The notes below the pieces were generated by a model, which was not told the DNA's origin, made no database searches, and saw only the letters and a list, made by a program, of their open reading frames with translations. A stretch of DNA of 64,000 nt from Carnobacterium inhibens subsp. inhibens DSM 13024 (GTDB lineage: Bacteria; Bacillota; Bacilli; Lactobacillales; Carnobacteriaceae). The stretch spans positions 2,036,501 through 2,100,500 of the forward strand of contig NZ_JQIV01000006.1 in the NCBI RefSeq assembly GCF_000746825.1. The letters are read 5' to 3'. Position numbers and translations under genes: made by a program. This document shows positions 1 through 64,000 of the stretch, piece by piece; within the stretch, counting starts at the first letter, position 1; each line of letters begins with the position of its first letter.

Positions 1-131
1 CAAAAATAAAAGAAAAGGAGATTATTCTAGTGGATGATATTTATACCACGGGACGAACATTTTTTCATGCAGCTGAGTGTTTACTTGAAAACGGAGCAAA
101 AACAGTCGAGACGTTTTCGATTTCCCGTTAA
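1..131 (+). CDS. comFC: ComFC-family phosphoribosyltransferase, C-terminal end (5' partial)
   Basis: Only the last 42 codons are in the window, in the frame beginning at base 3. They read through VDDIYTTGRT, the PRPP-binding motif of type I phosphoribosyltransferases, and end in ETFSISR before a TAA stop. ComFC proteins are competence-associated PRTase-fold proteins required for DNA uptake or processing in transformable Firmicutes. The comFC-hpf-secA-prfB order is the common Firmicute arrangement and supports the call. The upstream zinc-finger part of the protein is outside the window, so full-length integrity cannot be judged. Confidence 0.8.
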   Translation, partial: KIKEKEIILVDDIYTTGRTFFHAAECLLENGAKTVETFSISR

Positions 132-156
132 AGTTCCCCAATTGTAATCGATTTTA

Positions 157-185
157 TTTGCATTCCTTGGGTGATAATATATAAT
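157..185 (+). promoter_or_regulatory. Predicted sigma-A promoter of hpf
   Basis: A TTTGCA -35 (157-162) is followed by 17 bp and a perfect TATAAT -10 (180-185), about 80 bp before the hpf start. This gives hpf its own promoter, separate from comFC. Confidence 0.55.
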
Positions 186-267
186 TAATTTAAGCATATC
201 ATCACTTGAGTGGTCCATTTGATGATGCTGATTCTGAGATACAATCAGATGAAAGGGGAGAGTGTTT

Positions 268-810
268 ATGTTTAAATATAATGTCCGTGGCGAAAATATT
301 GAAGTAACTGCAGCTATTCGTAGTTATGTTGAGAAAAAAGTGGGGAAAGTTGAGAAATACTTTAATGATGTACCTGAAGCAACAGCCCACGTTAATTTGA
401 AAACGTATTCCGATAAAACTGCTAAAGTTGAGGTAACCATTCCTTTGCCTTACTTGGTTTTACGTGCGGAAGAAACCTCGCCTGATTTATATGGAAGCAT
501 TGATCTGGTAACAGATAAACTTGAAAGACAAATGCGCAAGTATAAAACTAAAATCAACCGCAGAACTCGCGGTTCTAATGTTGTTGTCCCACCTGTTATG
601 CCGGGAGAAGATCAAGATCTAATGGAAGATGAAGTGAATATTGTCCGTACAAAACGACTATCATTGAAACCAATGGACAGTGAAGAAGCTGTTTTACAAA
701 TGGATATGTTGGGACATAATTTCTTTATCTTTGAAGATGCTGATACTAATGGCACAAGCATCGTTTATCGTCGTAAAGATGGAAAATATGGGTTGATTGA
801 AACAGAATAA
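268..810 (+). CDS. hpf: Ribosome hibernation promoting factor, long form
   Basis: 180 aa. HPF binds the 30S decoding region and, in its long form, pairs ribosomes into inactive 100S dimers in stationary phase. The N-terminal S30AE domain (about residues 1-100, opening FKYNVRGENIEVT) and the C-terminal dimerisation domain (about 120-180, containing MLGHNFFIF and YRRKDGKYGLIE) are both present, so it is the long Firmicute type. A GTG lies six bases upstream at 262, but the AAAGGGGAG ribosome site ends only one base before it. ATG 268 has good spacing and matches the usual N-terminus. It is monocistronic, with its own promoter and terminator. Confidence 0.95.
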   Translation: MFKYNVRGENIEVTAAIRSYVEKKVGKVEKYFNDVPEATAHVNLKTYSDKTAKVEVTIPLPYLVLRAEETSPDLYGSIDLVTDKLERQMRKYKTKINRRTRGSNVVVPPVMPGEDQDLMEDEVNIVRTKRLSLKPMDSEEAVLQMDMLGHNFFIFEDADTNGTSIVYRRKDGKYGLIETE

Positions 811-831
811 ACAAATGTACTGAAAAATTGA

Positions 832-880
832 AAAACTTCAAGGCAAGTAAATACTCTTGCCTTGAAGTTTTTTCGTTTTT
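832..880 (+). terminator. Intrinsic terminator after hpf
   Basis: A perfect 16-bp stem (832-847 with 856-871) with an 8-base loop runs into a T-rich tail (TTTTTTCGTTTTTT). Confidence 0.9.
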
Positions 881-926
881 TGACTAAAGTGCATCGCAAT
901 AGGTGTGTTTAATGTCGATAAAAAGG

Positions 927-955
927 TTTCAATTGTGAATCAGTAATGATAGAAT
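927..955 (+). promoter_or_regulatory. Weak candidate promoter for secA
   Basis: TAGAAT (950-955) stands 17 bp after TTTCAA (927-932), about 125 bp before secA. The -10 is good and the -35 is poor. It is the best match in this gap, but other AT-rich hexamers are present. Confidence 0.3.
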
Positions 956-1080
956 TAATAAGAATATAGACTATTGCTATAAAAACAAAAGTGAAAATGT
1001 CGAGATAAAGTCTAACTGCCTAAATAAATGGAAATTTACTAAATAGAAAATAGAGATAAAGACATAGAGGAGAAAGATGA

Positions 1081-3609
1081 ATGGCTAATTTTTTACGCAA
1101 CTTAATTGAAAACGATAAAAAAGAATTGAAAAGCTTAAGCAAAATCGCCCAGCAAGTTGAAGAATTTGCTGAAGCAATGGCTAACATGTCTGATGACGAA
1201 TTAAAAGCAAAAACTCCTGAGTTTAAGAAACGGTATCAAGATGGCGCAACATTAGACGATTTGCTACCTGAAGCTTTTGCTGTTGTACGAGAAGCTGCTA
1301 AACGAGTTTTGGGATTGTATCCATATCATGTCCAACTAATGGGTGGGGTCACATTACATCGCGGGAATATCCCTGAAATGAAAACAGGTGAAGGGAAAAC
1401 GTTGACTGCTACAATGCCGGTTTATTTAAATGCATTGACAGGAGAAGGTGTACACGTTGTAACCGTAAATGAATATTTATCTAGTCGTGATGCTACTGAA
1501 ATGGGAGAGTTATATGAATGGTTAGGCTTAACAGTAGGCTTAAACCTAAATTCAAAATCTTCTGAAGAAAAACGTGAAGCTTATTTGGCGGATGTTATGT
1601 ACAGTACAAACAATGAATTAGGATTCGATTACCTTAGAGATAACATGGTAGTTTATAAAGAACAAATGGTACAAAGACCATTGAATTATGCGATTGTCGA
1701 TGAAGTCGATTCTATTTTGATCGATGAAGCTAGAACACCATTAATTATTTCTGGTCAAGCAGCAAAATCTACAGCTTTGTATAGTCGCACGGACTTCTTT
1801 GTTAAAGGATTGAAAGAAGAGGAAGATTACACAATCGATATTCCTTCTAAAACGATTGCTTTGACGGAACCAGGGATTGAAAAAGCTGAAAAAACATTCA
1901 GAATAGACAATTTATATGATGTAGAAAACCAAGCGTTAACGCACCATATTGATCAAGCTTTAAGAGCTAATTACATTATGCATCATGATGTAGATTATGT
2001 GATCCAAGAGGGCAAAGTAATGATCGTTGATCAATTTACTGGTCGTATCATGGAAGGTCGTCGTTATTCAGATGGCTTGCATCAAGCTATTGAAGCAAAA
2101 GAAAACGTAGAAATCCAAAATGAATCAAAAACAATGGCGAATATCACTTTCCAAAACTATTTCCGTATGTATAAAAAGCTAGCAGGTATGACAGGTACAG
2201 CGAAAACAGAAGAAGAAGAATTCCGTGAGATCTACAACATTCATGTTGTATCCATACCAACGAATAAACCACTTATTCGTGATGACAGACCTGATTTGCT
2301 CTATCCAACATTGGACAGCAAATATCGTGCTGTTGTTGAAGAAATCGAAGAAAGACATGCGAATGGTCAACCAGTATTGGTCGGTACAGTAGCTGTTGAA
2401 ACATCAGAGTTAATATCCGGTCTATTAAGAAAAAGTAAAATACCTCATCAAGTATTAAATGCTAAAAATCATTTTAAAGAGGCTGAAATTATTACAAGTG
2501 CGGGTCAAAAAGGTGCAGTAACAATTGCAACCAATATGGCTGGTCGTGGAACAGATATCAAATTAGGTGCAGGTGTTCGTGAAGTAGGCGGACTATGCGT
2601 TATTGGTACAGAACGACACGAATCACGTCGTATCGATAATCAATTACGTGGACGTTCTGGTCGTCAAGGCGATCCAGGTGTGACACAGTTTTATCTTTCT
2701 TTAGAAGATGATTTAATGAAGAGATTTGGTTCAGAACGTATCCAAGCTGTTTTAGAACGCCTAAAAGTCAGCGAAGAAGACGCAGTTATTCAAAGTAAAA
2801 TGATTTCGCGTCAAGTTGAATCAGCTCAAAAACGTGTTGAAGGGAACAACTATGACACACGTAAAAATGTCTTACAGTATGATGATGTTATGCGTGAACA
2901 ACGCGAGATCATGTACAAACAAAGATTAGAAGTTATTATGGCTGAAGACTCATTAAAAAATGTGACTGTTCCAATGATCGAGCGGACGATCTCACGTATT
3001 GTTCAAATTAATACTCAAGGAACAAAAGAGGAATGGAAACTGCAAACCATACTTGACTTTGCACAAGCTTCATTAGTTCATCCTGATGATATTGCAATGA
3101 GTGACCTAGAAGGCAAAACGATTGAAGAAATTGAAACAGTGCTTTTAGACGCTGCGAAATCTATTTATGAAGAAAAAGAAAAACAATTAAATGGTAAAGA
3201 ACAAGTATTGGAATTTGAAAAAGTGGTCATCTTACGTGTTGTAGACAGTAAGTGGACAGAACACATCGATACAATGGAGCAGTTGCGTCAAGGAATTGGC
3301 CTTCGTGCATATGGACAAAGTAACCCATTAGTAGAATATCAAGCAGAAGGATTTAAATTATTCGAAGAAATGATTGCCTCTATGGATTATGAAGTTACAC
3401 GTTTATTGATGAAATCACAAATTCGTCAAAACTTGAAAAGAGAACAAGTTGCAAAAGGAACAACTGCGCGTTCAACTGGTGATGGACAAGTGGTTAAAGA
3501 AGCAAGAAAAAAACCAATCAAAATAGATAGCTCAAAAATAGGCCGTAATGATCCTTGTCCATGTGGAAGTGGAAAGAAATATAAAAACTGCCATGGAAAA
3601 TTAGATTAA
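1081..3609 (+). CDS. secA: Preprotein translocase ATPase SecA
   Basis: 842 aa, normal for a Firmicute SecA1. It is the cytosolic motor that drives unfolded preproteins through SecYEG. Visible motifs are the Walker A sequence in [14 protein letters not shown] (about residues 100-110), the DEVDS Walker B (about 208), the ARTPLIISG segment, the [13 protein letters not shown] helicase motif and the GRSGRQGD arginine-finger region. The C-terminus is the zinc-binding [14 protein letters not shown], used for SecB or phospholipid contact. AGAGGAG precedes the ATG. prfB follows after about 100 bp, as in most Firmicutes. Confidence 0.98.
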
Positions 3610-3650
3610 GATACACTTCTTCCAGAAGTGTGATAAATAAAATAATTATA

Positions 3651-3688
3651 AGAAAGAACACGATTGGTTAATGAGTCGTGTTCTTTCT
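3651..3688 (+). other. Strong hairpin between secA and prfB
   Basis: A perfect 13-bp stem (3651-3663 with 3676-3688) lies between secA and prfB, and a smaller hairpin at 3612-3631 precedes it. Neither has a downstream T-run on the + strand, so neither is a classical terminator. They may be an RNA processing or attenuation element. Confidence 0.5.
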
Positions 3689-3706
3689 GAATTGGAGTGA
3701 AGAATA

Positions 3707-4820
3707 ATGGAATTAAGCGATATTAGAAATTATCTAGAAACGGCAAGTAAAAAAATAAACGGTTTTGGGAGGTCTCTTTGACTTAGAGACTTTGGAAAGA
3801 GACATCGCTGAATACAATGATAGAATGACAGAACCAACTTTTTGGGAGGATGCCCAAAAGGCTCAAACAGTTATTAATGAAGCAAATGAGTTGAAAGAAA
3901 AATACAATCAATACAACGGCCTTGTAACTGAAAAAGAGGATTTAGATCTATTACTTGAAATGGTCAAAGAAGAAAGTGATGAAGAATTAGCAAAAGAGTT
4001 GAATAGCAAAATTATTCCTTTCTTGGATAAGTTAGATCAGTATGAACTAGATCTATTGTTGAGTGACCCGTATGATAAAAATAATGCCATTATTGAGCTT
4101 CATCCTGGAGCAGGCGGAACCGAATCGCAAGATTGGGGAAGCATGTTGCTTCGCATGTACACTCGATGGGCTGAAAAAAGAGGATTTAAAATTGAAACGT
4201 TAAATTATCAAGCTGGAGATGAAGCTGGAATCAAAAGTGTGACTTTGCTTATTAAAGGTTTGAATGTATACGGCTATTTAAAAGCTGAAAAAGGGGTTCA
4301 TCGCTTAGTGCGGATCTCGCCTTTTGATTCTGCTGGAAGAAGACACACGTCGTTTGTTTCTATCGATGTGGTTCCAGAACTAGACGACAGTGTAGACATT
4401 AAAATTAATTCAGATGATTTAAAAGTAGATACCTATCGAGCAACTGGAGCAGGCGGACAACACATCAACACAACAGATTCTGCTGTTCGAATCACACACA
4501 TCCCGACCGGTGTGGTTGTTGCAAGTCAAGCCCAAAGATCACAATTAAAAAATAGAGAACAAGCTATGAGTATGCTGAAAGCAAAACTTTACCAGCTTGA
4601 AGTCGAAGAACAAGAAAAAGAAATGGCTGCTATAAGAGGCGAACAATTAGAAATCGGTTGGGGTTCTCAAATCAGATCTTATGTGTTCCATCCTTACTCA
4701 ATGGTAAAAGATCATCGAACAAATTATGAAACTGGAAATGTCAACCAAGTAATGGATGGCGGATTAGATCCATTTATACAGGCATATTTAAGAAGCAAAA
4801 TTTCTACAATTGAAGAATAA
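3707..4820 (+). CDS. prfB: Peptide chain release factor 2, made by programmed +1 frameshift
   Basis: RF2 terminates translation at UGA and UAA. It is encoded in two frames. An ATG at 3707 opens 24 codons ([24 protein letters not shown]) ending at an in-frame TGA (3779-3781). The slip site is CTT-TGA-C with the internal Shine-Dalgarno-like GGGAGG at 3767-3772. Reading resumes at GAC 3780, giving a 370-aa protein. The SPF tripeptide that recognises UGA ([14 protein letters not shown]) and the catalytic GGQ ([14 protein letters not shown]) are both present. Taking the ATG of the downstream frame alone would lose the true N-terminus. The cassette is autoregulatory: low RF2 favours the shift. Confidence 0.95.
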
Positions 4821-4826
4821 AATAGC

Positions 4827-4880
4827 AAAAAGTCAAACTTCCGACAAATTTAGAACCATTTATGGAAGTTTGACTTTTTA
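4827..4880 (+). terminator. Intrinsic terminator after prfB
   Basis: A perfect 16-bp inverted repeat (4827-4842 with 4864-4879) ending in TTTTT. Its A-rich left flank may also make it work on the other strand. Confidence 0.9.
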
Positions 4881-5189
4881 TATTTGTAACAAAAGAAATC
4901 TAGTCAAACCCAAAAAAACATTGAATTTAATCTTTTAGTGGGGAATGACATACGTTCTCAATCTTTTTTTGATGTTTTAAGTAGGTGAAACTAGTAAAAT
5001 GATTAAAAATGTAAAAATAAAACAATCACGTTACAGGAATGATACAAAATGAAATAAATTTGTAAAGAAAATACAACTGACATAATTTTTTATAATGCTA
5101 TAATGATTAAGCGTTGAGGAAAAATGCCTCAAAGGTATAAGAAACACCTGGATTAAGTTCTAGAAACTATAAAAGTTAGGTGATAAAAA
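4881..5189. other. Intergenic region before ftsE
   Basis: About 310 bp of very AT-rich sequence with no credible ORF. The only signal I can support is the promoter at 5077-5104. The distance from that promoter to ftsE leaves an untranslated leader of roughly 75-80 bases. Confidence 0.6.
5077..5104 (+). promoter_or_regulatory. Predicted promoter of the ftsEX operon
   Basis: CTGACA (5077-5082, one mismatch to TTGACA), a 16-bp spacer and a perfect TATAAT (5099-5104). A second TATAAT at 5091-5096 lacks a matching -35. Confidence 0.6.
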
Positions 5190-5876
5190 ATGATTGAAAT
5201 GCTAAATGTCTATAAGAAATATCCTAACGGCATTACAGCAATTAATGGTTTATCTGTTCGTATTGAACCAGGTGAATTTGTATATGTTGTCGGACCTAGT
5301 GGTGCTGGTAAATCAACTTTTATTAAGATGATCTATCGTGAAGAAAAAGCTACTAAAGGAACAATCAAAGTAGGCGATTTTGATTTAATGACAATCAAAG
5401 AAAAAAATATTCCCTATTTAAGACGTTACGTAGGAGTCGTTTTCCAAGACTTCAAATTGCTTCCTAAATTGACTGTTTATGAAAACATTGCTTATGCAAT
5501 GGAAGTTGTTGAAAAAAATCCTAAAGCTATTCAAAAAAGAGTATTAGAAGTTCTTGAATTAGTAGGATTAAAACACAAAGTTCGTATGTTTCCTAATGAA
5601 TTATCAGGTGGAGAGCAGCAACGTATTGCAATAGCCAGAGCCATTGCAAACACTCCACATATTCTAATAGCAGATGAGCCAACTGGTAACCTTGACCCAG
5701 ATACTTCATGGGAAATCATGAATATATTGGAAGAAATCAGTAATCAAGGAACTACGGTTATTATGGCCACTCACAATAGCCAAATCGTTAATGTCGTTAA
5801 ACACCGTGTTCTTGCGGTTGAGAATGGACGCATCGTCCGAGATCAATTGGAAGGAGATTACGGGTATGAAGCTTAG
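5190..5876 (+). CDS. ftsE: Cell division ATP-binding protein FtsE
   Basis: 228 aa, normal for FtsE. It is the cytoplasmic ATPase of the FtsEX complex, which transmits ATP hydrolysis across the membrane to activate cell-wall hydrolases rather than to import a solute. Walker A GPSGAGKS is at about residues 35-42, the ABC signature LSGGEQQR follows in the second half, and Walker B ILIADEPTGNLD with an H-loop (MATHN) comes after. It overlaps ftsX by 11 bases, which suggests translational coupling. The downstream P60 hydrolase is the probable target of the complex. Confidence 0.97.
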   Translation: MIEMLNVYKKYPNGITAINGLSVRIEPGEFVYVVGPSGAGKSTFIKMIYREEKATKGTIKVGDFDLMTIKEKNIPYLRRYVGVVFQDFKLLPKLTVYENIAYAMEVVEKNPKAIQKRVLEVLELVGLKHKVRMFPNELSGGEQQRIAIARAIANTPHILIADEPTGNLDPDTSWEIMNILEEISNQGTTVIMATHNSQIVNVVKHRVLAVENGRIVRDQLEGDYGYEA

Positions 5877-6753
5877 AACAGCAAAAAGACACGTTATAGA
5901 TAGTTTTAAAAGTTTGAAAAGAAATGGTTGGATGTCTATTGCTGCTGTAAGTGCTGTAACAGTAACGCTACTATTAGTAGGGTCATTTATTGCCATGTTA
6001 ATGAATGTTAATAAACTGGCTACAGATATTGAAAATGATGTAAGTGTCAGAGTTTACATTGATTTAGCTGCAAATGAAGAACAACAAAAACAACTCCAAT
6101 CGGAATTAGAATCATTTGAACATGTTGATTCAGTTGAATTTTCAAGTCGTGAAAATGAATTGGAGCAAGTAGTTGGTAGTTATGGTGATGAGTTTAATTT
6201 GTTTGATGGAGACGACAATCCTTTATATGATGTCTTCATTGTAAATACAGATATTCCAGAAAACACAGCGCCCGTAGCAAAAGAAATTGAAGCATTAGAA
6301 TATGTCACTCAAGTAAACTATGGTGGAGCTACGGCAGATAACTTATTTAGAACAGTAAATACTGTTCGTAATGTCGGTGCTGTTGTCATCATTGCGTTGA
6401 TTTTAACAGCGGTATTCTTAATTTCAAATACGATTCGAATCACTATTTTCTCACGACGTACTGAAATTGAAATCATGAAATTAGTAGGTGCAACAAACTG
6501 GTACATTAGATGGCCATTCTTAATTGAAGGAGCATTAATCGGACTTATTGGTGCGATTATACCTGTTGCTATTCTAAGTTTTGTTTATGTAGCTGCATTT
6601 AATGTAGGAACAGATTTCTTAGATGGAACCTATTTTGCATTGTTAACACCAAATCCATTTTTATTCCAAGTTGGAGGATTAATGTTGGCAATCGGTATTG
6701 TTATTGGTGCAATCGGATCATTCATGTCCATTAGAAAATTCTTAAAAGTATAA
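5866..6753 (+). CDS. ftsX: Cell division membrane protein FtsX
   Basis: 295 aa from ATG 5866. I chose this start because AAGGAG at 5851-5856 lies just upstream and the N-terminus (MKLRTAKRHVIDSFKSLKRNGW) is typical. The same frame is open further upstream only because it overlaps ftsE. It has one membrane segment near the N-terminus (about 24-44), a large extracellular loop (about 45-165) that contacts the hydrolase, and three C-terminal membrane segments. It is the membrane partner of FtsE. Confidence 0.96.
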   Translation: MKLRTAKRHVIDSFKSLKRNGWMSIAAVSAVTVTLLLVGSFIAMLMNVNKLATDIENDVSVRVYIDLAANEEQQKQLQSELESFEHVDSVEFSSRENELEQVVGSYGDEFNLFDGDDNPLYDVFIVNTDIPENTAPVAKEIEALEYVTQVNYGGATADNLFRTVNTVRNVGAVVIIALILTAVFLISNTIRITIFSRRTEIEIMKLVGATNWYIRWPFLIEGALIGLIGAIIPVAILSFVYVAAFNVGTDFLDGTYFALLTPNPFLFQVGGLMLAIGIVIGAIGSFMSIRKFLKV

Positions 6754-6808
6754 TAAATGTAATGAAAGATAAAAATTAAATCATTGGGGAAAACGGGGGA
6801 AAACAACA

Positions 6809-8005
6809 TTGAATAAGAAATTTATTAATTTAGCTTTAGTAGCAGCATTAGGGTTCTCAACTTACATTGCTCCTATTACAGCATTTGCAAGTACAGACGA
6901 GGACATTAAAGCATCTACAGAAAAATTGGTGGATCTAGAAAATAAAGAAGCAACAGCAGAATCTCAATTATCAACTATCACTGCAACTATTGCAGACAAT
7001 GAAAAGAAAGCTGAATCATTGGTAGCAGATATGCAAGAAACACAAACGAGTATGAAAGTTCTAGAAGAACAAATTACTAACTTGAAATCAGCGATTGAAA
7101 AACGCGAAGCTAAGTTGGAAGAACAAGCACGTTCTGTACAAGTAGACGGGGATAGCCGCAACTTTGTTGATTTTCTTTTAAACGCTGAATCTATTTCTGA
7201 CGTTCTTGGACGTGTGGGTGTTGTTTCTCAAATCGTATCTGCAAATCAAAGTTTAGTTGAAGCACAAGCAGCTGATCAAGATGCTGTAGTTGCAAAACAA
7301 AATGAAACTGAAGAAAAAGTAGAAGAACAAACACTATTAGCTGCAAAATTAGAAGCATCTAAAACAGATTTAGAACAACAAAAATTAGAAAAAGAAGCAG
7401 TTGTTGCATCAATTGCAGCTGAAAAATCTGTAGTAGAAAATGAAAAAGAAAAATTCTTGGCTGTTAAAGCAGCAGCTGAAAAAGGAGCAGAAGAGTTAGC
7501 ACTTGTAAAAACAACTGCAACTAGTAACTCTTCAGCATCAGTTGAAACAGTTTCTACAAAAACAACAGTTGCTTCAGAAGTAACGGCTAAACCAGCAGCA
7601 ACTGAAAAAGCTGTTGAAACAAAAAAAGCAACAACTTCAAATGATTCATGGACAACAATTAAAAATGCTGCTTATGGAGTTATAGGAACACCTTATTTAT
7701 ACGGCGGAACAAGTACTAGTGGTTTTGACTGTTCTGGTTTTACTATGTATGCATTTTCTGCTGCTGGAATCAATCTTCCACGTACAGCTGGTGCTCAGTA
7801 TGCGGCTTCAACTAAGGTTTCACAATCTGAAGCGCAACCTGGCGATTTAGTATTCTTCAATCAAACAGGAAGTATTGACCATGTTGGTATCTATCTTGGA
7901 AACAATCAGTTTATCGGTTCTCAATCTTCATCAGGTGTAGCTGTTACAACAATCAGCCAAGCTTACTGGGCTCAATACTTAGTTGGATTTGGACGTATCA
8001 ACTAA
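6809..8005 (+). CDS. Secreted NlpC/P60 peptidoglycan hydrolase with coiled coil (CwlO/PcsB-like)
   Basis: 398 aa from a TTG start with a GGGGGAAAAC-type ribosome site. It has a signal peptide (hydrophobic 9-24, cleavage near AFAS). A long charged coiled coil (about 35-225) and a Thr/Ala-rich linker follow. The C-terminal NlpC/P60 endopeptidase domain (about 280-398) shows catalytic Cys308 in FDCSGF and His358 in DHVGIYLG. Coiled-coil P60 or CHAP hydrolases of this shape (CwlO in Bacillus, PcsB in streptococci) are held inactive until FtsEX activates them. Lying directly after ftsEX, this is the probable FtsEX-controlled hydrolase that splits peptide cross-links during growth or division. Confidence 0.9.
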   Translation: MNKKFINLALVAALGFSTYIAPITAFASTDEDIKASTEKLVDLENKEATAESQLSTITATIADNEKKAESLVADMQETQTSMKVLEEQITNLKSAIEKREAKLEEQARSVQVDGDSRNFVDFLLNAESISDVLGRVGVVSQIVSANQSLVEAQAADQDAVVAKQNETEEKVEEQTLLAAKLEASKTDLEQQKLEKEAVVASIAAEKSVVENEKEKFLAVKAAAEKGAEELALVKTTATSNSSASVETVSTKTTVASEVTAKPAATEKAVETKKATTSNDSWTTIKNAAYGVIGTPYLYGGTSTSGFDCSGFTMYAFSAAGINLPRTAGAQYAASTKVSQSEAQPGDLVFFNQTGSIDHVGIYLGNNQFIGSQSSSGVAVTTISQAYWAQYLVGFGRIN

Positions 8006-8060
8006 ATTAGTCATTAAACTAAATTAGTCATTAAACTAAATTAGTCATTAAACTAAATTA
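8000..8060 (+). repeat. 17-bp tandem repeat overlapping the P60 stop codon
   Basis: Three exact copies of AACTAAATTAGTCATTA (8000-8016, 8017-8033, 8034-8050) and a 10-base partial copy. The first copy supplies the last sense codon and the TAA stop of the hydrolase gene. Confidence 0.97.
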
Positions 8061-8098
8061 ATGTAAATATATTCTACCGTTTCCCCAAAACGATTTTA

Positions 8099-8138
8099 AA
8101 CCAATCGCTAACTTCCTGTTAGTGATTGGTTTTTTTTA
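8099..8138 (+). terminator. Intrinsic terminator after the P60 hydrolase gene
   Basis: A 14-bp stem (8099-8112 with 8118-8131, one G-U pair) followed by eight Ts. Confidence 0.92.
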
Positions 8139-8363
8139 GTTACATAGTAATTATAGTGCTGATAGGATAAGAATTGCATGTAGTTTAAAGTTTTAAAACT
8201 ACTTATTATACTGCTCTTTTTTTTGGAGTAAAAATAAAAAATCAATATAAACTGCTATTCAATGTAAAAATCATGTAAACTATATTTAGAAACGGATAAA
8301 TTCGTGATTATGTTGAAGTAGTTTGATAAAATAGAAAAAGAAGTAGAAAAGGGGTAGAGACAA
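8139..8363. other. Rest of the intergenic region before the PDZ gene
   Basis: The gap between the P60 hydrolase stop and the PDZ gene is 358 bp: the tandem repeat and terminator fill its first part. The remaining 225 bp hold no ORF. A small AT-rich palindrome (GTTT flanked by GTAG and CTAC) sits near 8180-8202. I found no convincing -35/-10 pair for the next gene. Confidence 0.5.
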
Positions 8364-9542
8364 ATGGTGGCAAATTTTTTTATTATGCTAGCGCTATTTT
8401 TTATTCAACCTACGTTTATCGTTGGATTGGTAGTTGCAATTTGGACAAGTTATCGTAGGATCAATCATGAAAGAAGCAATCATCGCGTAGCAATCTATAA
8501 TACATTATACGAGATCAAAAACTATTTATTAGTTGGACTTCTTTTTGGAGTGATTGGATCGGTTCTTTTAACGCTTATTGGAGTTCCAGTTACGATGGAC
8601 TGGATTATTTTGTATCAAATCGTAACAATTATAAGTTTGTTTTTTGGCTATCGTTTTGTTCATCCTTTATTTACGTTTTCAATTAGTTCGTTACTTCTTA
8701 TAGGATTACCATTTTTTTTAGAGAGTAGTGATTTCTCTTTTTTACCAACAAATTGGTACCATCCGTTAAGTCAAATCGAGTTCAGTGGAACACAATTATT
8801 TACTAACTTGTTTATTATCCTCTTGTTTTTATTAGCGACATCTATTTTTACGATCAAGAGAAAATCTGGAAATCATTTATCAGCACGTTTTTTGAATACG
8901 AAGCGAGGTAAGCGAATTGCGAAATACCCTATAAAACCTTTTTGGGTCTTGCCACTGTTATTGGTCGTTCCAGGAAATGGATTTCAAGCATTTTTTAGTT
9001 GGTGGCCAGTCTTTTCAATTGGAAATGAAAACTACTCTTTCTTTTGGCTGCCCGTTTTGATAGGTTTTCAATTTACGGTGCAGTCACAAATACCCAAAGT
9101 TGCTATTTCAAAATTGGTCAAGGATTTAATGTTATTGACCGGAGTGGCTTTAATTATTGCTATTAGTTCCATTTGGATTCCTTATGCTTCCATTGCTGGA
9201 TTTATCTTTTTAATTATTGGAGGACTAAGCGTGTTATATCGGCACCGTATACGTGAAAAACATTGGAGTTTTCTTTATGGTCCCGCTGATAAAGGAATAA
9301 AGGTCATTGGGATTCGTCCAAGTACACCAGCAGAAAAAATGAATTTAGTTGTTGGAGATACCATTATTGAGTGCAATAATGATCCTATCGAAAATGAGAA
9401 TGATTTTTATCAAGCTTTATCAAAAAATAGTGTTTATTGCCATTTAAAAGTTAAAGGTGTAGATGGCGAACTTCGTTTAACTGAAACGGCTATTTATGCA
9501 GATTCTCCACATGAGATTGGAGTAGTTATTTTAGGGAAGTAG
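8364..9542 (+). CDS. Polytopic membrane protein with C-terminal PDZ domain (MinJ-like)
   Basis: 392 aa. At least six hydrophobic membrane segments occupy about residues 1-290. A C-terminal PDZ-like region (about 295-392, with GIKVIGIRPSTPAEKMNLVVGDTIIECNN) follows. Length, topology and position after ftsEX fit Bacillus MinJ (YvjD), the bridge between DivIVA and MinCD in division-site selection. The match is by architecture and neighbourhood, so the name is inferred. phoP follows after 55 bp without a terminator, so the three may be co-transcribed. A GGGGTAGAG ribosome site precedes the ATG. Confidence 0.7.
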   Translation: MVANFFIMLALFFIQPTFIVGLVVAIWTSYRRINHERSNHRVAIYNTLYEIKNYLLVGLLFGVIGSVLLTLIGVPVTMDWIILYQIVTIISLFFGYRFVHPLFTFSISSLLLIGLPFFLESSDFSFLPTNWYHPLSQIEFSGTQLFTNLFIILLFLLATSIFTIKRKSGNHLSARFLNTKRGKRIAKYPIKPFWVLPLLLVVPGNGFQAFFSWWPVFSIGNENYSFFWLPVLIGFQFTVQSQIPKVAISKLVKDLMLLTGVALIIAISSIWIPYASIAGFIFLIIGGLSVLYRHRIREKHWSFLYGPADKGIKVIGIRPSTPAEKMNLVVGDTIIECNNDPIENENDFYQALSKNSVYCHLKVKGVDGELRLTETAIYADSPHEIGVVILGK

Positions 9543-9597
9543 CTCAATATGAAAGAAGTAGACTTAAACTAAAAATTCTGTATAGGCGGGATAAAAA

Positions 9598-10326
9598 ATG
9601 AAAAAAGTGTTAATTGTCGATGATGAACAATCTATTTTGACGCTGCTAGCTTTTAATTTAGAAAAAGAGGGTTACCAAGTAGATACAGCTTTAGATGGAT
9701 TGGAAGGGTATGAGATGGCTATAGCCCATCCATATGATTTTATTATTTTAGATTTAATGCTTCCGTCAATGGGAGGCATGGATATTTGTAAAAAACTTAG
9801 GCAAGAAAAAGTTGAAGCTCCAATCATGATGTTGACAGCTAAAGATGATGAATTAGAAAAAATTATCGGTCTTGAATTAGGCGCTGATGATTATATGACA
9901 AAGCCTTTTAGCCCTCGTGAAGTACTTGCGAGAATGAAAGCTATTATGAGACGTATGACCAGTAAAAGTAAAGCAGAAGAAGCTTTAAGCAATGTTGAAG
10001 ATAGAGATAAGCAAGATGAATTGATCAATGTAGGCGATATCCAAATAGATCCTAGCCAATATGAAGTAGTGGTCAGGGGAGAAAAAATCGATGTTACTCC
10101 AAAAGAATTTGAATTATTGATTTATATGATTAAGCGAATCAATCGTATTTTAAGCCGTGAACAATTGTTGGATGCTATTTGGAATTTTGATTATGCTGGA
10201 GAAACACGGATTGTGGATGTGCATATCAGTCACTTAAGAGAGAAAATAGAAGTAGACACAAAAAATCCTAGTTATATCCGAACAGTTAGAGGTTTCGGTT
10301 ATAAATTTGAGGCTCCAAAAAAATGA
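9598..10326 (+). CDS. phoP: Phosphate regulon response regulator PhoP
   Basis: 242 aa OmpR/PhoB-type regulator. The receiver domain (about 1-120) has the acidic pair D9/D10, phosphoacceptor D52 in IILDLMLP and the TAK and KPF motifs. The winged-helix DNA-binding domain (about 140-240) ends in RTVRGFGYKFE. The sequence resembles both PhoP and WalR. I prefer PhoP because two pst operons and Pho-box-like repeats follow directly. Its stop overlaps the phoR start by four bases (ATGA). Confidence 0.9.
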   Translation: MKKVLIVDDEQSILTLLAFNLEKEGYQVDTALDGLEGYEMAIAHPYDFIILDLMLPSMGGMDICKKLRQEKVEAPIMMLTAKDDELEKIIGLELGADDYMTKPFSPREVLARMKAIMRRMTSKSKAEEALSNVEDRDKQDELINVGDIQIDPSQYEVVVRGEKIDVTPKEFELLIYMIKRINRILSREQLLDAIWNFDYAGETRIVDVHISHLREKIEVDTKNPSYIRTVRGFGYKFEAPKK

Positions 10327-12101
10327 AGAAACTTCAGTTTCGAATATTAACTGTTTTTATTGTCTTATTCACTTTATTTAGTATTTCTATTGGTGTTTTC
10401 TCAACTAATTTATTACAGGATTATGCTCAAAAAAGTCAAGAAGAAGCCTTGATCAAACAAACCAAAACAATAGCTGATCTGCTCTATGTAAATGGAGAAA
10501 ATTCAATAGATCTTGAATCTGCTATAAGTCAGTTAACAAAACTTGAAATACTAGATGAAGAAAGATTAACTGTTATCGATTTGTCAGGTGTTGTGGTTTA
10601 TGATTCAGCTGCTAATAAAGCAGCATTGGAAAATCATAGTGATCGTGAAGAATTTCAAGCGGTATTAAATGGAGAAAAAACTGGGATATCTATTCGCGAA
10701 AGTGAAAGTACGAACGAAAATTTGTATTATGTGGCTGTCCCATTGATGGGGTCTCAAGATGAGTTGATAGGTGTGCTGCGCTTATCTAGACCAGTTGCGG
10801 ACATTAACCAAATCAATGAACAGATAAAACAGTCTCTTTTGATCTTTAGTTTACTTGCCTTTATTTTGACTACACTGGTTACTTTTATTATTACTAAACG
10901 CATAGCTAAACCGATCAATGATATTATGGATGTAGCTAAAAATCTTTCGGATAAACGATATGATGTTCGCTATACCGGAACGGCTTATGGAGAAGTTGCA
11001 GATTTAGGAGATACGGTCAATGAATTAGCTACAAATTTAGAAGAACAAACGCAAGAAATTGTTCAAAATGACAAACGTCTATATGAATTAGTTAATCATC
11101 TGGTTATTGGTGTGATGTTGATCGATGATCATCGAACGATAAAAATGGTAAATCCGGCTATGAGTACTATTTTAGGCGAAGACATTACCCATCTTATTGG
11201 AAATTCTTATGTAGAAGCAACAAAAAGTTATGGATTAAGCCATATGATTGAAATGGCTTATCAAAAAAATGAAAAACAAAATGATGAGATTTATTTTTAT
11301 TACCCGCAAGATAAAATTGTAGACGCGAATATTGTTCCGATAGACGGTAAAGAACCAGGAGAACAAAATTTGATTGTACTATTGTATGACATTACTGAAA
11401 TTAGGAGGCTTGAAAAAGTCCGTACTGATTTTGTAACGAATGCTTCACACGAATTAAAGACTCCAATTACTGCGCTTAAAGGTTTTTCCGAAACGTTATT
11501 AGATGGAGCGATGGAGGATAAGGAAGTATTGAAACAATTTTTGGAAATTATGTTAGCTGAAAGCAGTCGATTAGACTTTTTAGTGAATGATATCCTTGAA
11601 TTGTCAAAATTGGAACAAAAACAAGTTCCAATGAATATACAAGAGATCAATCTTACAGAAACAGTCCTATCAACTATTCAACTGGTTAAACAAACAGCCG
11701 ATAATAAACAAATGAAACTTAATGTCATTGAAGAAGATAACTTGCTTATTACTGGTGACAGCAGTCGTTTGAAACAAATACTCGCTAATCTAATCAACAA
11801 TGCAGTAGTCTATACACAAGAAAAAGGGAAAGTAACGGTTACAATAAAAAAAGAAAATGATTATGCAGTTATTAGGGTATCAGATAATGGAATAGGAATA
11901 CCTGAAGATGAGCAAGATCGAATTTTTGAACGTTTTTATAGAGTAGATAAAGCTCGCAGCCGGAATTCCGGTGGAACAGGTTTAGGTTTATCCATTGTTA
12001 AATACCTAATTGAAAACTTAAATGGATCTATATCTGTTGAAAGCAAACTTGGTTTAGGAACGACATTTATCGTCAAACTACCGATTCATCCCAATGAGTA
12101 G
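10323..12101 (+). CDS. phoR: Phosphate regulon sensor histidine kinase PhoR
   Basis: 592 aa. Two membrane segments (about 7-29 and 172-192) bracket an extracellular sensor domain. HAMP (about 190-245) and PAS (about 250-360) domains follow. The HisKA domain has phosphorylatable His376 in FVTNASHELKTPI, and the ATPase domain has N-box NLINNAVVYT and G-boxes DNGIGIP and GGTGLGLSIV. This is the full PhoR architecture. It is translationally coupled to phoP and phosphorylates it when phosphate is limiting, probably under control of the Pst-PhoU complexes encoded downstream. Confidence 0.93.
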   Translation: MKKLQFRILTVFIVLFTLFSISIGVFSTNLLQDYAQKSQEEALIKQTKTIADLLYVNGENSIDLESAISQLTKLEILDEERLTVIDLSGVVVYDSAANKAALENHSDREEFQAVLNGEKTGISIRESESTNENLYYVAVPLMGSQDELIGVLRLSRPVADINQINEQIKQSLLIFSLLAFILTTLVTFIITKRIAKPINDIMDVAKNLSDKRYDVRYTGTAYGEVADLGDTVNELATNLEEQTQEIVQNDKRLYELVNHLVIGVMLIDDHRTIKMVNPAMSTILGEDITHLIGNSYVEATKSYGLSHMIEMAYQKNEKQNDEIYFYYPQDKIVDANIVPIDGKEPGEQNLIVLLYDITEIRRLEKVRTDFVTNASHELKTPITALKGFSETLLDGAMEDKEVLKQFLEIMLAESSRLDFLVNDILELSKLEQKQVPMNIQEINLTETVLSTIQLVKQTADNKQMKLNVIEEDNLLITGDSSRLKQILANLINNAVVYTQEKGKVTVTIKKENDYAVIRVSDNGIGIPEDEQDRIFERFYRVDKARSRNSGGTGLGLSIVKYLIENLNGSISVESKLGLGTTFIVKLPIHPNE

Positions 12102-12141
12102 AGTTCGTTAATGCATAGATGAAGTAAATAATCTGATTTTT

Positions 12142-12177
12142 AAAGAGTCTTGAGATTTTCTCAAGGCTCTTTTTTTA
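12142..12177 (+). terminator. Intrinsic terminator after phoR
   Basis: A 13-bp stem (12142-12154 with 12160-12172) with one G-U pair and a run of Ts. Confidence 0.88.
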
Positions 12178-12201
12178 GTGTGCATAAACAGATAAACAAC
12201 C

Positions 12202-12248
12202 TTTACAAAATCTTTATATTCTTTACAAATATCAACAGAAACATTACA
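12202..12248 (+). promoter_or_regulatory. Pho-box-like repeat array upstream of pstS1
   Basis: TTTACA-like hexamers recur about every 10-11 bp: TTTACA 12202, TTTATA 12213, TTTACA 12222, TCAACA 12232 and ATTACA 12243. Direct TT(A/T)ACA repeats with one helical turn of spacing are the known form of Gram-positive PhoP-binding sites. A TAAAAT at 12261-12266 could be the -10 element. Confidence 0.75.
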
Positions 12249-12343
12249 TAAAGGGGAGAGTAAAATTAATATTCATTCGTTAAGATAACTTATGTGGACG
12301 AGGATGGAAATGTCCAACACTATTATTATAAAGGATGGGAAAA

Positions 12344-13246
12344 ATGACAATTACAAAACTATCAAAATTAACTTTAACATTAGGAGCAGGTTTAGCATTA
12401 GCAGCATGCGGAGCAGATTCTAGTTCATCAGGCTCTTCAGAAAATGCAGAAGGATTTGATACTTCACAAACGATTAATGTAATTTCAAGAGAAGATGGGT
12501 CTGGTACTCGTGGAGCTTTCACAGAAATTACAGGAGTACTTGTTTCTGAAGGAGATACTGAAACAGACAACACTTATTCTGGAGCAACCATTCAAAATAG
12601 TACAAGCGGCGTTATGACAACAGTTGCTGGAGATCCTGCATCCATTGGGTACATCTCATTAGGGTCATTAGATGACAGCATTAAAGCTGTTACCATTGAA
12701 GGAGTAGAAGCAACTGCCGAGACAGTACAAGATAGTTCATATGCAATCGCTCGACCATTCAATATTGCTCATAATGGTGAATTAAGCGAAGTAGCAGAAG
12801 ATTTCTGGAGTTATATCATGAGTGCTGAAGGACAAGAAATCGTTGTAGGCGAAGGTTATGTAGAAGCAGTAACAGATGCACCTGCATATGAAGCAACAGA
12901 AGGGATGTCAGGCAATATCAGTGTTGTGGGATCAACTTCTGTGACACCAGTAATGGAAGTTTTAGTTGAAGAATATACAGCTCTTAATCCAGAAGTGACG
13001 ATCGATATCACATCAAACGGTTCTTCTGCTGGTATGACTGCTGCAATGGACGGCTCAGCTGATATCGGGATGGCTTCTCGTGAACTTAAAGATGAAGAAT
13101 TAGACGTATTGACTGCTGAACCACTAGCAATTGACGGTATTGCTGTAGTTGTAAATCCTGAAAATACAATCGAAGATTTGACAATGGAACAAGTTAAACA
13201 AATCTTTACAGGTGAAGTGACAACTTGGGATGAAGTTTCTAAATAA
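12344..13246 (+). CDS. pstS: Phosphate ABC transporter substrate-binding lipoprotein PstS, permuted type
   Basis: 300 aa lipoprotein (signal peptide, lipobox LAAC with Cys22). ATG 12344 is preferred over ATG 12335 because AAAGGA lies seven bases before it, whereas the earlier ATG overlaps that ribosome site. The domain order is unusual. The segment with the ISREDGSGTRGAF phosphate-binding loop comes first (about 38-170). The segment that normally starts the protein (SVVGSTSVTPVMEVL, TSNGSSAG) comes second (about 190-300). Streptococcal PstS has the same order, so this is an established variant. It captures phosphate for PstC1A1B1. Confidence 0.92.
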   Translation: MTITKLSKLTLTLGAGLALAACGADSSSSGSSENAEGFDTSQTINVISREDGSGTRGAFTEITGVLVSEGDTETDNTYSGATIQNSTSGVMTTVAGDPASIGYISLGSLDDSIKAVTIEGVEATAETVQDSSYAIARPFNIAHNGELSEVAEDFWSYIMSAEGQEIVVGEGYVEAVTDAPAYEATEGMSGNISVVGSTSVTPVMEVLVEEYTALNPEVTIDITSNGSSAGMTAAMDGSADIGMASRELKDEELDVLTAEPLAIDGIAVVVNPENTIEDLTMEQVKQIFTGEVTTWDEVSK

Positions 13247-13266
13247 TCATTAGGTAAAATAAAAAG

Positions 13267-13290
13267 AACCAGAACTCTTCTGGTTTTTTT
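13267..13290 (+). terminator. Terminator between pstS1 and pstC1 (first of two)
   Basis: An 8-bp stem (13267-13274 with 13278-13285), a CTC loop and a T-run. Confidence 0.85.
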
Positions 13291-13332
13291 ATGAAAATGA
13301 GTTTCAGTCAATTGGGAAATTGACAAATGAAT

Positions 13333-13373
13333 CCAACCTATCAACTGATATAAATCAAGATAGGTTGGTTTTT
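13333..13373 (+). terminator. Terminator between pstS1 and pstC1 (second of two)
   Basis: A perfect 10-bp stem (13333-13342 with 13359-13368) followed by TTTTT. With the previous hairpin it should reduce read-through into pstC1 and so raise PstS over the permease. Confidence 0.75.
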
Positions 13374-13482
13374 CATGTATGGGGATAAAAGTAGGTAAAA
13401 AATTTACAATTATCCATAAATACAAGTGAAAAGGACTGTATTTATGAATGATTTATTCTGTTTTATGTTAAAGGAGAACAAT

Positions 13483-14343
13483 ATGAAGACGAAAAAATTA
13501 GATGGGTTTATGAAAGGTGTTTTTTTTGTATCTGCATTGACATCAGTCTTAGCTATCGTTTTAATCTGCATCTTTATTTTTGCAGGCGGCGTTCCTTTTA
13601 TGGTGGAATATGGAGTGCTAGACTTTTTATTTGGTCAAAAATGGGCACCTTCTAATACACCTGCATCGTTTGGCATCTTACCAATGATCATGGGATCCTT
13701 AGCAGTGACTTTAGGTGCAATTATTGTTGGTGTGCCTATCGGTATCTTGACATCTATTTTTATGGCAGAGTTTTGTCCAGTGTGGCTGCATAAAATTTTG
13801 AAACCGGCTGTTAACTTGATGGCTGCTATTCCATCTATTGTCTATGGATTCTTTGCTTTACAAGCAATCGTTCCTATCATGCGTCATTTAGTTGGCGGAA
13901 CAGGTATGAACATGCTGACGGCTATCCTGTTATTAGGAATCATGATTCTTCCTACGATAATTGGATTATCCGAATCTTCTATTCGAGCAGTTCCCAGAAG
14001 TTACTATACTGGGAGTATGGCATTAGGTGCTACCCATGAACGGTCTGTCATGAAAGTAGTCGTTCCAGCTGCTAAATCAGGTATCATTTCGTCTGTTATT
14101 CTAGGAATTGGGCGTGCTATTGGCGAAACAATGGCTGTCGTGTTAATTGCTGGAAATCAGCCTATCATGCCGGAGAGTTTAACGTTAGGTGTGAGAACTT
14201 TAACAACAAATATCGTATTAGAAATGGCTTATGCAAGTGGTTCACATAGAGAAGCCCTTATTGCAACTGCAGTTGTACTGTTTGTATTCATCTTGATTAT
14301 TAATGGTACTTTCTTGATCATTAAGAAAAAGGGGGCTAGATAA
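13483..14343 (+). CDS. pstC: Phosphate ABC transporter permease PstC (system 1)
   Basis: 286 aa. ATG 13483 follows AAAGGAGAACA at good spacing. The same frame is open back to a GTG at 13426, but that start lacks a ribosome site and adds a non-conserved leader. Six membrane segments and the MetI-type permease loop are visible (RAVPRSYYTGSMALGATHERSVMKVVVPAA, the EAA-like contact with PstB). It forms the channel with PstA1. Confidence 0.95.
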   Translation: MKTKKLDGFMKGVFFVSALTSVLAIVLICIFIFAGGVPFMVEYGVLDFLFGQKWAPSNTPASFGILPMIMGSLAVTLGAIIVGVPIGILTSIFMAEFCPVWLHKILKPAVNLMAAIPSIVYGFFALQAIVPIMRHLVGGTGMNMLTAILLLGIMILPTIIGLSESSIRAVPRSYYTGSMALGATHERSVMKVVVPAAKSGIISSVILGIGRAIGETMAVVLIAGNQPIMPESLTLGVRTLTTNIVLEMAYASGSHREALIATAVVLFVFILIINGTFLIIKKKGAR

Positions 14344-14345
14344 TC

Positions 14346-15161
14346 ATGGCTAGTAAATTAATGAGAGGTCTAATTTATACAGCAGCAGCCTTAACTTTTG
14401 GATCTTTATTTTACATTGTATTATTTATCTTAATTAAAGGGATTCCATTTCTTACTCCTGAAATGTTTGCATGGAAGTACACAACTGACAATGTATCATT
14501 AATGCCATCATTGATTACAACACTTATTGTAGTAGGTATGACATTACTGATAGCAACTCCTATTGGTGTATTTACAGGGTTCTATCTAGTTGAATACGCT
14601 AAAAAAGGAAACAAAGCTGTTGGTCTGATCCGTATTGCGACAGATACTTTAGCGGCTGTACCTTCGATCGTCTACGGGTTGTTTGGGATGTTGTTTTTCG
14701 TTACTTTCCTAAACTTTCAGTATTCTGTTTTAGCTGGAGTATTAACGTCAACCATTATGGTTTTACCGTTGATCATTCGTTCAACGGAAGAGGCATTATT
14801 ATCAGTAAATGATTCATTGAGGGAAGCAAGTTTTGCTCTAGGAGCAGGGAAATTGAGAACGATTTTCAAAGTTATTCTGCCAGTTGCTATGCCAGGTATC
14901 TTATCTGGAGTTATTCTAGCAAGTGGAAGAGTAGTTGGAGAAACCGCGGCGCTATTGTATACATTAGGAAGTTCAACAAATTTGCCAAGCGGTCTATTCT
15001 CTTCAGGAAGAACTTTGGCTCTGCACATGTATGTTCTATCCAGTGAAGGCATGCATGTAAACGAATCATACGCGACTGGGGTCATTCTGATTTTATTTGT
15101 TTTAATCATTAATGGGTTGTCAACATTCTTGAGCAATAGACTGACAAAGGGGACAAAATAA
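14346..15161 (+). CDS. pstA: Phosphate ABC transporter permease PstA (system 1)
   Basis: 271 aa, six membrane segments. The EAA-type loop [27 protein letters not shown] couples to the ATPase. It starts two bases after the pstC1 stop. Its own stop overlaps the pstB1 start (TAATG), so the three genes are translationally coupled. Confidence 0.95.
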
Positions 15162-15913
15162 TGAGTAAACTAAGTATAAAAAATATGAATCTATTTTATG
15201 ATGATTTTCAAGCGTTGCACAATGTGAATTTAGAAATTCCTAAAAATCAAATTACAGCCTTTATTGGACCATCTGGTTGTGGAAAATCAACGCTGATCAA
15301 AAGTTTGAATCGAATGAATGATTTAATTGAAGGATGTAAGATTAAAGGAGATATCCTTTTAGATGAAGAAGATATCTACAAGAAAGACTTTGATGTTAAT
15401 GTATTGCGAAAAAAAGTTGGTATGGTTTTTCAACAACCTAATCCATTTCCAATGAGCATCTATGATAATATTGCTTATGGACCGAGAACACATGGCATCA
15501 AAGATAAGAAGACGCTAGATGCGTTAGTTGAAAAAAGCCTCAGAGGAGCTGCCATTTGGGAAGAAGTAAAAAATGATTTGAAAAAAAATGCGTTGTCTTT
15601 ATCCGGTGGCCAACAACAACGGATCTGCATCGCACGTGCACTAGCGGTTGAACCTGAAATCTTATTGATGGATGAACCCACAAGTGCATTAGATCCGATT
15701 TCGACTGCTAAAATTGAAGAACTAGTGACAGTTTTAAAAGAAAATTATACAATCGTAATGGTGACGCATAACATGCAGCAAGCTTCTCGTGTTTCAGATA
15801 AAACAGCCTTTTTCTTAAATGGGAAAATCGTCGAGACCGGAGAAACGAGAAAGATTTTCACAAATCCGCAACAAAAAGAAACAGAAGATTATATTTCTGG
15901 TCGTTTTGGATAA
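15161..15913 (+). CDS. pstB: Phosphate ABC transporter ATPase PstB (system 1)
   Basis: 250 aa, standard PstB length. Walker A GPSGCGKS (about 34-41), signature LSGGQQQR, Walker [14 protein letters not shown] and the H-loop MVTHNMQQA are all intact. It ends in the PstB-typical EDYISGRFG. It powers phosphate uptake through PstC1A1. Confidence 0.96.
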
Positions 15914-15942
15914 TCATTAAACTAGAAAATGGAGGAAATAAA

Positions 15943-16608
15943 TTGAGGAAAATATATGAAGAAGAACTTGCCAATTTACATGTTCATTTTTCAGAAATGG
16001 GTATGATGGTGAATGAAGCCATCTATAAATCAGTTAAAGCATTTACTAACCACGATAAAGAATTAGCCCAACAAGTTATCGAAAACGATGTAGTGATCAA
16101 TGCACGAGAAACTGAGTTAGAGAAAAAATGCTTTGAACTGATTGCATTGCAACAACCTGTTACAAGTGACTTAAGAAAAATAGTGACAGTAATGAAAGCA
16201 AGTGCTGATTTAGAAAGAATGGGAGATCATGCAGTAAGTGTGGCAAAATCTACTATTCGAGTTAAAGGGACAAAACGAGTACCACAAGTCGAAGCGGATA
16301 TCGCTCAACTCTCAGAAAAAGTAAAAGTAATGGTTGAAGGTGTGTTAGAAGCCTATATTAAAGAAGATGCCAATAAGGCTAAAGAGTTAGCGACGGCTAT
16401 TAACGATATAGACAATGAATTTTATGCGATCTACCAACAATGCATTGATGAAATGAAAGTAGATTCTGAATTAGTTTTAGGTGCTACAGATTATATGTTA
16501 GTAGCAAGGTATTTAAAACGTATCGGTGATTACGTGACTAATATTTGCGAATGGATCGTCTATTTAAAAACAGGTAAAGTAGTTGAATTGAATACAAGTA
16601 AAAAGTGA
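15943..16608 (+). CDS. phoU: Phosphate signalling protein PhoU (first copy)
   Basis: 221 aa from a TTG start behind ATGGAGGAAA. It is made of two three-helix PhoU repeats with the conserved acidic motif (DLERMGDHAVSVAKSTI, about 88-104, and LKRIGDYVTNICEWIVYL, about 185-202) that binds metal. PhoU links Pst transport activity to PhoR and dampens the regulon when phosphate is plentiful. It closes the first pst operon. A close paralogue (second copy) ends the second operon. Confidence 0.94.
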   Translation: MRKIYEEELANLHVHFSEMGMMVNEAIYKSVKAFTNHDKELAQQVIENDVVINARETELEKKCFELIALQQPVTSDLRKIVTVMKASADLERMGDHAVSVAKSTIRVKGTKRVPQVEADIAQLSEKVKVMVEGVLEAYIKEDANKAKELATAINDIDNEFYAIYQQCIDEMKVDSELVLGATDYMLVARYLKRIGDYVTNICEWIVYLKTGKVVELNTSKK

Positions 16609-16737
16609 GTTTTAGATAAAAGCTTTTGTTGAAAAATCAATGAGGAGTTTAATAAAAATTAAGTGCAAATAAAATTGGGAGAAAGTAAAAAAATTCTCAT
16701 TTTAGCTTTTTAATGATTGGGTAAGCAAAGAAGATGT

Positions 16738-16780
16738 AAAGCGTCAGAATACAGAGAAAACTCTGTTTTGGCGCTTTTTT
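16738..16780 (+). terminator. Terminator of the first pst operon
   Basis: An imperfect long hairpin: CAGAG (16752-16756) pairs with CTCTG (16761-16765), and AAAGCG pairs with CGCTTT outside it. A run of Ts follows. Confidence 0.75.
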
Positions 16781-16832
16781 CTTTGCTCTTTTATTTTAAA
16801 AAAGTTAGAATAATAATAAGGTGTAATGTGCC

Positions 16833-16886
16833 TTTACACAAACTTTACAATTACCCTATTTAACTTTTTTGAGATTACGTTATTAT
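16833..16886 (+). promoter_or_regulatory. Pho-box-like repeats and promoter region of the second pst operon
   Basis: TTTACA occurs at 16833-16838 and 16844-16849, an exact 11-bp period, followed by weaker TTACCC and TTTAAC elements. TATTAT at 16881-16886 could be the -10. The arrangement resembles the array before pstS1. Confidence 0.65.
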
Positions 16887-16927
16887 TAAGAAGTATGTAA
16901 TTTAGGTAAATGCCTAGGAGGTATAAA

Positions 16928-17791
16928 ATGAAACTAAAAAATAGTCGGCTTATGTTAACCCTTGCGTTTGGATTTATTCTAACGGCATGTGGACCTGTAG
17001 TAGAAGAAGAATCCATTACTGCAGTCGGATCCTCTGCTTTGCAACCACTTGTGGAAGCTGCCGGTGAACAATACAGTTCTGAAAATATTGGGAAGTTTAT
17101 TAATGTACAAGGCGGAGGTAGTGGAACAGGTCTGAGCCAAATCGCTGCAGATGCTGTAGAAATAGGGAATTCGGATATTTTTGCTGAAGAAAAAGACGGC
17201 ATAGATGCTTCTAAATTAGTGGATCATCGTGTAGCTGTTGTAGGAATCACACCGATCGTTACACCCGGCACTGGAGTTACAGATATCAGTATAGAAGAGT
17301 TAAATAAAATATTTACAGGGAAAATAACGAATTGGTCAGAACTAGGCGGAAATGATCTGCCGATAACGGTATTAAATCGTGCATCTGGTAGTGGAACACG
17401 TGCAACATTTGAACAATGGGTTTTAGAAGAAGGTCAAAATAGTATTATTACACAAGAACAAGAATCTAGTGGGACAGTGCGCCAAATTGTTGCCAATACT
17501 CCTGGTACAATCAGTTACGTTGCTTTCTCATATGTAAATGATGATGTTGTTGCTTTATCGATAGATGGAGTAGAACCAAAAGATGAAAATGTAAAAACAA
17601 ATGATTGGCCAATTTGGTCTTATGAACATATGTATACGAATGGGGAACCAACTGGTTTAACAAAGGATTTTCTTGACTATATTTTATCTGAAGAGATCCA
17701 ATCAACACTGATTGAAGCATTAGGATACATTCCGACTAGCCAAATGGAAATTCAACGAGATGTTGAGGGAAATACAATCCCCGTAGAGTAA
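16928..17791 (+). CDS. pstS: Phosphate ABC transporter substrate-binding lipoprotein PstS, canonical order (system 2)
   Basis: 287 aa lipoprotein with lipobox LTAC and Cys21. ATG 16928 sits six bases after AGGAGG. An in-frame ATG at 16910 would put the ribosome site inside the gene. Unlike the first PstS, the segments are in the usual order. ITAVGSSALQPLVEAAG and GGGSGTG come first (about 30-75), and the phosphate loop LNRASGSGTRATFEQW comes later (about 150). It captures phosphate for PstC2A2 and may differ in affinity from PstS1, which sequence alone cannot show. Confidence 0.94.
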   Translation: MKLKNSRLMLTLAFGFILTACGPVVEEESITAVGSSALQPLVEAAGEQYSSENIGKFINVQGGGSGTGLSQIAADAVEIGNSDIFAEEKDGIDASKLVDHRVAVVGITPIVTPGTGVTDISIEELNKIFTGKITNWSELGGNDLPITVLNRASGSGTRATFEQWVLEEGQNSIITQEQESSGTVRQIVANTPGTISYVAFSYVNDDVVALSIDGVEPKDENVKTNDWPIWSYEHMYTNGEPTGLTKDFLDYILSEEIQSTLIEALGYIPTSQMEIQRDVEGNTIPVE

Positions 17792-17906
17792 ACGAATGAA
17801 TAATGGCCATCAACAACAGAAGTGATGCCATACCAGTAAAGACGACTGTTCGATATGAAAAGCCGTCTTTCAATTTGTTAGATTTGAAAAAAGAGGAGGG
17901 TTTCTT

Positions 17907-18827
17907 TTGGAAGAGATTCAAGAAAGATTACTTGGAAACTCAAAAAAAGGCAGACTGGAAAAAATAGGAAAAAGTATTAGTTTTATTTGTATCGCTATCA
18001 TAGTATGTGTAGTCGCATCCATTTTATATTTTGTTACAAGTAAAGGCCTCTCTACGTTTTTTGTAGATGATGTTTCTTTTTGGAACTTTTTAACAAGTTC
18101 AGTATGGAGTCCAGGTAATGTAGGGGAAGACGGTCAACCGCTTGTAGGAGCACTTCCAATGATTACCGGATCATTTTTAGTAACATTGTTATCAGCTGTA
18201 TTAGCAACACCTTTTGCAATTGGAGCTGCTATTTTTATGACAGAAATTTCGCCTTCAACAGGTAAAAGAGTCTTACAACCAGTAGTTGAATTATTGGTGG
18301 GAATCCCATCAGTTGTTTATGGATTTATTGGATTAACGGTTATTGTTCCGTTTGTACGTTCTATTTTTGGAGGTACTGGATTTGGTATTTTATCTTCTAC
18401 TTTTGTATTATTTGTTATGATTTTGCCAACTGTAACAAGTATGGCAGTCGATGCATTGAACTCCGTACCCAGACATTATCGTGAAGCCTCATTAGCTATG
18501 GGTGCAACCAGATGGCAAACAATCTATAAAGTTGTATTAAGAAGTGCAATGCCTGGCTTACTAACAGCAGTTGTTTTTGGGATGGCTCGTGCGTTTGGAG
18601 AAGCTTTAGCTGTTCAAATGGTTATTGGTAATGCAGCTTTAATGCCAGGAAGCTTAGTTACACCAGCTTCAACGTTAACAAGTATTTTAACCATGAGTAT
18701 GGGAAATACAGTTATGGGCACATTAGAAAATAATGTTCTTTGGTCTTTAGCTCTTATTCTAATGGTCATGGCGCTATTCTTTAATATCTTAACGCGTTGG
18801 ATCGGTAAGAAAGGGGCTATGAAATAA
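17907..18827 (+). CDS. pstC: Phosphate ABC transporter permease PstC (system 2)
   Basis: 306 aa from TTG 17907 behind GAGGAGGG. It is longer at the N-terminus than PstC1. A cytoplasmic lead (about 1-25) is followed by six membrane segments and the EAA-type loop HYREASLAMGATRWQTIYKVVLRSAMPG. Its stop overlaps the pstA2 start by one base. A weak hairpin at about 17838-17870 separates it from pstS2. Confidence 0.94.
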   Translation: MEEIQERLLGNSKKGRLEKIGKSISFICIAIIVCVVASILYFVTSKGLSTFFVDDVSFWNFLTSSVWSPGNVGEDGQPLVGALPMITGSFLVTLLSAVLATPFAIGAAIFMTEISPSTGKRVLQPVVELLVGIPSVVYGFIGLTVIVPFVRSIFGGTGFGILSSTFVLFVMILPTVTSMAVDALNSVPRHYREASLAMGATRWQTIYKVVLRSAMPGLLTAVVFGMARAFGEALAVQMVIGNAALMPGSLVTPASTLTSILTMSMGNTVMGTLENNVLWSLALILMVMALFFNILTRWIGKKGAMK

Positions 18828-19711
18828 TGAATGCAAAAAAATGGGATAAATTCGCAGTCGGCGTATTATATGCATTGTCTATTATGATTGTTCTTATTTT
18901 GTTCAGTTTACTAGCCTTTATATTATGGCGTGGAGTACCACAGATTTCTTGGGAATTTTTAACCCAACCAGCAAAATCTTTTCAAGTTGGCGGTGGGATC
19001 GGAATTCAATTGTTCAATTCATTTTATTTATTGTTTTTAACAATGCTTATTAGTACACCATTAGCTTTGGGAGCGGCTATTTATTTATCAGAGTACGCAA
19101 AACAAAATTGGCTAACAGATATTATTAGAACAGCAATAGAAGTGTTGAGTTCTTTACCGTCTGTAGTTGTGGGACTATTTGGATTCTTGATTTTTGTTAT
19201 CCAATTTGATTTTGGCTTTTCAATCCTTTCTGGAGCTTTGGCGTTAACAATCTTCAACTTACCTTTGTTAACAAGAACGATAGAAGATTCCTTACAGGCT
19301 ATACCAGGCGTGCAAAGAGAAGCTGGATTAGCGTTAGGATTATCTCGTTGGGAAACCGTTACTCGCATCATTCTGCCTGCAGCATTACCTGGTATTTTAA
19401 CTGGTATGATTTTAGCAGCAGGGCGTATTTTTGGTGAAGCAGCTGCTTTGATCTACACTGCTGGACAAAGTGCACCTGCATTAGATTTTACAAACTGGAA
19501 TCCTCAATCAATCACTAGTCCATTAAATATCATGAGACCAGCTGAGACTTTAGCTGTTCATATCTGGAAAATCAATAGTGAAGGTGTTATGCCGGATGGA
19601 GAACAAGTTTCAGCAGGAGCTTCTGCGGTTCTAATTATTGCAGTATTGTTATTTAATTTAGTGGCTCGTTATTTAGGAAGAAAACTACAAAAGAAAGCTA
19701 CTTCTGCTTAA
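18827..19711 (+). CDS. pstA: Phosphate ABC transporter permease PstA (system 2)
   Basis: 294 aa with six membrane segments and the coupling loop VQREAGLALGLSRWETVTRIILPAALPG. It is translationally coupled to pstC2 (TAATG overlap) and forms the second phosphate channel with it. Two ATPase genes follow rather than one. Confidence 0.95.
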   Translation: MNAKKWDKFAVGVLYALSIMIVLILFSLLAFILWRGVPQISWEFLTQPAKSFQVGGGIGIQLFNSFYLLFLTMLISTPLALGAAIYLSEYAKQNWLTDIIRTAIEVLSSLPSVVVGLFGFLIFVIQFDFGFSILSGALALTIFNLPLLTRTIEDSLQAIPGVQREAGLALGLSRWETVTRIILPAALPGILTGMILAAGRIFGEAAALIYTAGQSAPALDFTNWNPQSITSPLNIMRPAETLAVHIWKINSEGVMPDGEQVSAGASAVLIIAVLLFNLVARYLGRKLQKKATSA

Positions 19712-19760
19712 TAAACACAGTGTTTAATAAGGATTCAGTTAGACAAGGAGGATTTAAGGA

Positions 19761-20567
19761 ATGCCCAATCAAGCTAACTTAGAGACAAATATTATAAAAA
19801 TGAACGACAATAAAAGTGTTGATTTATCCACTGAAGATCTACATGTATGGTATGGAGAAAATGAAGCCATTAAAGGTGTTTCGCTGGAATTTGAAGAAAA
19901 TAAGATTACCTCTCTCATTGGACCAAGCGGATGTGGGAAATCTACTTACTTGCGTTCTTTAAATCGTATGAATGATGAAATTGAGTCTGCAAAAGTAACC
20001 GGAAAAATTATGTATAAAGGCATTGATGTGAATGCTTCAAATGTCGATGTTTATGAAATGCGTAAAAATATTGGAATGGTATTTCAACGTCCCAATCCTT
20101 TTAGTAAATCAATTTATGACAATATTACTTTTGCTTTAAAAAGACACGGAATCAAAGATAAAAATACTTTAGATGAAGCAGTAGAAACAAGTTTAAAACA
20201 AGCAGCTTTATGGGATCAAGTAAAAGATCAATTAAATAAGAGTGCTTTAGCCTTATCTGGTGGACAACAACAACGTCTTTGTATTGCAAGAGCGATTGCT
20301 CTTAAACCAGATATTTTGTTGTTAGATGAACCAGCTAGTGCACTAGATCCAATTTCTACTAGTCAAGTAGAAGAAACATTGTTGCATTTAAAAGAAGAGT
20401 ATTCAATCATTATTGTTACTCACAACATGCAACAAGCTTCAAGAATCAGTGACTATACAGCTTTCTTTTATGTTGGAAATGTTATTGAGTATGATGAAAC
20501 GAGAAAAGTATTTACTCGTCCAAAAATTCAAGCAACAGAAGATTATGTATCCGGTCATTTTGGTTAG
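19761..20567 (+). CDS. pstB: Phosphate ABC transporter ATPase PstB (system 2, first copy)
   Basis: 268 aa. About 18 residues more at the N-terminus than PstB1 ([19 protein letters not shown]) precede the ABC domain. Walker [29 protein letters not shown] and the H-loop VTHNMQQA are intact. The Walker B region reads PAS where the other two copies have PTS. AAGGAGG precedes the start. It lies 11 bases before the next pstB. Confidence 0.95.
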
Positions 20568-20578
20568 GAGGAAAAACC

Positions 20579-21343
20579 GTGAGCAGTGAAAAATTTATTA
20601 TTGAATCTAAAGATGTTCATTTATATTATGGGAAAAATGAAGCATTAAAAGGCGTTTCGTTAGATTTTAAAGAAAAAGAGATAACAGCATTAATTGGACC
20701 TAGTGGTTGTGGGAAATCAACATTTTTAAGAACCATAAATCGTATGAATGATTTAATTCCAAATGTAACAATTACAGGAAATGTAAAGTTTGAAAATAAA
20801 GAGATCTACAGTCCTAAAATGGATACTGTTGAGTTAAGGAAAAAAGTTGGTATGGTATTTCAACAACCTAATCCATTTCCTTTTTCTGTATACGAAAATG
20901 TTGCTTATGGTTTGAAAATTGCAGGTATGAAAGACAAAGCAAAAATGGATGCAATTGTTGAAGATAGTCTGAAAAAAGCAGCTGTATGGGAAGATGTTAA
21001 AGATAAATTGCATAAAAGTGCACTCTCACTTTCAGGTGGACAACAACAACGGGTATGTATTGCACGAGTATTAGCAATTGAACCATCTGTTATTCTGCTT
21101 GATGAGCCTACAAGCGCACTAGACCCAATCTCAAGCGCTAAGATTGAAAATATGCTATTAGAACTAAAAAATGAGTACACAATGATTATTGTTACTCATA
21201 ATATGCAACAAGCTTCAAGGATATCAGATAATACAGCCTTTTTCTTGAATGGTCATTTAATTGAGCATGGGGAGACAAGACAAATTTTCACCAGCCCTAG
21301 AGAAAAGGAAACAGAAGATTATATTTCTGGACGTTTTGGATAA
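20579..21343 (+). CDS. pstB: Phosphate ABC transporter ATPase PstB (system 2, second copy)
   Basis: 254 aa from a GTG start behind TAGGAGGA. All ABC motifs are intact ([29 protein letters not shown]) and it ends EDYISGRFG like PstB1. Adjacent pstB1-pstB2 pairs are common in lactic acid bacteria. The two ATPases may form a heterodimer or act alternatively. Sequence does not decide this. Confidence 0.95.
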
Positions 21344-21384
21344 TTCGTTGCATAATTAAGAAAATGGTATAGGAGTGATGAAAA

Positions 21385-22065
21385 GTGAGACGCGTATTTG
21401 AAGAGGAACTAAATGATTTGCACGTTCATTTTTTCGAAATGGGTAAAATGGTTAATGAAGCTATTTATAAATCTGTAAAAGCTTTTGTAAATCATGATAA
21501 AGAACTTGCTCAAGAAGTAATCAATCAAGACGTGGAAATTAATAAACATGAAGTTGATTTAGAAAAACAATGTTTCGAGATGATTGCATTGCAACAACCT
21601 GTCACAACTGATTTAAGAAAAATCGTAACTGTGATGAAAGCTTGTGCGGATCTTGAACGAATGGGAGATCATGCCGTTAGTATCGCAAAGTCAACTATTC
21701 GAGTAAAAGGAAACAAACGGATTTATGAAGTAGAAGCAGAAATTGCTGAAATGTCTGAAAAAGTTAAGGTAATGGTTCAAGAGGTTTTAGATGCGTATGT
21801 AAACTTTGATGCTGAAAAAGCTAAAAAAGTAGCTTTAAGTGACCGAGCAGTAGATAAAGATGCGAAAAAAATCCATCATGACTGTATTGAACACATGAAA
21901 GTTGATTCAGAAATTGTACTAGGTGGTTCAGATTACATGCTTGTAGCTGGATACTTAGAGAGAATCGGCGACTATGTGACGAATATCTCTGAATGGATCG
22001 TTTATTTAAATTCTGGTAAAGTCGTTGAATTAAATACTCATAATAAAAATATTCCCTTAACATAA
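21385..22065 (+). CDS. phoU: Phosphate signalling protein PhoU (second copy)
   Basis: 226 aa from a GTG start behind AGGAGTGA. It is strongly similar along its length to the first PhoU (same DLERMGDHAVSIAKSTI and IGDYVTNISEWIVYL motifs). The two operons therefore probably arose by duplication or share a recent common source for this gene. It ends the second pst operon. Confidence 0.94.
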   Translation: MRRVFEEELNDLHVHFFEMGKMVNEAIYKSVKAFVNHDKELAQEVINQDVEINKHEVDLEKQCFEMIALQQPVTTDLRKIVTVMKACADLERMGDHAVSIAKSTIRVKGNKRIYEVEAEIAEMSEKVKVMVQEVLDAYVNFDAEKAKKVALSDRAVDKDAKKIHHDCIEHMKVDSEIVLGGSDYMLVAGYLERIGDYVTNISEWIVYLNSGKVVELNTHNKNIPLT

Positions 22066-22110
22066 AACAGAAAAAGACTGGAGTCTATTCCAGTCTTTTT
22101 CTGTTTTATT
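22064..22110 (+). terminator. Terminator of the second pst operon
   Basis: A perfect 19-bp stem (22064-22082 with 22089-22107) with a T-rich right arm, overlapping the phoU stop region. Confidence 0.92.
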
Positions 22111-22201
22111 GGATAGGACTTTAGAACTCAAGCTTCTTTTGCTTTCTTTTGTGTTCTGTGTTAGGATAATGAAAATTTACCATGTGGAAGGATGAAGTGA
22201 A

Positions 22202-22846
22202 ATGGGAATGCATCAATATATTAAAAGTTTAAGTGATTTAGAAAATATCTTTCGCTGTCCTGGAAAGTTTAAATATGAGGATCATTCTGTGGCAGCACAT
22301 TCTTTTAAAGTGACACAAATTGCTCAGTTCTTAGGAACCGTAGAGGAACAAGCAGGAAATGATGTGAATTGGCGCGCACTTTATGAAAAAGCACTCAATC
22401 ATGACTACACAGAACTGTTTATAGGGGATATAAAAACGCCAGTTAAATATGCAACACCTGAATTAAGAGAAATGTTGGCAGATGTAGAAGATTCGATGAC
22501 CGAAAATTTTATCAAAAAAGAAATTCCAGCAGAATTTCAAGCAGCTTATTTTGAACGTCTAAAAGAAGGGAAAGATGATACATTAGAAGGCCAAATTTTA
22601 TCGGTCTCAGACAAGGTAGATTTACTTTATGAATCATTTGGTGAAATCCAAAAAGGAAATCCGGAACGTGTCTTTACTGAGATATATGAAGAGTCTTTAA
22701 AAACGATTTTAGAATTTAAACATCTAGCTAGTGCACATTATTTCTTAACAGAAGTATTGCCTGATCTATTAAGTGGAAACTTTACAAATCAAGATCAATT
22801 ACAAAAAATAACACAAAGAATCGTTTCAGATGCTATAAATGATTAA
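22202..22846 (+). CDS. HD-domain phosphohydrolase (YfbR-like)
   Basis: 214 aa. HD-type metal ligands are visible: His33 in DHSVAAHS and His67-Asp68 in ALNHDYTE, with a further Asp in SDKVDLLYE. The pattern and length resemble YfbR-type 5'-deoxynucleotidases, which hydrolyse nucleoside monophosphates, but the substrate is inferred. It stands alone between the pst block and uvrA. A second in-frame ATG at 22208 is also possible. Confidence 0.75.
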   Translation: MGMHQYIKSLSDLENIFRCPGKFKYEDHSVAAHSFKVTQIAQFLGTVEEQAGNDVNWRALYEKALNHDYTELFIGDIKTPVKYATPELREMLADVEDSMTENFIKKEIPAEFQAAYFERLKEGKDDTLEGQILSVSDKVDLLYESFGEIQKGNPERVFTEIYEESLKTILEFKHLASAHYFLTEVLPDLLSGNFTNQDQLQKITQRIVSDAIND

Positions 22847-22850
22847 ATAT

Positions 22851-22862
22851 GAACAAACGTTC
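22851..22862 (+). promoter_or_regulatory. LexA (SOS) box upstream of uvrA
   Basis: GAACAAACGTTC is a perfect GAAC-N4-GTTC dyad, the core of the Gram-positive LexA/DinR operator. It begins just after the HD-domain gene stop and 135 bp before uvrA, a classical SOS gene. Confidence 0.8.
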
Positions 22863-22889
22863 GCTAAAAATAATGAATTATGATAAACT

Positions 22890-22928
22890 AATAGGATAAT
22901 AATAGGGTGCATGTTGCTATCCTATTTT
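22890..22928 (+). terminator. Hairpin with T-run between the LexA box and uvrA
   Basis: AATAGGATA (22890-22898) pairs with TATCCTATT (22919-22927), followed by Ts. It may terminate the HD-domain gene or act as an attenuator in the uvrA leader, depending on where uvrA transcription starts. Confidence 0.6.
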
Positions 22929-22996
22929 TTGTGTTTTCGTTAAACTAAACATATAGATAGATAAACGTTAAAAATAACTAAAAAGGAAGTAAGCAA

Positions 22997-25840
22997 ATGG
23001 CGCATGATAAAATTACTGTTAAAGGTGCACGGTCACATAATCTGAAAAATATTGATGTTACAATACCCAGAGATAAGTTAGTTGTTGTGACAGGATTATC
23101 GGGATCAGGTAAAAGTTCCCTAGCTTTTGATACTTTGTATGCTGAAGGACAACGACGTTACGTCGAAAGCCTTTCAGCTTATGCTCGCCAGTTTCTGGGC
23201 CAAATGGATAAGCCAGATGTAGACAGCATAGACGGTTTAAGCCCAGCAATTTCAATTGACCAAAAAACAACTAGTAAGAATCCACGTTCTACTGTCGGTA
23301 CAGTGACAGAGATCAATGATTACTTGAGACTGTTGTATGCTCGTATTGGCCATCCTATTTGTCCAAATGATGGAACTGAAATTTCTAGCCAATCAGTTGA
23401 ACAAATGGTTGATCGAATATTAGAATACCCTGAAGGTACGAGAATTCAACTCTTAGCTCCAGTTATTGTTGGAAAAAGAGGGCAGCATAAAAAAGTCTTT
23501 GAAAAAATTAAATCAGAAGGCTATGTGCGTGTCCGTGTAGATAAAGAAATGTATGATGTTTCTGATGAAATCGAATTAGAAAAAAATAAAAAGCATGATA
23601 TTGAAATCGTCATTGACCGGATCGTCATAAAAGAAGGGATCCGTTCGCGTTTATTTGATTCATTTGAAGCTGCTTTGCGTTTAGCAGATGGATACGCTAT
23701 TGCAGATATCATGGGTCTAGAGGAAGTTCTTTTTAGTGAGCATTATGCTTGTCCGTATTGTGGATTTACCGTTGGAGAATTAGAACCTCGTTTATTTTCT
23801 TTTAACGCACCGTTTGGCTCATGTCCGGATTGTGATGGATTAGGTGTAAAATTAGAAGTGGATATTGATTTGGTTGTTCCAGATCGAAGCCTGTCATTAA
23901 AGGATGGTGCTATCTTACCTTGGAATCCTATCAGTTCGAATTATTACCCTCAAATGTTAGCACAAGCATGTAAACATTTTAAAATTGATCAAACGATTCC
24001 GTTTGAAGAATTATCGTTGGAAGATCAAGAAGTGATTTTAAATGGATCTAAAGGAGAATTGTTCCATTTTCATTATAAAAATGATTTTGGCGGTGTGCGT
24101 GATGTTGATATACCTTTTGAAGGTATTTTAACTAATATTGAAAGACGATACCGTGAAACAAGCAGTGATTTTACAAGAGATCAAATGCGGTTGTACATGA
24201 CTGAACTGCCGTGTCAAACGTGTAAAGGGAAACGATTAAATCCAGAAGCTTTGTCTGTAAAAGTAGCTGGTAAAGATATTGGTGAAGTGTGTGACTATCC
24301 AATTGAAGAATCAATTAATTTTTTCACTGACTTATCTCTGACTGAGCAAGAAACGATGATTGCTAAGCCTATCTTGAAAGAAGTAAACGACCGCTTGAGT
24401 TTCTTGCGCAATGTTGGATTGAATTATTTAACATTAAGTCGAACGGCTGGAACGTTATCTGGTGGAGAAGCTCAGCGCATACGTTTAGCGACTCAGATTG
24501 GGTCTAATTTGTCAGGTGTTTTATATATATTAGATGAACCTTCAATCGGATTGCACCAACGAGACAATAATCGTTTGATTGAATCCTTGCAAAAGATGCG
24601 TGATTTAGGCAATACATTGATAGTTGTGGAACATGATGAAGATACTATGAGAGCGGCCGATTATTTGATTGATATAGGACCTGGAGCTGGTGAAAAAGGC
24701 GGAGAAATCATGGCCATAGGAACACCAGATGAAGTAGCAAATAATGAGAAATCATTAACTGGAGCCTATTTGTCCGGTAAACGATTCATACCTGTTCCTA
24801 AAGAACGTCGGACAGAAGATAAAGGTTCTATTCGCATTAAAGGTGCTGCTGAGAATAACTTGAAAAATGTTGACGTTGATATTCCTCTAGGACGTTTTGT
24901 AGCAGTTACAGGTGTTTCAGGATCGGGGAAAAGTTCTTTAATAAACTCTGTTTTGAAAAAAACATTGTCTCGTGACTTGAATCGGTCAAAACAAAAACCA
25001 GGGAAATATAAATCAATGGTAGGGCATGAAGGGTTGGAAAAAGTAGTAGATATTGACCAAAGCCCAATAGGACGTACTCCAAGAAGTAATCCAGCCACAT
25101 ATACGAGTGTATTTGATGATATTCGTGATTTGTTTGCTCAAACAAATGAAGCAAAAATAAGAGGATATAAAAAAGGCCGATTTAGTTTTAATGTAAAAGG
25201 TGGACGTTGTGAAGCATGTAGAGGAGATGGTATTTTAAAAATAGAAATGCATTTTCTTCCTGATGTCTATGTTCCTTGTGAAGTGTGTCATGGGACTCGC
25301 TACAACTCTGAAACCTTAGAAGTTAAGTATAAAGGTAAAAACATTTCTGATATTTTGAATATGACTGTTGAAGAAGCAGTTGTATTTTTCGAGAATGTGC
25401 CAAAAATCCGTAAAAAAATCCAAACGATTATTGATGTCGGTTTAGGTTATGTAACTCTTGGACAACCTGCTACGACACTATCTGGTGGGGAAGCTCAGCG
25501 GATGAAACTAGCAAGTGAATTACGAAAAAGTTCTAATGGAAGCAATTTTTATATCCTAGATGAACCGACAACAGGATTGCATACAGATGATATTGCCCGT
25601 TTATTAGTAGTATTGAATCGATTAGTAGAGGCTGGAAATACTGTATTAGTTATCGAACATAATCTTGATGTTATTAAAACAGCCGATTATATTATTGACC
25701 TGGGTCCAGAAGGCGGAGCTGGCGGCGGTACTATTATCGCTACGGGTACACCAGAAGAAGTTGCAAAAGTTAAGAAAAGTTTTACTGGTCAGTACCTGAA
25801 TGACATTCTAAAAAGAGATAAAAAACGTGAAAAAATGTAA
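22997..25840 (+). CDS. uvrA: Excinuclease ABC subunit A
   Basis: 947 aa, normal length. UvrA is the damage-sensing ATPase of nucleotide excision repair and loads UvrB. Two ABC modules are present: Walker A GLSGSGKS (33-40) and GVSGSGKS, and signatures [11 protein letters not shown] and [11 protein letters not shown]. Zinc fingers CPYC...CPDC and CEAC...CEVC are also present. uvrB, usually directly upstream, is not here or elsewhere in the window. An SOS box upstream indicates LexA control. AAGGAAG precedes the ATG. Confidence 0.98.
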
Positions 25841-25857
25841 CGGGATAGACTAACACC

Positions 25858-25905
25858 AAAAAAAGATACATCCGTCTAGGTTATAATTGGATGTATCTTT
25901 TTTAG
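25858..25905 (+). terminator. Intrinsic terminator after uvrA
   Basis: A 15-bp stem (A-run plus GATACATCC, 25859-25873, with 25889-25903) followed by Ts. Confidence 0.9.
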
Positions 25906-26144
25906 TTGTTTCTTTTTATAAAAAAATACTTTCATGTTAAACTGAATATGAAAGTATTGACCTCCCGCTTAGTGTTCAGACTATGTAACGACAGTAAAAT
26001 CGTACTTAAGTCCTATGACAAATTTACTTGGATGACGCATAATAATAATATAAACAAGGCATAGTATAAAAAAAGCATGCAACCATTACTATTATAAGTC
26101 AATTACTATTAGATAAACTGGAAAATATTAAGGAGGAAATGAAC
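25906..26144. other. Regulatory region before liaX
   Basis: The uvrA-liaX gap is 304 bp, the first part being the uvrA terminator. No ORF is visible. It contains an imperfect palindrome (26006-26022) and a candidate promoter (26023-26051). The related operon in Enterococcus is controlled by LiaR. Confidence 0.5.
26006..26051 (+). promoter_or_regulatory. Candidate promoter of liaXYZ with an upstream palindrome
   Basis: TTTACT (26023-26028), a 17-bp spacer and TAATAT (26046-26051). Immediately upstream is an imperfect dyad, TTAAGTC-CTA-TGACAAA (26006-26022), in the position expected for an activator such as LiaR. The match to a LiaR box is not strong. Confidence 0.35.
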
Positions 26145-27737
26145 ATGAAACAAAGAGAAAGAATACTCGAATTAGTTAAACAAGGAATTATCTCTACTGA
26201 AGAAGCTTTAGTTCTGCTGGAAAATGCAGCAAAAAAAGAAGGCAAAGAAGCTATTAAAAAAGAACAAACACATGCTCAGAATGAAGAACACAAACCGACA
26301 CCACCGATTCCACCTAAAAAACCTGAAGAAGCTCATCATGAAGAACCGTCACATGATCCAGAATTTCCAAACCCTGAAGAAGAGGATCAAGATGAAGTGC
26401 TCTCTAAGGAAGAACAAAAAGATCGTGAACAGCTTGAAAAAATTCTAGAGAGCTTATCAAATGAAGCCTCAACTTATTCCGTTAAAATAGATGAAAAAAA
26501 TCTGGAAATTGCGACAATCAAAAGCAAACTTAGATTAGTACAAGAAAAACTGATGGTACTTGAAACGAAGGAAGATTTAGATGAGTTAGATTCTGAAAAA
26601 ATGCCTGAAATGAATCGAATGAAAAATGAAATTGACGAATTAAAGGCTCAACTCGAAGATTTAGAAGAAGACAAAACTGAATTAGAGGACCATTTAAAAA
26701 CGATAAAAAGAAAACAATGGGGAACTCAAAAGAAACAAATTTCAGAAAAATTCGAGATACCAGAAGACTGGAAAGAAACAGCAAATGAAACGTTGAATCA
26801 AGTTACTGGTAAAGTAGTCGATACAGGTAACCAATTCGGTAAATTTATGAAAGAAACTTTCTCTACAGTAATGGAAAACATGGATTGGAAAGATGTAAAT
26901 GTTCGTGTTCCTGGTTTAGCTTCAACTAAATTTACCCATGAATTTCATTATCCTGAAAGTTCTGCATCCATTATTGATGTAAAAGTTGCAAACGGGAACG
27001 TATTATTTAAAAATTGGGATAGCCAAGATATCAAAATTGAAGCAGATATTAAGATTTATGGTAAATTAGATACAGTTACTCCTCTAGAAGCTTTCCAAAA
27101 ACGGAGTACTGTTGAAGTAACAGATGAAAAAATGTTATTCCACGTACCAAATAAACGTATACGTTGTGATTTAGTTTTTTATCTTCCTGAAAGAATGTAT
27201 GATTATACAGCTATCAATCTTTTAAATGGAAATGTGAAATTTGAAGTATTTGAAGGGAAAGATTTCTATGTTAAATGTACAAACGGAAATGTTTTCTTCC
27301 AAAATCTGACTGCTACCATGCTAGAAACTGATGGAGTCAATGGAACAGTCACTGTGTTAGATAGTACTGTGAGAGATTTAATGGTAAAAAGTGTAAATGG
27401 CGGAATTGTTACACGTGGAAATATTAAGAGCGGAAATCTTTCAACCGTTAATGGAACAGTAAAAGTGTCTTTAGAAGGTGACGATTTAACTCGTATGGAC
27501 GCTTCTTCTGTAAATGGCAGTGTGAAAGTATCCTTCCCTAAAAACTACAGTGTAGAAGGCGAAGCGAAAAGTAATTTAGGAACGATTCAACACCGTATCG
27601 ATCACCTTGAAACACTTAAAGAAAGAAAAGACCGTACAAGTCAATTGTTAGAATTTAGAAGAGTAGCAGATACGCAACTATTGGTATTAAAATTAGAAAC
27701 AACAACTGGAAATATTTTATTAAAAGAAGCAGAATAA
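26145..27737 (+). CDS. liaX: LiaX-like envelope stress protein (DUF4097)
   Basis: 530 aa. ATG 26145 lies eight bases after AAGGAGG. An in-frame ATG at 26139 is too close to that site. The N-terminal helical module (MKQRERILELVKQGIISTEEALVLLE) is followed by a Pro/Glu-rich linker and a coiled coil (about 85-190). A C-terminal beta-repeat DUF4097 domain (about 260-530, with repeated NGNV, NGTV and NGSV turns) completes it. Length, layout and the following PspC and membrane genes match LiaX of Enterococcus faecalis, a surface sensor of daptomycin and antimicrobial peptides. There is no signal peptide, as in LiaX. Confidence 0.85.
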   Translation: MKQRERILELVKQGIISTEEALVLLENAAKKEGKEAIKKEQTHAQNEEHKPTPPIPPKKPEEAHHEEPSHDPEFPNPEEEDQDEVLSKEEQKDREQLEKILESLSNEASTYSVKIDEKNLEIATIKSKLRLVQEKLMVLETKEDLDELDSEKMPEMNRMKNEIDELKAQLEDLEEDKTELEDHLKTIKRKQWGTQKKQISEKFEIPEDWKETANETLNQVTGKVVDTGNQFGKFMKETFSTVMENMDWKDVNVRVPGLASTKFTHEFHYPESSASIIDVKVANGNVLFKNWDSQDIKIEADIKIYGKLDTVTPLEAFQKRSTVEVTDEKMLFHVPNKRIRCDLVFYLPERMYDYTAINLLNGNVKFEVFEGKDFYVKCTNGNVFFQNLTATMLETDGVNGTVTVLDSTVRDLMVKSVNGGIVTRGNIKSGNLSTVNGTVKVSLEGDDLTRMDASSVNGSVKVSFPKNYSVEGEAKSNLGTIQHRIDHLETLKERKDRTSQLLEFRRVADTQLLVLKLETTTGNILLKEAE

Positions 27738-27783
27738 TGTATAAAAAAGAAAGTTTACAACTAACCAAGAGAGGTGAATAGAG

Positions 27784-28089
27784 ATGAAAAAATTAACAAA
27801 ATCAAGAGACAATAAAATGGTGAGTGGTGTATTAGCTGGGGTTGCAGAATATTTCGGCTTTGATCCAACATTATTACGTATTATTTATGGAGCTGCTACA
27901 TTGATCGGTGTTGGTTCACCGTTTTTCCTATACATTGTATTAGCGATTGTAATTCCTGAAGCACCTAGATCGAATCAACCAAAAAATCCAACTTCTTATG
28001 GATTTAACTCAGGAAAAAAACGGCCAGAACAACCAGCTGCTCGTAAAGAAGCTGAAAAAGTTAAAGAGGAAGACTGGAGTGACTTTTAG
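27784..28089 (+). CDS. liaY: PspC-domain membrane protein LiaY
   Basis: 101 aa. A PspC domain (about 1-60, opening KKLTKSRDNKMVSGVLAGVAEYFGFDPTLLRIIY) includes one membrane segment. It ends in a basic/acidic cytoplasmic tail. PspC-type proteins act in envelope stress. It overlaps the next gene by one base and lies 46 bases after liaX, so the three genes form an operon. Confidence 0.85.
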   Translation: MKKLTKSRDNKMVSGVLAGVAEYFGFDPTLLRIIYGAATLIGVGSPFFLYIVLAIVIPEAPRSNQPKNPTSYGFNSGKKRPEQPAARKEAEKVKEEDWSDF

Positions 28090-28439
28090 TGAGATTTTGG
28101 CAAAAAATTATCGTTAATGCATTGGTCTTTTTAGCCTTAGCAGGTTTTTTGCAAAATATGTTTTATGTGGAAAGTATATGGGTTGCTTTAGGAGCCAGTT
28201 TGGTTTTGTCAGTATTGAATTTAGCTGTTAAACCTATCTTGTTTATCTTATCGTTTCCTATTACTCTCCTAACAATGGGACTATTCACTATAGTAATTAA
28301 CGCAAGTATGTTGAGCCTCACTTCTGCTATCATAGGGAGTGGATTTGAATTTTCATCGTTTGGAGCCGCTATGCTCATTGCTATGTTAATATCACTAGTT
28401 AATCTATTATTGAATACTCAAATAATAAAAGCAAAATAG
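28089..28439 (+). CDS. liaZ: Small membrane protein LiaZ (phage holin family 4 / YvlD type)
   Basis: 116 aa from a GTG that overlaps the liaY stop (TAGTG). It contains four hydrophobic segments and almost no soluble part, as in the YvlD and LiaZ proteins. The domain family name refers to phage holins, but this is a chromosomal envelope-stress gene by context. It ends the operon. Confidence 0.8.
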   Translation: MRFWQKIIVNALVFLALAGFLQNMFYVESIWVALGASLVLSVLNLAVKPILFILSFPITLLTMGLFTIVINASMLSLTSAIIGSGFEFSSFGAAMLIAMLISLVNLLLNTQIIKAK

Positions 28440-28446
28440 CACATTT

Positions 28447-28479
28447 AAAGATTGAGACGATTGTCTCAATCTTTTTTTG
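28447..28479 (+). terminator. Terminator of liaXYZ
   Basis: A perfect 12-bp stem (28447-28458 with 28463-28474), a GATT loop and a T-run. Confidence 0.93.
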
Positions 28480-28553
28480 CTTAAAATAGGCAATGCTAGA
28501 ATAACAAAGATAGTGAGCTTTTTACTTTTTGAATAGGTTTTCTTTGGATTTCC

Positions 28554-28582
28554 TTTAAACACATAGATTAAAATGGTAAAAT
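28554..28582 (+). promoter_or_regulatory. Predicted promoter of hprK
   Basis: TTTAAA (28554-28559), a 17-bp spacer and TAAAAT (28577-28582), 64 bp before hprK. Confidence 0.5.
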
Positions 28583-28646
28583 GAATGATGTAGACTATAC
28601 TTTTTTAACTAATAAAAATTGATCTTAAGACAGAGGAGAATAAATT

Positions 28647-29582
28647 ATGGGCAAAAGTGTAACTGTAAAACAATTAGTAGACTCTCTGGATTTAGAGGTA
28701 CATAACGGAGAAGAATTTCTTGATCGTAAAATTTTAACAGATGATATTTCACGACCAGGGTTAGAACTTACTGGTTACTTTAATTATTATCCTCAAGAAC
28801 GCATCCAGTTATTTGGAAGAACGGAAATTTCATTTTCTGAAAAAATGACTAGCGATGAAAGGTTAATTGTTATGCGTAGGATGTGTCAGTCAGATACGCC
28901 GGCTTTTCTCGTATCAAGAGGGCTATTACCACCAAAAGAATTGATACAAGCAACAACCGAAAAAGGCATTCCATTACTTTCTTCTCCACAATCGACAACC
29001 CGTTTATCTAGCAATGTAACAAACTTCCTAGAAGCGGAATTAGCAGAACGAATTTCAATGCATGGAGTGTTGGTAGATATTTATGGAATGGGTGTTATGA
29101 TCACTGGAGATAGTGGTGTAGGGAAAAGTGAAACAGCACTAGAATTGATCAAAAGAGGACATAGACTTGTAGCTGATGATCGCATTGAATTGTATGTGAT
29201 CGATGATAAAAAAGTTGTAGGGGAACCACCTGAGATTTTGAGTCATTTAATGGAGATTCGCGGAATCGGTATTATAGATGTAGTGAATCTGTTTGGTGTT
29301 GGATCGATTCGTTTAAGCAAAGTGGTTAATTTAGTCGTTAACTTAGAGCTATGGGATAAAGAAAAAACGTATGACCGACTTGGAAGCGGCGAGGAAAAAC
29401 AACGTATTTTAGAAGTTGATGTTCCAAAAATCTCTATTCCTGTTAGGACAGGGCGGAATTTAGCCATCATTATTGAGAGTGCAGCAATGAATACCAGAGC
29501 GAAAATTATGGGATATAATGCTACTGAAACATTTGAGCGTAATTTAGAAAAACTGATCAAAAAAAATTCAACTGAACAGTAA
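28647..29582 (+). CDS. hprK: HPr kinase/phosphorylase
   Basis: 311 aa. It phosphorylates HPr on Ser46 and reverses this, setting CcpA-dependent catabolite repression and PTS activity. Walker A GDSGVGKS is at 154-161, the catalytic His139 is in ISMHGVLVDIYG, and the HPrK signature region (LMEIRGIGIIDVVNLFGVG) follows. The hprK-lgt-gpsA-galU order is widespread in Lactobacillales. A good GAGGAG site precedes the ATG. Confidence 0.97.
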   Translation: MGKSVTVKQLVDSLDLEVHNGEEFLDRKILTDDISRPGLELTGYFNYYPQERIQLFGRTEISFSEKMTSDERLIVMRRMCQSDTPAFLVSRGLLPPKELIQATTEKGIPLLSSPQSTTRLSSNVTNFLEAELAERISMHGVLVDIYGMGVMITGDSGVGKSETALELIKRGHRLVADDRIELYVIDDKKVVGEPPEILSHLMEIRGIGIIDVVNLFGVGSIRLSKVVNLVVNLELWDKEKTYDRLGSGEEKQRILEVDVPKISIPVRTGRNLAIIIESAAMNTRAKIMGYNATETFERNLEKLIKKNSTEQ

Positions 29583-29598
29583 GATTGGAGATTAATAA

Positions 29599-30456
29599 AT
29601 GAATAATATTTTAGGGGCGATTGATCCAATTGCCTTTTCATTTGGATCGCTTGATGTATATTGGTACGGAATTATTATAGCTACAGGTATATTTGCAGCT
29701 ATTTTTCTGAGTACACGTGAAGCTGAAAAAAGAGGTATAGAAGGAGACCATATTGTAGACATGGCTCTTTGGGCAATTCCTTTAGCTTTTATTGGAGCAC
29801 GATTGTATTATGTATTGTTTGAATTAGGTTATTATCTGGAACATCCAAGTCAGATTATTGCCATTTGGAATGGCGGTATAGCTATTTATGGTGGACTGAT
29901 CGCGGGTGGACTAACTGTCTACTGGTATACAAAAAAGAAAGGCATTCCCATTTGGTTAATGTTGGATATTTTAGCACCTAATGTATTGCTGGCTCAAGCT
30001 ATGGGCCGTTGGGGAAACTTTATGAACCAAGAAGCACATGGTGGTGAAGTGACGCGAACATTTTTAGAAAACTTATTTTTGCCTGATTTTATTATCAATC
30101 AAATGGAAATCAATGGGGTCTATTACCATCCGACCTTTCTTTATGAATCTTTATGGAGTTTGCTAGGTTTTATTTTAATCGTTGTGTTACGGAATAAAAA
30201 ACATTTATTGCGACAAGGCGAGGTTGCACTAAGTTATGTACTTTGGTACTCATTTGGACGTTTCTTCATTGAAGGTTTGAGGACAGATAGTTTATGGCTT
30301 TTTGATTTCATACGTATATCACAAGCTCTATCATTACTATTGTTTGTTGCTGCGCTTAGTGTATGGATTTATAGAAGAAGAGACTATCCGCCTGTTCCTT
30401 ATTATTTAGATGGAATGAATCAACAAAAAAAGAATGTAAAAACAAAAAAGAAATGA
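29599..30456 (+). CDS. lgt: Prolipoprotein diacylglyceryl transferase
   Basis: 285 aa. This membrane enzyme transfers diacylglycerol from phosphatidylglycerol to the lipobox cysteine of prolipoproteins, including the two PstS proteins here. Seven membrane segments and the Lgt signature GRWGNFMNQEAHG (about 135-147) are present. A basic tail ends the protein. It starts 16 bases after hprK. Confidence 0.96.
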   Translation: MNNILGAIDPIAFSFGSLDVYWYGIIIATGIFAAIFLSTREAEKRGIEGDHIVDMALWAIPLAFIGARLYYVLFELGYYLEHPSQIIAIWNGGIAIYGGLIAGGLTVYWYTKKKGIPIWLMLDILAPNVLLAQAMGRWGNFMNQEAHGGEVTRTFLENLFLPDFIINQMEINGVYYHPTFLYESLWSLLGFILIVVLRNKKHLLRQGEVALSYVLWYSFGRFFIEGLRTDSLWLFDFIRISQALSLLLFVAALSVWIYRRRDYPPVPYYLDGMNQQKKNVKTKKK

Positions 30457-30480
30457 ACAAGCTGAAGGAGTATGAATAAG

Positions 30481-31485
30481 ATGTCAAAGAAAGTAGCAGT
30501 TTTAGGAGCTGGTTCTTGGGGAACAGCTTTAGCAATGGTATTAGAAGAAAACGGCAACGATGTTTGCTTATGGAGCCATAAAGCAACACAAGCTGAAGAA
30601 ATTAATCTTAAACATACCAATAAACTCTATTTACCCTCTGTTGTTTTAGCTGAGAAAATTAGAGCAACAAATGATATCAGAGAAGCAATAAAAGAAGCAG
30701 ATGCGATTGTATTTGTGATTCCAACAAAAGCTATTAGAGAAGTAGCTAAACAAATTGCTCCTCTTCTAACAAAACCAACTATCATTGTTCATGCAAGTAA
30801 AGGTTTAGAGCAAATTAGTCACAAACGGATCTCTGAAATTTTAGAAGAAGAAATTCCTGGAAATAAAAGAGAAGCAGTAGTTGCTTTATCTGGTCCAAGC
30901 CATGCGGAAGAAGTAGCAGTTAAAGATTTAACAACGATCACTGCAGCTTCAACAAATGAAGAGGCCTCTAAACTGGTGCAAGACTTATTTATGAATGACT
31001 ATTTTAGAGTGTACACAAATGAAGATATCATTGGTGTTGAATTAGGTGCAGCTTTAAAAAATATCATTGCAGTAGGGGCTGGAGCACTTCAAGGATTAGG
31101 TTATGGAGATAACGCAAAGGCGGCTTTAATGACTAGAGGATTAGCTGAGATAAGCCGCTTAGGTGTAGCTTTTGGAGCTGATCCCATTACGTTTCTTGGA
31201 TTGAGTGGAGTCGGAGATTTAATTGTTACATGTACTAGTGTCCACTCTAGAAACTGGAGAGCCGGACATATGCTGGGTAAAGGCAATAGCTTGAAAGAAG
31301 TTCTTGAAAGCATGGGAATGGTTGTAGAAGGCATTGCAACAACTAAAGCAGCTTATGAATTAGCCAAACAAAAAGAAATTGAAATGCCAATCACTGCAGC
31401 AATCTACGAAGTGTTGTATAATGGAGCTAAAGTGGAAGATACAATTGCTTCTTTAATGCAACGAGACGGCAAAGCAGAAGCCTAA
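30481..31485 (+). CDS. gpsA: Glycerol-3-phosphate dehydrogenase [NAD(P)+]
   Basis: 334 aa. It reduces dihydroxyacetone phosphate to sn-glycerol 3-phosphate for phospholipid synthesis. Rossmann motif [12 protein letters not shown] lies at the N-terminus. Catalytic and substrate motifs include [17 protein letters not shown] and [14 protein letters not shown] chose ATG 30481 because GAAGGAG ends one base before the in-frame ATG 30472 but ten bases before 30481, and the shorter N-terminus fits the family. Confidence 0.95.
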
Positions 31486-31531
31486 TTCAAGAGAGGCGCA
31501 CTATTATAATCATATTGGAGGAATTAAAACT

Positions 31532-32413
31532 ATGCAAAAAGTACGTAAAGCAATTATCCCGGCAGCAGGTTTAGGAACACGATTTTTACCTGCAACAAAA
31601 GCAATGGCTAAAGAAATGCTGCCGATTGTAGATAAACCAACGATTCAATTCATCGTGGAAGAAGCCATCAATTCAGGAATTGAAGATATTTTGATTGTTA
31701 CTGGGAAAAGCAAACGTCCGATCGAGGATCACTTTGACTCTAATCCAGAATTAGAAGCAAATCTAAAAGCTAAAGGTAAAATGGAATTATTAGAACTAGT
31801 TGAAGAAACAACTGGATTAAATCTATTCTTTGTTCGTCAATCTTATCCAAAAGGTTTAGGCGATGCGGTATTACAAGCTAAAGCATTTGTTGGAAATGAA
31901 CCTTTTGTGGTCATGCTTGGAGATGACTTGATGGAAGATGAAGTTCCATTAACTAAACAATTGATCAATGGATACGATAAAACACATGCATCTAACATCG
32001 CAGTTATGAAGGTACCGCATGAAGAAACTTCTAAATATGGAATTATCGACATCGAAGGACAAGTTGATGAGTCTACGTATAACGTTCGTCGCTTTGTTGA
32101 AAAGCCAAATCCAGAAGATGCACCAAGTGATTTAGCAATCATTGGTCGTTACTTATTAACTCCTGAGATTTTCGATATTTTAGAAACTCAAGAACCAGGT
32201 GCTGGAAATGAAATCCAATTGACAGATGCAATTGATACTTTGAACAAAACACAACGCGTGTTTGCTCACGAGTTTAAAGGTACTCGTTACGATGTCGGAG
32301 ACAAATTCGGTTTCTTAAAAACAAGTATCCAATATGGATTAAAACATCCAGAAATCAAAGATTCATTAAATGAATACATTATTGAATTGGGCAAGAAATT
32401 AGAAAACGAATAA
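31532..32413 (+). CDS. galU: UTP-glucose-1-phosphate uridylyltransferase
   Basis: 293 aa, standard length. It makes UDP-glucose for cell-wall glycopolymers and glycolipids. The nucleotide-binding [19 protein letters not shown] and the VEKP and GTRYDVGDK motifs are all present. It is the last gene of the hprK operon and is functionally linked to the phosphoglucomutase downstream, which supplies glucose 1-phosphate. Confidence 0.96.
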
Positions 32414-32429
32414 AATTAGATAGTCTAAC

Positions 32430-32467
32430 AAAAAAAGATGAACGCATAGCGGTTCATCTTTTTTTTG
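32430..32467 (+). terminator. Terminator after galU
   Basis: A perfect 13-bp stem (32431-32443 with 32452-32464) with A-rich left and T-rich right arms. It may work in both directions. Confidence 0.92.
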
Positions 32468-32510
32468 CATTTACCCTAACGGACAAGACCTATTAAAAAA
32501 GCTCTCTATA

Positions 32511-32519
32511 TGATATACT
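32511..32519 (+). promoter_or_regulatory. Extended -10 promoter of the TPR gene
   Basis: TGATATACT is a TGN-extended -10 (TATACT 32514-32519), 35 bp before the TPR gene. The -35 region is weak. Confidence 0.45.
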
Positions 32520-32553
32520 GATAAGCAAATGTTCACCAAGAGGAGGATTGCAC

Positions 32554-32985
32554 ATGTCTGAAATAGAAAATCAACAAGCAAGGATCATAGAAGTTATTCC
32601 AACAAGCGAGTTTTATTTTAAACGCGGAATAGCAGCATTTCAAAAGAATGAAATGGACCGTGCAAAAAAATACTTCTCGCGAGCAGTCACCTTGTCTAAA
32701 AATGAAGAAGAGACTATTTTTGCCTCTTGTCAGTTAGCTATTTGCTATCAACATACCGGTAATTACGATGAATCTATTGAAATCTTAGATGATTTGATTG
32801 AAAATAGCGGCGATATTTTTGCAGAGTCTTATTATTTTCAAGCAAACAACTATGCTTTTATAGAAGATTTAGAACAGTCATTGGTATTAGTAGAACAATA
32901 CCTTGCACTTGACCCGGACGGTGATTTTTTTGAAGAAGCAACTGAACTGCAAGAGACACTAAAAATGGAATTAAATGAATTCTAA
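32554..32985 (+). CDS. Tetratricopeptide repeat protein (YvcD-like)
   Basis: 143 aa. ATG 32554 follows AGGAGG by seven bases. The in-frame TTG 32548 is too close. At least three TPR helical pairs are visible (FKRGIAAFQKNEMDRAKKYFSRAV, ASCQLAICYQHTGNYDESIEIL, FQANNYAFIEDLEQSLVLVEQYL). It has no signal or membrane segment, so it is a cytosolic protein-interaction scaffold. A similar gene lies before trxB in Bacillus (yvcD). Its function is unknown. Confidence 0.8.
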   Translation: MSEIENQQARIIEVIPTSEFYFKRGIAAFQKNEMDRAKKYFSRAVTLSKNEEETIFASCQLAICYQHTGNYDESIEILDDLIENSGDIFAESYYFQANNYAFIEDLEQSLVLVEQYLALDPDGDFFEEATELQETLKMELNEF

Positions 32986-33090
32986 TTGAATGATTAAATT
33001 ACTTCTAATTTGTAAGCAAATGTGTAGTAATTTTAGTTAGAAAGATGTAAAGTAAGATGAAATGATTAAGGGAAATGAGGGGTTAATAAA

Positions 33091-34050
33091 ATGGAAACAG
33101 AAGAAAAAATTTATGATGTTGTCGTTATTGGAAGCGGCCCAGCAGGCATGACAGCTGCTTTATACGCTTCAAGATCTAACTTGTCTACGCTTATGTTAGA
33201 ACGTGGAGTACCCGGCGGACAAATGATCAATACTGCAGAAATCGAAAATTATCCTGGATTCAATAGTATCTTAGGACCAGAATTATCTGAAAAAATGTTT
33301 GAAGGTTCTAAACAATTTGGTGCTGAATATGCTTATGCTGATGTACAAGAAATTCAACAAGGGGTAGAATACAAAACTATTATTGCAGGAAAAAAAGTCT
33401 TTAAGACACGTTCGATCATTATTGCAACAGGTGCAGAACACCGTAAGTTAGATGTCAGCGGTGAAAATGAATACAACGGTCGTGGAGTATCTTACTGTGC
33501 TGTTTGTGATGGCGCATTTTTCCGTAATAAAGAGTTGGTTGTTGTTGGCGGAGGAGATTCTGCTGTTGAAGAAGGAACGTATTTAACTCAATTTGCCAAA
33601 AAAGTAACGATTATTCACCGTCGTGATGAATTAAGAGCCCAAAAAATTCTTCAAGAACGTGCTTTTAAAAATGAAAAAGTTGACTTTATTTGGGATTCTA
33701 CAGTAGAAAACATTTACGGAGATAACAACAAAGTGCAAGGTGTTAAAATCAGAAATGTTCATACAAATGAAGTGAAAGAATTTGCAGCAGATGGTGCATT
33801 TATTTATGTAGGAATTTTACCAAATACAGACAAATTCAGAGATTTAGGTATCACAGATGAAGAAGGATGGATTTCAACAAATGAAACTATGGAAACTTCA
33901 CAACCTGGGATCTTTGCAATAGGAGATGTTCGTTTAACACCATTGCGTCAAGTAGCAACTGCTGTAGGAGATGGTAGTTTAGCAGGTAATGCCGTTTTCC
34001 ATTATGTTGAAAAATTAAAAGAAAATTTAGCAACAAAAGTAGTGAACTAA
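33091..34050 (+). CDS. trxB: Thioredoxin reductase
   Basis: 319 aa. This FAD enzyme passes electrons from NADPH to thioredoxin. The FAD-binding GSGPAGMTAA is near the N-terminus, the redox pair CAVC is at Cys136/Cys139, the NADPH-binding GGGDSAVEEG follows and GIFAIGDVR is near the C-terminus. It stands as a single gene followed by a terminator. Confidence 0.97.
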   Translation: METEEKIYDVVVIGSGPAGMTAALYASRSNLSTLMLERGVPGGQMINTAEIENYPGFNSILGPELSEKMFEGSKQFGAEYAYADVQEIQQGVEYKTIIAGKKVFKTRSIIIATGAEHRKLDVSGENEYNGRGVSYCAVCDGAFFRNKELVVVGGGDSAVEEGTYLTQFAKKVTIIHRRDELRAQKILQERAFKNEKVDFIWDSTVENIYGDNNKVQGVKIRNVHTNEVKEFAADGAFIYVGILPNTDKFRDLGITDEEGWISTNETMETSQPGIFAIGDVRLTPLRQVATAVGDGSLAGNAVFHYVEKLKENLATKVVN

Positions 34051-34095
34051 AAGGAATCATCCAGTCCTGTAAGAATAGAAATAAATAGTCTCATT

Positions 34096-34126
34096 AAAAA
34101 AACGAGAGAAATCTCGTTTTTTTTTA
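34096..34126 (+). terminator. Terminator after trxB
   Basis: A 12-bp stem (34096-34107 with 34112-34123), a GAAA loop and a run of nine Ts. Confidence 0.93.
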
Positions 34127-34180
34127 TGAACATAGAAGCAAATAGCTTAAGGGGAAATGTGTGTAAGGGACAGCAAGAAG

Positions 34181-34189
34181 TGGTATACT
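34181..34189 (+). promoter_or_regulatory. Extended -10 promoter of pgcA
   Basis: TGGTATACT is a TGN-extended -10 lying 57 bp before the gene. No good -35 is seen. Confidence 0.5.
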
Positions 34190-34245
34190 TAAAAGGGAAG
34201 CGTTAACTAACGACAAAAAAATACTTAAGTAAAGGGTGAATTAAA

Positions 34246-35973
34246 ATGAGCTGGAGAGATACTTATCAACTTTGGGAAAATTTTAATGGTTTAGAAACTG
34301 AATTAAAAGAAGAATTAATATCTTTAAAAGAAAATCCAGATATGTTAGAAGATGCATTTTATGCACCTCTAGAATTTGGAACAGCCGGTATGCGGGGTAT
34401 TATCGGTGCTGGTGTTAATCGGATGAATGCTTATACAGTTAGACAAGCTACAGAAGGATTAGCTCGTTTTATGGATAGCCGTGGAGATGAAACCAAAAAA
34501 CGCGGAGTTGCTATTGCGTATGACTCAAGACACAAGTCGCCAGAATTTGCTATGGAAGCTGCAAGAACACTTGGAGCACATGGAATTCCTGCTTTTGTTT
34601 TTGAAAGTCTTCGTCCAACACCGGAGTTATCTTTTGCTGTTCGTCATTTAAATGCTTTTGCTGGCATTATGATTACGGCGAGCCATAACCCATCAGAATA
34701 TAATGGGTACAAAGTATATGGTGAAGATGGTGGGCAAATGCCTCCTAAAGAAGCAGATGCGTTAACAGAATATGTACGCAGCGTAGAAAATATGCTTGAA
34801 ATTGAAGTTTTAGCTCAAGAAGAGCTGGAATCTCAAGGTCTTCTTAAAATGATTGGAGAAGATGTAGATAGCGAGTACTTAAAAAATGTACAAAGCGTTA
34901 CAGTTAACCCAGAGTTAGTTAAAGAAATGAGTAAAGAAATGAAATTAGTCTTTACCCCACTTCATGGAACTGGAAAAATGTTAGGCGAACGTGCATTGAA
35001 AAATGCTGGTTTTGAGTCGATTTATCTTGTTCCAGAACAAGCGGAAGCAGATCCTAATTTTTCTACTGTTGAATCTCCTAATCCAGAAGAACCAGGTGCA
35101 TTTGAATATGCCATTAAATTGGGCAAAGAAATTGATGCGGATGTCTTAGTAGCAACAGATCCAGATGCTGACCGTTTAGGAATAGCTGTTAAGACTGCAG
35201 AAGGGCATTACGAAGTGTTAACTGGAAACCAAATTGCTAGTTTGATGCTTCATTATTTGTTGACTGCCCAAAAAAAAGCTGGGGCATTGCCGGCTAATGG
35301 AGCAGTACTCAAATCGATTGTTTCAAGTGAGTTGCCTACAAAAATTGCTGAAAGTTTTAATATCCAAATGGTAGACGTATTAACAGGATTCAAATTTATT
35401 GCTGAAAAAATCAAACAATATGAAACAGATGGCAGCCATACATTCTTATTCGGTTTTGAAGAAAGCTATGGTTATCTTGTTTCACCATTTGTCCGTGATA
35501 AAGATGCCATTCAAGCTTTGGTTCTAATTGCTGAAGTAGCTGCTTATTATAAACAAAAAGGTGACACGTTATATGATGGATTGAAACAAATTTTCCATAA
35601 CTATGGCCACTTTAAAGAAAAAACAATTTCAATCAGTATGCAAGGAATTACAGGAGCTGAAAAAATTAAAGCTTTAATGGTAAAATTCCGCGAAGAAGCT
35701 CCTGAAGAATTTGCTGGTATTGCAGTACAGTATGTAGAAGACTTCTCATCCAGCAAGCGTACGTTACAAGATGGTACGGTAGAAACTATTGATATGCCAG
35801 CTGCAGACGTATTGAAATATAAGTTAGTGGATGAAAGTTGGATCGCTATTCGTCCTTCTGGAACGGAGCCGAAAATCAAATTTTATATTGGCGCCTGTGA
35901 TGACTCAGGGGTTGAAATTGAAAATAAAGTAATTCTACTTGAAGAAAGTATTCGTTCAATCGTAAACGAATAG
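34246..35973 (+). CDS. pgcA: Phosphoglucomutase (alpha-D-phosphohexomutase family)
   Basis: 575 aa, the long Firmicute PgcA/Pgm type. It interconverts glucose 6-phosphate and glucose 1-phosphate, supplying GalU. The active-site phosphoserine Ser146 lies in TASHNPS, the metal loop is DPDADR, and the sugar- and phosphate-binding loops are GFEESYGY and RPSGTEPKIKFY. Substrate preference (glucose versus mannose phosphate) is inferred from length and context. Confidence 0.93.
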   Translation: MSWRDTYQLWENFNGLETELKEELISLKENPDMLEDAFYAPLEFGTAGMRGIIGAGVNRMNAYTVRQATEGLARFMDSRGDETKKRGVAIAYDSRHKSPEFAMEAARTLGAHGIPAFVFESLRPTPELSFAVRHLNAFAGIMITASHNPSEYNGYKVYGEDGGQMPPKEADALTEYVRSVENMLEIEVLAQEELESQGLLKMIGEDVDSEYLKNVQSVTVNPELVKEMSKEMKLVFTPLHGTGKMLGERALKNAGFESIYLVPEQAEADPNFSTVESPNPEEPGAFEYAIKLGKEIDADVLVATDPDADRLGIAVKTAEGHYEVLTGNQIASLMLHYLLTAQKKAGALPANGAVLKSIVSSELPTKIAESFNIQMVDVLTGFKFIAEKIKQYETDGSHTFLFGFEESYGYLVSPFVRDKDAIQALVLIAEVAAYYKQKGDTLYDGLKQIFHNYGHFKEKTISISMQGITGAEKIKALMVKFREEAPEEFAGIAVQYVEDFSSSKRTLQDGTVETIDMPAADVLKYKLVDESWIAIRPSGTEPKIKFYIGACDDSGVEIENKVILLEESIRSIVNE

Positions 35974-35984
35974 AAAAGGTTAAT

Positions 35985-36021
35985 AAAAAAAGGTTGGGAC
36001 AACAGTTCCCAACCTCTTTTT
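35985..36021 (+). terminator. Terminator after pgcA (GGTTGGGAC-type)
   Basis: A stem of about 15 bp (35985-35999 with 36007-36021) with a T-rich end. Its core GGTTGGGAC/GTTCCCAACC resembles the clpP terminator. Confidence 0.92.
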
Positions 36022-36144
36022 ATATTCTGGGCCTTTTCTAACTACGCAATCAATGTGAAAAGAGCTTTTCATCAGGTTTATTGATCTAAGCGAGTGCAAA
36101 AGGCGTAAAGATTAATTAAGCTTTAACGAAAAGGCATAGATAAC

Positions 36145-36173
36145 TATACACGACACACCCGGCATGATATAAT
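36145..36173 (+). promoter_or_regulatory. Predicted promoter of rapZ-yvcK-whiA
   Basis: TATACA (36145-36150), a 17-bp spacer and TATAAT (36168-36173) with a TGA extension. It is 45 bp before rapZ. Confidence 0.7.
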
Positions 36174-36217
36174 AGAATAGATGGAAATGAAAGAACCAAA
36201 AGAAAGAGGCGAATAAG

Positions 36218-37105
36218 ATGGTCGATAGTCTACAATTAGTCATTCTTACTGGAATGAGTGGAGCAGGTAAAACTGTAGCAATGCAAAGTTTTGAAGATAT
36301 GGGTTATTTTTGTGTGGACAATATGCCGCCAAGCTTATTGCCTAAATTTTGGGAATTAGTTAAAGAGTCTGGAAAATTAACAAAAATTGCTTTAGTAATC
36401 GATTTGCGTTCAAGAGCTTTTTTTGAAGAGATTGTTACAGCTTTAGAATCAATGGATAATACCTCATTTGTTACAACAAAAATAGTGTTTTTAGATGCAA
36501 GCGATGAAGAACTAGTTTCACGATACAAAGAAACACGCCGGACACATCCATTAGCAATGAATGGACGTCTTATAGTAGGGATAAAGAAAGAAAGAGAATT
36601 ACTTGAAGACATAAAAGGTCGAGCACAAATCGTTATCGATACAACGAAGCTGACACCGCGACAATTAAGAGAAAAAATCAATAGTAATTTTAAAACGGTG
36701 GATACAGAATTGTTTAGAATTGAAATGGTATCATTCGGATTCAAATACGGTTTGCCAATTGATGCAGATGTCGTGATGGATGTTCGTTTTTTACCTAATC
36801 CTCATTACATTGATACTTTAAGACCGTTAACAGGACAGGATAAACCAGTTTATGATTATGTAATGAAACAACCAGAAACAGAAATATTTTATCGCAAATT
36901 TACAGATTTATTGGAATATATTTTACCAGGATATAAAAAAGAAGGTAAAAACAATGTGACTATCGCTATTGGTTGTACCGGCGGAAAGCATCGATCCGTA
37001 GCTTTAGTAGAACGTATTGCACAAAAAATCGAAATAGATGGGTATCCTGTCCACATTACGCATCGTGATAAAGGGAAGGTTAAAGAATCGGTGAATCGTT
37101 CATGA
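36218..37105 (+). CDS. rapZ: RNase adapter RapZ / nucleotide-binding protein YvcJ
   Basis: 295 aa. P-loop GMSGAGKT is at residues 12-19. The C-terminal domain has [14 protein letters not shown]. In enterobacteria RapZ controls glmS through small RNA decay. In Firmicutes the YvcJ role is less clear and is linked to competence and central metabolism. It overlaps yvcK by four bases. The rapZ-yvcK-whiA cluster is highly conserved in Firmicutes. Confidence 0.95.
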
Positions 37106-38118
37106 TACAAGAAAGAAAAAAGAATAACCCTAAAATAGTGGTTATTGGTGGAGGTACGGGATTACCAGTAATTCTAAATGGACTAAAATCAAAAAATGCT
37201 GACGTAACAGCTATCGTAACTGTTGCTGATGATGGAGGAAGCAGTGGAACGTTAAGAAATTATGCTAACATTGTTCCTCCTGGAGATATTCGTAACGTAT
37301 TAGTATCACTTTCGAATATTCCCTCTGCCCAAAAAGATATTTTTCAATATCGATTTGATACAAATGACCACTTTTTAGCTGGTCATTCAATAGGAAACCT
37401 GATCATTGCGGCCATGTCTGAAATGAGAAGCAGTATATTTGAAGCGATTCAATTGTTATCTAAAATGATGATGGTAGATGGACACGTATACCCAGCAGCA
37501 GAAGAGGCATTGATTTTGCATGCTATCTTTGAGGATGGTACTAAGATTTCTGGAGAATCAAAAATTGCTAAAGAAAGAAAAAAAATAGAGCGAGTCTATG
37601 TAACACCCACAGAAGATGATCATAAAGCTAAAGCTTCTAGAAAAGTATTGGCTGCTATTCATGATGCTGATATGGTCGTGTTGGGACCTGGAAGTTTATT
37701 TACTAGTATCTTGCCTAATTTGATGATCGATGATTTAGGACAAGCCGTTAAGGAAACAGAAGCAAAAGTAGTCTATATTTGTAATATTATGACTCAACTT
37801 GGCGAAACAGAGAACTTTACGGATGCAGATCATGTATGTGTATTGCATCAACATTTAGACAAAAAATTCATTGATACTGTACTGGTCAATATTGGGGAAG
37901 TTCCAGAAAATTACATGGATACAGAACGGTACAATGAATACTTAGTGCAAGTAGCGCATGACTTCAAAGGATTGGCTCAAGAAGTGCCCTCTGTTATCTC
38001 AGATGATTTTCTTGAATTAAGAGATCAAGGAGTTTTTCATAATGGAACAAAAGTGGTAGATGAACTGTTTAAGCTGGCTTTTGATAATAGACGCGTGGAA
38101 AAACGAAACAGTTTTTAA
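37102..38118 (+). CDS. yvcK: Gluconeogenesis/cell-wall factor YvcK (GlmR)
   Basis: 338 aa CofD-like protein with the nucleotide-binding N-terminus [17 protein letters not shown] and the [12 protein letters not shown] loop. In Bacillus the homologue (GlmR) binds UDP-GlcNAc and directs carbon to peptidoglycan precursors during gluconeogenic growth. It is translationally coupled to rapZ and sits 33 bases before whiA. Confidence 0.95.
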
Positions 38119-38150
38119 TTATTAAGATAAAAAGAAAGGAGGACTCCTAT

Positions 38151-39107
38151 ATGTCTTATGCTTCGGAAGTGAAAAAAGAATTAACTCAATTAGAAGTGCA
38201 TAGAGAACATGCTAAAGCTGAACTGGCTGCTTTGATTCGGATGAATGGAACAGTTAGTTTGGTCGAAAAAAAGTTTATTTTAAATGTACAAACTGAAAAT
38301 GCAGCTATTGCACGTAGAATTTATGTGTTATTAAAAGATCATTTTGATGTTGAAAGTGAATTGCTTGTTCGTCGAAAAATGAAATTAAAGAAAAATAATG
38401 TTTATATTGTACGATTAAAGCATGGTACTAAAGAAGTGCTGTCAGATTTGTCTATTATGGACGGGATGTCATTGCATAGTCATGTTTCAAATGAAATAAT
38501 GGAAAATACGCAAAAAGTTAAATCTTATTTGCGTGGAGCTTTTTTAGCAGGAGGTTCAGTTAATAACCCAGAAACGAGTCGTTACCACCTTGAGATTCAT
38601 TCAAGTTATGAGGAACATAATGATGATATTTGTCAAATGATGAATCAATTCGATATGAATGCTCGTACGTTGGAAAGACGAAATGGGTATATCACTTATT
38701 TGAAAGAAGCAGAAAAAATTGCAGACTTTTTGGCTTTGATTGGAGCAACGAGTGGGATGCTCAAGTTTGAAGATGTTCGAATCATCAGAGATATGAGGAA
38801 TTCAGTTAATCGTTTAGTCAACTGTGAGAATGCTAATTTAAATAAAACGATTGATGCTGCCAGTAAGCAAATTGAAAGTATCAAGTATATCGACGAAATG
38901 ATTGGATTGGATAAAATCCCTACGAAACTAAGAGAAATTGCTCTTGTTCGTTTAGAATATCCAGAAGTAACATTAAAAGAATTAGGTGAAATGATTCCTA
39001 GTGGGACAATCAGCAAATCAGGAATCAATCATCGTTTACGTAAGTTAAATGAGATGGCAGATAAACTAAGAAGTACAGAAATAACAAGAGCAACAGTAAT
39101 CACTTAA
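38151..39107 (+). CDS. whiA: DNA-binding protein WhiA
   Basis: 318 aa. An N-terminal LAGLIDADG-like fold (about 1-220, with [22 protein letters not shown]) is followed by a C-terminal helix-turn-helix (about 225-318, with [25 protein letters not shown]). WhiA affects cell division and chromosome segregation in Firmicutes. An AAAGGAGGAC site precedes the ATG. Confidence 0.95.
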
Positions 39108-39253
39108 ATATAAACTTATTAAATTGTAGGAATAAGTTTTTCAGTCTAGAACTTATTCTTGTTTTTTCATTATAACTGGGCTACACTGTAATAGTTGATG
39201 TTTTTGACTTTAGCAAGTATAAAGCTGAACGATTAACAAGTTATTAGTGTAGA

Positions 39254-39325
39254 GTCCCCTTAGTGTAATGGATATCACGTAAGATTCCGATTCTTAAAAT
39301 GGGGGTTCGATTCCCTCAGGGGGCA
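39254..39325 (+). tRNA. tRNA-Arg (anticodon CCG)
   Basis: A full cloverleaf folds by eye. Acceptor GTCCCCT (39254-39260) pairs with AGGGGGC (39318-39324). The anticodon stem is TAAGA/TCTTA around loop TTCCGAT, so the anticodon is CCG (39287-39289), which reads CGG. The variable loop has four bases, and the T-arm is GGGGG-TTCGATT-CCCTC. The discriminator base is A39325. CCA is not encoded. It matches the expected type of Firmicute tRNA-Arg(CCG). Confidence 0.93.
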
Positions 39326-39344
39326 TGTAAGGATGCCAAGTAAA

Positions 39345-39506
39345 GTTATTACCTCACCCGTTTAATAGGAGAGTTGCATAATAACGAATAGAATAAGACA
39401 GCACTAGCTAGATCAAAAACTTTATTAGATCTGTGTTGTAATGCTGGAATGAAGAGCATAGACCCGATTTTCGTAAAAATGCTTACGACTTTCGGATCTT
39501 TTTTTA
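39345..39506 (+). ncRNA. Candidate structured RNA downstream of tRNA-Arg
   Basis: Three stems occur in a row. GTTATTA (39345-39351) pairs with TAATAAC (39379-39385). ACAGCAC (39398-39404) pairs with GTGTTGT (39433-39439), with an inner AGATC/GATCT. A two-part terminator hairpin (39460-39499) then ends in Ts. It could be the 3' trailer of the tRNA transcript or a separate small RNA. I do not recognise the family. Confidence 0.35.
39460..39506 (+). terminator. Terminator of the tRNA-Arg transcript
   Basis: The outer stem is AGACCCGA (39460-39467) with TCGGATCT (39492-39499), one mismatch. An inner CGTAA/TTACG stem and a run of seven Ts complete it. Confidence 0.75.
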
Positions 39507-39583
39507 TGTTGGTTCGTTCTACTGCCTGTTATTTCGAAAGATAAGATATGACAATAAAAGGTATAGTAACAAGATGATCTGAA

Positions 39584-39613
39584 TTGGACTTATCCTACAA
39601 ATGAATGTATAAT
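39584..39613 (+). promoter_or_regulatory. Candidate promoter of dus
   Basis: TTGGAC (39584-39589), an 18-bp spacer and a perfect TATAAT (39608-39613), about 105 bp before the gene. Confidence 0.4.
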
Positions 39614-39719
39614 TCCAAATGTTGAAAAATCGTTATTGAAATGTTAGATAGTTTGTGTATTTTACTTTGGGATGAAAGCATGATTTAATATCCCGTTATG
39701 GAAGGATCGATTATTAAAA

Positions 39720-40700
39720 ATGAAAGAAAATTTTTGGCAAGATTTACCGCGTCCGTTTTTTATATTGGCACCAATGGAAGATGTGACGGATGTTGTTTTT
39801 CGTCATGTAGTGAGTGAAGCAGGCAAGCCGGATGTGTTTTTTACAGAATTTACGAATACCGTAAGTTACTGTCATCCAGAAGGACGGGATAGCGTACGTG
39901 GGCGTTTGACGTTTACAGAAGATGAACAACCAATGGTCGCTCATATATGGGGAGACGAGCCAGAGTATTTCCGTCAAATGAGTATTGGTATGGCAGAAGA
40001 AGGCTTTAAGGGTATTGATATCAATATGGGATGCCCAGTACCGAATGTAGCAGGAAAAGGAAAAGGCAGTGGACTAATCCGCCGTTTTCAAGTTGCTGCA
40101 GATTTAATTCAAGCAGCAAAAGCTGGAGGGTTACCAGTAAGTGTCAAGACCCGTCTTGGATATGCAAATATCGATGAATGGCGTGATTGGTTGACACATG
40201 TTTTTGAACAAGATATTGCCAATCTTTCTATCCATTTGCGCACAAGAAAAGAAATGAGTAAAGGCAATGCTCACTGGGAAATGATTTCAGAAGTCAAAAA
40301 ATTGCGTGATGAGATTGCTCCACAAACACTTTTAACCATTAATGGAGACATTCCGGACCGTGAAACAGGGTTGAAACTTGTTGAGGAATACGGTGTAGAT
40401 GGCATTATGATTGGGCGAGGTGTATTTCATAACCCTTATGCCTTTGAAAAAGAGCCGAAAGAACATAGCAGCAAAGAATTATTGGAGCTTTTCAGATTGC
40501 ATTTAGATCTTTTTGATCAGTATACTGTTGATGAACCACGTTCATTTAAACCTCTTCGTCGCTTTTTCAAAATATATGTTCGCGGCATTCGCGGAGCGAG
40601 TGATTTAAGAGTACAGTTAATGGAAACCGAAACAACAAATGGAGCACGGGCATTACTAGATGAATTTGAAGAAAAGAATCGAGATATTTTAGGAGAATAG
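39720..40700 (+). CDS. dus: tRNA-dihydrouridine synthase
   Basis: 326 aa, flavoenzyme that reduces uridines in the tRNA D-loop. The FMN-binding LAPMEDVTD (about 16-24) and the catalytic Cys105 in [18 protein letters not shown] are present, with KTRLGY and [11 protein letters not shown] (phosphate-binding region). It is a single gene just after a tRNA locus. This is probably coincidental, since Dus enzymes modify many tRNAs. The ribosome site (GGAAGGA) is distant, so the start is moderately sure. Confidence 0.92.
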
Positions 40701-40753
40701 AAGAGAGACAGCCTTTGTTTAAAGATGAAAGATTGAGCAGTTGAAGAATAGAG

Positions 40754-40790
40754 AAAGAATTCCTACGCATTTGATTTAGAAGTTCTTTTT
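40754..40790 (+). terminator. Probable terminator after dus
   Basis: AAAGAATTC (40754-40762) pairs with GAA-G-TTCTTT (40779-40788), with one bulged base, running into Ts. Confidence 0.4.
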
Positions 40791-40909
40791 AAATCTACTC
40801 TGTTTTGTTTTTCTCTTATCATCAGACCAATCATACTATGGATAAAGGTTTGTACTTTTCATTTAAAAGCTTTAAAATTTTCGAATTATTTTTTTATGTT
40901 ATAATTATT

Positions 40910-40938
40910 TTGTTGACCTATTAGTCAAATTCTATAAT
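40910..40938 (+). promoter_or_regulatory. Promoter-like sequence with a dyad operator
   Basis: TTGTTG (40910-40915), 17 bp and a perfect TATAAT (40933-40938). Between them lies the dyad TTGAC-CTATTA-GTCAA (40913-40928). The position would let a repressor cover the promoter. The regulator is unknown. Confidence 0.4.
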
Positions 40939-40951
40939 AAATAAACCGTTA

Positions 40952-40999
40952 AAAACAAATTGATTATCGCATAAAGGTAGCATAATTGATTTGTTTTTT
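40952..40999 (+). terminator. Hairpin with T-run shortly after the promoter-like site
   Basis: A 16-bp stem (40952-40967 with 40982-40997, two G-U pairs), a 14-base loop and a T-run. It begins only 14 bases after the upstream -10 element. Confidence 0.75.
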
Positions 41000-41146
41000 A
41001 ATCGTATGAAACCTATTTTAGTAGAATAAATGCAAGCGTAAGAATTTAATTGAGAGTCATCTAATTGTGTCAGTGTCTTCAAGGATAACTTTTGTGTTAA
41101 GAGTAGTAATTTAATTATTTTTCCAAAAAAATAACAAACAAAAAAA

Positions 41147-41163
41147 ATTGACCTTTATTGACC
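41147..41163 (+). promoter_or_regulatory. CtsR operator of clpP
   Basis: ATTGACC-TTT-ATTGACC on this strand is GGTCAAT-AAA-GGTCAAT on the other, the CtsR heptad direct repeat with three-base spacing. It overlaps the clpP promoter -35. Confidence 0.88.
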
Positions 41164-41176
41164 AAAAGAGTAAAAT
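41148..41176 (+). promoter_or_regulatory. clpP promoter
   Basis: TTGACC (41148-41153), a 17-bp spacer and TAAAAT (41171-41176). It is embedded in the CtsR operator, so transcription should rise on heat or protein damage. Confidence 0.8.
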
Positions 41177-41249
41177 ACAATTAGTAACTTGTTGAGTAAG
41201 TCTTTTAGTTACACAATAAAGGAATGTACATTTAAGGAGGAAGCAAATT

Positions 41250-41843
41250 ATGAACTTAGTCCCTACAGTAATCGAGCAGTCATCCAGAGGTGAACGTGCT
41301 TATGATATTTATTCTCGTCTTTTAAAAGACCGCATTATTATGTTAAGTGGTCCAGTTGACGATGATCTTGCAAATGCTGTAATCGCTCAACTGCTATTTT
41401 TAGATGCACAAGATTCTGAAAAAGATATTTATATTTACATCAATTCTCCAGGTGGAAGCGTAACTGCCGGATTAGCAATTTTTGATACAATGAACTTTAT
41501 TAAAGCTGATGTACAAACGATTGCAATGGGAATGGCTGCATCAATGGGAAGTTTCTTATTAACAGCCGGTACAAAAGGAAAACGTTACGCATTACCAAAT
41601 GCTGAAATCATGATTCATCAACCATCAGGCGGATCACAAGGACAAGCTACAGAAATCGAAATTGCTGCTCGTCACATTTTAAAAACGCGTGAACGTTTAA
41701 ACAAAATTTTATCTGAACGTACTGGTCAACCTATTGAAGTTATTCAACGTGATACAGACCGTGACAACTATATGTCTGCAGAAGATGCAAAAGCATATGG
41801 TTTGATTGATGAAATTATGGAAAACAGTTCATCATTAAGTTAA
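41250..41843 (+). CDS. clpP: ATP-dependent Clp protease proteolytic subunit
   Basis: 197 aa, normal length. It forms the tetradecameric serine protease that works with ClpC, ClpE or ClpX. The catalytic triad is Ser98 (GMAASMGSF), His123 (MIHQPSGG) and Asp172 (DTDRDNYMS). A strong AAGGAGG site precedes the ATG. The CtsR operator upstream places it in the heat-shock class III regulon. Confidence 0.98.
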
Positions 41844-41870
41844 ATAAAATAAACAACTTATGTATTTAAG

Positions 41871-41910
41871 ACAAAGAGGTTGGGGCAAAAGTCCTAACCT
41901 CTTTGTTGTT
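41871..41910 (+). terminator. Terminator after clpP (GGTTGGGGC-type)
   Basis: ACAAAGAGGTTGGG pairs with CCTAACCTCTTTGT, then a T-rich end. The core is close to the pgcA terminator. Confidence 0.88.
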
Positions 41911-42030
41911 TCCAAATGATTGTTCTAAAACGTGTAAAAAAAGACCCGTCCTTAAACGATTGTGATTTCATTCCCACTTCGGGTGTAACGAAAATAAGAC
42001 AAATTCATTTAATTGATTGTTGCTTATCTG

Positions 42031-42036
42031 TATAAT
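42031..42036 (+). promoter_or_regulatory. -10 element for the CPYC thiol protein gene
   Basis: A perfect TATAAT 33 bp before the start. The -35 region (TTTAAT at 42008) is weak. Confidence 0.4.
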
Positions 42037-42068
42037 GAAGTTAATAAGCAATCGAAGGAGGATGTTTT

Positions 42069-42596
42069 GTGGATATTAGTACTATTAAAGCAGACAAAGT
42101 AAATACAACAGATGGAATAAAAATTGGAAATGAAGATGCACCTGTTAAAGTTATTGAATTTATTAACTTAAAATGCCCTTATTGTAAAATGTGGTATGCA
42201 GATTCAAAAGACCTATTAACAGAATACGTAGAAGGTGGAAAAGTCCAACGCATCATTAAACATTTTGATAAAGAGAAACCAAGTTTAAAAAAAGGTAATG
42301 TTGTTCATCAGTATTTAGATTATTCAAATCCAACAAAAGCTCTCGAAGAAATAGATTATTTTTTTGCACATCAAGACGAGTGGGGCAGCTTAGAAGAGTT
42401 GTCTGAGATTGAAACTTATGTTGAAGAGAAAAGGCAATTGAAGAAACAAACAAATGAGTTAGAGGCTCAAGGAATTATTAAAGAAGCTAATAATGCAAAT
42501 GTTGTGTTTGTTCCTACAGTTTTTATTGAAGAACAAATTTTTGATGAACATATTACACAACACGAACTAAAAGAAATGATTGATTCACGTCTTTAG
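42069..42596 (+). CDS. DsbA/thioredoxin-fold protein with CPYC motif
   Basis: 175 aa from GTG 42069 behind GAAGGAGG. A thioredoxin-like start (DAPVKVIEFINLKCPYCKMWY) carries the redox pair Cys36/Cys39. A helical insertion (about 85-140) and a cis-Pro loop (NVVFVPTVFIEEQIFDE) follow. There is no signal peptide or membrane segment, so it is probably cytosolic, unlike classical DsbA. It may be an oxidoreductase or an adaptor-type protein. Substrate unknown. Confidence 0.8.
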   Translation: MDISTIKADKVNTTDGIKIGNEDAPVKVIEFINLKCPYCKMWYADSKDLLTEYVEGGKVQRIIKHFDKEKPSLKKGNVVHQYLDYSNPTKALEEIDYFFAHQDEWGSLEELSEIETYVEEKRQLKKQTNELEAQGIIKEANNANVVFVPTVFIEEQIFDEHITQHELKEMIDSRL

Positions 42597-42693
42597 GAAT
42601 CTGAGTAAAAAGCATAAAATCAACTATGAAAAAGACTTATCTTATTCACAATTAGTTATGAAGAATTTAATGAAAAACTTAGAAACTTAATAG

Positions 42694-42722
42694 TTGAAAG
42701 ATAGTAGGATTACTGTTACAAT
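42694..42722 (+). promoter_or_regulatory. Predicted promoter upstream of cggR
   Basis: TTGAAA (42694-42699), a 17-bp spacer and TACAAT (42717-42722). It is the only good promoter before the cggR-gap cluster, about 120 bp upstream of the CggR operator. Confidence 0.65.
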
Positions 42723-42765
42723 TACTGGTGTGAGAGATGGTAATAGTGTCCTTTTGGATGCTATT

Positions 42766-42834
42766 GAGAATGATGAAAAAACAGAAACAGGAAACTGATA
42801 GTTTGATTTTCATTTTTGATTCTCTTGTTTTTTT
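42766..42834 (+). terminator. Hairpin with T-run in the cggR leader
   Basis: GAGAAT-G-ATGAAAA (42766-42779) pairs with TTTTCAT and ATTCTC (42819-42824), with a small bulge. Seven Ts (42828-42834) follow. A second hairpin at 42742-42765 (10 bp, TTTT loop) precedes it. Confidence 0.5.
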
Positions 42835-42842
42835 AAGTAACA

Positions 42843-42878
42843 AGGGTCGCCGAACGACTAACGCGGTCACAAAGCGAC
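42843..42878 (+). promoter_or_regulatory. CggR operator
   Basis: Two direct repeats on a 20-bp period: AGGGTC-N6-CGAC-N4-GCGGTC-N6-CGAC. The Bacillus CggR operator has the same 6-6-4-4 spacing (CGGGAC-N6-TGTC-N4, twice). It lies 21 bp before cggR, so binding would block transcription into cggR-gap. Confidence 0.75.
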
Positions 42879-42899
42879 CAACGTAGAAAGAGGTCGCTC

Positions 42900-43937
42900 A
42901 TGCAAAATGTATTATCCGTTATCGAAGAAGTTATTCCAGATATCATGTATACACTTCAGAATCGTTACCACATTTTGCGCAATGTTTTTTTATTGGGTCC
43001 AGTAGGCAGAAGAGTCTTAGCTGATCGTATGGGAATCACTGAACGTGTTTTACGTACAGAGTCAGAAGGATTAAAGAAGCAAGGACTCATAAAAACTTCA
43101 AAAATGGGAATGGAATTAACTGAAAAGGGTGAAACCATTTACCACCAATTAGACCAGTTAATGGGTCAGTTATTGGGAATGAAAGAGAAAGAAAAACAAC
43201 TTGCCTCTTATTTGGAGATCGAACACTGTGTAATTATTTCAGGTGACGTAGATGATCAACTGAAGTTACGTGAGGAAATAGGCCATGCTACATTGGAAGC
43301 TCTAGATTTTTTATTGCCGGAAGGCAATAATATTATTGCAGTAATGGGCGGTACGACTATGGCTGAAGTAGCAAGTCAAATGAATGAAACTCTTTCAAGA
43401 AAAAGAGAGTTGATTTTTGTCCCGGCTAGAGGTGGACTAGGAGAATCGGTTGATATTCAAGCGAATTCTATTAGCGCTTTAATGGCCCAAAAAACTGGCG
43501 GTGAAAACCGTGTTCTTTATGTACCAGAACAAGTAAGCGAAGAAACATACAAACCACTCTTACAAGAACCTGGAATAAAAAGGACTCTTAAGATGGTTGA
43601 TGATGCTAATTGTGTTTTATATGGCATCGGAGACGCCATGCATATGGCTGAACGCAGAGGAATGAACGAAGAAGTTCTAGCTCTGATTAAAAAGAAAGCT
43701 GCAGTTGGAGAAGCTTTTGGAGAATTTTATAATCAGTCTGGTGAAGTGATTTATAAAATACCACGCATTGGGATGCAATCGAAAAACTTAGCAAATATTG
43801 CTAATGTGATTGCAGTAGCTGGCGGTAAATCCAAAGCTAAAGCAATTGAAGCCCACATGAAAAAAGCACCTCGCCATACTTGGCTCATCACAGATGAGGG
43901 TGCTGCTAATGAGATTTTAACAGGGATAACCCTTTAA
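42900..43937 (+). CDS. cggR: Central glycolytic genes regulator CggR
   Basis: 345 aa SorC-family repressor. An N-terminal helix-turn-helix (about 25-75) is followed by a sugar-phosphate-binding domain (about 90-345) with VMGGTTMAEVASQM and the GIGDAMHMAERRG loop. It represses the gap operon until fructose 1,6-bisphosphate accumulates. The gene lies directly before gap, and its operator is just upstream, so it autoregulates. Confidence 0.94.
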   Translation: MQNVLSVIEEVIPDIMYTLQNRYHILRNVFLLGPVGRRVLADRMGITERVLRTESEGLKKQGLIKTSKMGMELTEKGETIYHQLDQLMGQLLGMKEKEKQLASYLEIEHCVIISGDVDDQLKLREEIGHATLEALDFLLPEGNNIIAVMGGTTMAEVASQMNETLSRKRELIFVPARGGLGESVDIQANSISALMAQKTGGENRVLYVPEQVSEETYKPLLQEPGIKRTLKMVDDANCVLYGIGDAMHMAERRGMNEEVLALIKKKAAVGEAFGEFYNQSGEVIYKIPRIGMQSKNLANIANVIAVAGGKSKAKAIEAHMKKAPRHTWLITDEGAANEILTGITL

Positions 43938-43942
43938 AATAA

Positions 43943-44983
<1,041 letters not shown>

Positions 44984-45018
44984 TCTTTAAAAGAGACTTA
45001 AATTAGGATAGAAAATAA

Positions 45019-45058
45019 TAAAAGCGGGGAGGCAGCGCGCTTCCTCGCTTTTCTTTTT
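45019..45058 (+). terminator. Terminator after gap
   Basis: AAAAGCG...AGG pairs with CCTCGCTTTT (45043-45052) with an internal bulge. T-rich tail TTCTTTTTT. It should make gap more abundant than the downstream genes. Confidence 0.82.
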
Positions 45059-45107
45059 TCAAAGATTAGTATTTACACATAATTGCTCGATACAGGAGGA
45101 ATCTTTA

Positions 45108-46295
45108 ATGGTGAAAAAAGTTGTAACTGATTTAGATTTAAAAGGTAAAAAAGTTTTAGTGCGTGCAGACTTTAATGTTCCAATGAAAGACGGCGTTATT
45201 ACTAATGACAACCGTATTCAAGCAGCCTTACCAACTATTCAATATGTTATTGAACAAGGTGGGAAAGTTATTTTATTCTCTCACTTAGGTAAAGTGAAAA
45301 CTGAAGAAGATAAAGAAGGCAAAAGTTTACGCCCAGTCGCTGAACGCTTAAGCGAATTGTTAGAAAAAGACGTTACATTTGTACCTGAAACACGTGGAGA
45401 AAAATTAGAAAGTGCTATCGACGGCTTAAACGCTGGTGATGTATTAGTATTTGAAAACACACGTTTTGAAGATATTGATGGTAAAAAAGAAAGCAAAAAT
45501 GATTCTGAACTTGGCAAATACTGGGCAAGCTTAGGCGACGTTTTCGTTAATGATGCATTTGGTACAGCTCACCGTGCACATGCTTCTAACGTAGGAGTTG
45601 CTTCAAACCTTGAATCAGCTGCTGGTTTCTTAATGGATAAAGAAATCAAATTTATCGGTGGCGCTGTTGATGAACCTAAACGTCCGTTTGTGGCTATTTT
45701 AGGTGGAGCAAAAGTTAGTGATAAAATTGGTGTTATCGAAAACTTATTAAGCAAAGCTGATAAAGTTCTTATCGGTGGCGGAATGACTTACACTTTCTAT
45801 GCTGCTAAAGGCATCGAAATCGGTAAATCATTAGTTGAAGAAGATAAAATCGAATTAGCTAGAACATTGATCGAAAAAGGTGGAGACAAATTAGTCTTGC
45901 CAATCGATTCTGTTACTTCTCCAGAATTCAGCAATGACACACCAACTGAAGTTCATGATGGTGCTGTACCAGCTGATCAAATGGGTCTTGATATTGGACC
46001 AAAAACAATTGAATTATTCACTAAAGAATTACAAGGTGCTAAAACAGTTGTTTGGAACGGACCAATGGGTGTATTTGAAATGTCTAACTTTGCTCAAGGA
46101 ACAGTTGGTGTTTGTGAAGCAATCGCTAATTTAACTGAAGCAACAACAATTATTGGTGGAGGAGACTCTGCAGCTGCAGCAATGCAATTAGGTTTTGCAG
46201 ATCAATTCACTCACATCTCTACAGGTGGCGGAGCTTCATTAGAATACCTTGAAGGTAAAGAACTTCCAGGTGTAGCATCTATTTCAGACAAATAA
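45108..46295 (+). CDS. pgk: Phosphoglycerate kinase
   Basis: 395 aa. It transfers phosphate from 1,3-bisphosphoglycerate to ADP. Substrate-binding [11 protein letters not shown], the [12 protein letters not shown] segment and the GGGDSAAAA nucleotide loop are all present. A good ribosome site (CAGGAGG) precedes the ATG. It begins a pgk-tpiA-gpmI group. I see no clear promoter in the 125 bp after the gap terminator, so read-through is likely. Confidence 0.98.
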
Positions 46296-47080
<785 letters not shown>

Positions 47081-47081
<1 letters not shown>

Positions 47082-48610
47082 TGACAAAAGCACCAGTAGC
47101 CATCATTATTCTTGATGGATTAGGATGGCGTCATGAAGTTATGGGAAATGCCGTAGCTCAAGCTAAAAAACCATATTTTGATCATCTATTAGAAAAATAC
47201 CCTCATAGCACATTAAAAGCTTCTGGATTAGATGTAGGTCTTCCAGAAGGTCAAATGGGGAATTCTGAAGTAGGGCATACAAATATTGGAGCAGGACGTA
47301 TTGTGTATCAAAGCTTAACTCGTATTGACAAAGCAATTCAAGACGGTGAGTTCCAAACAAATCCTGTTTTGAGTGATGCAATGGACAGCACAATTAAACA
47401 ACAATCTAATTTACATTTGTTTGGATTATTATCAGATGGTGGAGTGCACAGTCACATCAATCATTTGATTTCATTAATCAAAACAGCTAAAGAAAAAGGC
47501 GTGCCGAACATTTATGTTCATGCTTTCCTTGATGGACGTGATGTATCTCCTAATTCTGGTATTAACTATGTTAAACAATTAGAAGAAGCAATCAAAGAAA
47601 TCGGAGCAGGTGAAATTGCAACTATTTCTGGACGTTTTTACGCAATGGATCGTGACAAACGTTGGGAACGGGTTGAAAAAGCCTACAACGCTATTGCTCA
47701 TGGCGAAGGCGAAAAAGCAACTAGTGCACTAGAAGCCGTTCAAACAAGCTATGATAATGAAAAATTTGATGAGTTTGTATTGCCGACAGTTATTGAAAAA
47801 GACGGAAAACCTGTAGCAACGCTACAAGACAATGATTCTATCATTTTCTTCAACTTCCGTCCTGACCGTGCAATTCAATTATCAAATGCCATTACCGATG
47901 ACGAATGGGAATTCTTTGATCGTGGACAAAGAGCTAAAAATCTTAAACTTGTTACGATGACAATGTATAATCCAAGCATTAAAGCTGAAATAGCTTTTCC
48001 TCCAGTTGCATTGAAAAATGTTATTGGTGAAGTTCTTTCAGATAAAGGCCTTTCACAATTGCGTATTGCGGAAACTGAAAAGTATCCACATGTTACCTTC
48101 TTTATGAATGGTGGACGTAATGAAGAATTTCCAGGCGAAAATCGTATCTTGATTCCATCTCCAAAAGTGGAAACATATGATTTGAAACCTGAAATGAGTG
48201 CTTATGAAGTAACGGATGCTTTAGTGGCAGATATCGAAGCGGATAAACACGATGCGATTATCTTAAACTTTGCTAACCCGGATATGGTTGGACACTCAGG
48301 TATGCTTGAACCAACAATCAGAGCTATTGAAGCTGTTGATGAAAACTTAGGTCGTGTGATTGATGCGATTACTGCTAAAGGCGGATATGCTATTATCTTT
48401 GCCGATCACGGTAACGCAGATACAATGACTACACCTGAGGGTAAACCGCATACTGCTCATACAACTGTTCCTGTTCCTGTAATCGTAACTAAAGAAGGCG
48501 TTACATTACGTGAAGATGGACGTTTAGCTGATATTGCACCAACAATGCTAGACTTGTTAAACATTGAAAAACCAGTTGAAATGACTGGAGAATCTTTGAT
48601 TCAAAAATAA
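47081..48610 (+). CDS. gpmI: 2,3-bisphosphoglycerate-independent phosphoglycerate mutase
   Basis: 509 aa, alkaline-phosphatase superfamily, manganese-dependent. The phosphoserine loop [17 protein letters not shown] and the metal motifs LDGLGW near the N-terminus and [10 protein letters not shown] near the C-terminus are intact. It is translationally coupled to tpiA, with its ribosome site GGAGG inside the tpiA end. No gpmA-type enzyme is seen in the window. Confidence 0.97.
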
Positions 48611-48733
48611 AATTTGTACCGTATCAAACTAAACTTTTTGAAAAAAGTGACTATAAGAAAGCTGCAGACTTCCCATATTCATTCAAGTAAATAAGTTTAG
48701 AAAAATAAACCGGCAAGATAAAACTTAAAGTGT

Positions 48734-48762
48734 TTGCAATTGACGGTCAAACTCACTAAAAT
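48734..48762 (+). promoter_or_regulatory. Predicted promoter of eno
   Basis: TTGCAA (48734-48739), a 17-bp spacer and TAAAAT (48757-48762), 60 bp before eno. It allows eno to be made separately from the upstream glycolytic genes. Confidence 0.55.
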
Positions 48763-48821
48763 GTAGCTATGGGCAAAGCCCTGGCACTAAAAATTTTGTA
48801 TACTCAAAGGAGAGAAATTAA

Positions 48822-50123
<1,302 letters not shown>

Positions 50124-50153
50124 GAATGTAGTTTTGTAAATTCTTAAAAAAGT

Positions 50154-50202
50154 AAAACCGTTTATCCGTTGAGGCAACGCAACTGATAAACGGTTTTTTT
50201 TA
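50154..50202 (+). terminator. Terminator after eno
   Basis: A perfect 13-bp stem (50154-50166 with 50185-50197) and a long T-run. Confidence 0.93.
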
Positions 50203-50236
50203 TGAAAAGTGAACAAAAAATGAACAATAATCTTAA

Positions 50237-50277
50237 TTTTGATACACAATTTTTACTGTATCAAAATTTGTGATACA
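50237..50277 (+). promoter_or_regulatory. Operator-like repeats before the LevR-type gene
   Basis: TTTTGATACA (50237-50246) and TGTATCAAAA (50257-50266) form a perfect 10-bp inverted repeat with a 10-base spacer. A third half-site TGATACA lies at 50271-50277 and overlaps the likely -35. No T-run follows, so it is not a terminator. Confidence 0.55.
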
Positions 50278-50291
50278 AATTGGTCTATTTA

Positions 50292-50314
50292 TGATAAAAT
50301 GTAAGCGATTGACA
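50292..50314 (+). promoter_or_regulatory. Extended -10 promoter and cre-like site
   Basis: TGATAAAAT (50292-50300) is a TGN-extended -10. TGTAAGCG-ATTGACA (50300-50314) directly after it resembles a CcpA cre site, but has one extra base between the halves. Confidence 0.4.
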
Positions 50315-50336
50315 CTATAAGAAAGCAGGTAACTAA

Positions 50337-53165
50337 ATGAAAAGAAAAGATTTAGTTTATCAGTTTGTTAAACAGCACACGGAAAACCTTACGAGTGATG
50401 AGATTGAGTTTGGTTCAGGAATTACGACAATTGAAATTTCTGAAGCATTGAATATTATTCGCAACAACGTAAGTAAGGAACTCAACCTTTTAGTTCGCGA
50501 AGGTAAAATAACAAAACTTGAAGGCAGACCTGTGCGATATGTTGACAGCAGTTGCTTAAAATGGAAACCACTAACTACGATCGTAAAGTCCTATAAAGAT
50601 GAAACATTGATCAAAAAAGATCCTTTATTAGAACAAAAAGAGGATGCTAGAAAAAATGATCATAATTTATTTGAATACATGATTGGTTCAAATGGAAGCT
50701 TAAAAAATCAAATGGAACAAGCAAAAGCTGCAATATTTTATCCGCCAAAAGGATTAAACAGTTTGATTATTGGGCCGACTGGTTCAGGAAAAACTTTCTT
50801 TGCTAATGCGATGTATCAATATTCGCAAGATAAAGGAATTATCGAACCAAATCAATCCTTGATTATTTTTAACTGTGCAGACTATTCGCAAAACCCGCAG
50901 TTATTGATGTCCCATTTATTTGGGCATGCTAAAGGGGCCTATACAGGAGCTACAGAAGCAAAAGATGGTTTGCTGTTGAAAGCAGATAACAATATGTTGT
51001 TTCTAGATGAAATCCATCGGTTACCTCCTGAAGGTCAAGAAATGCTGTTTTATTTTATGGATACAGGAACTTTTCAGCCTATGGGAGAAACAGAAAAAAG
51101 GGTATCCGCTAAAGTCAGAATTATTTGTGCAACAACAGAAGACCCGAATTCAGCGTTACTAAAGACCTTTGTAAGACGTATTCCTGTTACAATTCAGTTG
51201 CCAGCTTTCAATGATCGTCCAGCAAATGAGCGAGTCAAATTGCTTAAATTACTGTTGTCGATTGAAGCAAAACGCATTGACAAAAGAATCGTAGTCGATG
51301 AAAATGTTGTTAAAGCTTTGCTGGGAAGTGTAACTTATGGAAACATTGGTCAGCTGAAATCCAGTATTCAATTAGCTTGTGCCAAAGCATTTTTAAATAG
51401 TATGGACAATACTGAAGAAATGCTGATCAACATAGAAGGATTAACAGGAGAACTGCAAGAAGGGCTGATCAATATTGCCCGGAACCGTGAGGAATTGAAT
51501 GAGATTTCTAATTATCTCGAACCGCTGATGGTCATTCATCCTAAAGATTCCGTATATATTTTGGATCAAGATTCTTACGAACTGCCTTTTAATTTATATG
51601 AGATTATTGGCGATAAAGCTGTGATGCTTAAAGATGAAGGGTTAAATCAAGATGACATTGAGAACTTTATTACCACTGATATCAATCTTCATTTAAAATC
51701 TTTTTATAAAACGAATCAATTGTCTCCCAATAACGAGCAGAACTTAAAAGATATTGTGGAACAAGAAGTTATTACATTGACTAAAGAAGTTTGGAAAATG
51801 GCCGAAGAACATTTAGGATACCATTTCAAACAAAACTTTTTATATGCTATGAGTTTACATCTAAGTTCATTTATCAAGCGATCTAAAGAAGGCTTTGTTC
51901 AAATAAAACAAAATAGTGAATTAGATAAGTTGATTTTAAGTTATCAAAAAGAATACGAAGTAGCTATTATGATCAAGAATCATATGAAAGAAAACTATCA
52001 AATCATTGTTCCAGAGGTGGAATGTTGGTACCTAACGATGTTGCTAGTGTCTTTAAAAGAGCCAAACAACTTAGGCGATGTAGGTATTGTTGTTGCGGCA
52101 CACGGACGTTCAACAGCTACAAGTATGGTTCAAGTTGTCGCTAAATTATTAGATGTAAAAAATATCGCTGCTGTAGATATGCCTTTAGATATGAGTCCGC
52201 AACAAGCCTATATATTAGTGTTAGAAGCAATTCAAAATGTTGATGCAGGCAAAGGTGTATTATTATTAGTAGATATGGGTTCCTTGACGACTTTTGGCGT
52301 GAAAGCTATGAGAGACACAGATATAGCGGTGCAAACGTTAGATATGGTGACAACTCCTCTTGTACTAGAAGCTGCACGTAAAACCTCATTAATGGATAAC
52401 CAGCTAGATGAAATTTATTGGTCTTTAAAAAACTTTAGAGGATACAGCAATCTTCCTGAAGATAAACTAGTTGTTTTATCGCCAACTAGACAAGAAGAAA
52501 TCAATAAACCAAAAGCAATTATTACGATTTGTTCTACAGGTGAAGGAACAGCTGTCAGAATAAAAGAACGTATGGAAAGTCTGCTGGAAGATTTTATTGA
52601 TGAAACAATTGAGATTTTTACGATTTCTTTAATTGGTATGGATGAAGAGGTGCAAAAAATTGCTCAAGAGTATCAAATATTAGCTACCGCTGGAGTGGCT
52701 AAACCAACGTTGGATGCTCCGCATCTAACATTAGAAGAATTGTTCCAGTCTTCAGGGGACAAAAGAGTTAGACAAGTGATCTTAGACTATCAATACGCTG
52801 AAGGAAATTATGCTGAATCAATGGATACAAAACAACTTTGTGAGGAGTATTTAGCTACTTACTTTACCTTCCTTAATCCGCGTAAGTTTATTGATATTCT
52901 TTGGAATTACACTGAAGTTATTGAAGAGAAATTAGATAAAACACTTAGCAACAGTGTCCAAATAGGTCTTTTAATGCATGTAGCTGGTGTTATTGAACGA
53001 GTATTGTTTAGAGACCCTCTTAGCAAATCAAGCGAAACGATCGATGAAAGTTCGATTTATTACCAAGCGGTTAATGAAGCTAACTCATTACTAGAAAACC
53101 AATTGAATATAACTATTCCTGACTCTGAAATAGTTTATATTGTAAAAATAGTCGATGAACAGTAA
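50337..53165 (+). CDS. LevR/ManR-type sigma-54-dependent activator with PRD and PTS domains
   Basis: 942 aa. In order: a winged-helix N-terminus (about 1-70), an AAA+ sigma-54 activator domain (about 110-345, Walker A GPTGSGKT 146-153, GAYTGA loop 200-205, DEIH 224-227), a PRD (about 460-560), an EIIA-Man-like domain (about 575-700, GIVVAAHGRST), an EIIB-like segment (about 725-800) and a second PRD. Such proteins turn on mannose-family PTS operons with RpoN when phosphorylated by the PTS. A mannose-family EIIB gene follows, but no IIA, IIC or IID genes. Confidence 0.93.
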   Translation: MKRKDLVYQFVKQHTENLTSDEIEFGSGITTIEISEALNIIRNNVSKELNLLVREGKITKLEGRPVRYVDSSCLKWKPLTTIVKSYKDETLIKKDPLLEQKEDARKNDHNLFEYMIGSNGSLKNQMEQAKAAIFYPPKGLNSLIIGPTGSGKTFFANAMYQYSQDKGIIEPNQSLIIFNCADYSQNPQLLMSHLFGHAKGAYTGATEAKDGLLLKADNNMLFLDEIHRLPPEGQEMLFYFMDTGTFQPMGETEKRVSAKVRIICATTEDPNSALLKTFVRRIPVTIQLPAFNDRPANERVKLLKLLLSIEAKRIDKRIVVDENVVKALLGSVTYGNIGQLKSSIQLACAKAFLNSMDNTEEMLINIEGLTGELQEGLINIARNREELNEISNYLEPLMVIHPKDSVYILDQDSYELPFNLYEIIGDKAVMLKDEGLNQDDIENFITTDINLHLKSFYKTNQLSPNNEQNLKDIVEQEVITLTKEVWKMAEEHLGYHFKQNFLYAMSLHLSSFIKRSKEGFVQIKQNSELDKLILSYQKEYEVAIMIKNHMKENYQIIVPEVECWYLTMLLVSLKEPNNLGDVGIVVAAHGRSTATSMVQVVAKLLDVKNIAAVDMPLDMSPQQAYILVLEAIQNVDAGKGVLLLVDMGSLTTFGVKAMRDTDIAVQTLDMVTTPLVLEAARKTSLMDNQLDEIYWSLKNFRGYSNLPEDKLVVLSPTRQEEINKPKAIITICSTGEGTAVRIKERMESLLEDFIDETIEIFTISLIGMDEEVQKIAQEYQILATAGVAKPTLDAPHLTLEELFQSSGDKRVRQVILDYQYAEGNYAESMDTKQLCEEYLATYFTFLNPRKFIDILWNYTEVIEEKLDKTLSNSVQIGLLMHVAGVIERVLFRDPLSKSSETIDESSIYYQAVNEANSLLENQLNITIPDSEIVYIVKIVDEQ

Positions 53166-53186
53166 GACGGATTAAACACAGAATAA

Positions 53187-53231
53187 AGAGAGTATCGATA
53201 CACAAAAAACAGTGTGTCAATGCTCTTTTTA
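53187..53231 (+). terminator. Terminator after the LevR-type gene
   Basis: A stem of about 17 bp with G-U pairs (53187-53203 with 53212-53228) followed by Ts. Confidence 0.8.
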
Positions 53232-53368
53232 TACTTGTTGTTCCCTTAATGCTGAAAAAAGATACAGTGAAATGGGCATGAAGTTTTCATATAAAAACAG
53301 TATATAGACCAGAAAGAATGGTATAAGCTGTTTATAATTTTAACCTATGATAAGGAGAATGATTTACC

Positions 53369-53866
53369 ATGACAATGGAAATTCGATTGGCTCGTATTGA
53401 TGATCGATTGATTCACGGTCAAGTTGCAACCGTATGGGCAAAAGAAACAAAAGTAAACCGAATTTTGGTAGTAAGTGATGAAGTCGCAAAAGATATGTTA
53501 AGAAAAACATTATTAAAACAAGCTGCTCCTCCAGGTGTTCATACAAACGTTATTACGATTGATAAAATGATTGCCATTTTTAATGACCCTAAATTTGATA
53601 GTTTCAAAACAATGTTATTGTTTACTAATCCTTATGATGCTAGAAGAGTAGTTGAAGGTGGAGTAGTCTTAAAATCCATCAATATTGGTGGGATGAGTTT
53701 TTCAGAGGGGAAAAAGATGATCACAAATGCCGTTGCAGTGAATAACCAAGATATAAAAGACTTGAAGTATTTAAGCAATCAAGGAATCGAGTTAGAGATA
53801 CGTAAAGTAGCAGCGGACAGTAAAGTTTATATGATGGATTTATTGAAAAAAGAAAAAATGATATAA
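53369..53866 (+). CDS. PTS EIIB component, mannose/fructose/sorbose family, orphan
   Basis: 165 aa. The phosphorylatable His16 lies in IDDRLIHGQVATVW, and the rest of the EIIB-Man fold is visible (LFTNPYDARRVVEGGV, INIGGMSFSEGKKMI, GIELEIRKVAADS). It is complete but stands alone, with no IIA, IIC or IID gene nearby. It may serve another EII complex, act as a phosphorylation partner of the LevR-type activator, or be the relic of a lost operon. A weak sigma-54-like site lies 80 bp upstream. Confidence 0.92.
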   Translation: MTMEIRLARIDDRLIHGQVATVWAKETKVNRILVVSDEVAKDMLRKTLLKQAAPPGVHTNVITIDKMIAIFNDPKFDSFKTMLLFTNPYDARRVVEGGVVLKSINIGGMSFSEGKKMITNAVAVNNQDIKDLKYLSNQGIELEIRKVAADSKVYMMDLLKKEKMI

Positions 53867-53962
53867 CCTCTAGTCAAATAGGTTTGTTTATTCTAATTGC
53901 AGTCATTTTGGATAAATGGATCTATGACTTTTAGTGTGGATAGATTAGAGTATGTTTTAATA

Positions 53963-54094
53963 CTAGTTTGACGAAAGGAAAATAGCCACTAAACAGACAA
54001 AGGCACGATAAACTATTGCGAGTTTATCATACCGTCTTGTTGCAAGAGGCCCAACTGTTTCGAAAATGGACCGATTTGACAATGATATGGGAAA
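53963..54094 (-). pseudogene. IS5-family transposase, C-terminal remnant
   Basis: On the minus strand, 43 codons end at a TAG (53963-53965). They include FETVGPLATRRYDKLAIVYRAF and VAIFLSS. The ATRYDKLA-type segment followed by a hydrophobic tail is typical of the C-terminus of IS5/IS427-type transposases. A stop codon interrupts the frame upstream and no catalytic residues are left, so this is a decayed fragment. Confidence 0.75.
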
Positions 54095-54144
54095 TTACTG
54101 TCGCTTTCAACGGAGAATCTTATTTAAGTTGGGGTATTGAACCT

Positions 54145-54450
54145 TGATTGGACTAACTCAGAACCGTTTACTGTTTGAGTAGACGCAATAAGCTTTAATT
54201 CGATTAACTCAGAATCGTATTCCGTTTGAGTAGACACAATAAGCTATAATTCGGTTAACTCAGAACCGTTTTTCATTTGAGTAGGCATAATAAGCCATAA
54301 TTCGATTAACTCAGAACCGTTTACCGTTTGAATAGACGCAATAAGCTATAATTCGGTTAACTCAGAACCGTTTTCCATTTGAGTAGACGCAATACGATTT
54401 AGTTCGACCAATTTAGAATAGGATACCAGTTGAATGGATCAAATCTAAGA
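54145..54450. repeat. 51-bp tandem repeat array
   Basis: Five clear copies with an exact 51-bp period (CTCAGAA at 54157, 54208, 54259, 54310 and 54361), plus a diverged sixth from 54412. Each unit holds a short dyad (ACTCAGA...TTTGAGT). Stops occur in all six frames, so the repeat is not coding. Copies differ by several substitutions, so the array is not very recent. Confidence 0.95.
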
Positions 54451-54503
54451 GATAATACCATTCTTTCCATTAACATTCATCTTAGAGAATGTGTCAAATA
54501 ATT

Positions 54504-54555
54504 AAAAAAAAGAACGGTATAGGGGTAAAGTTGTTCCTATACCGTTCTTTTTTTT
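54504..54555. terminator. Long, probably bidirectional terminator before serC
   Basis: A 20-bp perfect stem (54504-54523 with 54536-54555) with eight As at one end and eight Ts at the other. Confidence 0.93.
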
Positions 54556-54602
54556 GCTCAGTTATAAAAAAATCAAATTTGTCTTTTTAAATAACAAAAT
54601 AC

Positions 54603-54611
54603 TGGTATAAT
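54603..54611 (+). promoter_or_regulatory. Extended -10 promoter of serC-serA
   Basis: TGGTATAAT is a TGN-extended perfect TATAAT, 46 bp before serC. The nearest -35-like TTGTCT is 21 bp away. Confidence 0.6.
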
Positions 54612-54657
54612 TAAAATTAGATTAATTTTTATAATACATTATTAGGAGCGGATTAAA

Positions 54658-55737
54658 ATGGAACGAGTTTTCAATTTTTCAGCAGGACCAGCTATCATGC
54701 CGGTGCCTGTATTAAAAATCATTCAAAAAGATTTATTATCTTATCAAGGCAGTGGTATGTCGGTAATGGAATTGAGTCACCGCTCCTCTTTATTTCAATC
54801 CATTATAAATGATGCAGAATCACTTTTACGTGAATTAATGGAAATTCCTTCAAATTATAAAGTATTATTTCTTCAAGGTGGAGCGAGTTTGCAATTTACG
54901 ATGGTACCATTAAATTTAGGGAAAAATAAAGTAGCCTATGTTGATACTGGAAGCTGGTCTAAAAAAGCCATAGAAGAAGCTCAAAAAGTAGAAGGCTTAA
55001 CAGTAGACGTTATTGCTAGTTCTAAAGAAAATCATTATGCTAAAAATCCTATTATTCCTTTAGTTGATAAAGAATATGACTATTTACACATAACAACGAA
55101 TAATACTATTGAAGGAACGGCTTTTTTGAACATTCCAACTAATATAAATGTTCCTGTAGTTGCGGATATGTCTTCTAATATTTTATCGAGCAGTTACAAT
55201 GTCTCTGATTTTGGATTAATTTATGCTGGTGCTCAAAAAAATATTGGCCCTTCTGGTTTGACGGTCGTTATTATTCGTGAGGATTTAATGGAGCAAAAGA
55301 ATCAGTTACCTGCAATGTTGGATTATAAAGTTCAAACAGATAATGGTTCTATGTACAATACGCCGCCGACTTTTGCGATTTATGCTGCAAAATTAATGTT
55401 TGAGTGGCTAAAAGAATTAGGCGGTGTTGCAGAGATAGAAAAAATTAATCGAACAAAAGCTGAATTGCTTTATGAAGCTATTGAAAACTCAACATTGTAT
55501 CGTTCTCCAGTGTCTGCAGAGTCACGTTCCTTGACCAATATTCCATTTCTGACTGGAAAAGAAGAGTTGGACAAATTATTTATCATACAAGCTGAAAGTA
55601 AAGGATTTATGAATTTAAAAGGTCATCGCTCAGTAGGTGGAATGAGAGCCAGTTTATATAATGCTTTTCCATTAGAAGGTGTAAAAGCATTGGTTGCTTT
55701 TATGAAAGAATTTGAAGCAAACGTAGGAGGAGTATAA
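54658..55737 (+). CDS. serC: Phosphoserine aminotransferase
   Basis: 359 aa PLP enzyme, second step of serine synthesis (3-phosphohydroxypyruvate to phosphoserine). The PLP lysine Lys194 is in [13 protein letters not shown]-terminal FNFSAGPA and the MELSHRS motif are typical, as is the C-terminal [15 protein letters not shown]. serA follows with one base between the stop and start. Confidence 0.96.
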
Positions 55738-55738
55738 G

Positions 55739-56920
55739 ATGTACACTATTAAAACGTATAATGCTATAGCAGAAGAAGGCCTAAAAAAGTTTAATATAGA
55801 AAATTATCAATTAAATCAAACGGATGATCCGGATGGGATAGTACTAAGAAGTCAAAATCTTCATGATATGAAGTTTTCAAGTCAGTTAAAGGCCATTGCA
55901 CGTGCGGGTGCCGGTACGAATAATATCCCTATACAAGAGTGCACTGAAAAAGGCATCGTTGTTTTTAATACACCAGGAGCTAATGCAAATGCGGTAAAAG
56001 AATTGGTATTAGCTAGCCTGTTATTAGCGGTTCGTCCAATAATTGAAGGTGTAGAGTGGGTAAAAACACTTGAAGGACCAGATGTAGATAAAAAAGTAGA
56101 GGCAGAAAAAAAACGCTTTGTAGGAAGTGAACTAGCAGGCAAGCAATTAGGGGTTATCGGTTTAGGATCAATTGGTGCGATGGTAGCAAATGATGCTTAT
56201 CGTTTAGGGATGGACGTTGTTGGCTATGATCCTTATGTTTCAGTTGATACGGCTTGGAGTATCTCTAGCAGGGTAAAACGGGTACTGTCTATTGAAGAAG
56301 TATTGACAACTTCAGACTATATAACTGTCCATGTTCCTCTGTTAGATTCAACCCGAGCAATGATTAGTGCTGAGAAGCTGGCTTTAATAAAAAAGGAAGC
56401 CGTTTTATTGAATTTTGCTCGCGGCGAATTAGTAGATCTGGATGCAGTTATTTCTGCTCTTAAAAATGGACAACTAAAAAGCTATTTGACCGATTTTGCT
56501 GATGAGCGTCTGATTGAGATGGATAATGTGGTCGTGTTGCCTCATTTAGGCGCTTCAACCGAAGAAGCGGAAATCAATTGTGCCAAAATGGCTTCAAAGA
56601 CATTAAAGTATTTCTTAGAAACTGGAAACATCGTTCATTCTGTCAATTTTCCGACAGTAGAGATGGTTCTTAATTTTCCACTTCGTTTAGCAATTATTAA
56701 TCGAAATATCACCAATATGGTAGCGCAGATGTCTATTGGGTTAGCTGAATATGGTGTAAATATCGTGAATATTATGAATAAAAGCCGCGGAGATTATGCA
56801 TATACATTAATTGATATCGAATCTATTCCAGAAGAGAAATTAATGGATATCGTGAATAGAATAAAAAGTGTCGCAGGTATTTTAAGCGTTCGAGTAATAA
56901 AAAATGAGAGCATAAAGTAG
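55739..56920 (+). CDS. serA: D-3-phosphoglycerate dehydrogenase
   Basis: 393 aa, the short form without the intervening domain. It oxidises 3-phosphoglycerate, the first step of serine synthesis. The NAD motif is GVIGLGSIGAMVAND, the catalytic region reads LLNFARGELVD and LPHLGASTEEAE, and a C-terminal ACT domain (about 320-393) may bind serine for feedback control. It is translationally close to serC and followed 11 bases later by the DUF1015 gene. Confidence 0.95.
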   Translation: MYTIKTYNAIAEEGLKKFNIENYQLNQTDDPDGIVLRSQNLHDMKFSSQLKAIARAGAGTNNIPIQECTEKGIVVFNTPGANANAVKELVLASLLLAVRPIIEGVEWVKTLEGPDVDKKVEAEKKRFVGSELAGKQLGVIGLGSIGAMVANDAYRLGMDVVGYDPYVSVDTAWSISSRVKRVLSIEEVLTTSDYITVHVPLLDSTRAMISAEKLALIKKEAVLLNFARGELVDLDAVISALKNGQLKSYLTDFADERLIEMDNVVVLPHLGASTEEAEINCAKMASKTLKYFLETGNIVHSVNFPTVEMVLNFPLRLAIINRNITNMVAQMSIGLAEYGVNIVNIMNKSRGDYAYTLIDIESIPEEKLMDIVNRIKSVAGILSVRVIKNESIK

Positions 56921-56931
56921 GAGGAGAAATC

Positions 56932-58173
56932 ATGGTGAAAATCAAACCTTTTAAAGCTATCCGTCCAGAACCAACGTATGCCGGAGACATAGCCTCTCTT
57001 CCTTATGATGTGCTGAGCACAAAAGAAGCACGAATACTAGGGGATCAGAATGAAAAATCTTTTTTACACATTGATAAAGCAGAAATAGATTTAGCTGAAG
57101 AAAACTCTCCATATGCAGAAGAAGTGTATCTAAGAGCGGTAAGCAATTTAAAAGAGTTCTTAAAAAAAGAGTGGCTGGTACAGGATCAGCAGGAACAATT
57201 CTATCTGTATCAATTGACCATGAATGGACGTTCACAGATGGGACTAGTAGTCTGTGCATCGATTGAAGATTATCTAGAAAACAATATCAAAAAGCATGAA
57301 TTTACACGTGAAGAAAAAGAATTGGACCGCATTCGGCACGTCGATGCAACAGATGCGAATACAAGTCCAATATTTTTAACTTACCGGGATGAAGAAGCCG
57401 TCAATACACTGATTGAACAATGGGTAGCAGACCATGCGCCTGTTTATCATTTTTCTAGTTTCCATTCTGTTGAACATAAAGTATGGGTAATTGATCAATC
57501 AATTATTATTGATCAGTTAAGACAACTATTTGAACAAAATGTAACAGAATTGTACATTGCTGATGGGCATCATCGAACAGAATCAGCTGTTAAAGTAGCT
57601 TTAAAAAGAAAAGAAGCATCTCCTAATGCATCAATTGAAGAAGAATTTAATTACTTTTTAGCTGTCCTTTTTCCAAAATCGCAATTGGCTATTTTAGATT
57701 ATAATCGAGTAGTAAATGAAGTGATTCCAGAAGATTTTTTAGAAAAGTTAGCGAATAAATTTGATGTTGAAAAAGTATCTTCTAGTTATAAACCGGTACA
57801 GACAAAAACAATGGGAATGTACTTAAAAAAGGAATGGTACAAATTAACGATAAAACCAGATTTTATGTCAGATGACCCAGTAAAAGGGCTGGACGTTTCG
57901 CTTTTACAAGAATATGTCTTGACGCCATTATTCGATATCAAAGATATTCGAACAGATAAACGAATCGATTTTATTGGTGGAATCAGAGGAATGGAAGCAT
58001 TAAGTGAGGCTGTTGATAATGGACAGTTTACAGTAGCTTTTTCAATGTATCCGACAAAAATCGACGAATTGATACGAGTTGCGGATAGTGGAAAAGTATT
58101 GCCTCCAAAATCAACTTGGTTTGAACCGAAATTGTTAAGTGGTTTATTTATCCATGATCTTGAAAGTAACTAA
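56932..58173 (+). CDS. DUF1015 family protein in the serine operon
   Basis: 413 aa. The N-terminus (VKIKPFKAIRPEPTYAGDIASLPYDV) and the IADGHHRTESAVKVA segment are hallmarks of the DUF1015 family. There are no membrane or signal segments. The catalytic role is not settled to my knowledge. Its fixed place after serC-serA suggests a role in serine metabolism. No phosphoserine phosphatase gene is seen in the window, so a part in the last step is possible but unproven. Confidence 0.85.
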   Translation: MVKIKPFKAIRPEPTYAGDIASLPYDVLSTKEARILGDQNEKSFLHIDKAEIDLAEENSPYAEEVYLRAVSNLKEFLKKEWLVQDQQEQFYLYQLTMNGRSQMGLVVCASIEDYLENNIKKHEFTREEKELDRIRHVDATDANTSPIFLTYRDEEAVNTLIEQWVADHAPVYHFSSFHSVEHKVWVIDQSIIIDQLRQLFEQNVTELYIADGHHRTESAVKVALKRKEASPNASIEEEFNYFLAVLFPKSQLAILDYNRVVNEVIPEDFLEKLANKFDVEKVSSSYKPVQTKTMGMYLKKEWYKLTIKPDFMSDDPVKGLDVSLLQEYVLTPLFDIKDIRTDKRIDFIGGIRGMEALSEAVDNGQFTVAFSMYPTKIDELIRVADSGKVLPPKSTWFEPKLLSGLFIHDLESN

Positions 58174-58278
58174 ATAGTAGCAAATCATTAGGGAAGAACT
58201 TCTTTATTTTCTAGTAATTTACTATTTTTTATGTTAGAGTTAGGGGTAGAAGAAACGGTAGACAGGAGGGCAATGAAA

Positions 58279-58515
58279 TTGTACGATACACTTTTAATTG
58301 CTGAACTAATTATTTCAGTTTTACTTATTATTGTAGTCGCTATGCAACCTACAAAAACAAACAATGCTGCTAGTGCATTTACTGGCGGGGCTGAACAGTT
58401 ATTTGGGAAACAAAAAGCACGTGGATTTGAAGCAGTATTGCAACGTGCTACAGTAGTACTCGGAATATTATTCTTTGCGTTGGCACTTGCTCTTGCTTAT
58501 ATAGCAATTCATTAA
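58279..58515 (+). CDS. secG: Preprotein translocase subunit SecG
   Basis: 78 aa. Two membrane segments flank the conserved GGAEQLFGKQKARGFEAVLQR loop. SecG stimulates SecYEG translocation. I chose TTG 58279 because AGGAGG (58264-58269) is nine bases before it and it gives the family N-terminus (MYDTLL). ATG 58273 is only three bases from the ribosome site, and the frame is open further upstream without support. The secG-esterase-rnr-smpB order matches Bacillus. Confidence 0.88.
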   Translation: MYDTLLIAELIISVLLIIVVAMQPTKTNNAASAFTGGAEQLFGKQKARGFEAVLQRATVVLGILFFALALALAYIAIH

Positions 58516-58526
58516 TGAACTTAGTG

Positions 58527-58559
58527 AAGCTACCTGAAAACTTCAGGTAGCTTTTTTTT
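58527..58559 (+). terminator. Terminator after secG
   Basis: A perfect 12-bp stem (58527-58538 with 58542-58553) with a long T-run. Confidence 0.93.
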
Positions 58560-58693
58560 CTAAAAAAAATATTTTTATCCAGACTAAATAGGGTAATTTT
58601 TTTAAAAAAGTCGTTTATAGTGTTTGAGTATGAAAAAATGAAGATTTACAGTAAAATAGTAGAATAAAGACTTACAAGAAACGAGGAGTAGAA

Positions 58694-59446
58694 ATGGCAA
58701 TACACTCATTTTTTTTTGAAAAGGGTCCTCAAGCAGTAATCTTGATGCATGCGTATTCCAGCACACCCAATGATGTACGAATGTTGGCAAGAGCCTTAGA
58801 GAAGGAAAATTATACGGTCTATGCGCCTTTATTTAATGGGCACGGAACAGATGATCCCGAAGATATTTTAGCAGCATCTCCAAAAGATTGGGTAAGAGAT
58901 GCAAAAGAAGCTATCCACTTCCTAAAAGAAAAAGGGTATCAAGAAATAGCCGTTTTTGGGTTATCTTTAGGCGGCATAATCGCAACAAAAATGCTGGTTG
59001 ATAGTGAACCGATAGTGGCAGGTGGAACATTTTGTTCACCAGTTGTAAACTTTCACAGTGAAAATAATGTTAAAGAAGCATTTTTAACATTAGTACGAAT
59101 AATGAAAAAGAAAGCAGGTTATTCGGAACTAGAGATAAATGACCGGATGCCAGAAGTAGAACGTAAATTAACAAATCAATTAACTGAATTAAACGAATTA
59201 ACCAAATCAATGGGAAATCAGTACAGTGAGATAAAGAAACCAGTTTTTATCGCGCAAGCTGGTCAAGACGAAATGATCAACCCGGAGCTTTCTATAGCTT
59301 TTAAAGAGTCATTGAAACAAGCTCCTGTGGTAGATTTTCATTGGTATGAAGACAGTAAACATGCTGTAACCGTGGGTGTAGATCGTAAAGCGTTGCAAAC
59401 AGATGTCAGCAGCTTTTTAAAACAGTTAGATTGGAATGGAGGATAA
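58694..59446 (+). CDS. est: Carboxylesterase, alpha/beta hydrolase (YvaK/Est30-like)
   Basis: 250 aa. The nucleophile Ser91 lies in the elbow GLSLGG, with Asp in AQAGQDEMINPE and His in DSKHAVTVG completing the triad. HAYSSTPNDVRMLA forms the oxyanion-hole region. It hydrolyses short-chain esters in related proteins. The physiological substrate is unknown. It lies between secG and rnr, as in Bacillus, and ends three bases before rnr. Confidence 0.9.
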   Translation: MAIHSFFFEKGPQAVILMHAYSSTPNDVRMLARALEKENYTVYAPLFNGHGTDDPEDILAASPKDWVRDAKEAIHFLKEKGYQEIAVFGLSLGGIIATKMLVDSEPIVAGGTFCSPVVNFHSENNVKEAFLTLVRIMKKKAGYSELEINDRMPEVERKLTNQLTELNELTKSMGNQYSEIKKPVFIAQAGQDEMINPELSIAFKESLKQAPVVDFHWYEDSKHAVTVGVDRKALQTDVSSFLKQLDWNGG

Positions 59447-59449
59447 AAA

Positions 59450-61816
59450 ATGAATGACAAAAAAACACTAAAAGAAGCTATTTTAGTTTTTATGAACGAA
59501 CAAAAGAAAGTTTCATTTCAAGTCAGCGATATTAGTGAAGGAATGGGTATGACTAGTGCCGCAGATTTTAAAATACTTGTCAGTTCATTAGCTGAAATGG
59601 AACGAGAGGGCAAACTATTTTTAAATAAAAAAGGTCATTTTAAACTACCAAGCAATGATCCTGTCTTAACAGGTATTTTCAGAGCTAGTGATCGAGGATT
59701 TGGATTTGTAGCAATTGAGGATGAAGACAAAGATATCTATATTCCGCCTAATATGACCAACTATGCATTAGATGGAGATAAAGTTACAGTCGATATTATT
59801 AAACCTGCGGAACCGTGGTCAGATAAAGGTGCAGAAGGAAAAATAAAAGCGATTGTGGAACGCAATTTTACTCAATTAGTGGGTGAATTTTATGCTTACA
59901 GTGAAGAAGGAATCGAAGAAACAGGTTTGTATGGATACATTGACCCTCAAGATAAAAAAATAACGGATTTTAGAGTCTTTATTGAAGCAGAGGGCATCAA
60001 ACCAGTTGACGGATCCATTGTTGTTGTTGAGATTACTTTGTATCCAGATGACGAATTTCCTAGAAGTATGCAAGGGTTAGTTAAAAAAGTCGTAGGACAT
60101 ATAAATGATCCAGGAATCGATATTTTAACGATTGTATACAAACATGGTATTTTAACTGAATTTTCAAAAGAAGCATTACAACAAGCGGATGAAGTTCCGG
60201 AGAAAATTAGTGAAGCGGATTTTTCGGGACGCCGTGATTTAAGAAATGAAGTTTTGGTAACGATAGATGGAGAAGATGCAAAAGACTTAGATGATGCAGT
60301 TGGATTGAAACGATTAGATAATGGAAATTACCATCTTGGTGTTCATATTGCAGATGTTTCCTACTATGTAACCGAAAATAGTCCTTTAGATGCTGAAGCA
60401 TTTGAAAGAGGAACGAGTGTGTATCTGACAGATCGAGTGATACCAATGATTCCGCAACGTTTGTCTAACGGGATTTGTTCTTTAAATCCTAATGTAGACC
60501 GTCTAGCTATGAGTTGTGAAATGGAAATTACACCTGAAGGAGAAATCGTGGGACATGAAATCTTCCAAAGTGTGATCAAAACAACGAAACGAATGACTTA
60601 TACAGAAGTCAATCAAATAGTGACAGATAAAAATCCAGTAACACGTGAAGAATACAGTGATTTAGTAGACATGTTTGAATTAATGGAAACATTGCATCAT
60701 ACACTTGAGAAAAAACGCAAGTCTCGTGGTGCTATTGATTTTGATACAAAAGAAGCAAAAATTATCGTTGATCCTGAAGGCAAACCATTAGATATCGTAT
60801 TAAGAGAACGCGGCGTAGGGGAACGATTGATTGAGTCTTTTATGTTGGCTGCTAATGAAACAGTATCTGAACATTTTACTAGAATGGAAGTTCCTTTAAT
60901 TTATCGTGTCCATGAACAACCTGATAGTGACCGCATGCAAAAATTCATGGAGTTTGTTACAGCATTTGGAATCACGATAAAGGGTACCAGTCAGGATGTT
61001 TCACCTAAGACTTTGCAAAAAGTAGTGAACAGCGTAAAAGGAAAACCCGAAGAACAAGTTGTTTCGACAATGATGTTAAGAAGTATGAAGCAAGCCAAAT
61101 ATGATGTAGAGCCATTAGGTCATTTTGGGTTAGGTGCAGAATTTTATTCTCACTTCACTTCTCCGATTCGCCGTTATCCAGATTTGATTTTACATCGTTT
61201 GATCCGTTCTTATGGAGAAAACGGAACGGGTTCTGCTCAAAAAGAAAAATGGGCAAATCGTTTACCGGATATTGCAGTCGAAACGTCAAAAGCAGAACGT
61301 CGTGCTGTTGATGCTGAGAGAGAAACAGATGCATTGAAGAAAACAGAGTATATGGCTGATAAAGTTGGCGAAATCTATGAAGGAATCATTGGTTCAGTCT
61401 TGAAATTTGGTATATTCGTTGAATTGCCGAATACGGTTGAAGGTCTGGTTCATATTTCAAATATGAAAGACGATTATTTCAACTACATCGAAGAACAAAT
61501 GATGCTTGTAGGAGAACGAACTGGTGTGGTTTATCGCATCGGTCAAAAAGTTAAAGTGAAAATAACAAAAGCAGATCCTGAAACACGTGAGATCGACTTT
61601 GAATTAGTCCCAGATCCAGATGCGCCTAAATATGATGGACCAAAACGTTCAACGCAAGGCAGAGGTCGTGGAAATAGTCAAAGACGCGGGAAAGAAAACG
61701 GGTCAAGAGATAGTTTTTCTGCTTACAAACCGAAATCAAAAGAAAAAGATAAAAAGAAAAGCAAACCTTTTTACAAAGATGTAGCGAAAAAGAAGAAACC
61801 TAAAAAGAAAAAATAA
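59450..61816 (+). CDS. rnr: Ribonuclease R
   Basis: 788 aa. A 3'-5' exoribonuclease that degrades structured RNA and works with SmpB in trans-translation. An N-terminal winged helix, two cold-shock domains (about 70-240), the RNB catalytic domain (about 250-590, with the metal cluster TIDGEDAKDLDDAVG), an S1 domain (about 630-715) and a lysine-rich tail are visible. Its ribosome site GGAGG overlaps the esterase stop. Confidence 0.97.
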   Translation: MNDKKTLKEAILVFMNEQKKVSFQVSDISEGMGMTSAADFKILVSSLAEMEREGKLFLNKKGHFKLPSNDPVLTGIFRASDRGFGFVAIEDEDKDIYIPPNMTNYALDGDKVTVDIIKPAEPWSDKGAEGKIKAIVERNFTQLVGEFYAYSEEGIEETGLYGYIDPQDKKITDFRVFIEAEGIKPVDGSIVVVEITLYPDDEFPRSMQGLVKKVVGHINDPGIDILTIVYKHGILTEFSKEALQQADEVPEKISEADFSGRRDLRNEVLVTIDGEDAKDLDDAVGLKRLDNGNYHLGVHIADVSYYVTENSPLDAEAFERGTSVYLTDRVIPMIPQRLSNGICSLNPNVDRLAMSCEMEITPEGEIVGHEIFQSVIKTTKRMTYTEVNQIVTDKNPVTREEYSDLVDMFELMETLHHTLEKKRKSRGAIDFDTKEAKIIVDPEGKPLDIVLRERGVGERLIESFMLAANETVSEHFTRMEVPLIYRVHEQPDSDRMQKFMEFVTAFGITIKGTSQDVSPKTLQKVVNSVKGKPEEQVVSTMMLRSMKQAKYDVEPLGHFGLGAEFYSHFTSPIRRYPDLILHRLIRSYGENGTGSAQKEKWANRLPDIAVETSKAERRAVDAERETDALKKTEYMADKVGEIYEGIIGSVLKFGIFVELPNTVEGLVHISNMKDDYFNYIEEQMMLVGERTGVVYRIGQKVKVKITKADPETREIDFELVPDPDAPKYDGPKRSTQGRGRGNSQRRGKENGSRDSFSAYKPKSKEKDKKKSKPFYKDVAKKKKPKKKK

Positions 61817-61848
61817 CGAAGTTTGAATGCGTTAGGAGGCTATTATAA

Positions 61849-62307
61849 ATGCCAAAAGGTTCAGGTAAAGTACTTGCACAAAATAGAAAAGCAAGCTATG
61901 ATTTTTCAATATTAGATACAGTAGAAGCTGGGGTAGTATTGCAAGGAACAGAGATCAAGTCTATTAGAGCAGGTCGAATCAACTTAAAAGACGGCTATGC
62001 TAAGATTCAGAATGGTGAGATTTATTTACACAATGTTCATATCAGTCCTTATGAACAAGGTAATCAGTTTAATCATGATCCATTAAGAACGAGAAAATTA
62101 TTGATGCATAAAAAACAAATCATGCGTTTGCTAGGAGAAACAAAATCTAGCGGAAACACATTGATTCCATTAAAAGTTTATTTAAAAGATGGTTATGCAA
62201 AAGTATTGATTGGGTTAGCTAAAGGGAAGAAAAAATACGATAAGCGTGAAGATTTGAAACGAAAAGATCAAAAACGCGAGTTAGATCGTGCCTTAAGATC
62301 AAGATAA
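61849..62307 (+). CDS. smpB: SsrA-binding protein SmpB
   Basis: 152 aa, normal. It binds tmRNA and rescues stalled ribosomes. [24 protein letters not shown]-like central motifs and the C-terminal [16 protein letters not shown] tail that enters the mRNA channel are present. It lies 32 bases after rnr behind TTAGGAGGC. The tmRNA gene ssrA, which often follows, is not in the window. Confidence 0.97.
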
Positions 62308-62316
62308 TAGATGCTG

Positions 62317-62351
62317 CTTTATCAAAGTCTTTACTGTTGACTTTGATAAAG
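62317..62351 (+). other. Hairpin after smpB
   Basis: A perfect 13-bp stem (62317-62329 with 62339-62351) without a T-run. It may stabilise the transcript 3' end or be a factor-dependent stop. Confidence 0.5.
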
Positions 62352-62419
62352 TAAGTAATGTAAAGTGAGTCTAAGAAATGAATGGCTTTTAAAAATTAAA
62401 AGTGAAAGAAGGACTACTC

Positions 62420-62893
62420 ATGTCTGTTTATGATTATACGGTGAATGAAATTGGTGGGGAAGAAGTTTCACTATCAAAATACAAAGGAAAAGTTTTAGTA
62501 ATTGTGAATACAGCAACGGAATGTGGGCTGGCTCCTCAATTAGAAAGTTTGGAAAAATTGTATCAAACGTATAAAGATCAAGGACTAGTTGTATTGGGTT
62601 TTCCTTCAAACCAGTTCATGAATCAAGAGCCTCGTGAAGGAGAGGAAATTGCTAGCTTTTGTCAGAAAAATTTTGGCGTGTCCTTTCAACTACACGAAAA
62701 AATATTATTAAATGGAAAAAAGGCAGATCCACTTTATCAATACTTGACTTCAGAAACAGGTAATAAAAAAATCAAATGGAATTTCACTAAATTCTTGATT
62801 GGTCGAGACGGAGAAATCATCAAACGATTTGGCTCAACAACTCAACCTGAAAAAATGGAAACAGATATAGCCGATGCAGTAGCAAATGGCTAA
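62420..62893 (+). CDS. Glutathione peroxidase family thiol peroxidase
   Basis: 157 aa. ATG 62420 follows AAGGA by six bases. An upstream in-frame GTG 62402 has no ribosome site. The peroxidatic Cys35 is in NTATECGLAPQ, with GFPSNQF and WNFTKFL motifs that complete the catalytic tetrad (Gln, Trp, Asn). As in most bacteria it uses Cys rather than selenocysteine and probably takes electrons from thioredoxin. Single gene. Confidence 0.93.
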   Translation: MSVYDYTVNEIGGEEVSLSKYKGKVLVIVNTATECGLAPQLESLEKLYQTYKDQGLVVLGFPSNQFMNQEPREGEEIASFCQKNFGVSFQLHEKILLNGKKADPLYQYLTSETGNKKIKWNFTKFLIGRDGEIIKRFGSTTQPEKMETDIADAVANG

Positions 62894-62905
62894 CCAAATA
62901 CTAAA

Positions 62906-62939
62906 TGGGTCTTAGACAAACTGTCTTAGGCCCTTTTAT
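62906..62939 (+). terminator. Terminator after the peroxidase gene
   Basis: GGGTCTTAGACA (62907-62918) pairs with TGTCTTAGGCCC (62922-62933) with one mismatch and one G-U pair, followed by TTTTATT. Confidence 0.6.
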
Positions 62940-63019
62940 TACTTTATAGCTCTATTAAAAAATGTGATAACTCTAAAGGAAAGGCCTTAGAACTAAAAAG
63001 AATGCACAAAGCAAAAAAA

Positions 63020-63028
63020 TGATATAAT
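63020..63028 (+). promoter_or_regulatory. Extended -10 promoter of fbp
   Basis: TGATATAAT is a TGN-extended TATAAT, 33 bp before fbp. No good -35 is seen. Confidence 0.5.
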
Positions 63029-63060
63029 GATTTGGTATACATTATAAAGGGGTGAGAGTC

Positions 63061-64000
63061 ATGGACTTAACTAAAAAGTACTTAAATTTATTAGCTAAAG
63101 AATATCCTACTATTGGAGACACAACTACTGAAATTATTAACTTAGAAGCGATTATGAATTTGCCTAAAGGTACAGAGCATTTTGTTAGCGATGTTCATGG
63201 AGAATATGAAGCTTTTCAACATGTGCTAAGAAATGGATCAGGCAATATAAAAGAGAAAATCAAAGAAATTTTTCATAATCGTTTAAGTCAAAAAGAAATG
63301 AACAGCTTAGCAACATTAATCTATTATCCAGAAAATAAAATTCGTTTAGTCTGTAGTGAATTCGAAGATCAAGAAGAAGTAGATGAATGGTATAGGTTGA
63401 CGTTGTCACGTTTGATTGAATTATGTGTATTCGTAGCTTCCAAGTACACGCGATCAAAAGTCCGTAAGGCTTTGCCCAATGAATTTGCTTATATCATTGA
63501 AGAATTGTTATCCAAAGACGGAAATGGCTATACTAACAAAGAAGATTATTATAGTGAAATTATTGGCAGTATTATTTTATTAGATAGAGGGTCTGAGTTT
63601 ATTACAGCTATTTCTTATCTTATTCAACGTCTTGTAGTAGATCAGCTCCATGTAGTCGGTGATATTTATGATAGAGGCCCTTACCCAGATAAAATCATTG
63701 ATACCTTGATAGAACACCATTCGGTTGATGTTCAATGGGGCAATCACGATATTTTGTGGATGGGAGCGGCAAGTGGATCAGCGGTTTGTATTGCAAATGT
63801 TCTACGGATCAGTGCTCGCTATGATAATTTAGAAATTATTGAAGATGCTTATGGCATTTCATTACGCCAATTGCTTACATTTGCCGAAATGACTTATCCA
63901 GAAGACTTGAACAGCTGTTTTTATCCTAAAATAGACCCTGATAAAGAAGATTATTTTGAAGATGAAGTACGTCAAATTACTAAAATGCATCAAGCAATCT
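63061..64000 (+). CDS. fbp: Fructose-1,6-bisphosphatase, class III (3' partial)
   Basis: The first 313 codons are in the window and the gene runs off the end. Class III enzymes (about 640 aa) hydrolyse fructose 1,6-bisphosphate in gluconeogenesis. Metallophosphatase motifs [18 protein letters not shown] and WGNHD are visible, the first near residue 43 and the other two in the second half. An AAAGGGGTGAGAG ribosome site precedes the ATG. No frameshift is seen in the part present. Confidence 0.95.

Follow-up and report, generated by a model that had tools for sequence, protein, structure and literature searches.

51-bp tandem arrays as probable cores of a small, non-coding IS5-derived element family in Carnobacterium

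Pneumococcal BOX, whose boxB unit is about 45 bp long, and BrickBuilt/PgRS of Porphyromonas gingivalis appear, by analogy, to be the closest kin of the elements described here. BrickBuilt and MITE464/PgRS have been described as IS5-type MITEs with 23- and 41-nt minisatellites, BrickBuilt being always intergenic, present in about 10-20 copies and bounded by both terminal inverted repeats (TIRs) in 4 of 19 copies (Klein et al., 2015, PMC4596501; statements on published systems, here and below, refer to the passages of the cited papers that deal with these elements). BOX is built of end-(unit)n-end modules of variable copy number, with orthologous copies of differing length and open frames in large copies; it is found in some streptococci, and ISSpn2 is its proposed partner (Croucher et al., 2011, PMC3049150). 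The Streptococcus mitis genome paper is a source on BOX positions (PMC2828477), and BrickBuilt/PgRS and BOX both figure in a review of MITEs in prokaryotes (PMC10969869). The open-access literature, searched by title and abstract start, yielded no such description from Carnobacterium nor, as far as the search wording reached, from Lactobacillales as a whole; the kind of element is thus a known one and the Carnobacterium family appears to be new. The arrays reported here are very probably the cores of a small non-coding, IS5-derived transposon relic present in many copies across the genus. Few bacterial MITEs with a trapped minisatellite are on record, and this family, apparently undescribed so far, is a further one; since its arms can still be recognised as IS-derived, it illustrates a way in which elements of this kind can originate.

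The window, by which we mean the whole 64-kb stretch of DNA that was analysed, carries between two genes a tandem array of five 51-bp units, as the original prediction had described, placed by TRF at 54147-54394 (period 51, 4.9 copies, 85% matches, 0% indels, score 363). The interval first assigned to it, 54145-54450, holds the array, and the feature as a whole is larger, extending from near 53948 to near 54459 (Table 1). The internal dyad is likewise real: the motif TT-N7-CTCA-N15-TGAG-N7-AA occurs four times in 64 kb, always within the array (54148, 54199, 54250, and 54352), against a maximum of 0 in 100 shuffles, and the right half of unit 4 is altered (TTTGAAT). All frames had been called closed, and we found no ORF of at least 60 aa with an ATG, GTG or TTG start overlapping the array, the longest open stretch being 33 codons, antisense. 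The alternation of CGATTAA and CGGTTAA junctions was also recovered, and TRF scores a 102-bp period above the 51-bp period (389 vs 363); growth by a 102-bp step, read from that alternation, is not borne out by whole-unit identities, which are 44, 43, 42, and 42 of 51 at lag 1, 42, 46, and 41 at lag 2, 47 and 41 at lag 3, and 44 at lag 4, with 0.863 at lag 1 vs 0.859 at lag 2 over all arrays. A separate observation comes from the array at 606 kb in G002 (L022, reverse complement 1449-1959), where units recur as a five-unit block of 255 bp, an indication that growth may proceed by several units at a time. A CRISPR-like array was rejected, as the entire 51-bp unit repeats and unique spacers are absent. 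At gathering scores no Rfam family matched the array, the window returning one tRNA only, and sigma-70-like promoters numbered 1 in 53860-54670 vs 3.6 in shuffles.

The element lies 3' of a gene that we take to encode a PTS sugar-transport IIB subunit and is followed by a gene that is presumably serC. A terminator-like stem between the array and the second gene was judged to be part of the host operon and not of the element; stems of this kind were also seen by eye in the intergenic regions of relatives. The match of the window to the array element at 976 kb of its own genome (G000) covers 53953-54417, and TA stands directly outside the left end. No right terminal repeat could be located at the window copy; the element at 976 kb has one.

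Table 1. Positions of the element and its neighbours in the window.
Feature	Position	Strand	Basis or remark
165-aa gene, upstream; element 3' of gene	53369..53866	+	ORF list; orthologue in 6/6 genus genomes
Left terminal inverted repeat GAGTATGTTTTAATACTA	53948..53965	+	2 mismatches to GGRYRTGTTTTAAAACTA; TA before it at 53946-53947
Left arm, derived from the reversed and decayed 3' (right) end of an IS5-family element	53953..54035	+	Local alignment to IS reverse complement (G001)
Remaining left arm	54036..54147	+	Common to array element at G000 976 kb
Array, five 51-bp units	54148..54408	+	Dyad cores start 54148, 54199, 54250, 54301 (one change), 54352
Right module	54409..54459	+	Common to own-genome array elements at 976 kb, 2195 kb
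Terminator-like perfect stem of 20 bp, with runs of A and T	54504..54555	+	Taken as part of the host operon
359-aa gene, downstream	54658..55737	+	ORF list; syntenic in 4 relatives without array

A search for the unit elsewhere, proposed as a check on the original prediction, found it in the genome of origin and throughout the genus: all six genus genomes (G000 to G005, G000 being that of the window) hold arrays, with at least 56 loci of the 51/52-bp unit, each of 1 to 13 units and 7 of them single units. Because the family recurs in six assemblies, a misassembly is not supported. The assignment to Carnobacterium comes from the similarity of a plasmid contig, for which all 4 records matched belong to this genus, the best being C. 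inhibens (96.6% over 47% of 20 kb). Further array loci of the own genome lie at about 656, 976, 1264, 1544, 1852, and 2195 kb, with a single unit near 980 kb, and its five smaller contigs showed no unit in the first 20 kb of each (19 kb being the whole of C4). A unit model built from sequence only gave at least 322 matches in the six genomes (37, 91, 49, 31, 82, and 32 for G000 to G005), counts that are lower bounds, with 150 of about 2600-2900 first-look candidates scored per genome; exact dyad matches numbered 30, 55, 42, 24, 22, and 20 in the same order, against 1 or 2 in a reversed control (forward counts). Outside the genus, 33 of 33 other genomes of the family and order had no DNA match, and among 12 other family genomes the unit model matched nothing in 10 and was weak in 2 (E about 0.003). 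Plasmid and phage collections, searched by distant BLAST, and viral contigs, searched with the exact pattern, gave no arrays. All 56 catalogued loci lie between genes as defined by a simple ORF caller, with ORFs called inside arrays, which run through the repeat, treated as spurious; the flanking genes are co-directional at 28 loci, convergent at 21, and divergent at 7. Loci absent from this catalogue include G001 318589, 403884, and 716332. Also outside it, G001 carries TIR-bounded elements of ~280-306 bp at C4 1121435-1121740 and 267039 (L151, L168), whose interior reads by eye like a few variant units.

In the flanks of the arrays, left ends start with GGGTGTGTTTTAAAACTA directly after TA and right ends finish with TAGTTTTAAAACATATCC directly before TA. 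The TIR GGRYRTGTTTTAAAACTA, a consensus drawn from the flanks of these same arrays, was recovered at up to 3 mismatches on the left of 20 of the 56 loci, on the right of 14, on both sides of 11 and on at least one side of 23, whereas a control search 2 kb away gave 0/56 on either side. Within the distances searched, the other 33 loci had no TIR at this threshold on either side; they may have lost it by decay or have a different origin. Of the 11 two-ended elements, 9 are bordered directly by TA on both sides, as a target site duplication would be.

Searching the genus with the end sequence led to an insertion sequence of about 859 bp (TA included) with like ends, which is intact in G001, a different species of the genus. 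Its two overlapping ORFs match the IS5 family model NF033580 (E 2.4e-33 and 7.6e-43, both over cut-off) and the DDE domain PF01609 (E 9.7e-18), which identifies an IS5-type DDE transposase. Its protein has 10 matches in G001, three fragments in G002, and none in G000, G003, G004 or G005 at E 0.001, and its nearest plasmid relatives are a Kurthia IS5 (66%) and ISLpl3 (64%). In local alignments of the arms to this IS, controlled with 300 mononucleotide shuffles, the left arm of the window copy aligns with the reversed right end of the IS (score 38, shuffle maximum 21), as does the left arm of the G000 976k element (55, maximum 26); in the G001 1177k copy the left arm scores 30 (maximum 20) and the right arm aligns with the IS left end (36, maximum 21). 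The G000 976k right arm matches the right end of the IS again and not its left end (32, maximum 22), and no alignment was obtained for the window right arm (10, shuffle mean 12.7), so that a plan of one IS end on each side was found only for G001 1177k; by eye, the right arms are of at least two kinds. The 51-bp unit does not match the IS (scores 11 and 10, shuffle mean 11.6), and an origin inside it was not found. The suggestion that the array marks an IS scar is therefore upheld for the left flank, which is an IS5-family end, the array residing in a non-autonomous derivative; the identity to a known IS that had been weighed against the original prediction extends to that flank and not to the unit. 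Compared with IS5-family insertion sequences, the array elements are alike in ends and arms and encode no transposase; the family shares its TIRs with the full-length IS, of which the window copy keeps the left end only, and has dispersed copies and empty sites in relatives. Internally deleted IS copies without an array were noted by eye at G001:C4 903439-903772, G002:C8 638717-639171, and G002 1128938 (L172, L167, L155), and are possible intermediates between the IS and the array-bearing elements.

At the site of the window array the two genes are 791 bp apart, vs 237 bp in G004, 206 in G002, and 193 in G005, and the gene pair is syntenic without the array in these three relatives and in G003, where 467 bp with a different insert separate the genes; the downstream gene was not found in G001. 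For the two-ended G004 551k element, the joined flanks align in G001, G002, G003, and G005 at 70-78% identity, cleanly across the junction in G001 and with gaps in the other three, and in G000 only the right flank was matched. Insertion is supported by these empty sites. Arrays also occupy orthologous sites in two to four species with differing unit numbers (for example 5/2/3 and 3/13/12), and the insertions are therefore of different ages. The insert at the window-array site in G003 (L134:1033-1380) is hairpin-rich, about 230 bp long, and has ends AAATTTCTTCTGGAAT / ATTCCTCCAGAAATTT; stretches similar to it by eye flank G004 arrays near 779, 854, 927, and 964 kb, and it is perhaps a second dispersed element family.

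Similarly to BrickBuilt/PgRS, the Carnobacterium elements have a MITE leader and tail, IS5-family TIRs, an internal minisatellite and a variable repeat number (PMC4596501). Membership of BrickBuilt itself was rejected, the TIR being GGRYRTGTTTTAAAACTA here vs GAGACCTTTGCA there and the unit 51/52 bp vs 23 nt, with a different unit sequence and phylum; moreover, the passages on BrickBuilt report no transposase remnant in the element and variable duplications, whereas the Carnobacterium arms tested still align to an IS and the elements have TA flanks (PMC4596501). The modular plan of BOX, end-(tandem unit)n-end, is found in the loci with both ends, and BOX is likened here by architecture, while the BOX-type elements of S. 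suis with boxE/boxF ends, in which one central unit stands between two end kinds, are likened by description (PMC3049150), the Carnobacterium right arms also being, by eye, of two or more kinds.

We propose that an IS5-family element would have retained its ends and lost its transposase gene, that a 51-bp sequence between these ends may then have been amplified into a tandem array, and that a transposase acting on the ends in trans could have inserted copies between genes, at TA sites, throughout the genus, unit number later shifting through slippage or unequal recombination. That such an enzyme acted is inferred, as the IS protein was not found in four of the genomes. The window copy would be an old relic that has kept its left end, the five units and a portion of the right arm. 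Against this account stand the one TIR of the window copy, the loci with no TIR at all and a unit without detectable IS origin.

Since the loops drift and the dyad and spacing are nearly fixed, the question of whether such an array is selfish or is read by something becomes testable. The arrays may be purely selfish or neutral minisatellites whose core and spacing result solely from homogenisation and recent copying, a reading to which we would give slightly less than an even chance. Homogenisation is evident among 241 units (matches of about 40 or fewer model positions having been dropped beforehand), as adjacent units of the same array are 0.86 identical, against 0.751 for other arrays of the same genome, 0.754 for orthologous arrays, and 0.726 for other genomes. 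The authors of the BOX study favour parasitic elements (PMC3049150), and those of the BrickBuilt study leave both neutral and advantageous maintenance open (PMC4596501). Neutral turnover does not, however, readily predict the strong heterogeneity of within-array changes among columns (chi2 429 on 44 df for columns 4-48, edge columns excluded, in the 42 of 55 arrays with three or more kept units), nor a mere 3 odd spacings in 208 at about 14% divergence. We favour a mainly selfish element over both sequence-specific recognition and RNA structure.

The dyad columns are among the slowest in that test: each column of TT (7-8), CTCA (16-19), TGAG (35-38), and AA (46-47) shows changes in 1 to 6 of 41-42 arrays, compared with 20 to 30 of 42 for the most variable loop and spacer columns, which leaves a conserved core consisting of a symmetric pair of TT-N7-CTCA half-sites. 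Spacing between adjacent units, taken from model anchors, is 51 bp in 127 of 208 cases, 52 bp in 78 and other in 3. A near-invariant dyad TT-N7-CTCA-N15/16-TGAG-N7-AA at 51/52-bp spacing suggests selection on putative phased binding sites or on hairpins. The original proposal that the array phases protein binding on one DNA face is consistent with the spacing (205 of 208 at 51 or 52) and with the slow half-site columns, the binding itself being putative. Tentatively, then, the array could be a platform of phased dyadic sites for a putative host DNA-binding protein, spread as a MITE and kept by selection, with a conceivable role in chromosome organisation or gene control. An array outside the catalogue agrees with this, as its three units (G001:C4 403884-404029) have a different loop, the same conserved dyad and 52-bp steps. 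The conservation and spacing tests are not independent, because units were found with the unit model, whose detection favours conserved columns, and because the arrays are related by copying. The dyad core is also not the sole constraint, given further slow columns (loop TTT at 27-29, and 14, 33, and 34), and at many loci the array sites differ between species. Isolated operator-like sites are rare, since one own-genome dyad site (1105810) lies outside known loci among 25 listed of 30.

The platform reading would also be served by orientation. In the five genomes that offer both a chromosomal contig and a dnaA position (G000-G004, the 8 loci of the fragmented G005 being excluded), the leading strand carries 37 of 48 loci, and 25 of 34 after orthologous sites are collapsed (p 0.009). 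The genes of these regions are equally biased (322/415 leading), and the array bias may therefore only follow gene direction. By fifths of the origin-terminus distance, the 48 loci number 5, 9, 7, 12, and 15. A more far-reaching form of this reading, in which a transposon-borne minisatellite became genus-wide phased binding platforms for a putative Carnobacterium protein, oriented with replication or transcription and carrying up to 13 copies of a 41-42 bp dyad at 51/52-bp helical steps, with loops and flanks drifting around a near-invariant core, is speculative and in our view rather doubtful.

Alternatively, the unit might act as RNA, forming in read-through transcripts a hairpin with an effect on the ends or the stability of the mRNA, as has been suggested for BOX; we consider this unlikely. 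Covariation in a 16-pair structure across 60 units hints at the RNA hairpins of the original prediction, in that double-change cells number 32 vs 17.4 in shuffles and the covariation score is 0.193 vs 0.161, values that 0 of 500 shuffles reach; the measures least prone to relatedness, however, are not raised, with 6 pairs changed on both sides (reached in 168 of 500 shuffles) and 21 further pair types (159 of 500), and the 9-pair inner core shows no covariation (93 of 500). When partners were taken from different arrays within one genome, one of five pairs tested exceeded its control (12-42, 0.726 against a maximum of 0.68), and 6-48, 13-41, 20-34, and 3-51 did not, while columns 5-49, 9-45, and 10-44 are unpaired. 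Folding of 45 arrays of 3 or more units, with 30 shuffles each, gave a mean z of -3.2 on the array strand (31 of 45 below -2) and -1.9 on the other strand (21 of 45), against which the window array scores -1.3 alone and -2.3 with its flanks. Within-unit and junction-centred hairpins were indistinguishable by the pairing comparison. A dyadic DNA site drifting symmetrically would produce the same covariation, and sequence-specific recognition is slightly preferred to RNA structure.

That the unit encodes a 17-residue repeat on the opposite strand is highly improbable, for although the antisense frame of the consensus is open (LVASTQMENGFELLELR) and the G002 606k array (L111) has an open antisense stretch of 221 codons, the frame is closed in the window array, variation at codon positions 1-3 (0.200, 0.183, and 0.172) shows no third-position excess, and 52-bp steps shift the reading frame. 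Another open antisense stretch, of 192 codons and with no codon-position signal, occurs in the array at 714 kb in G002 (L112), and both stretches are comparable to those described in large BOX copies. Elsewhere in the window, a perfect 17-bp tandem repeat of 3.6 copies (AACTAAATTAGTCATTA) lies at 8000-8060.
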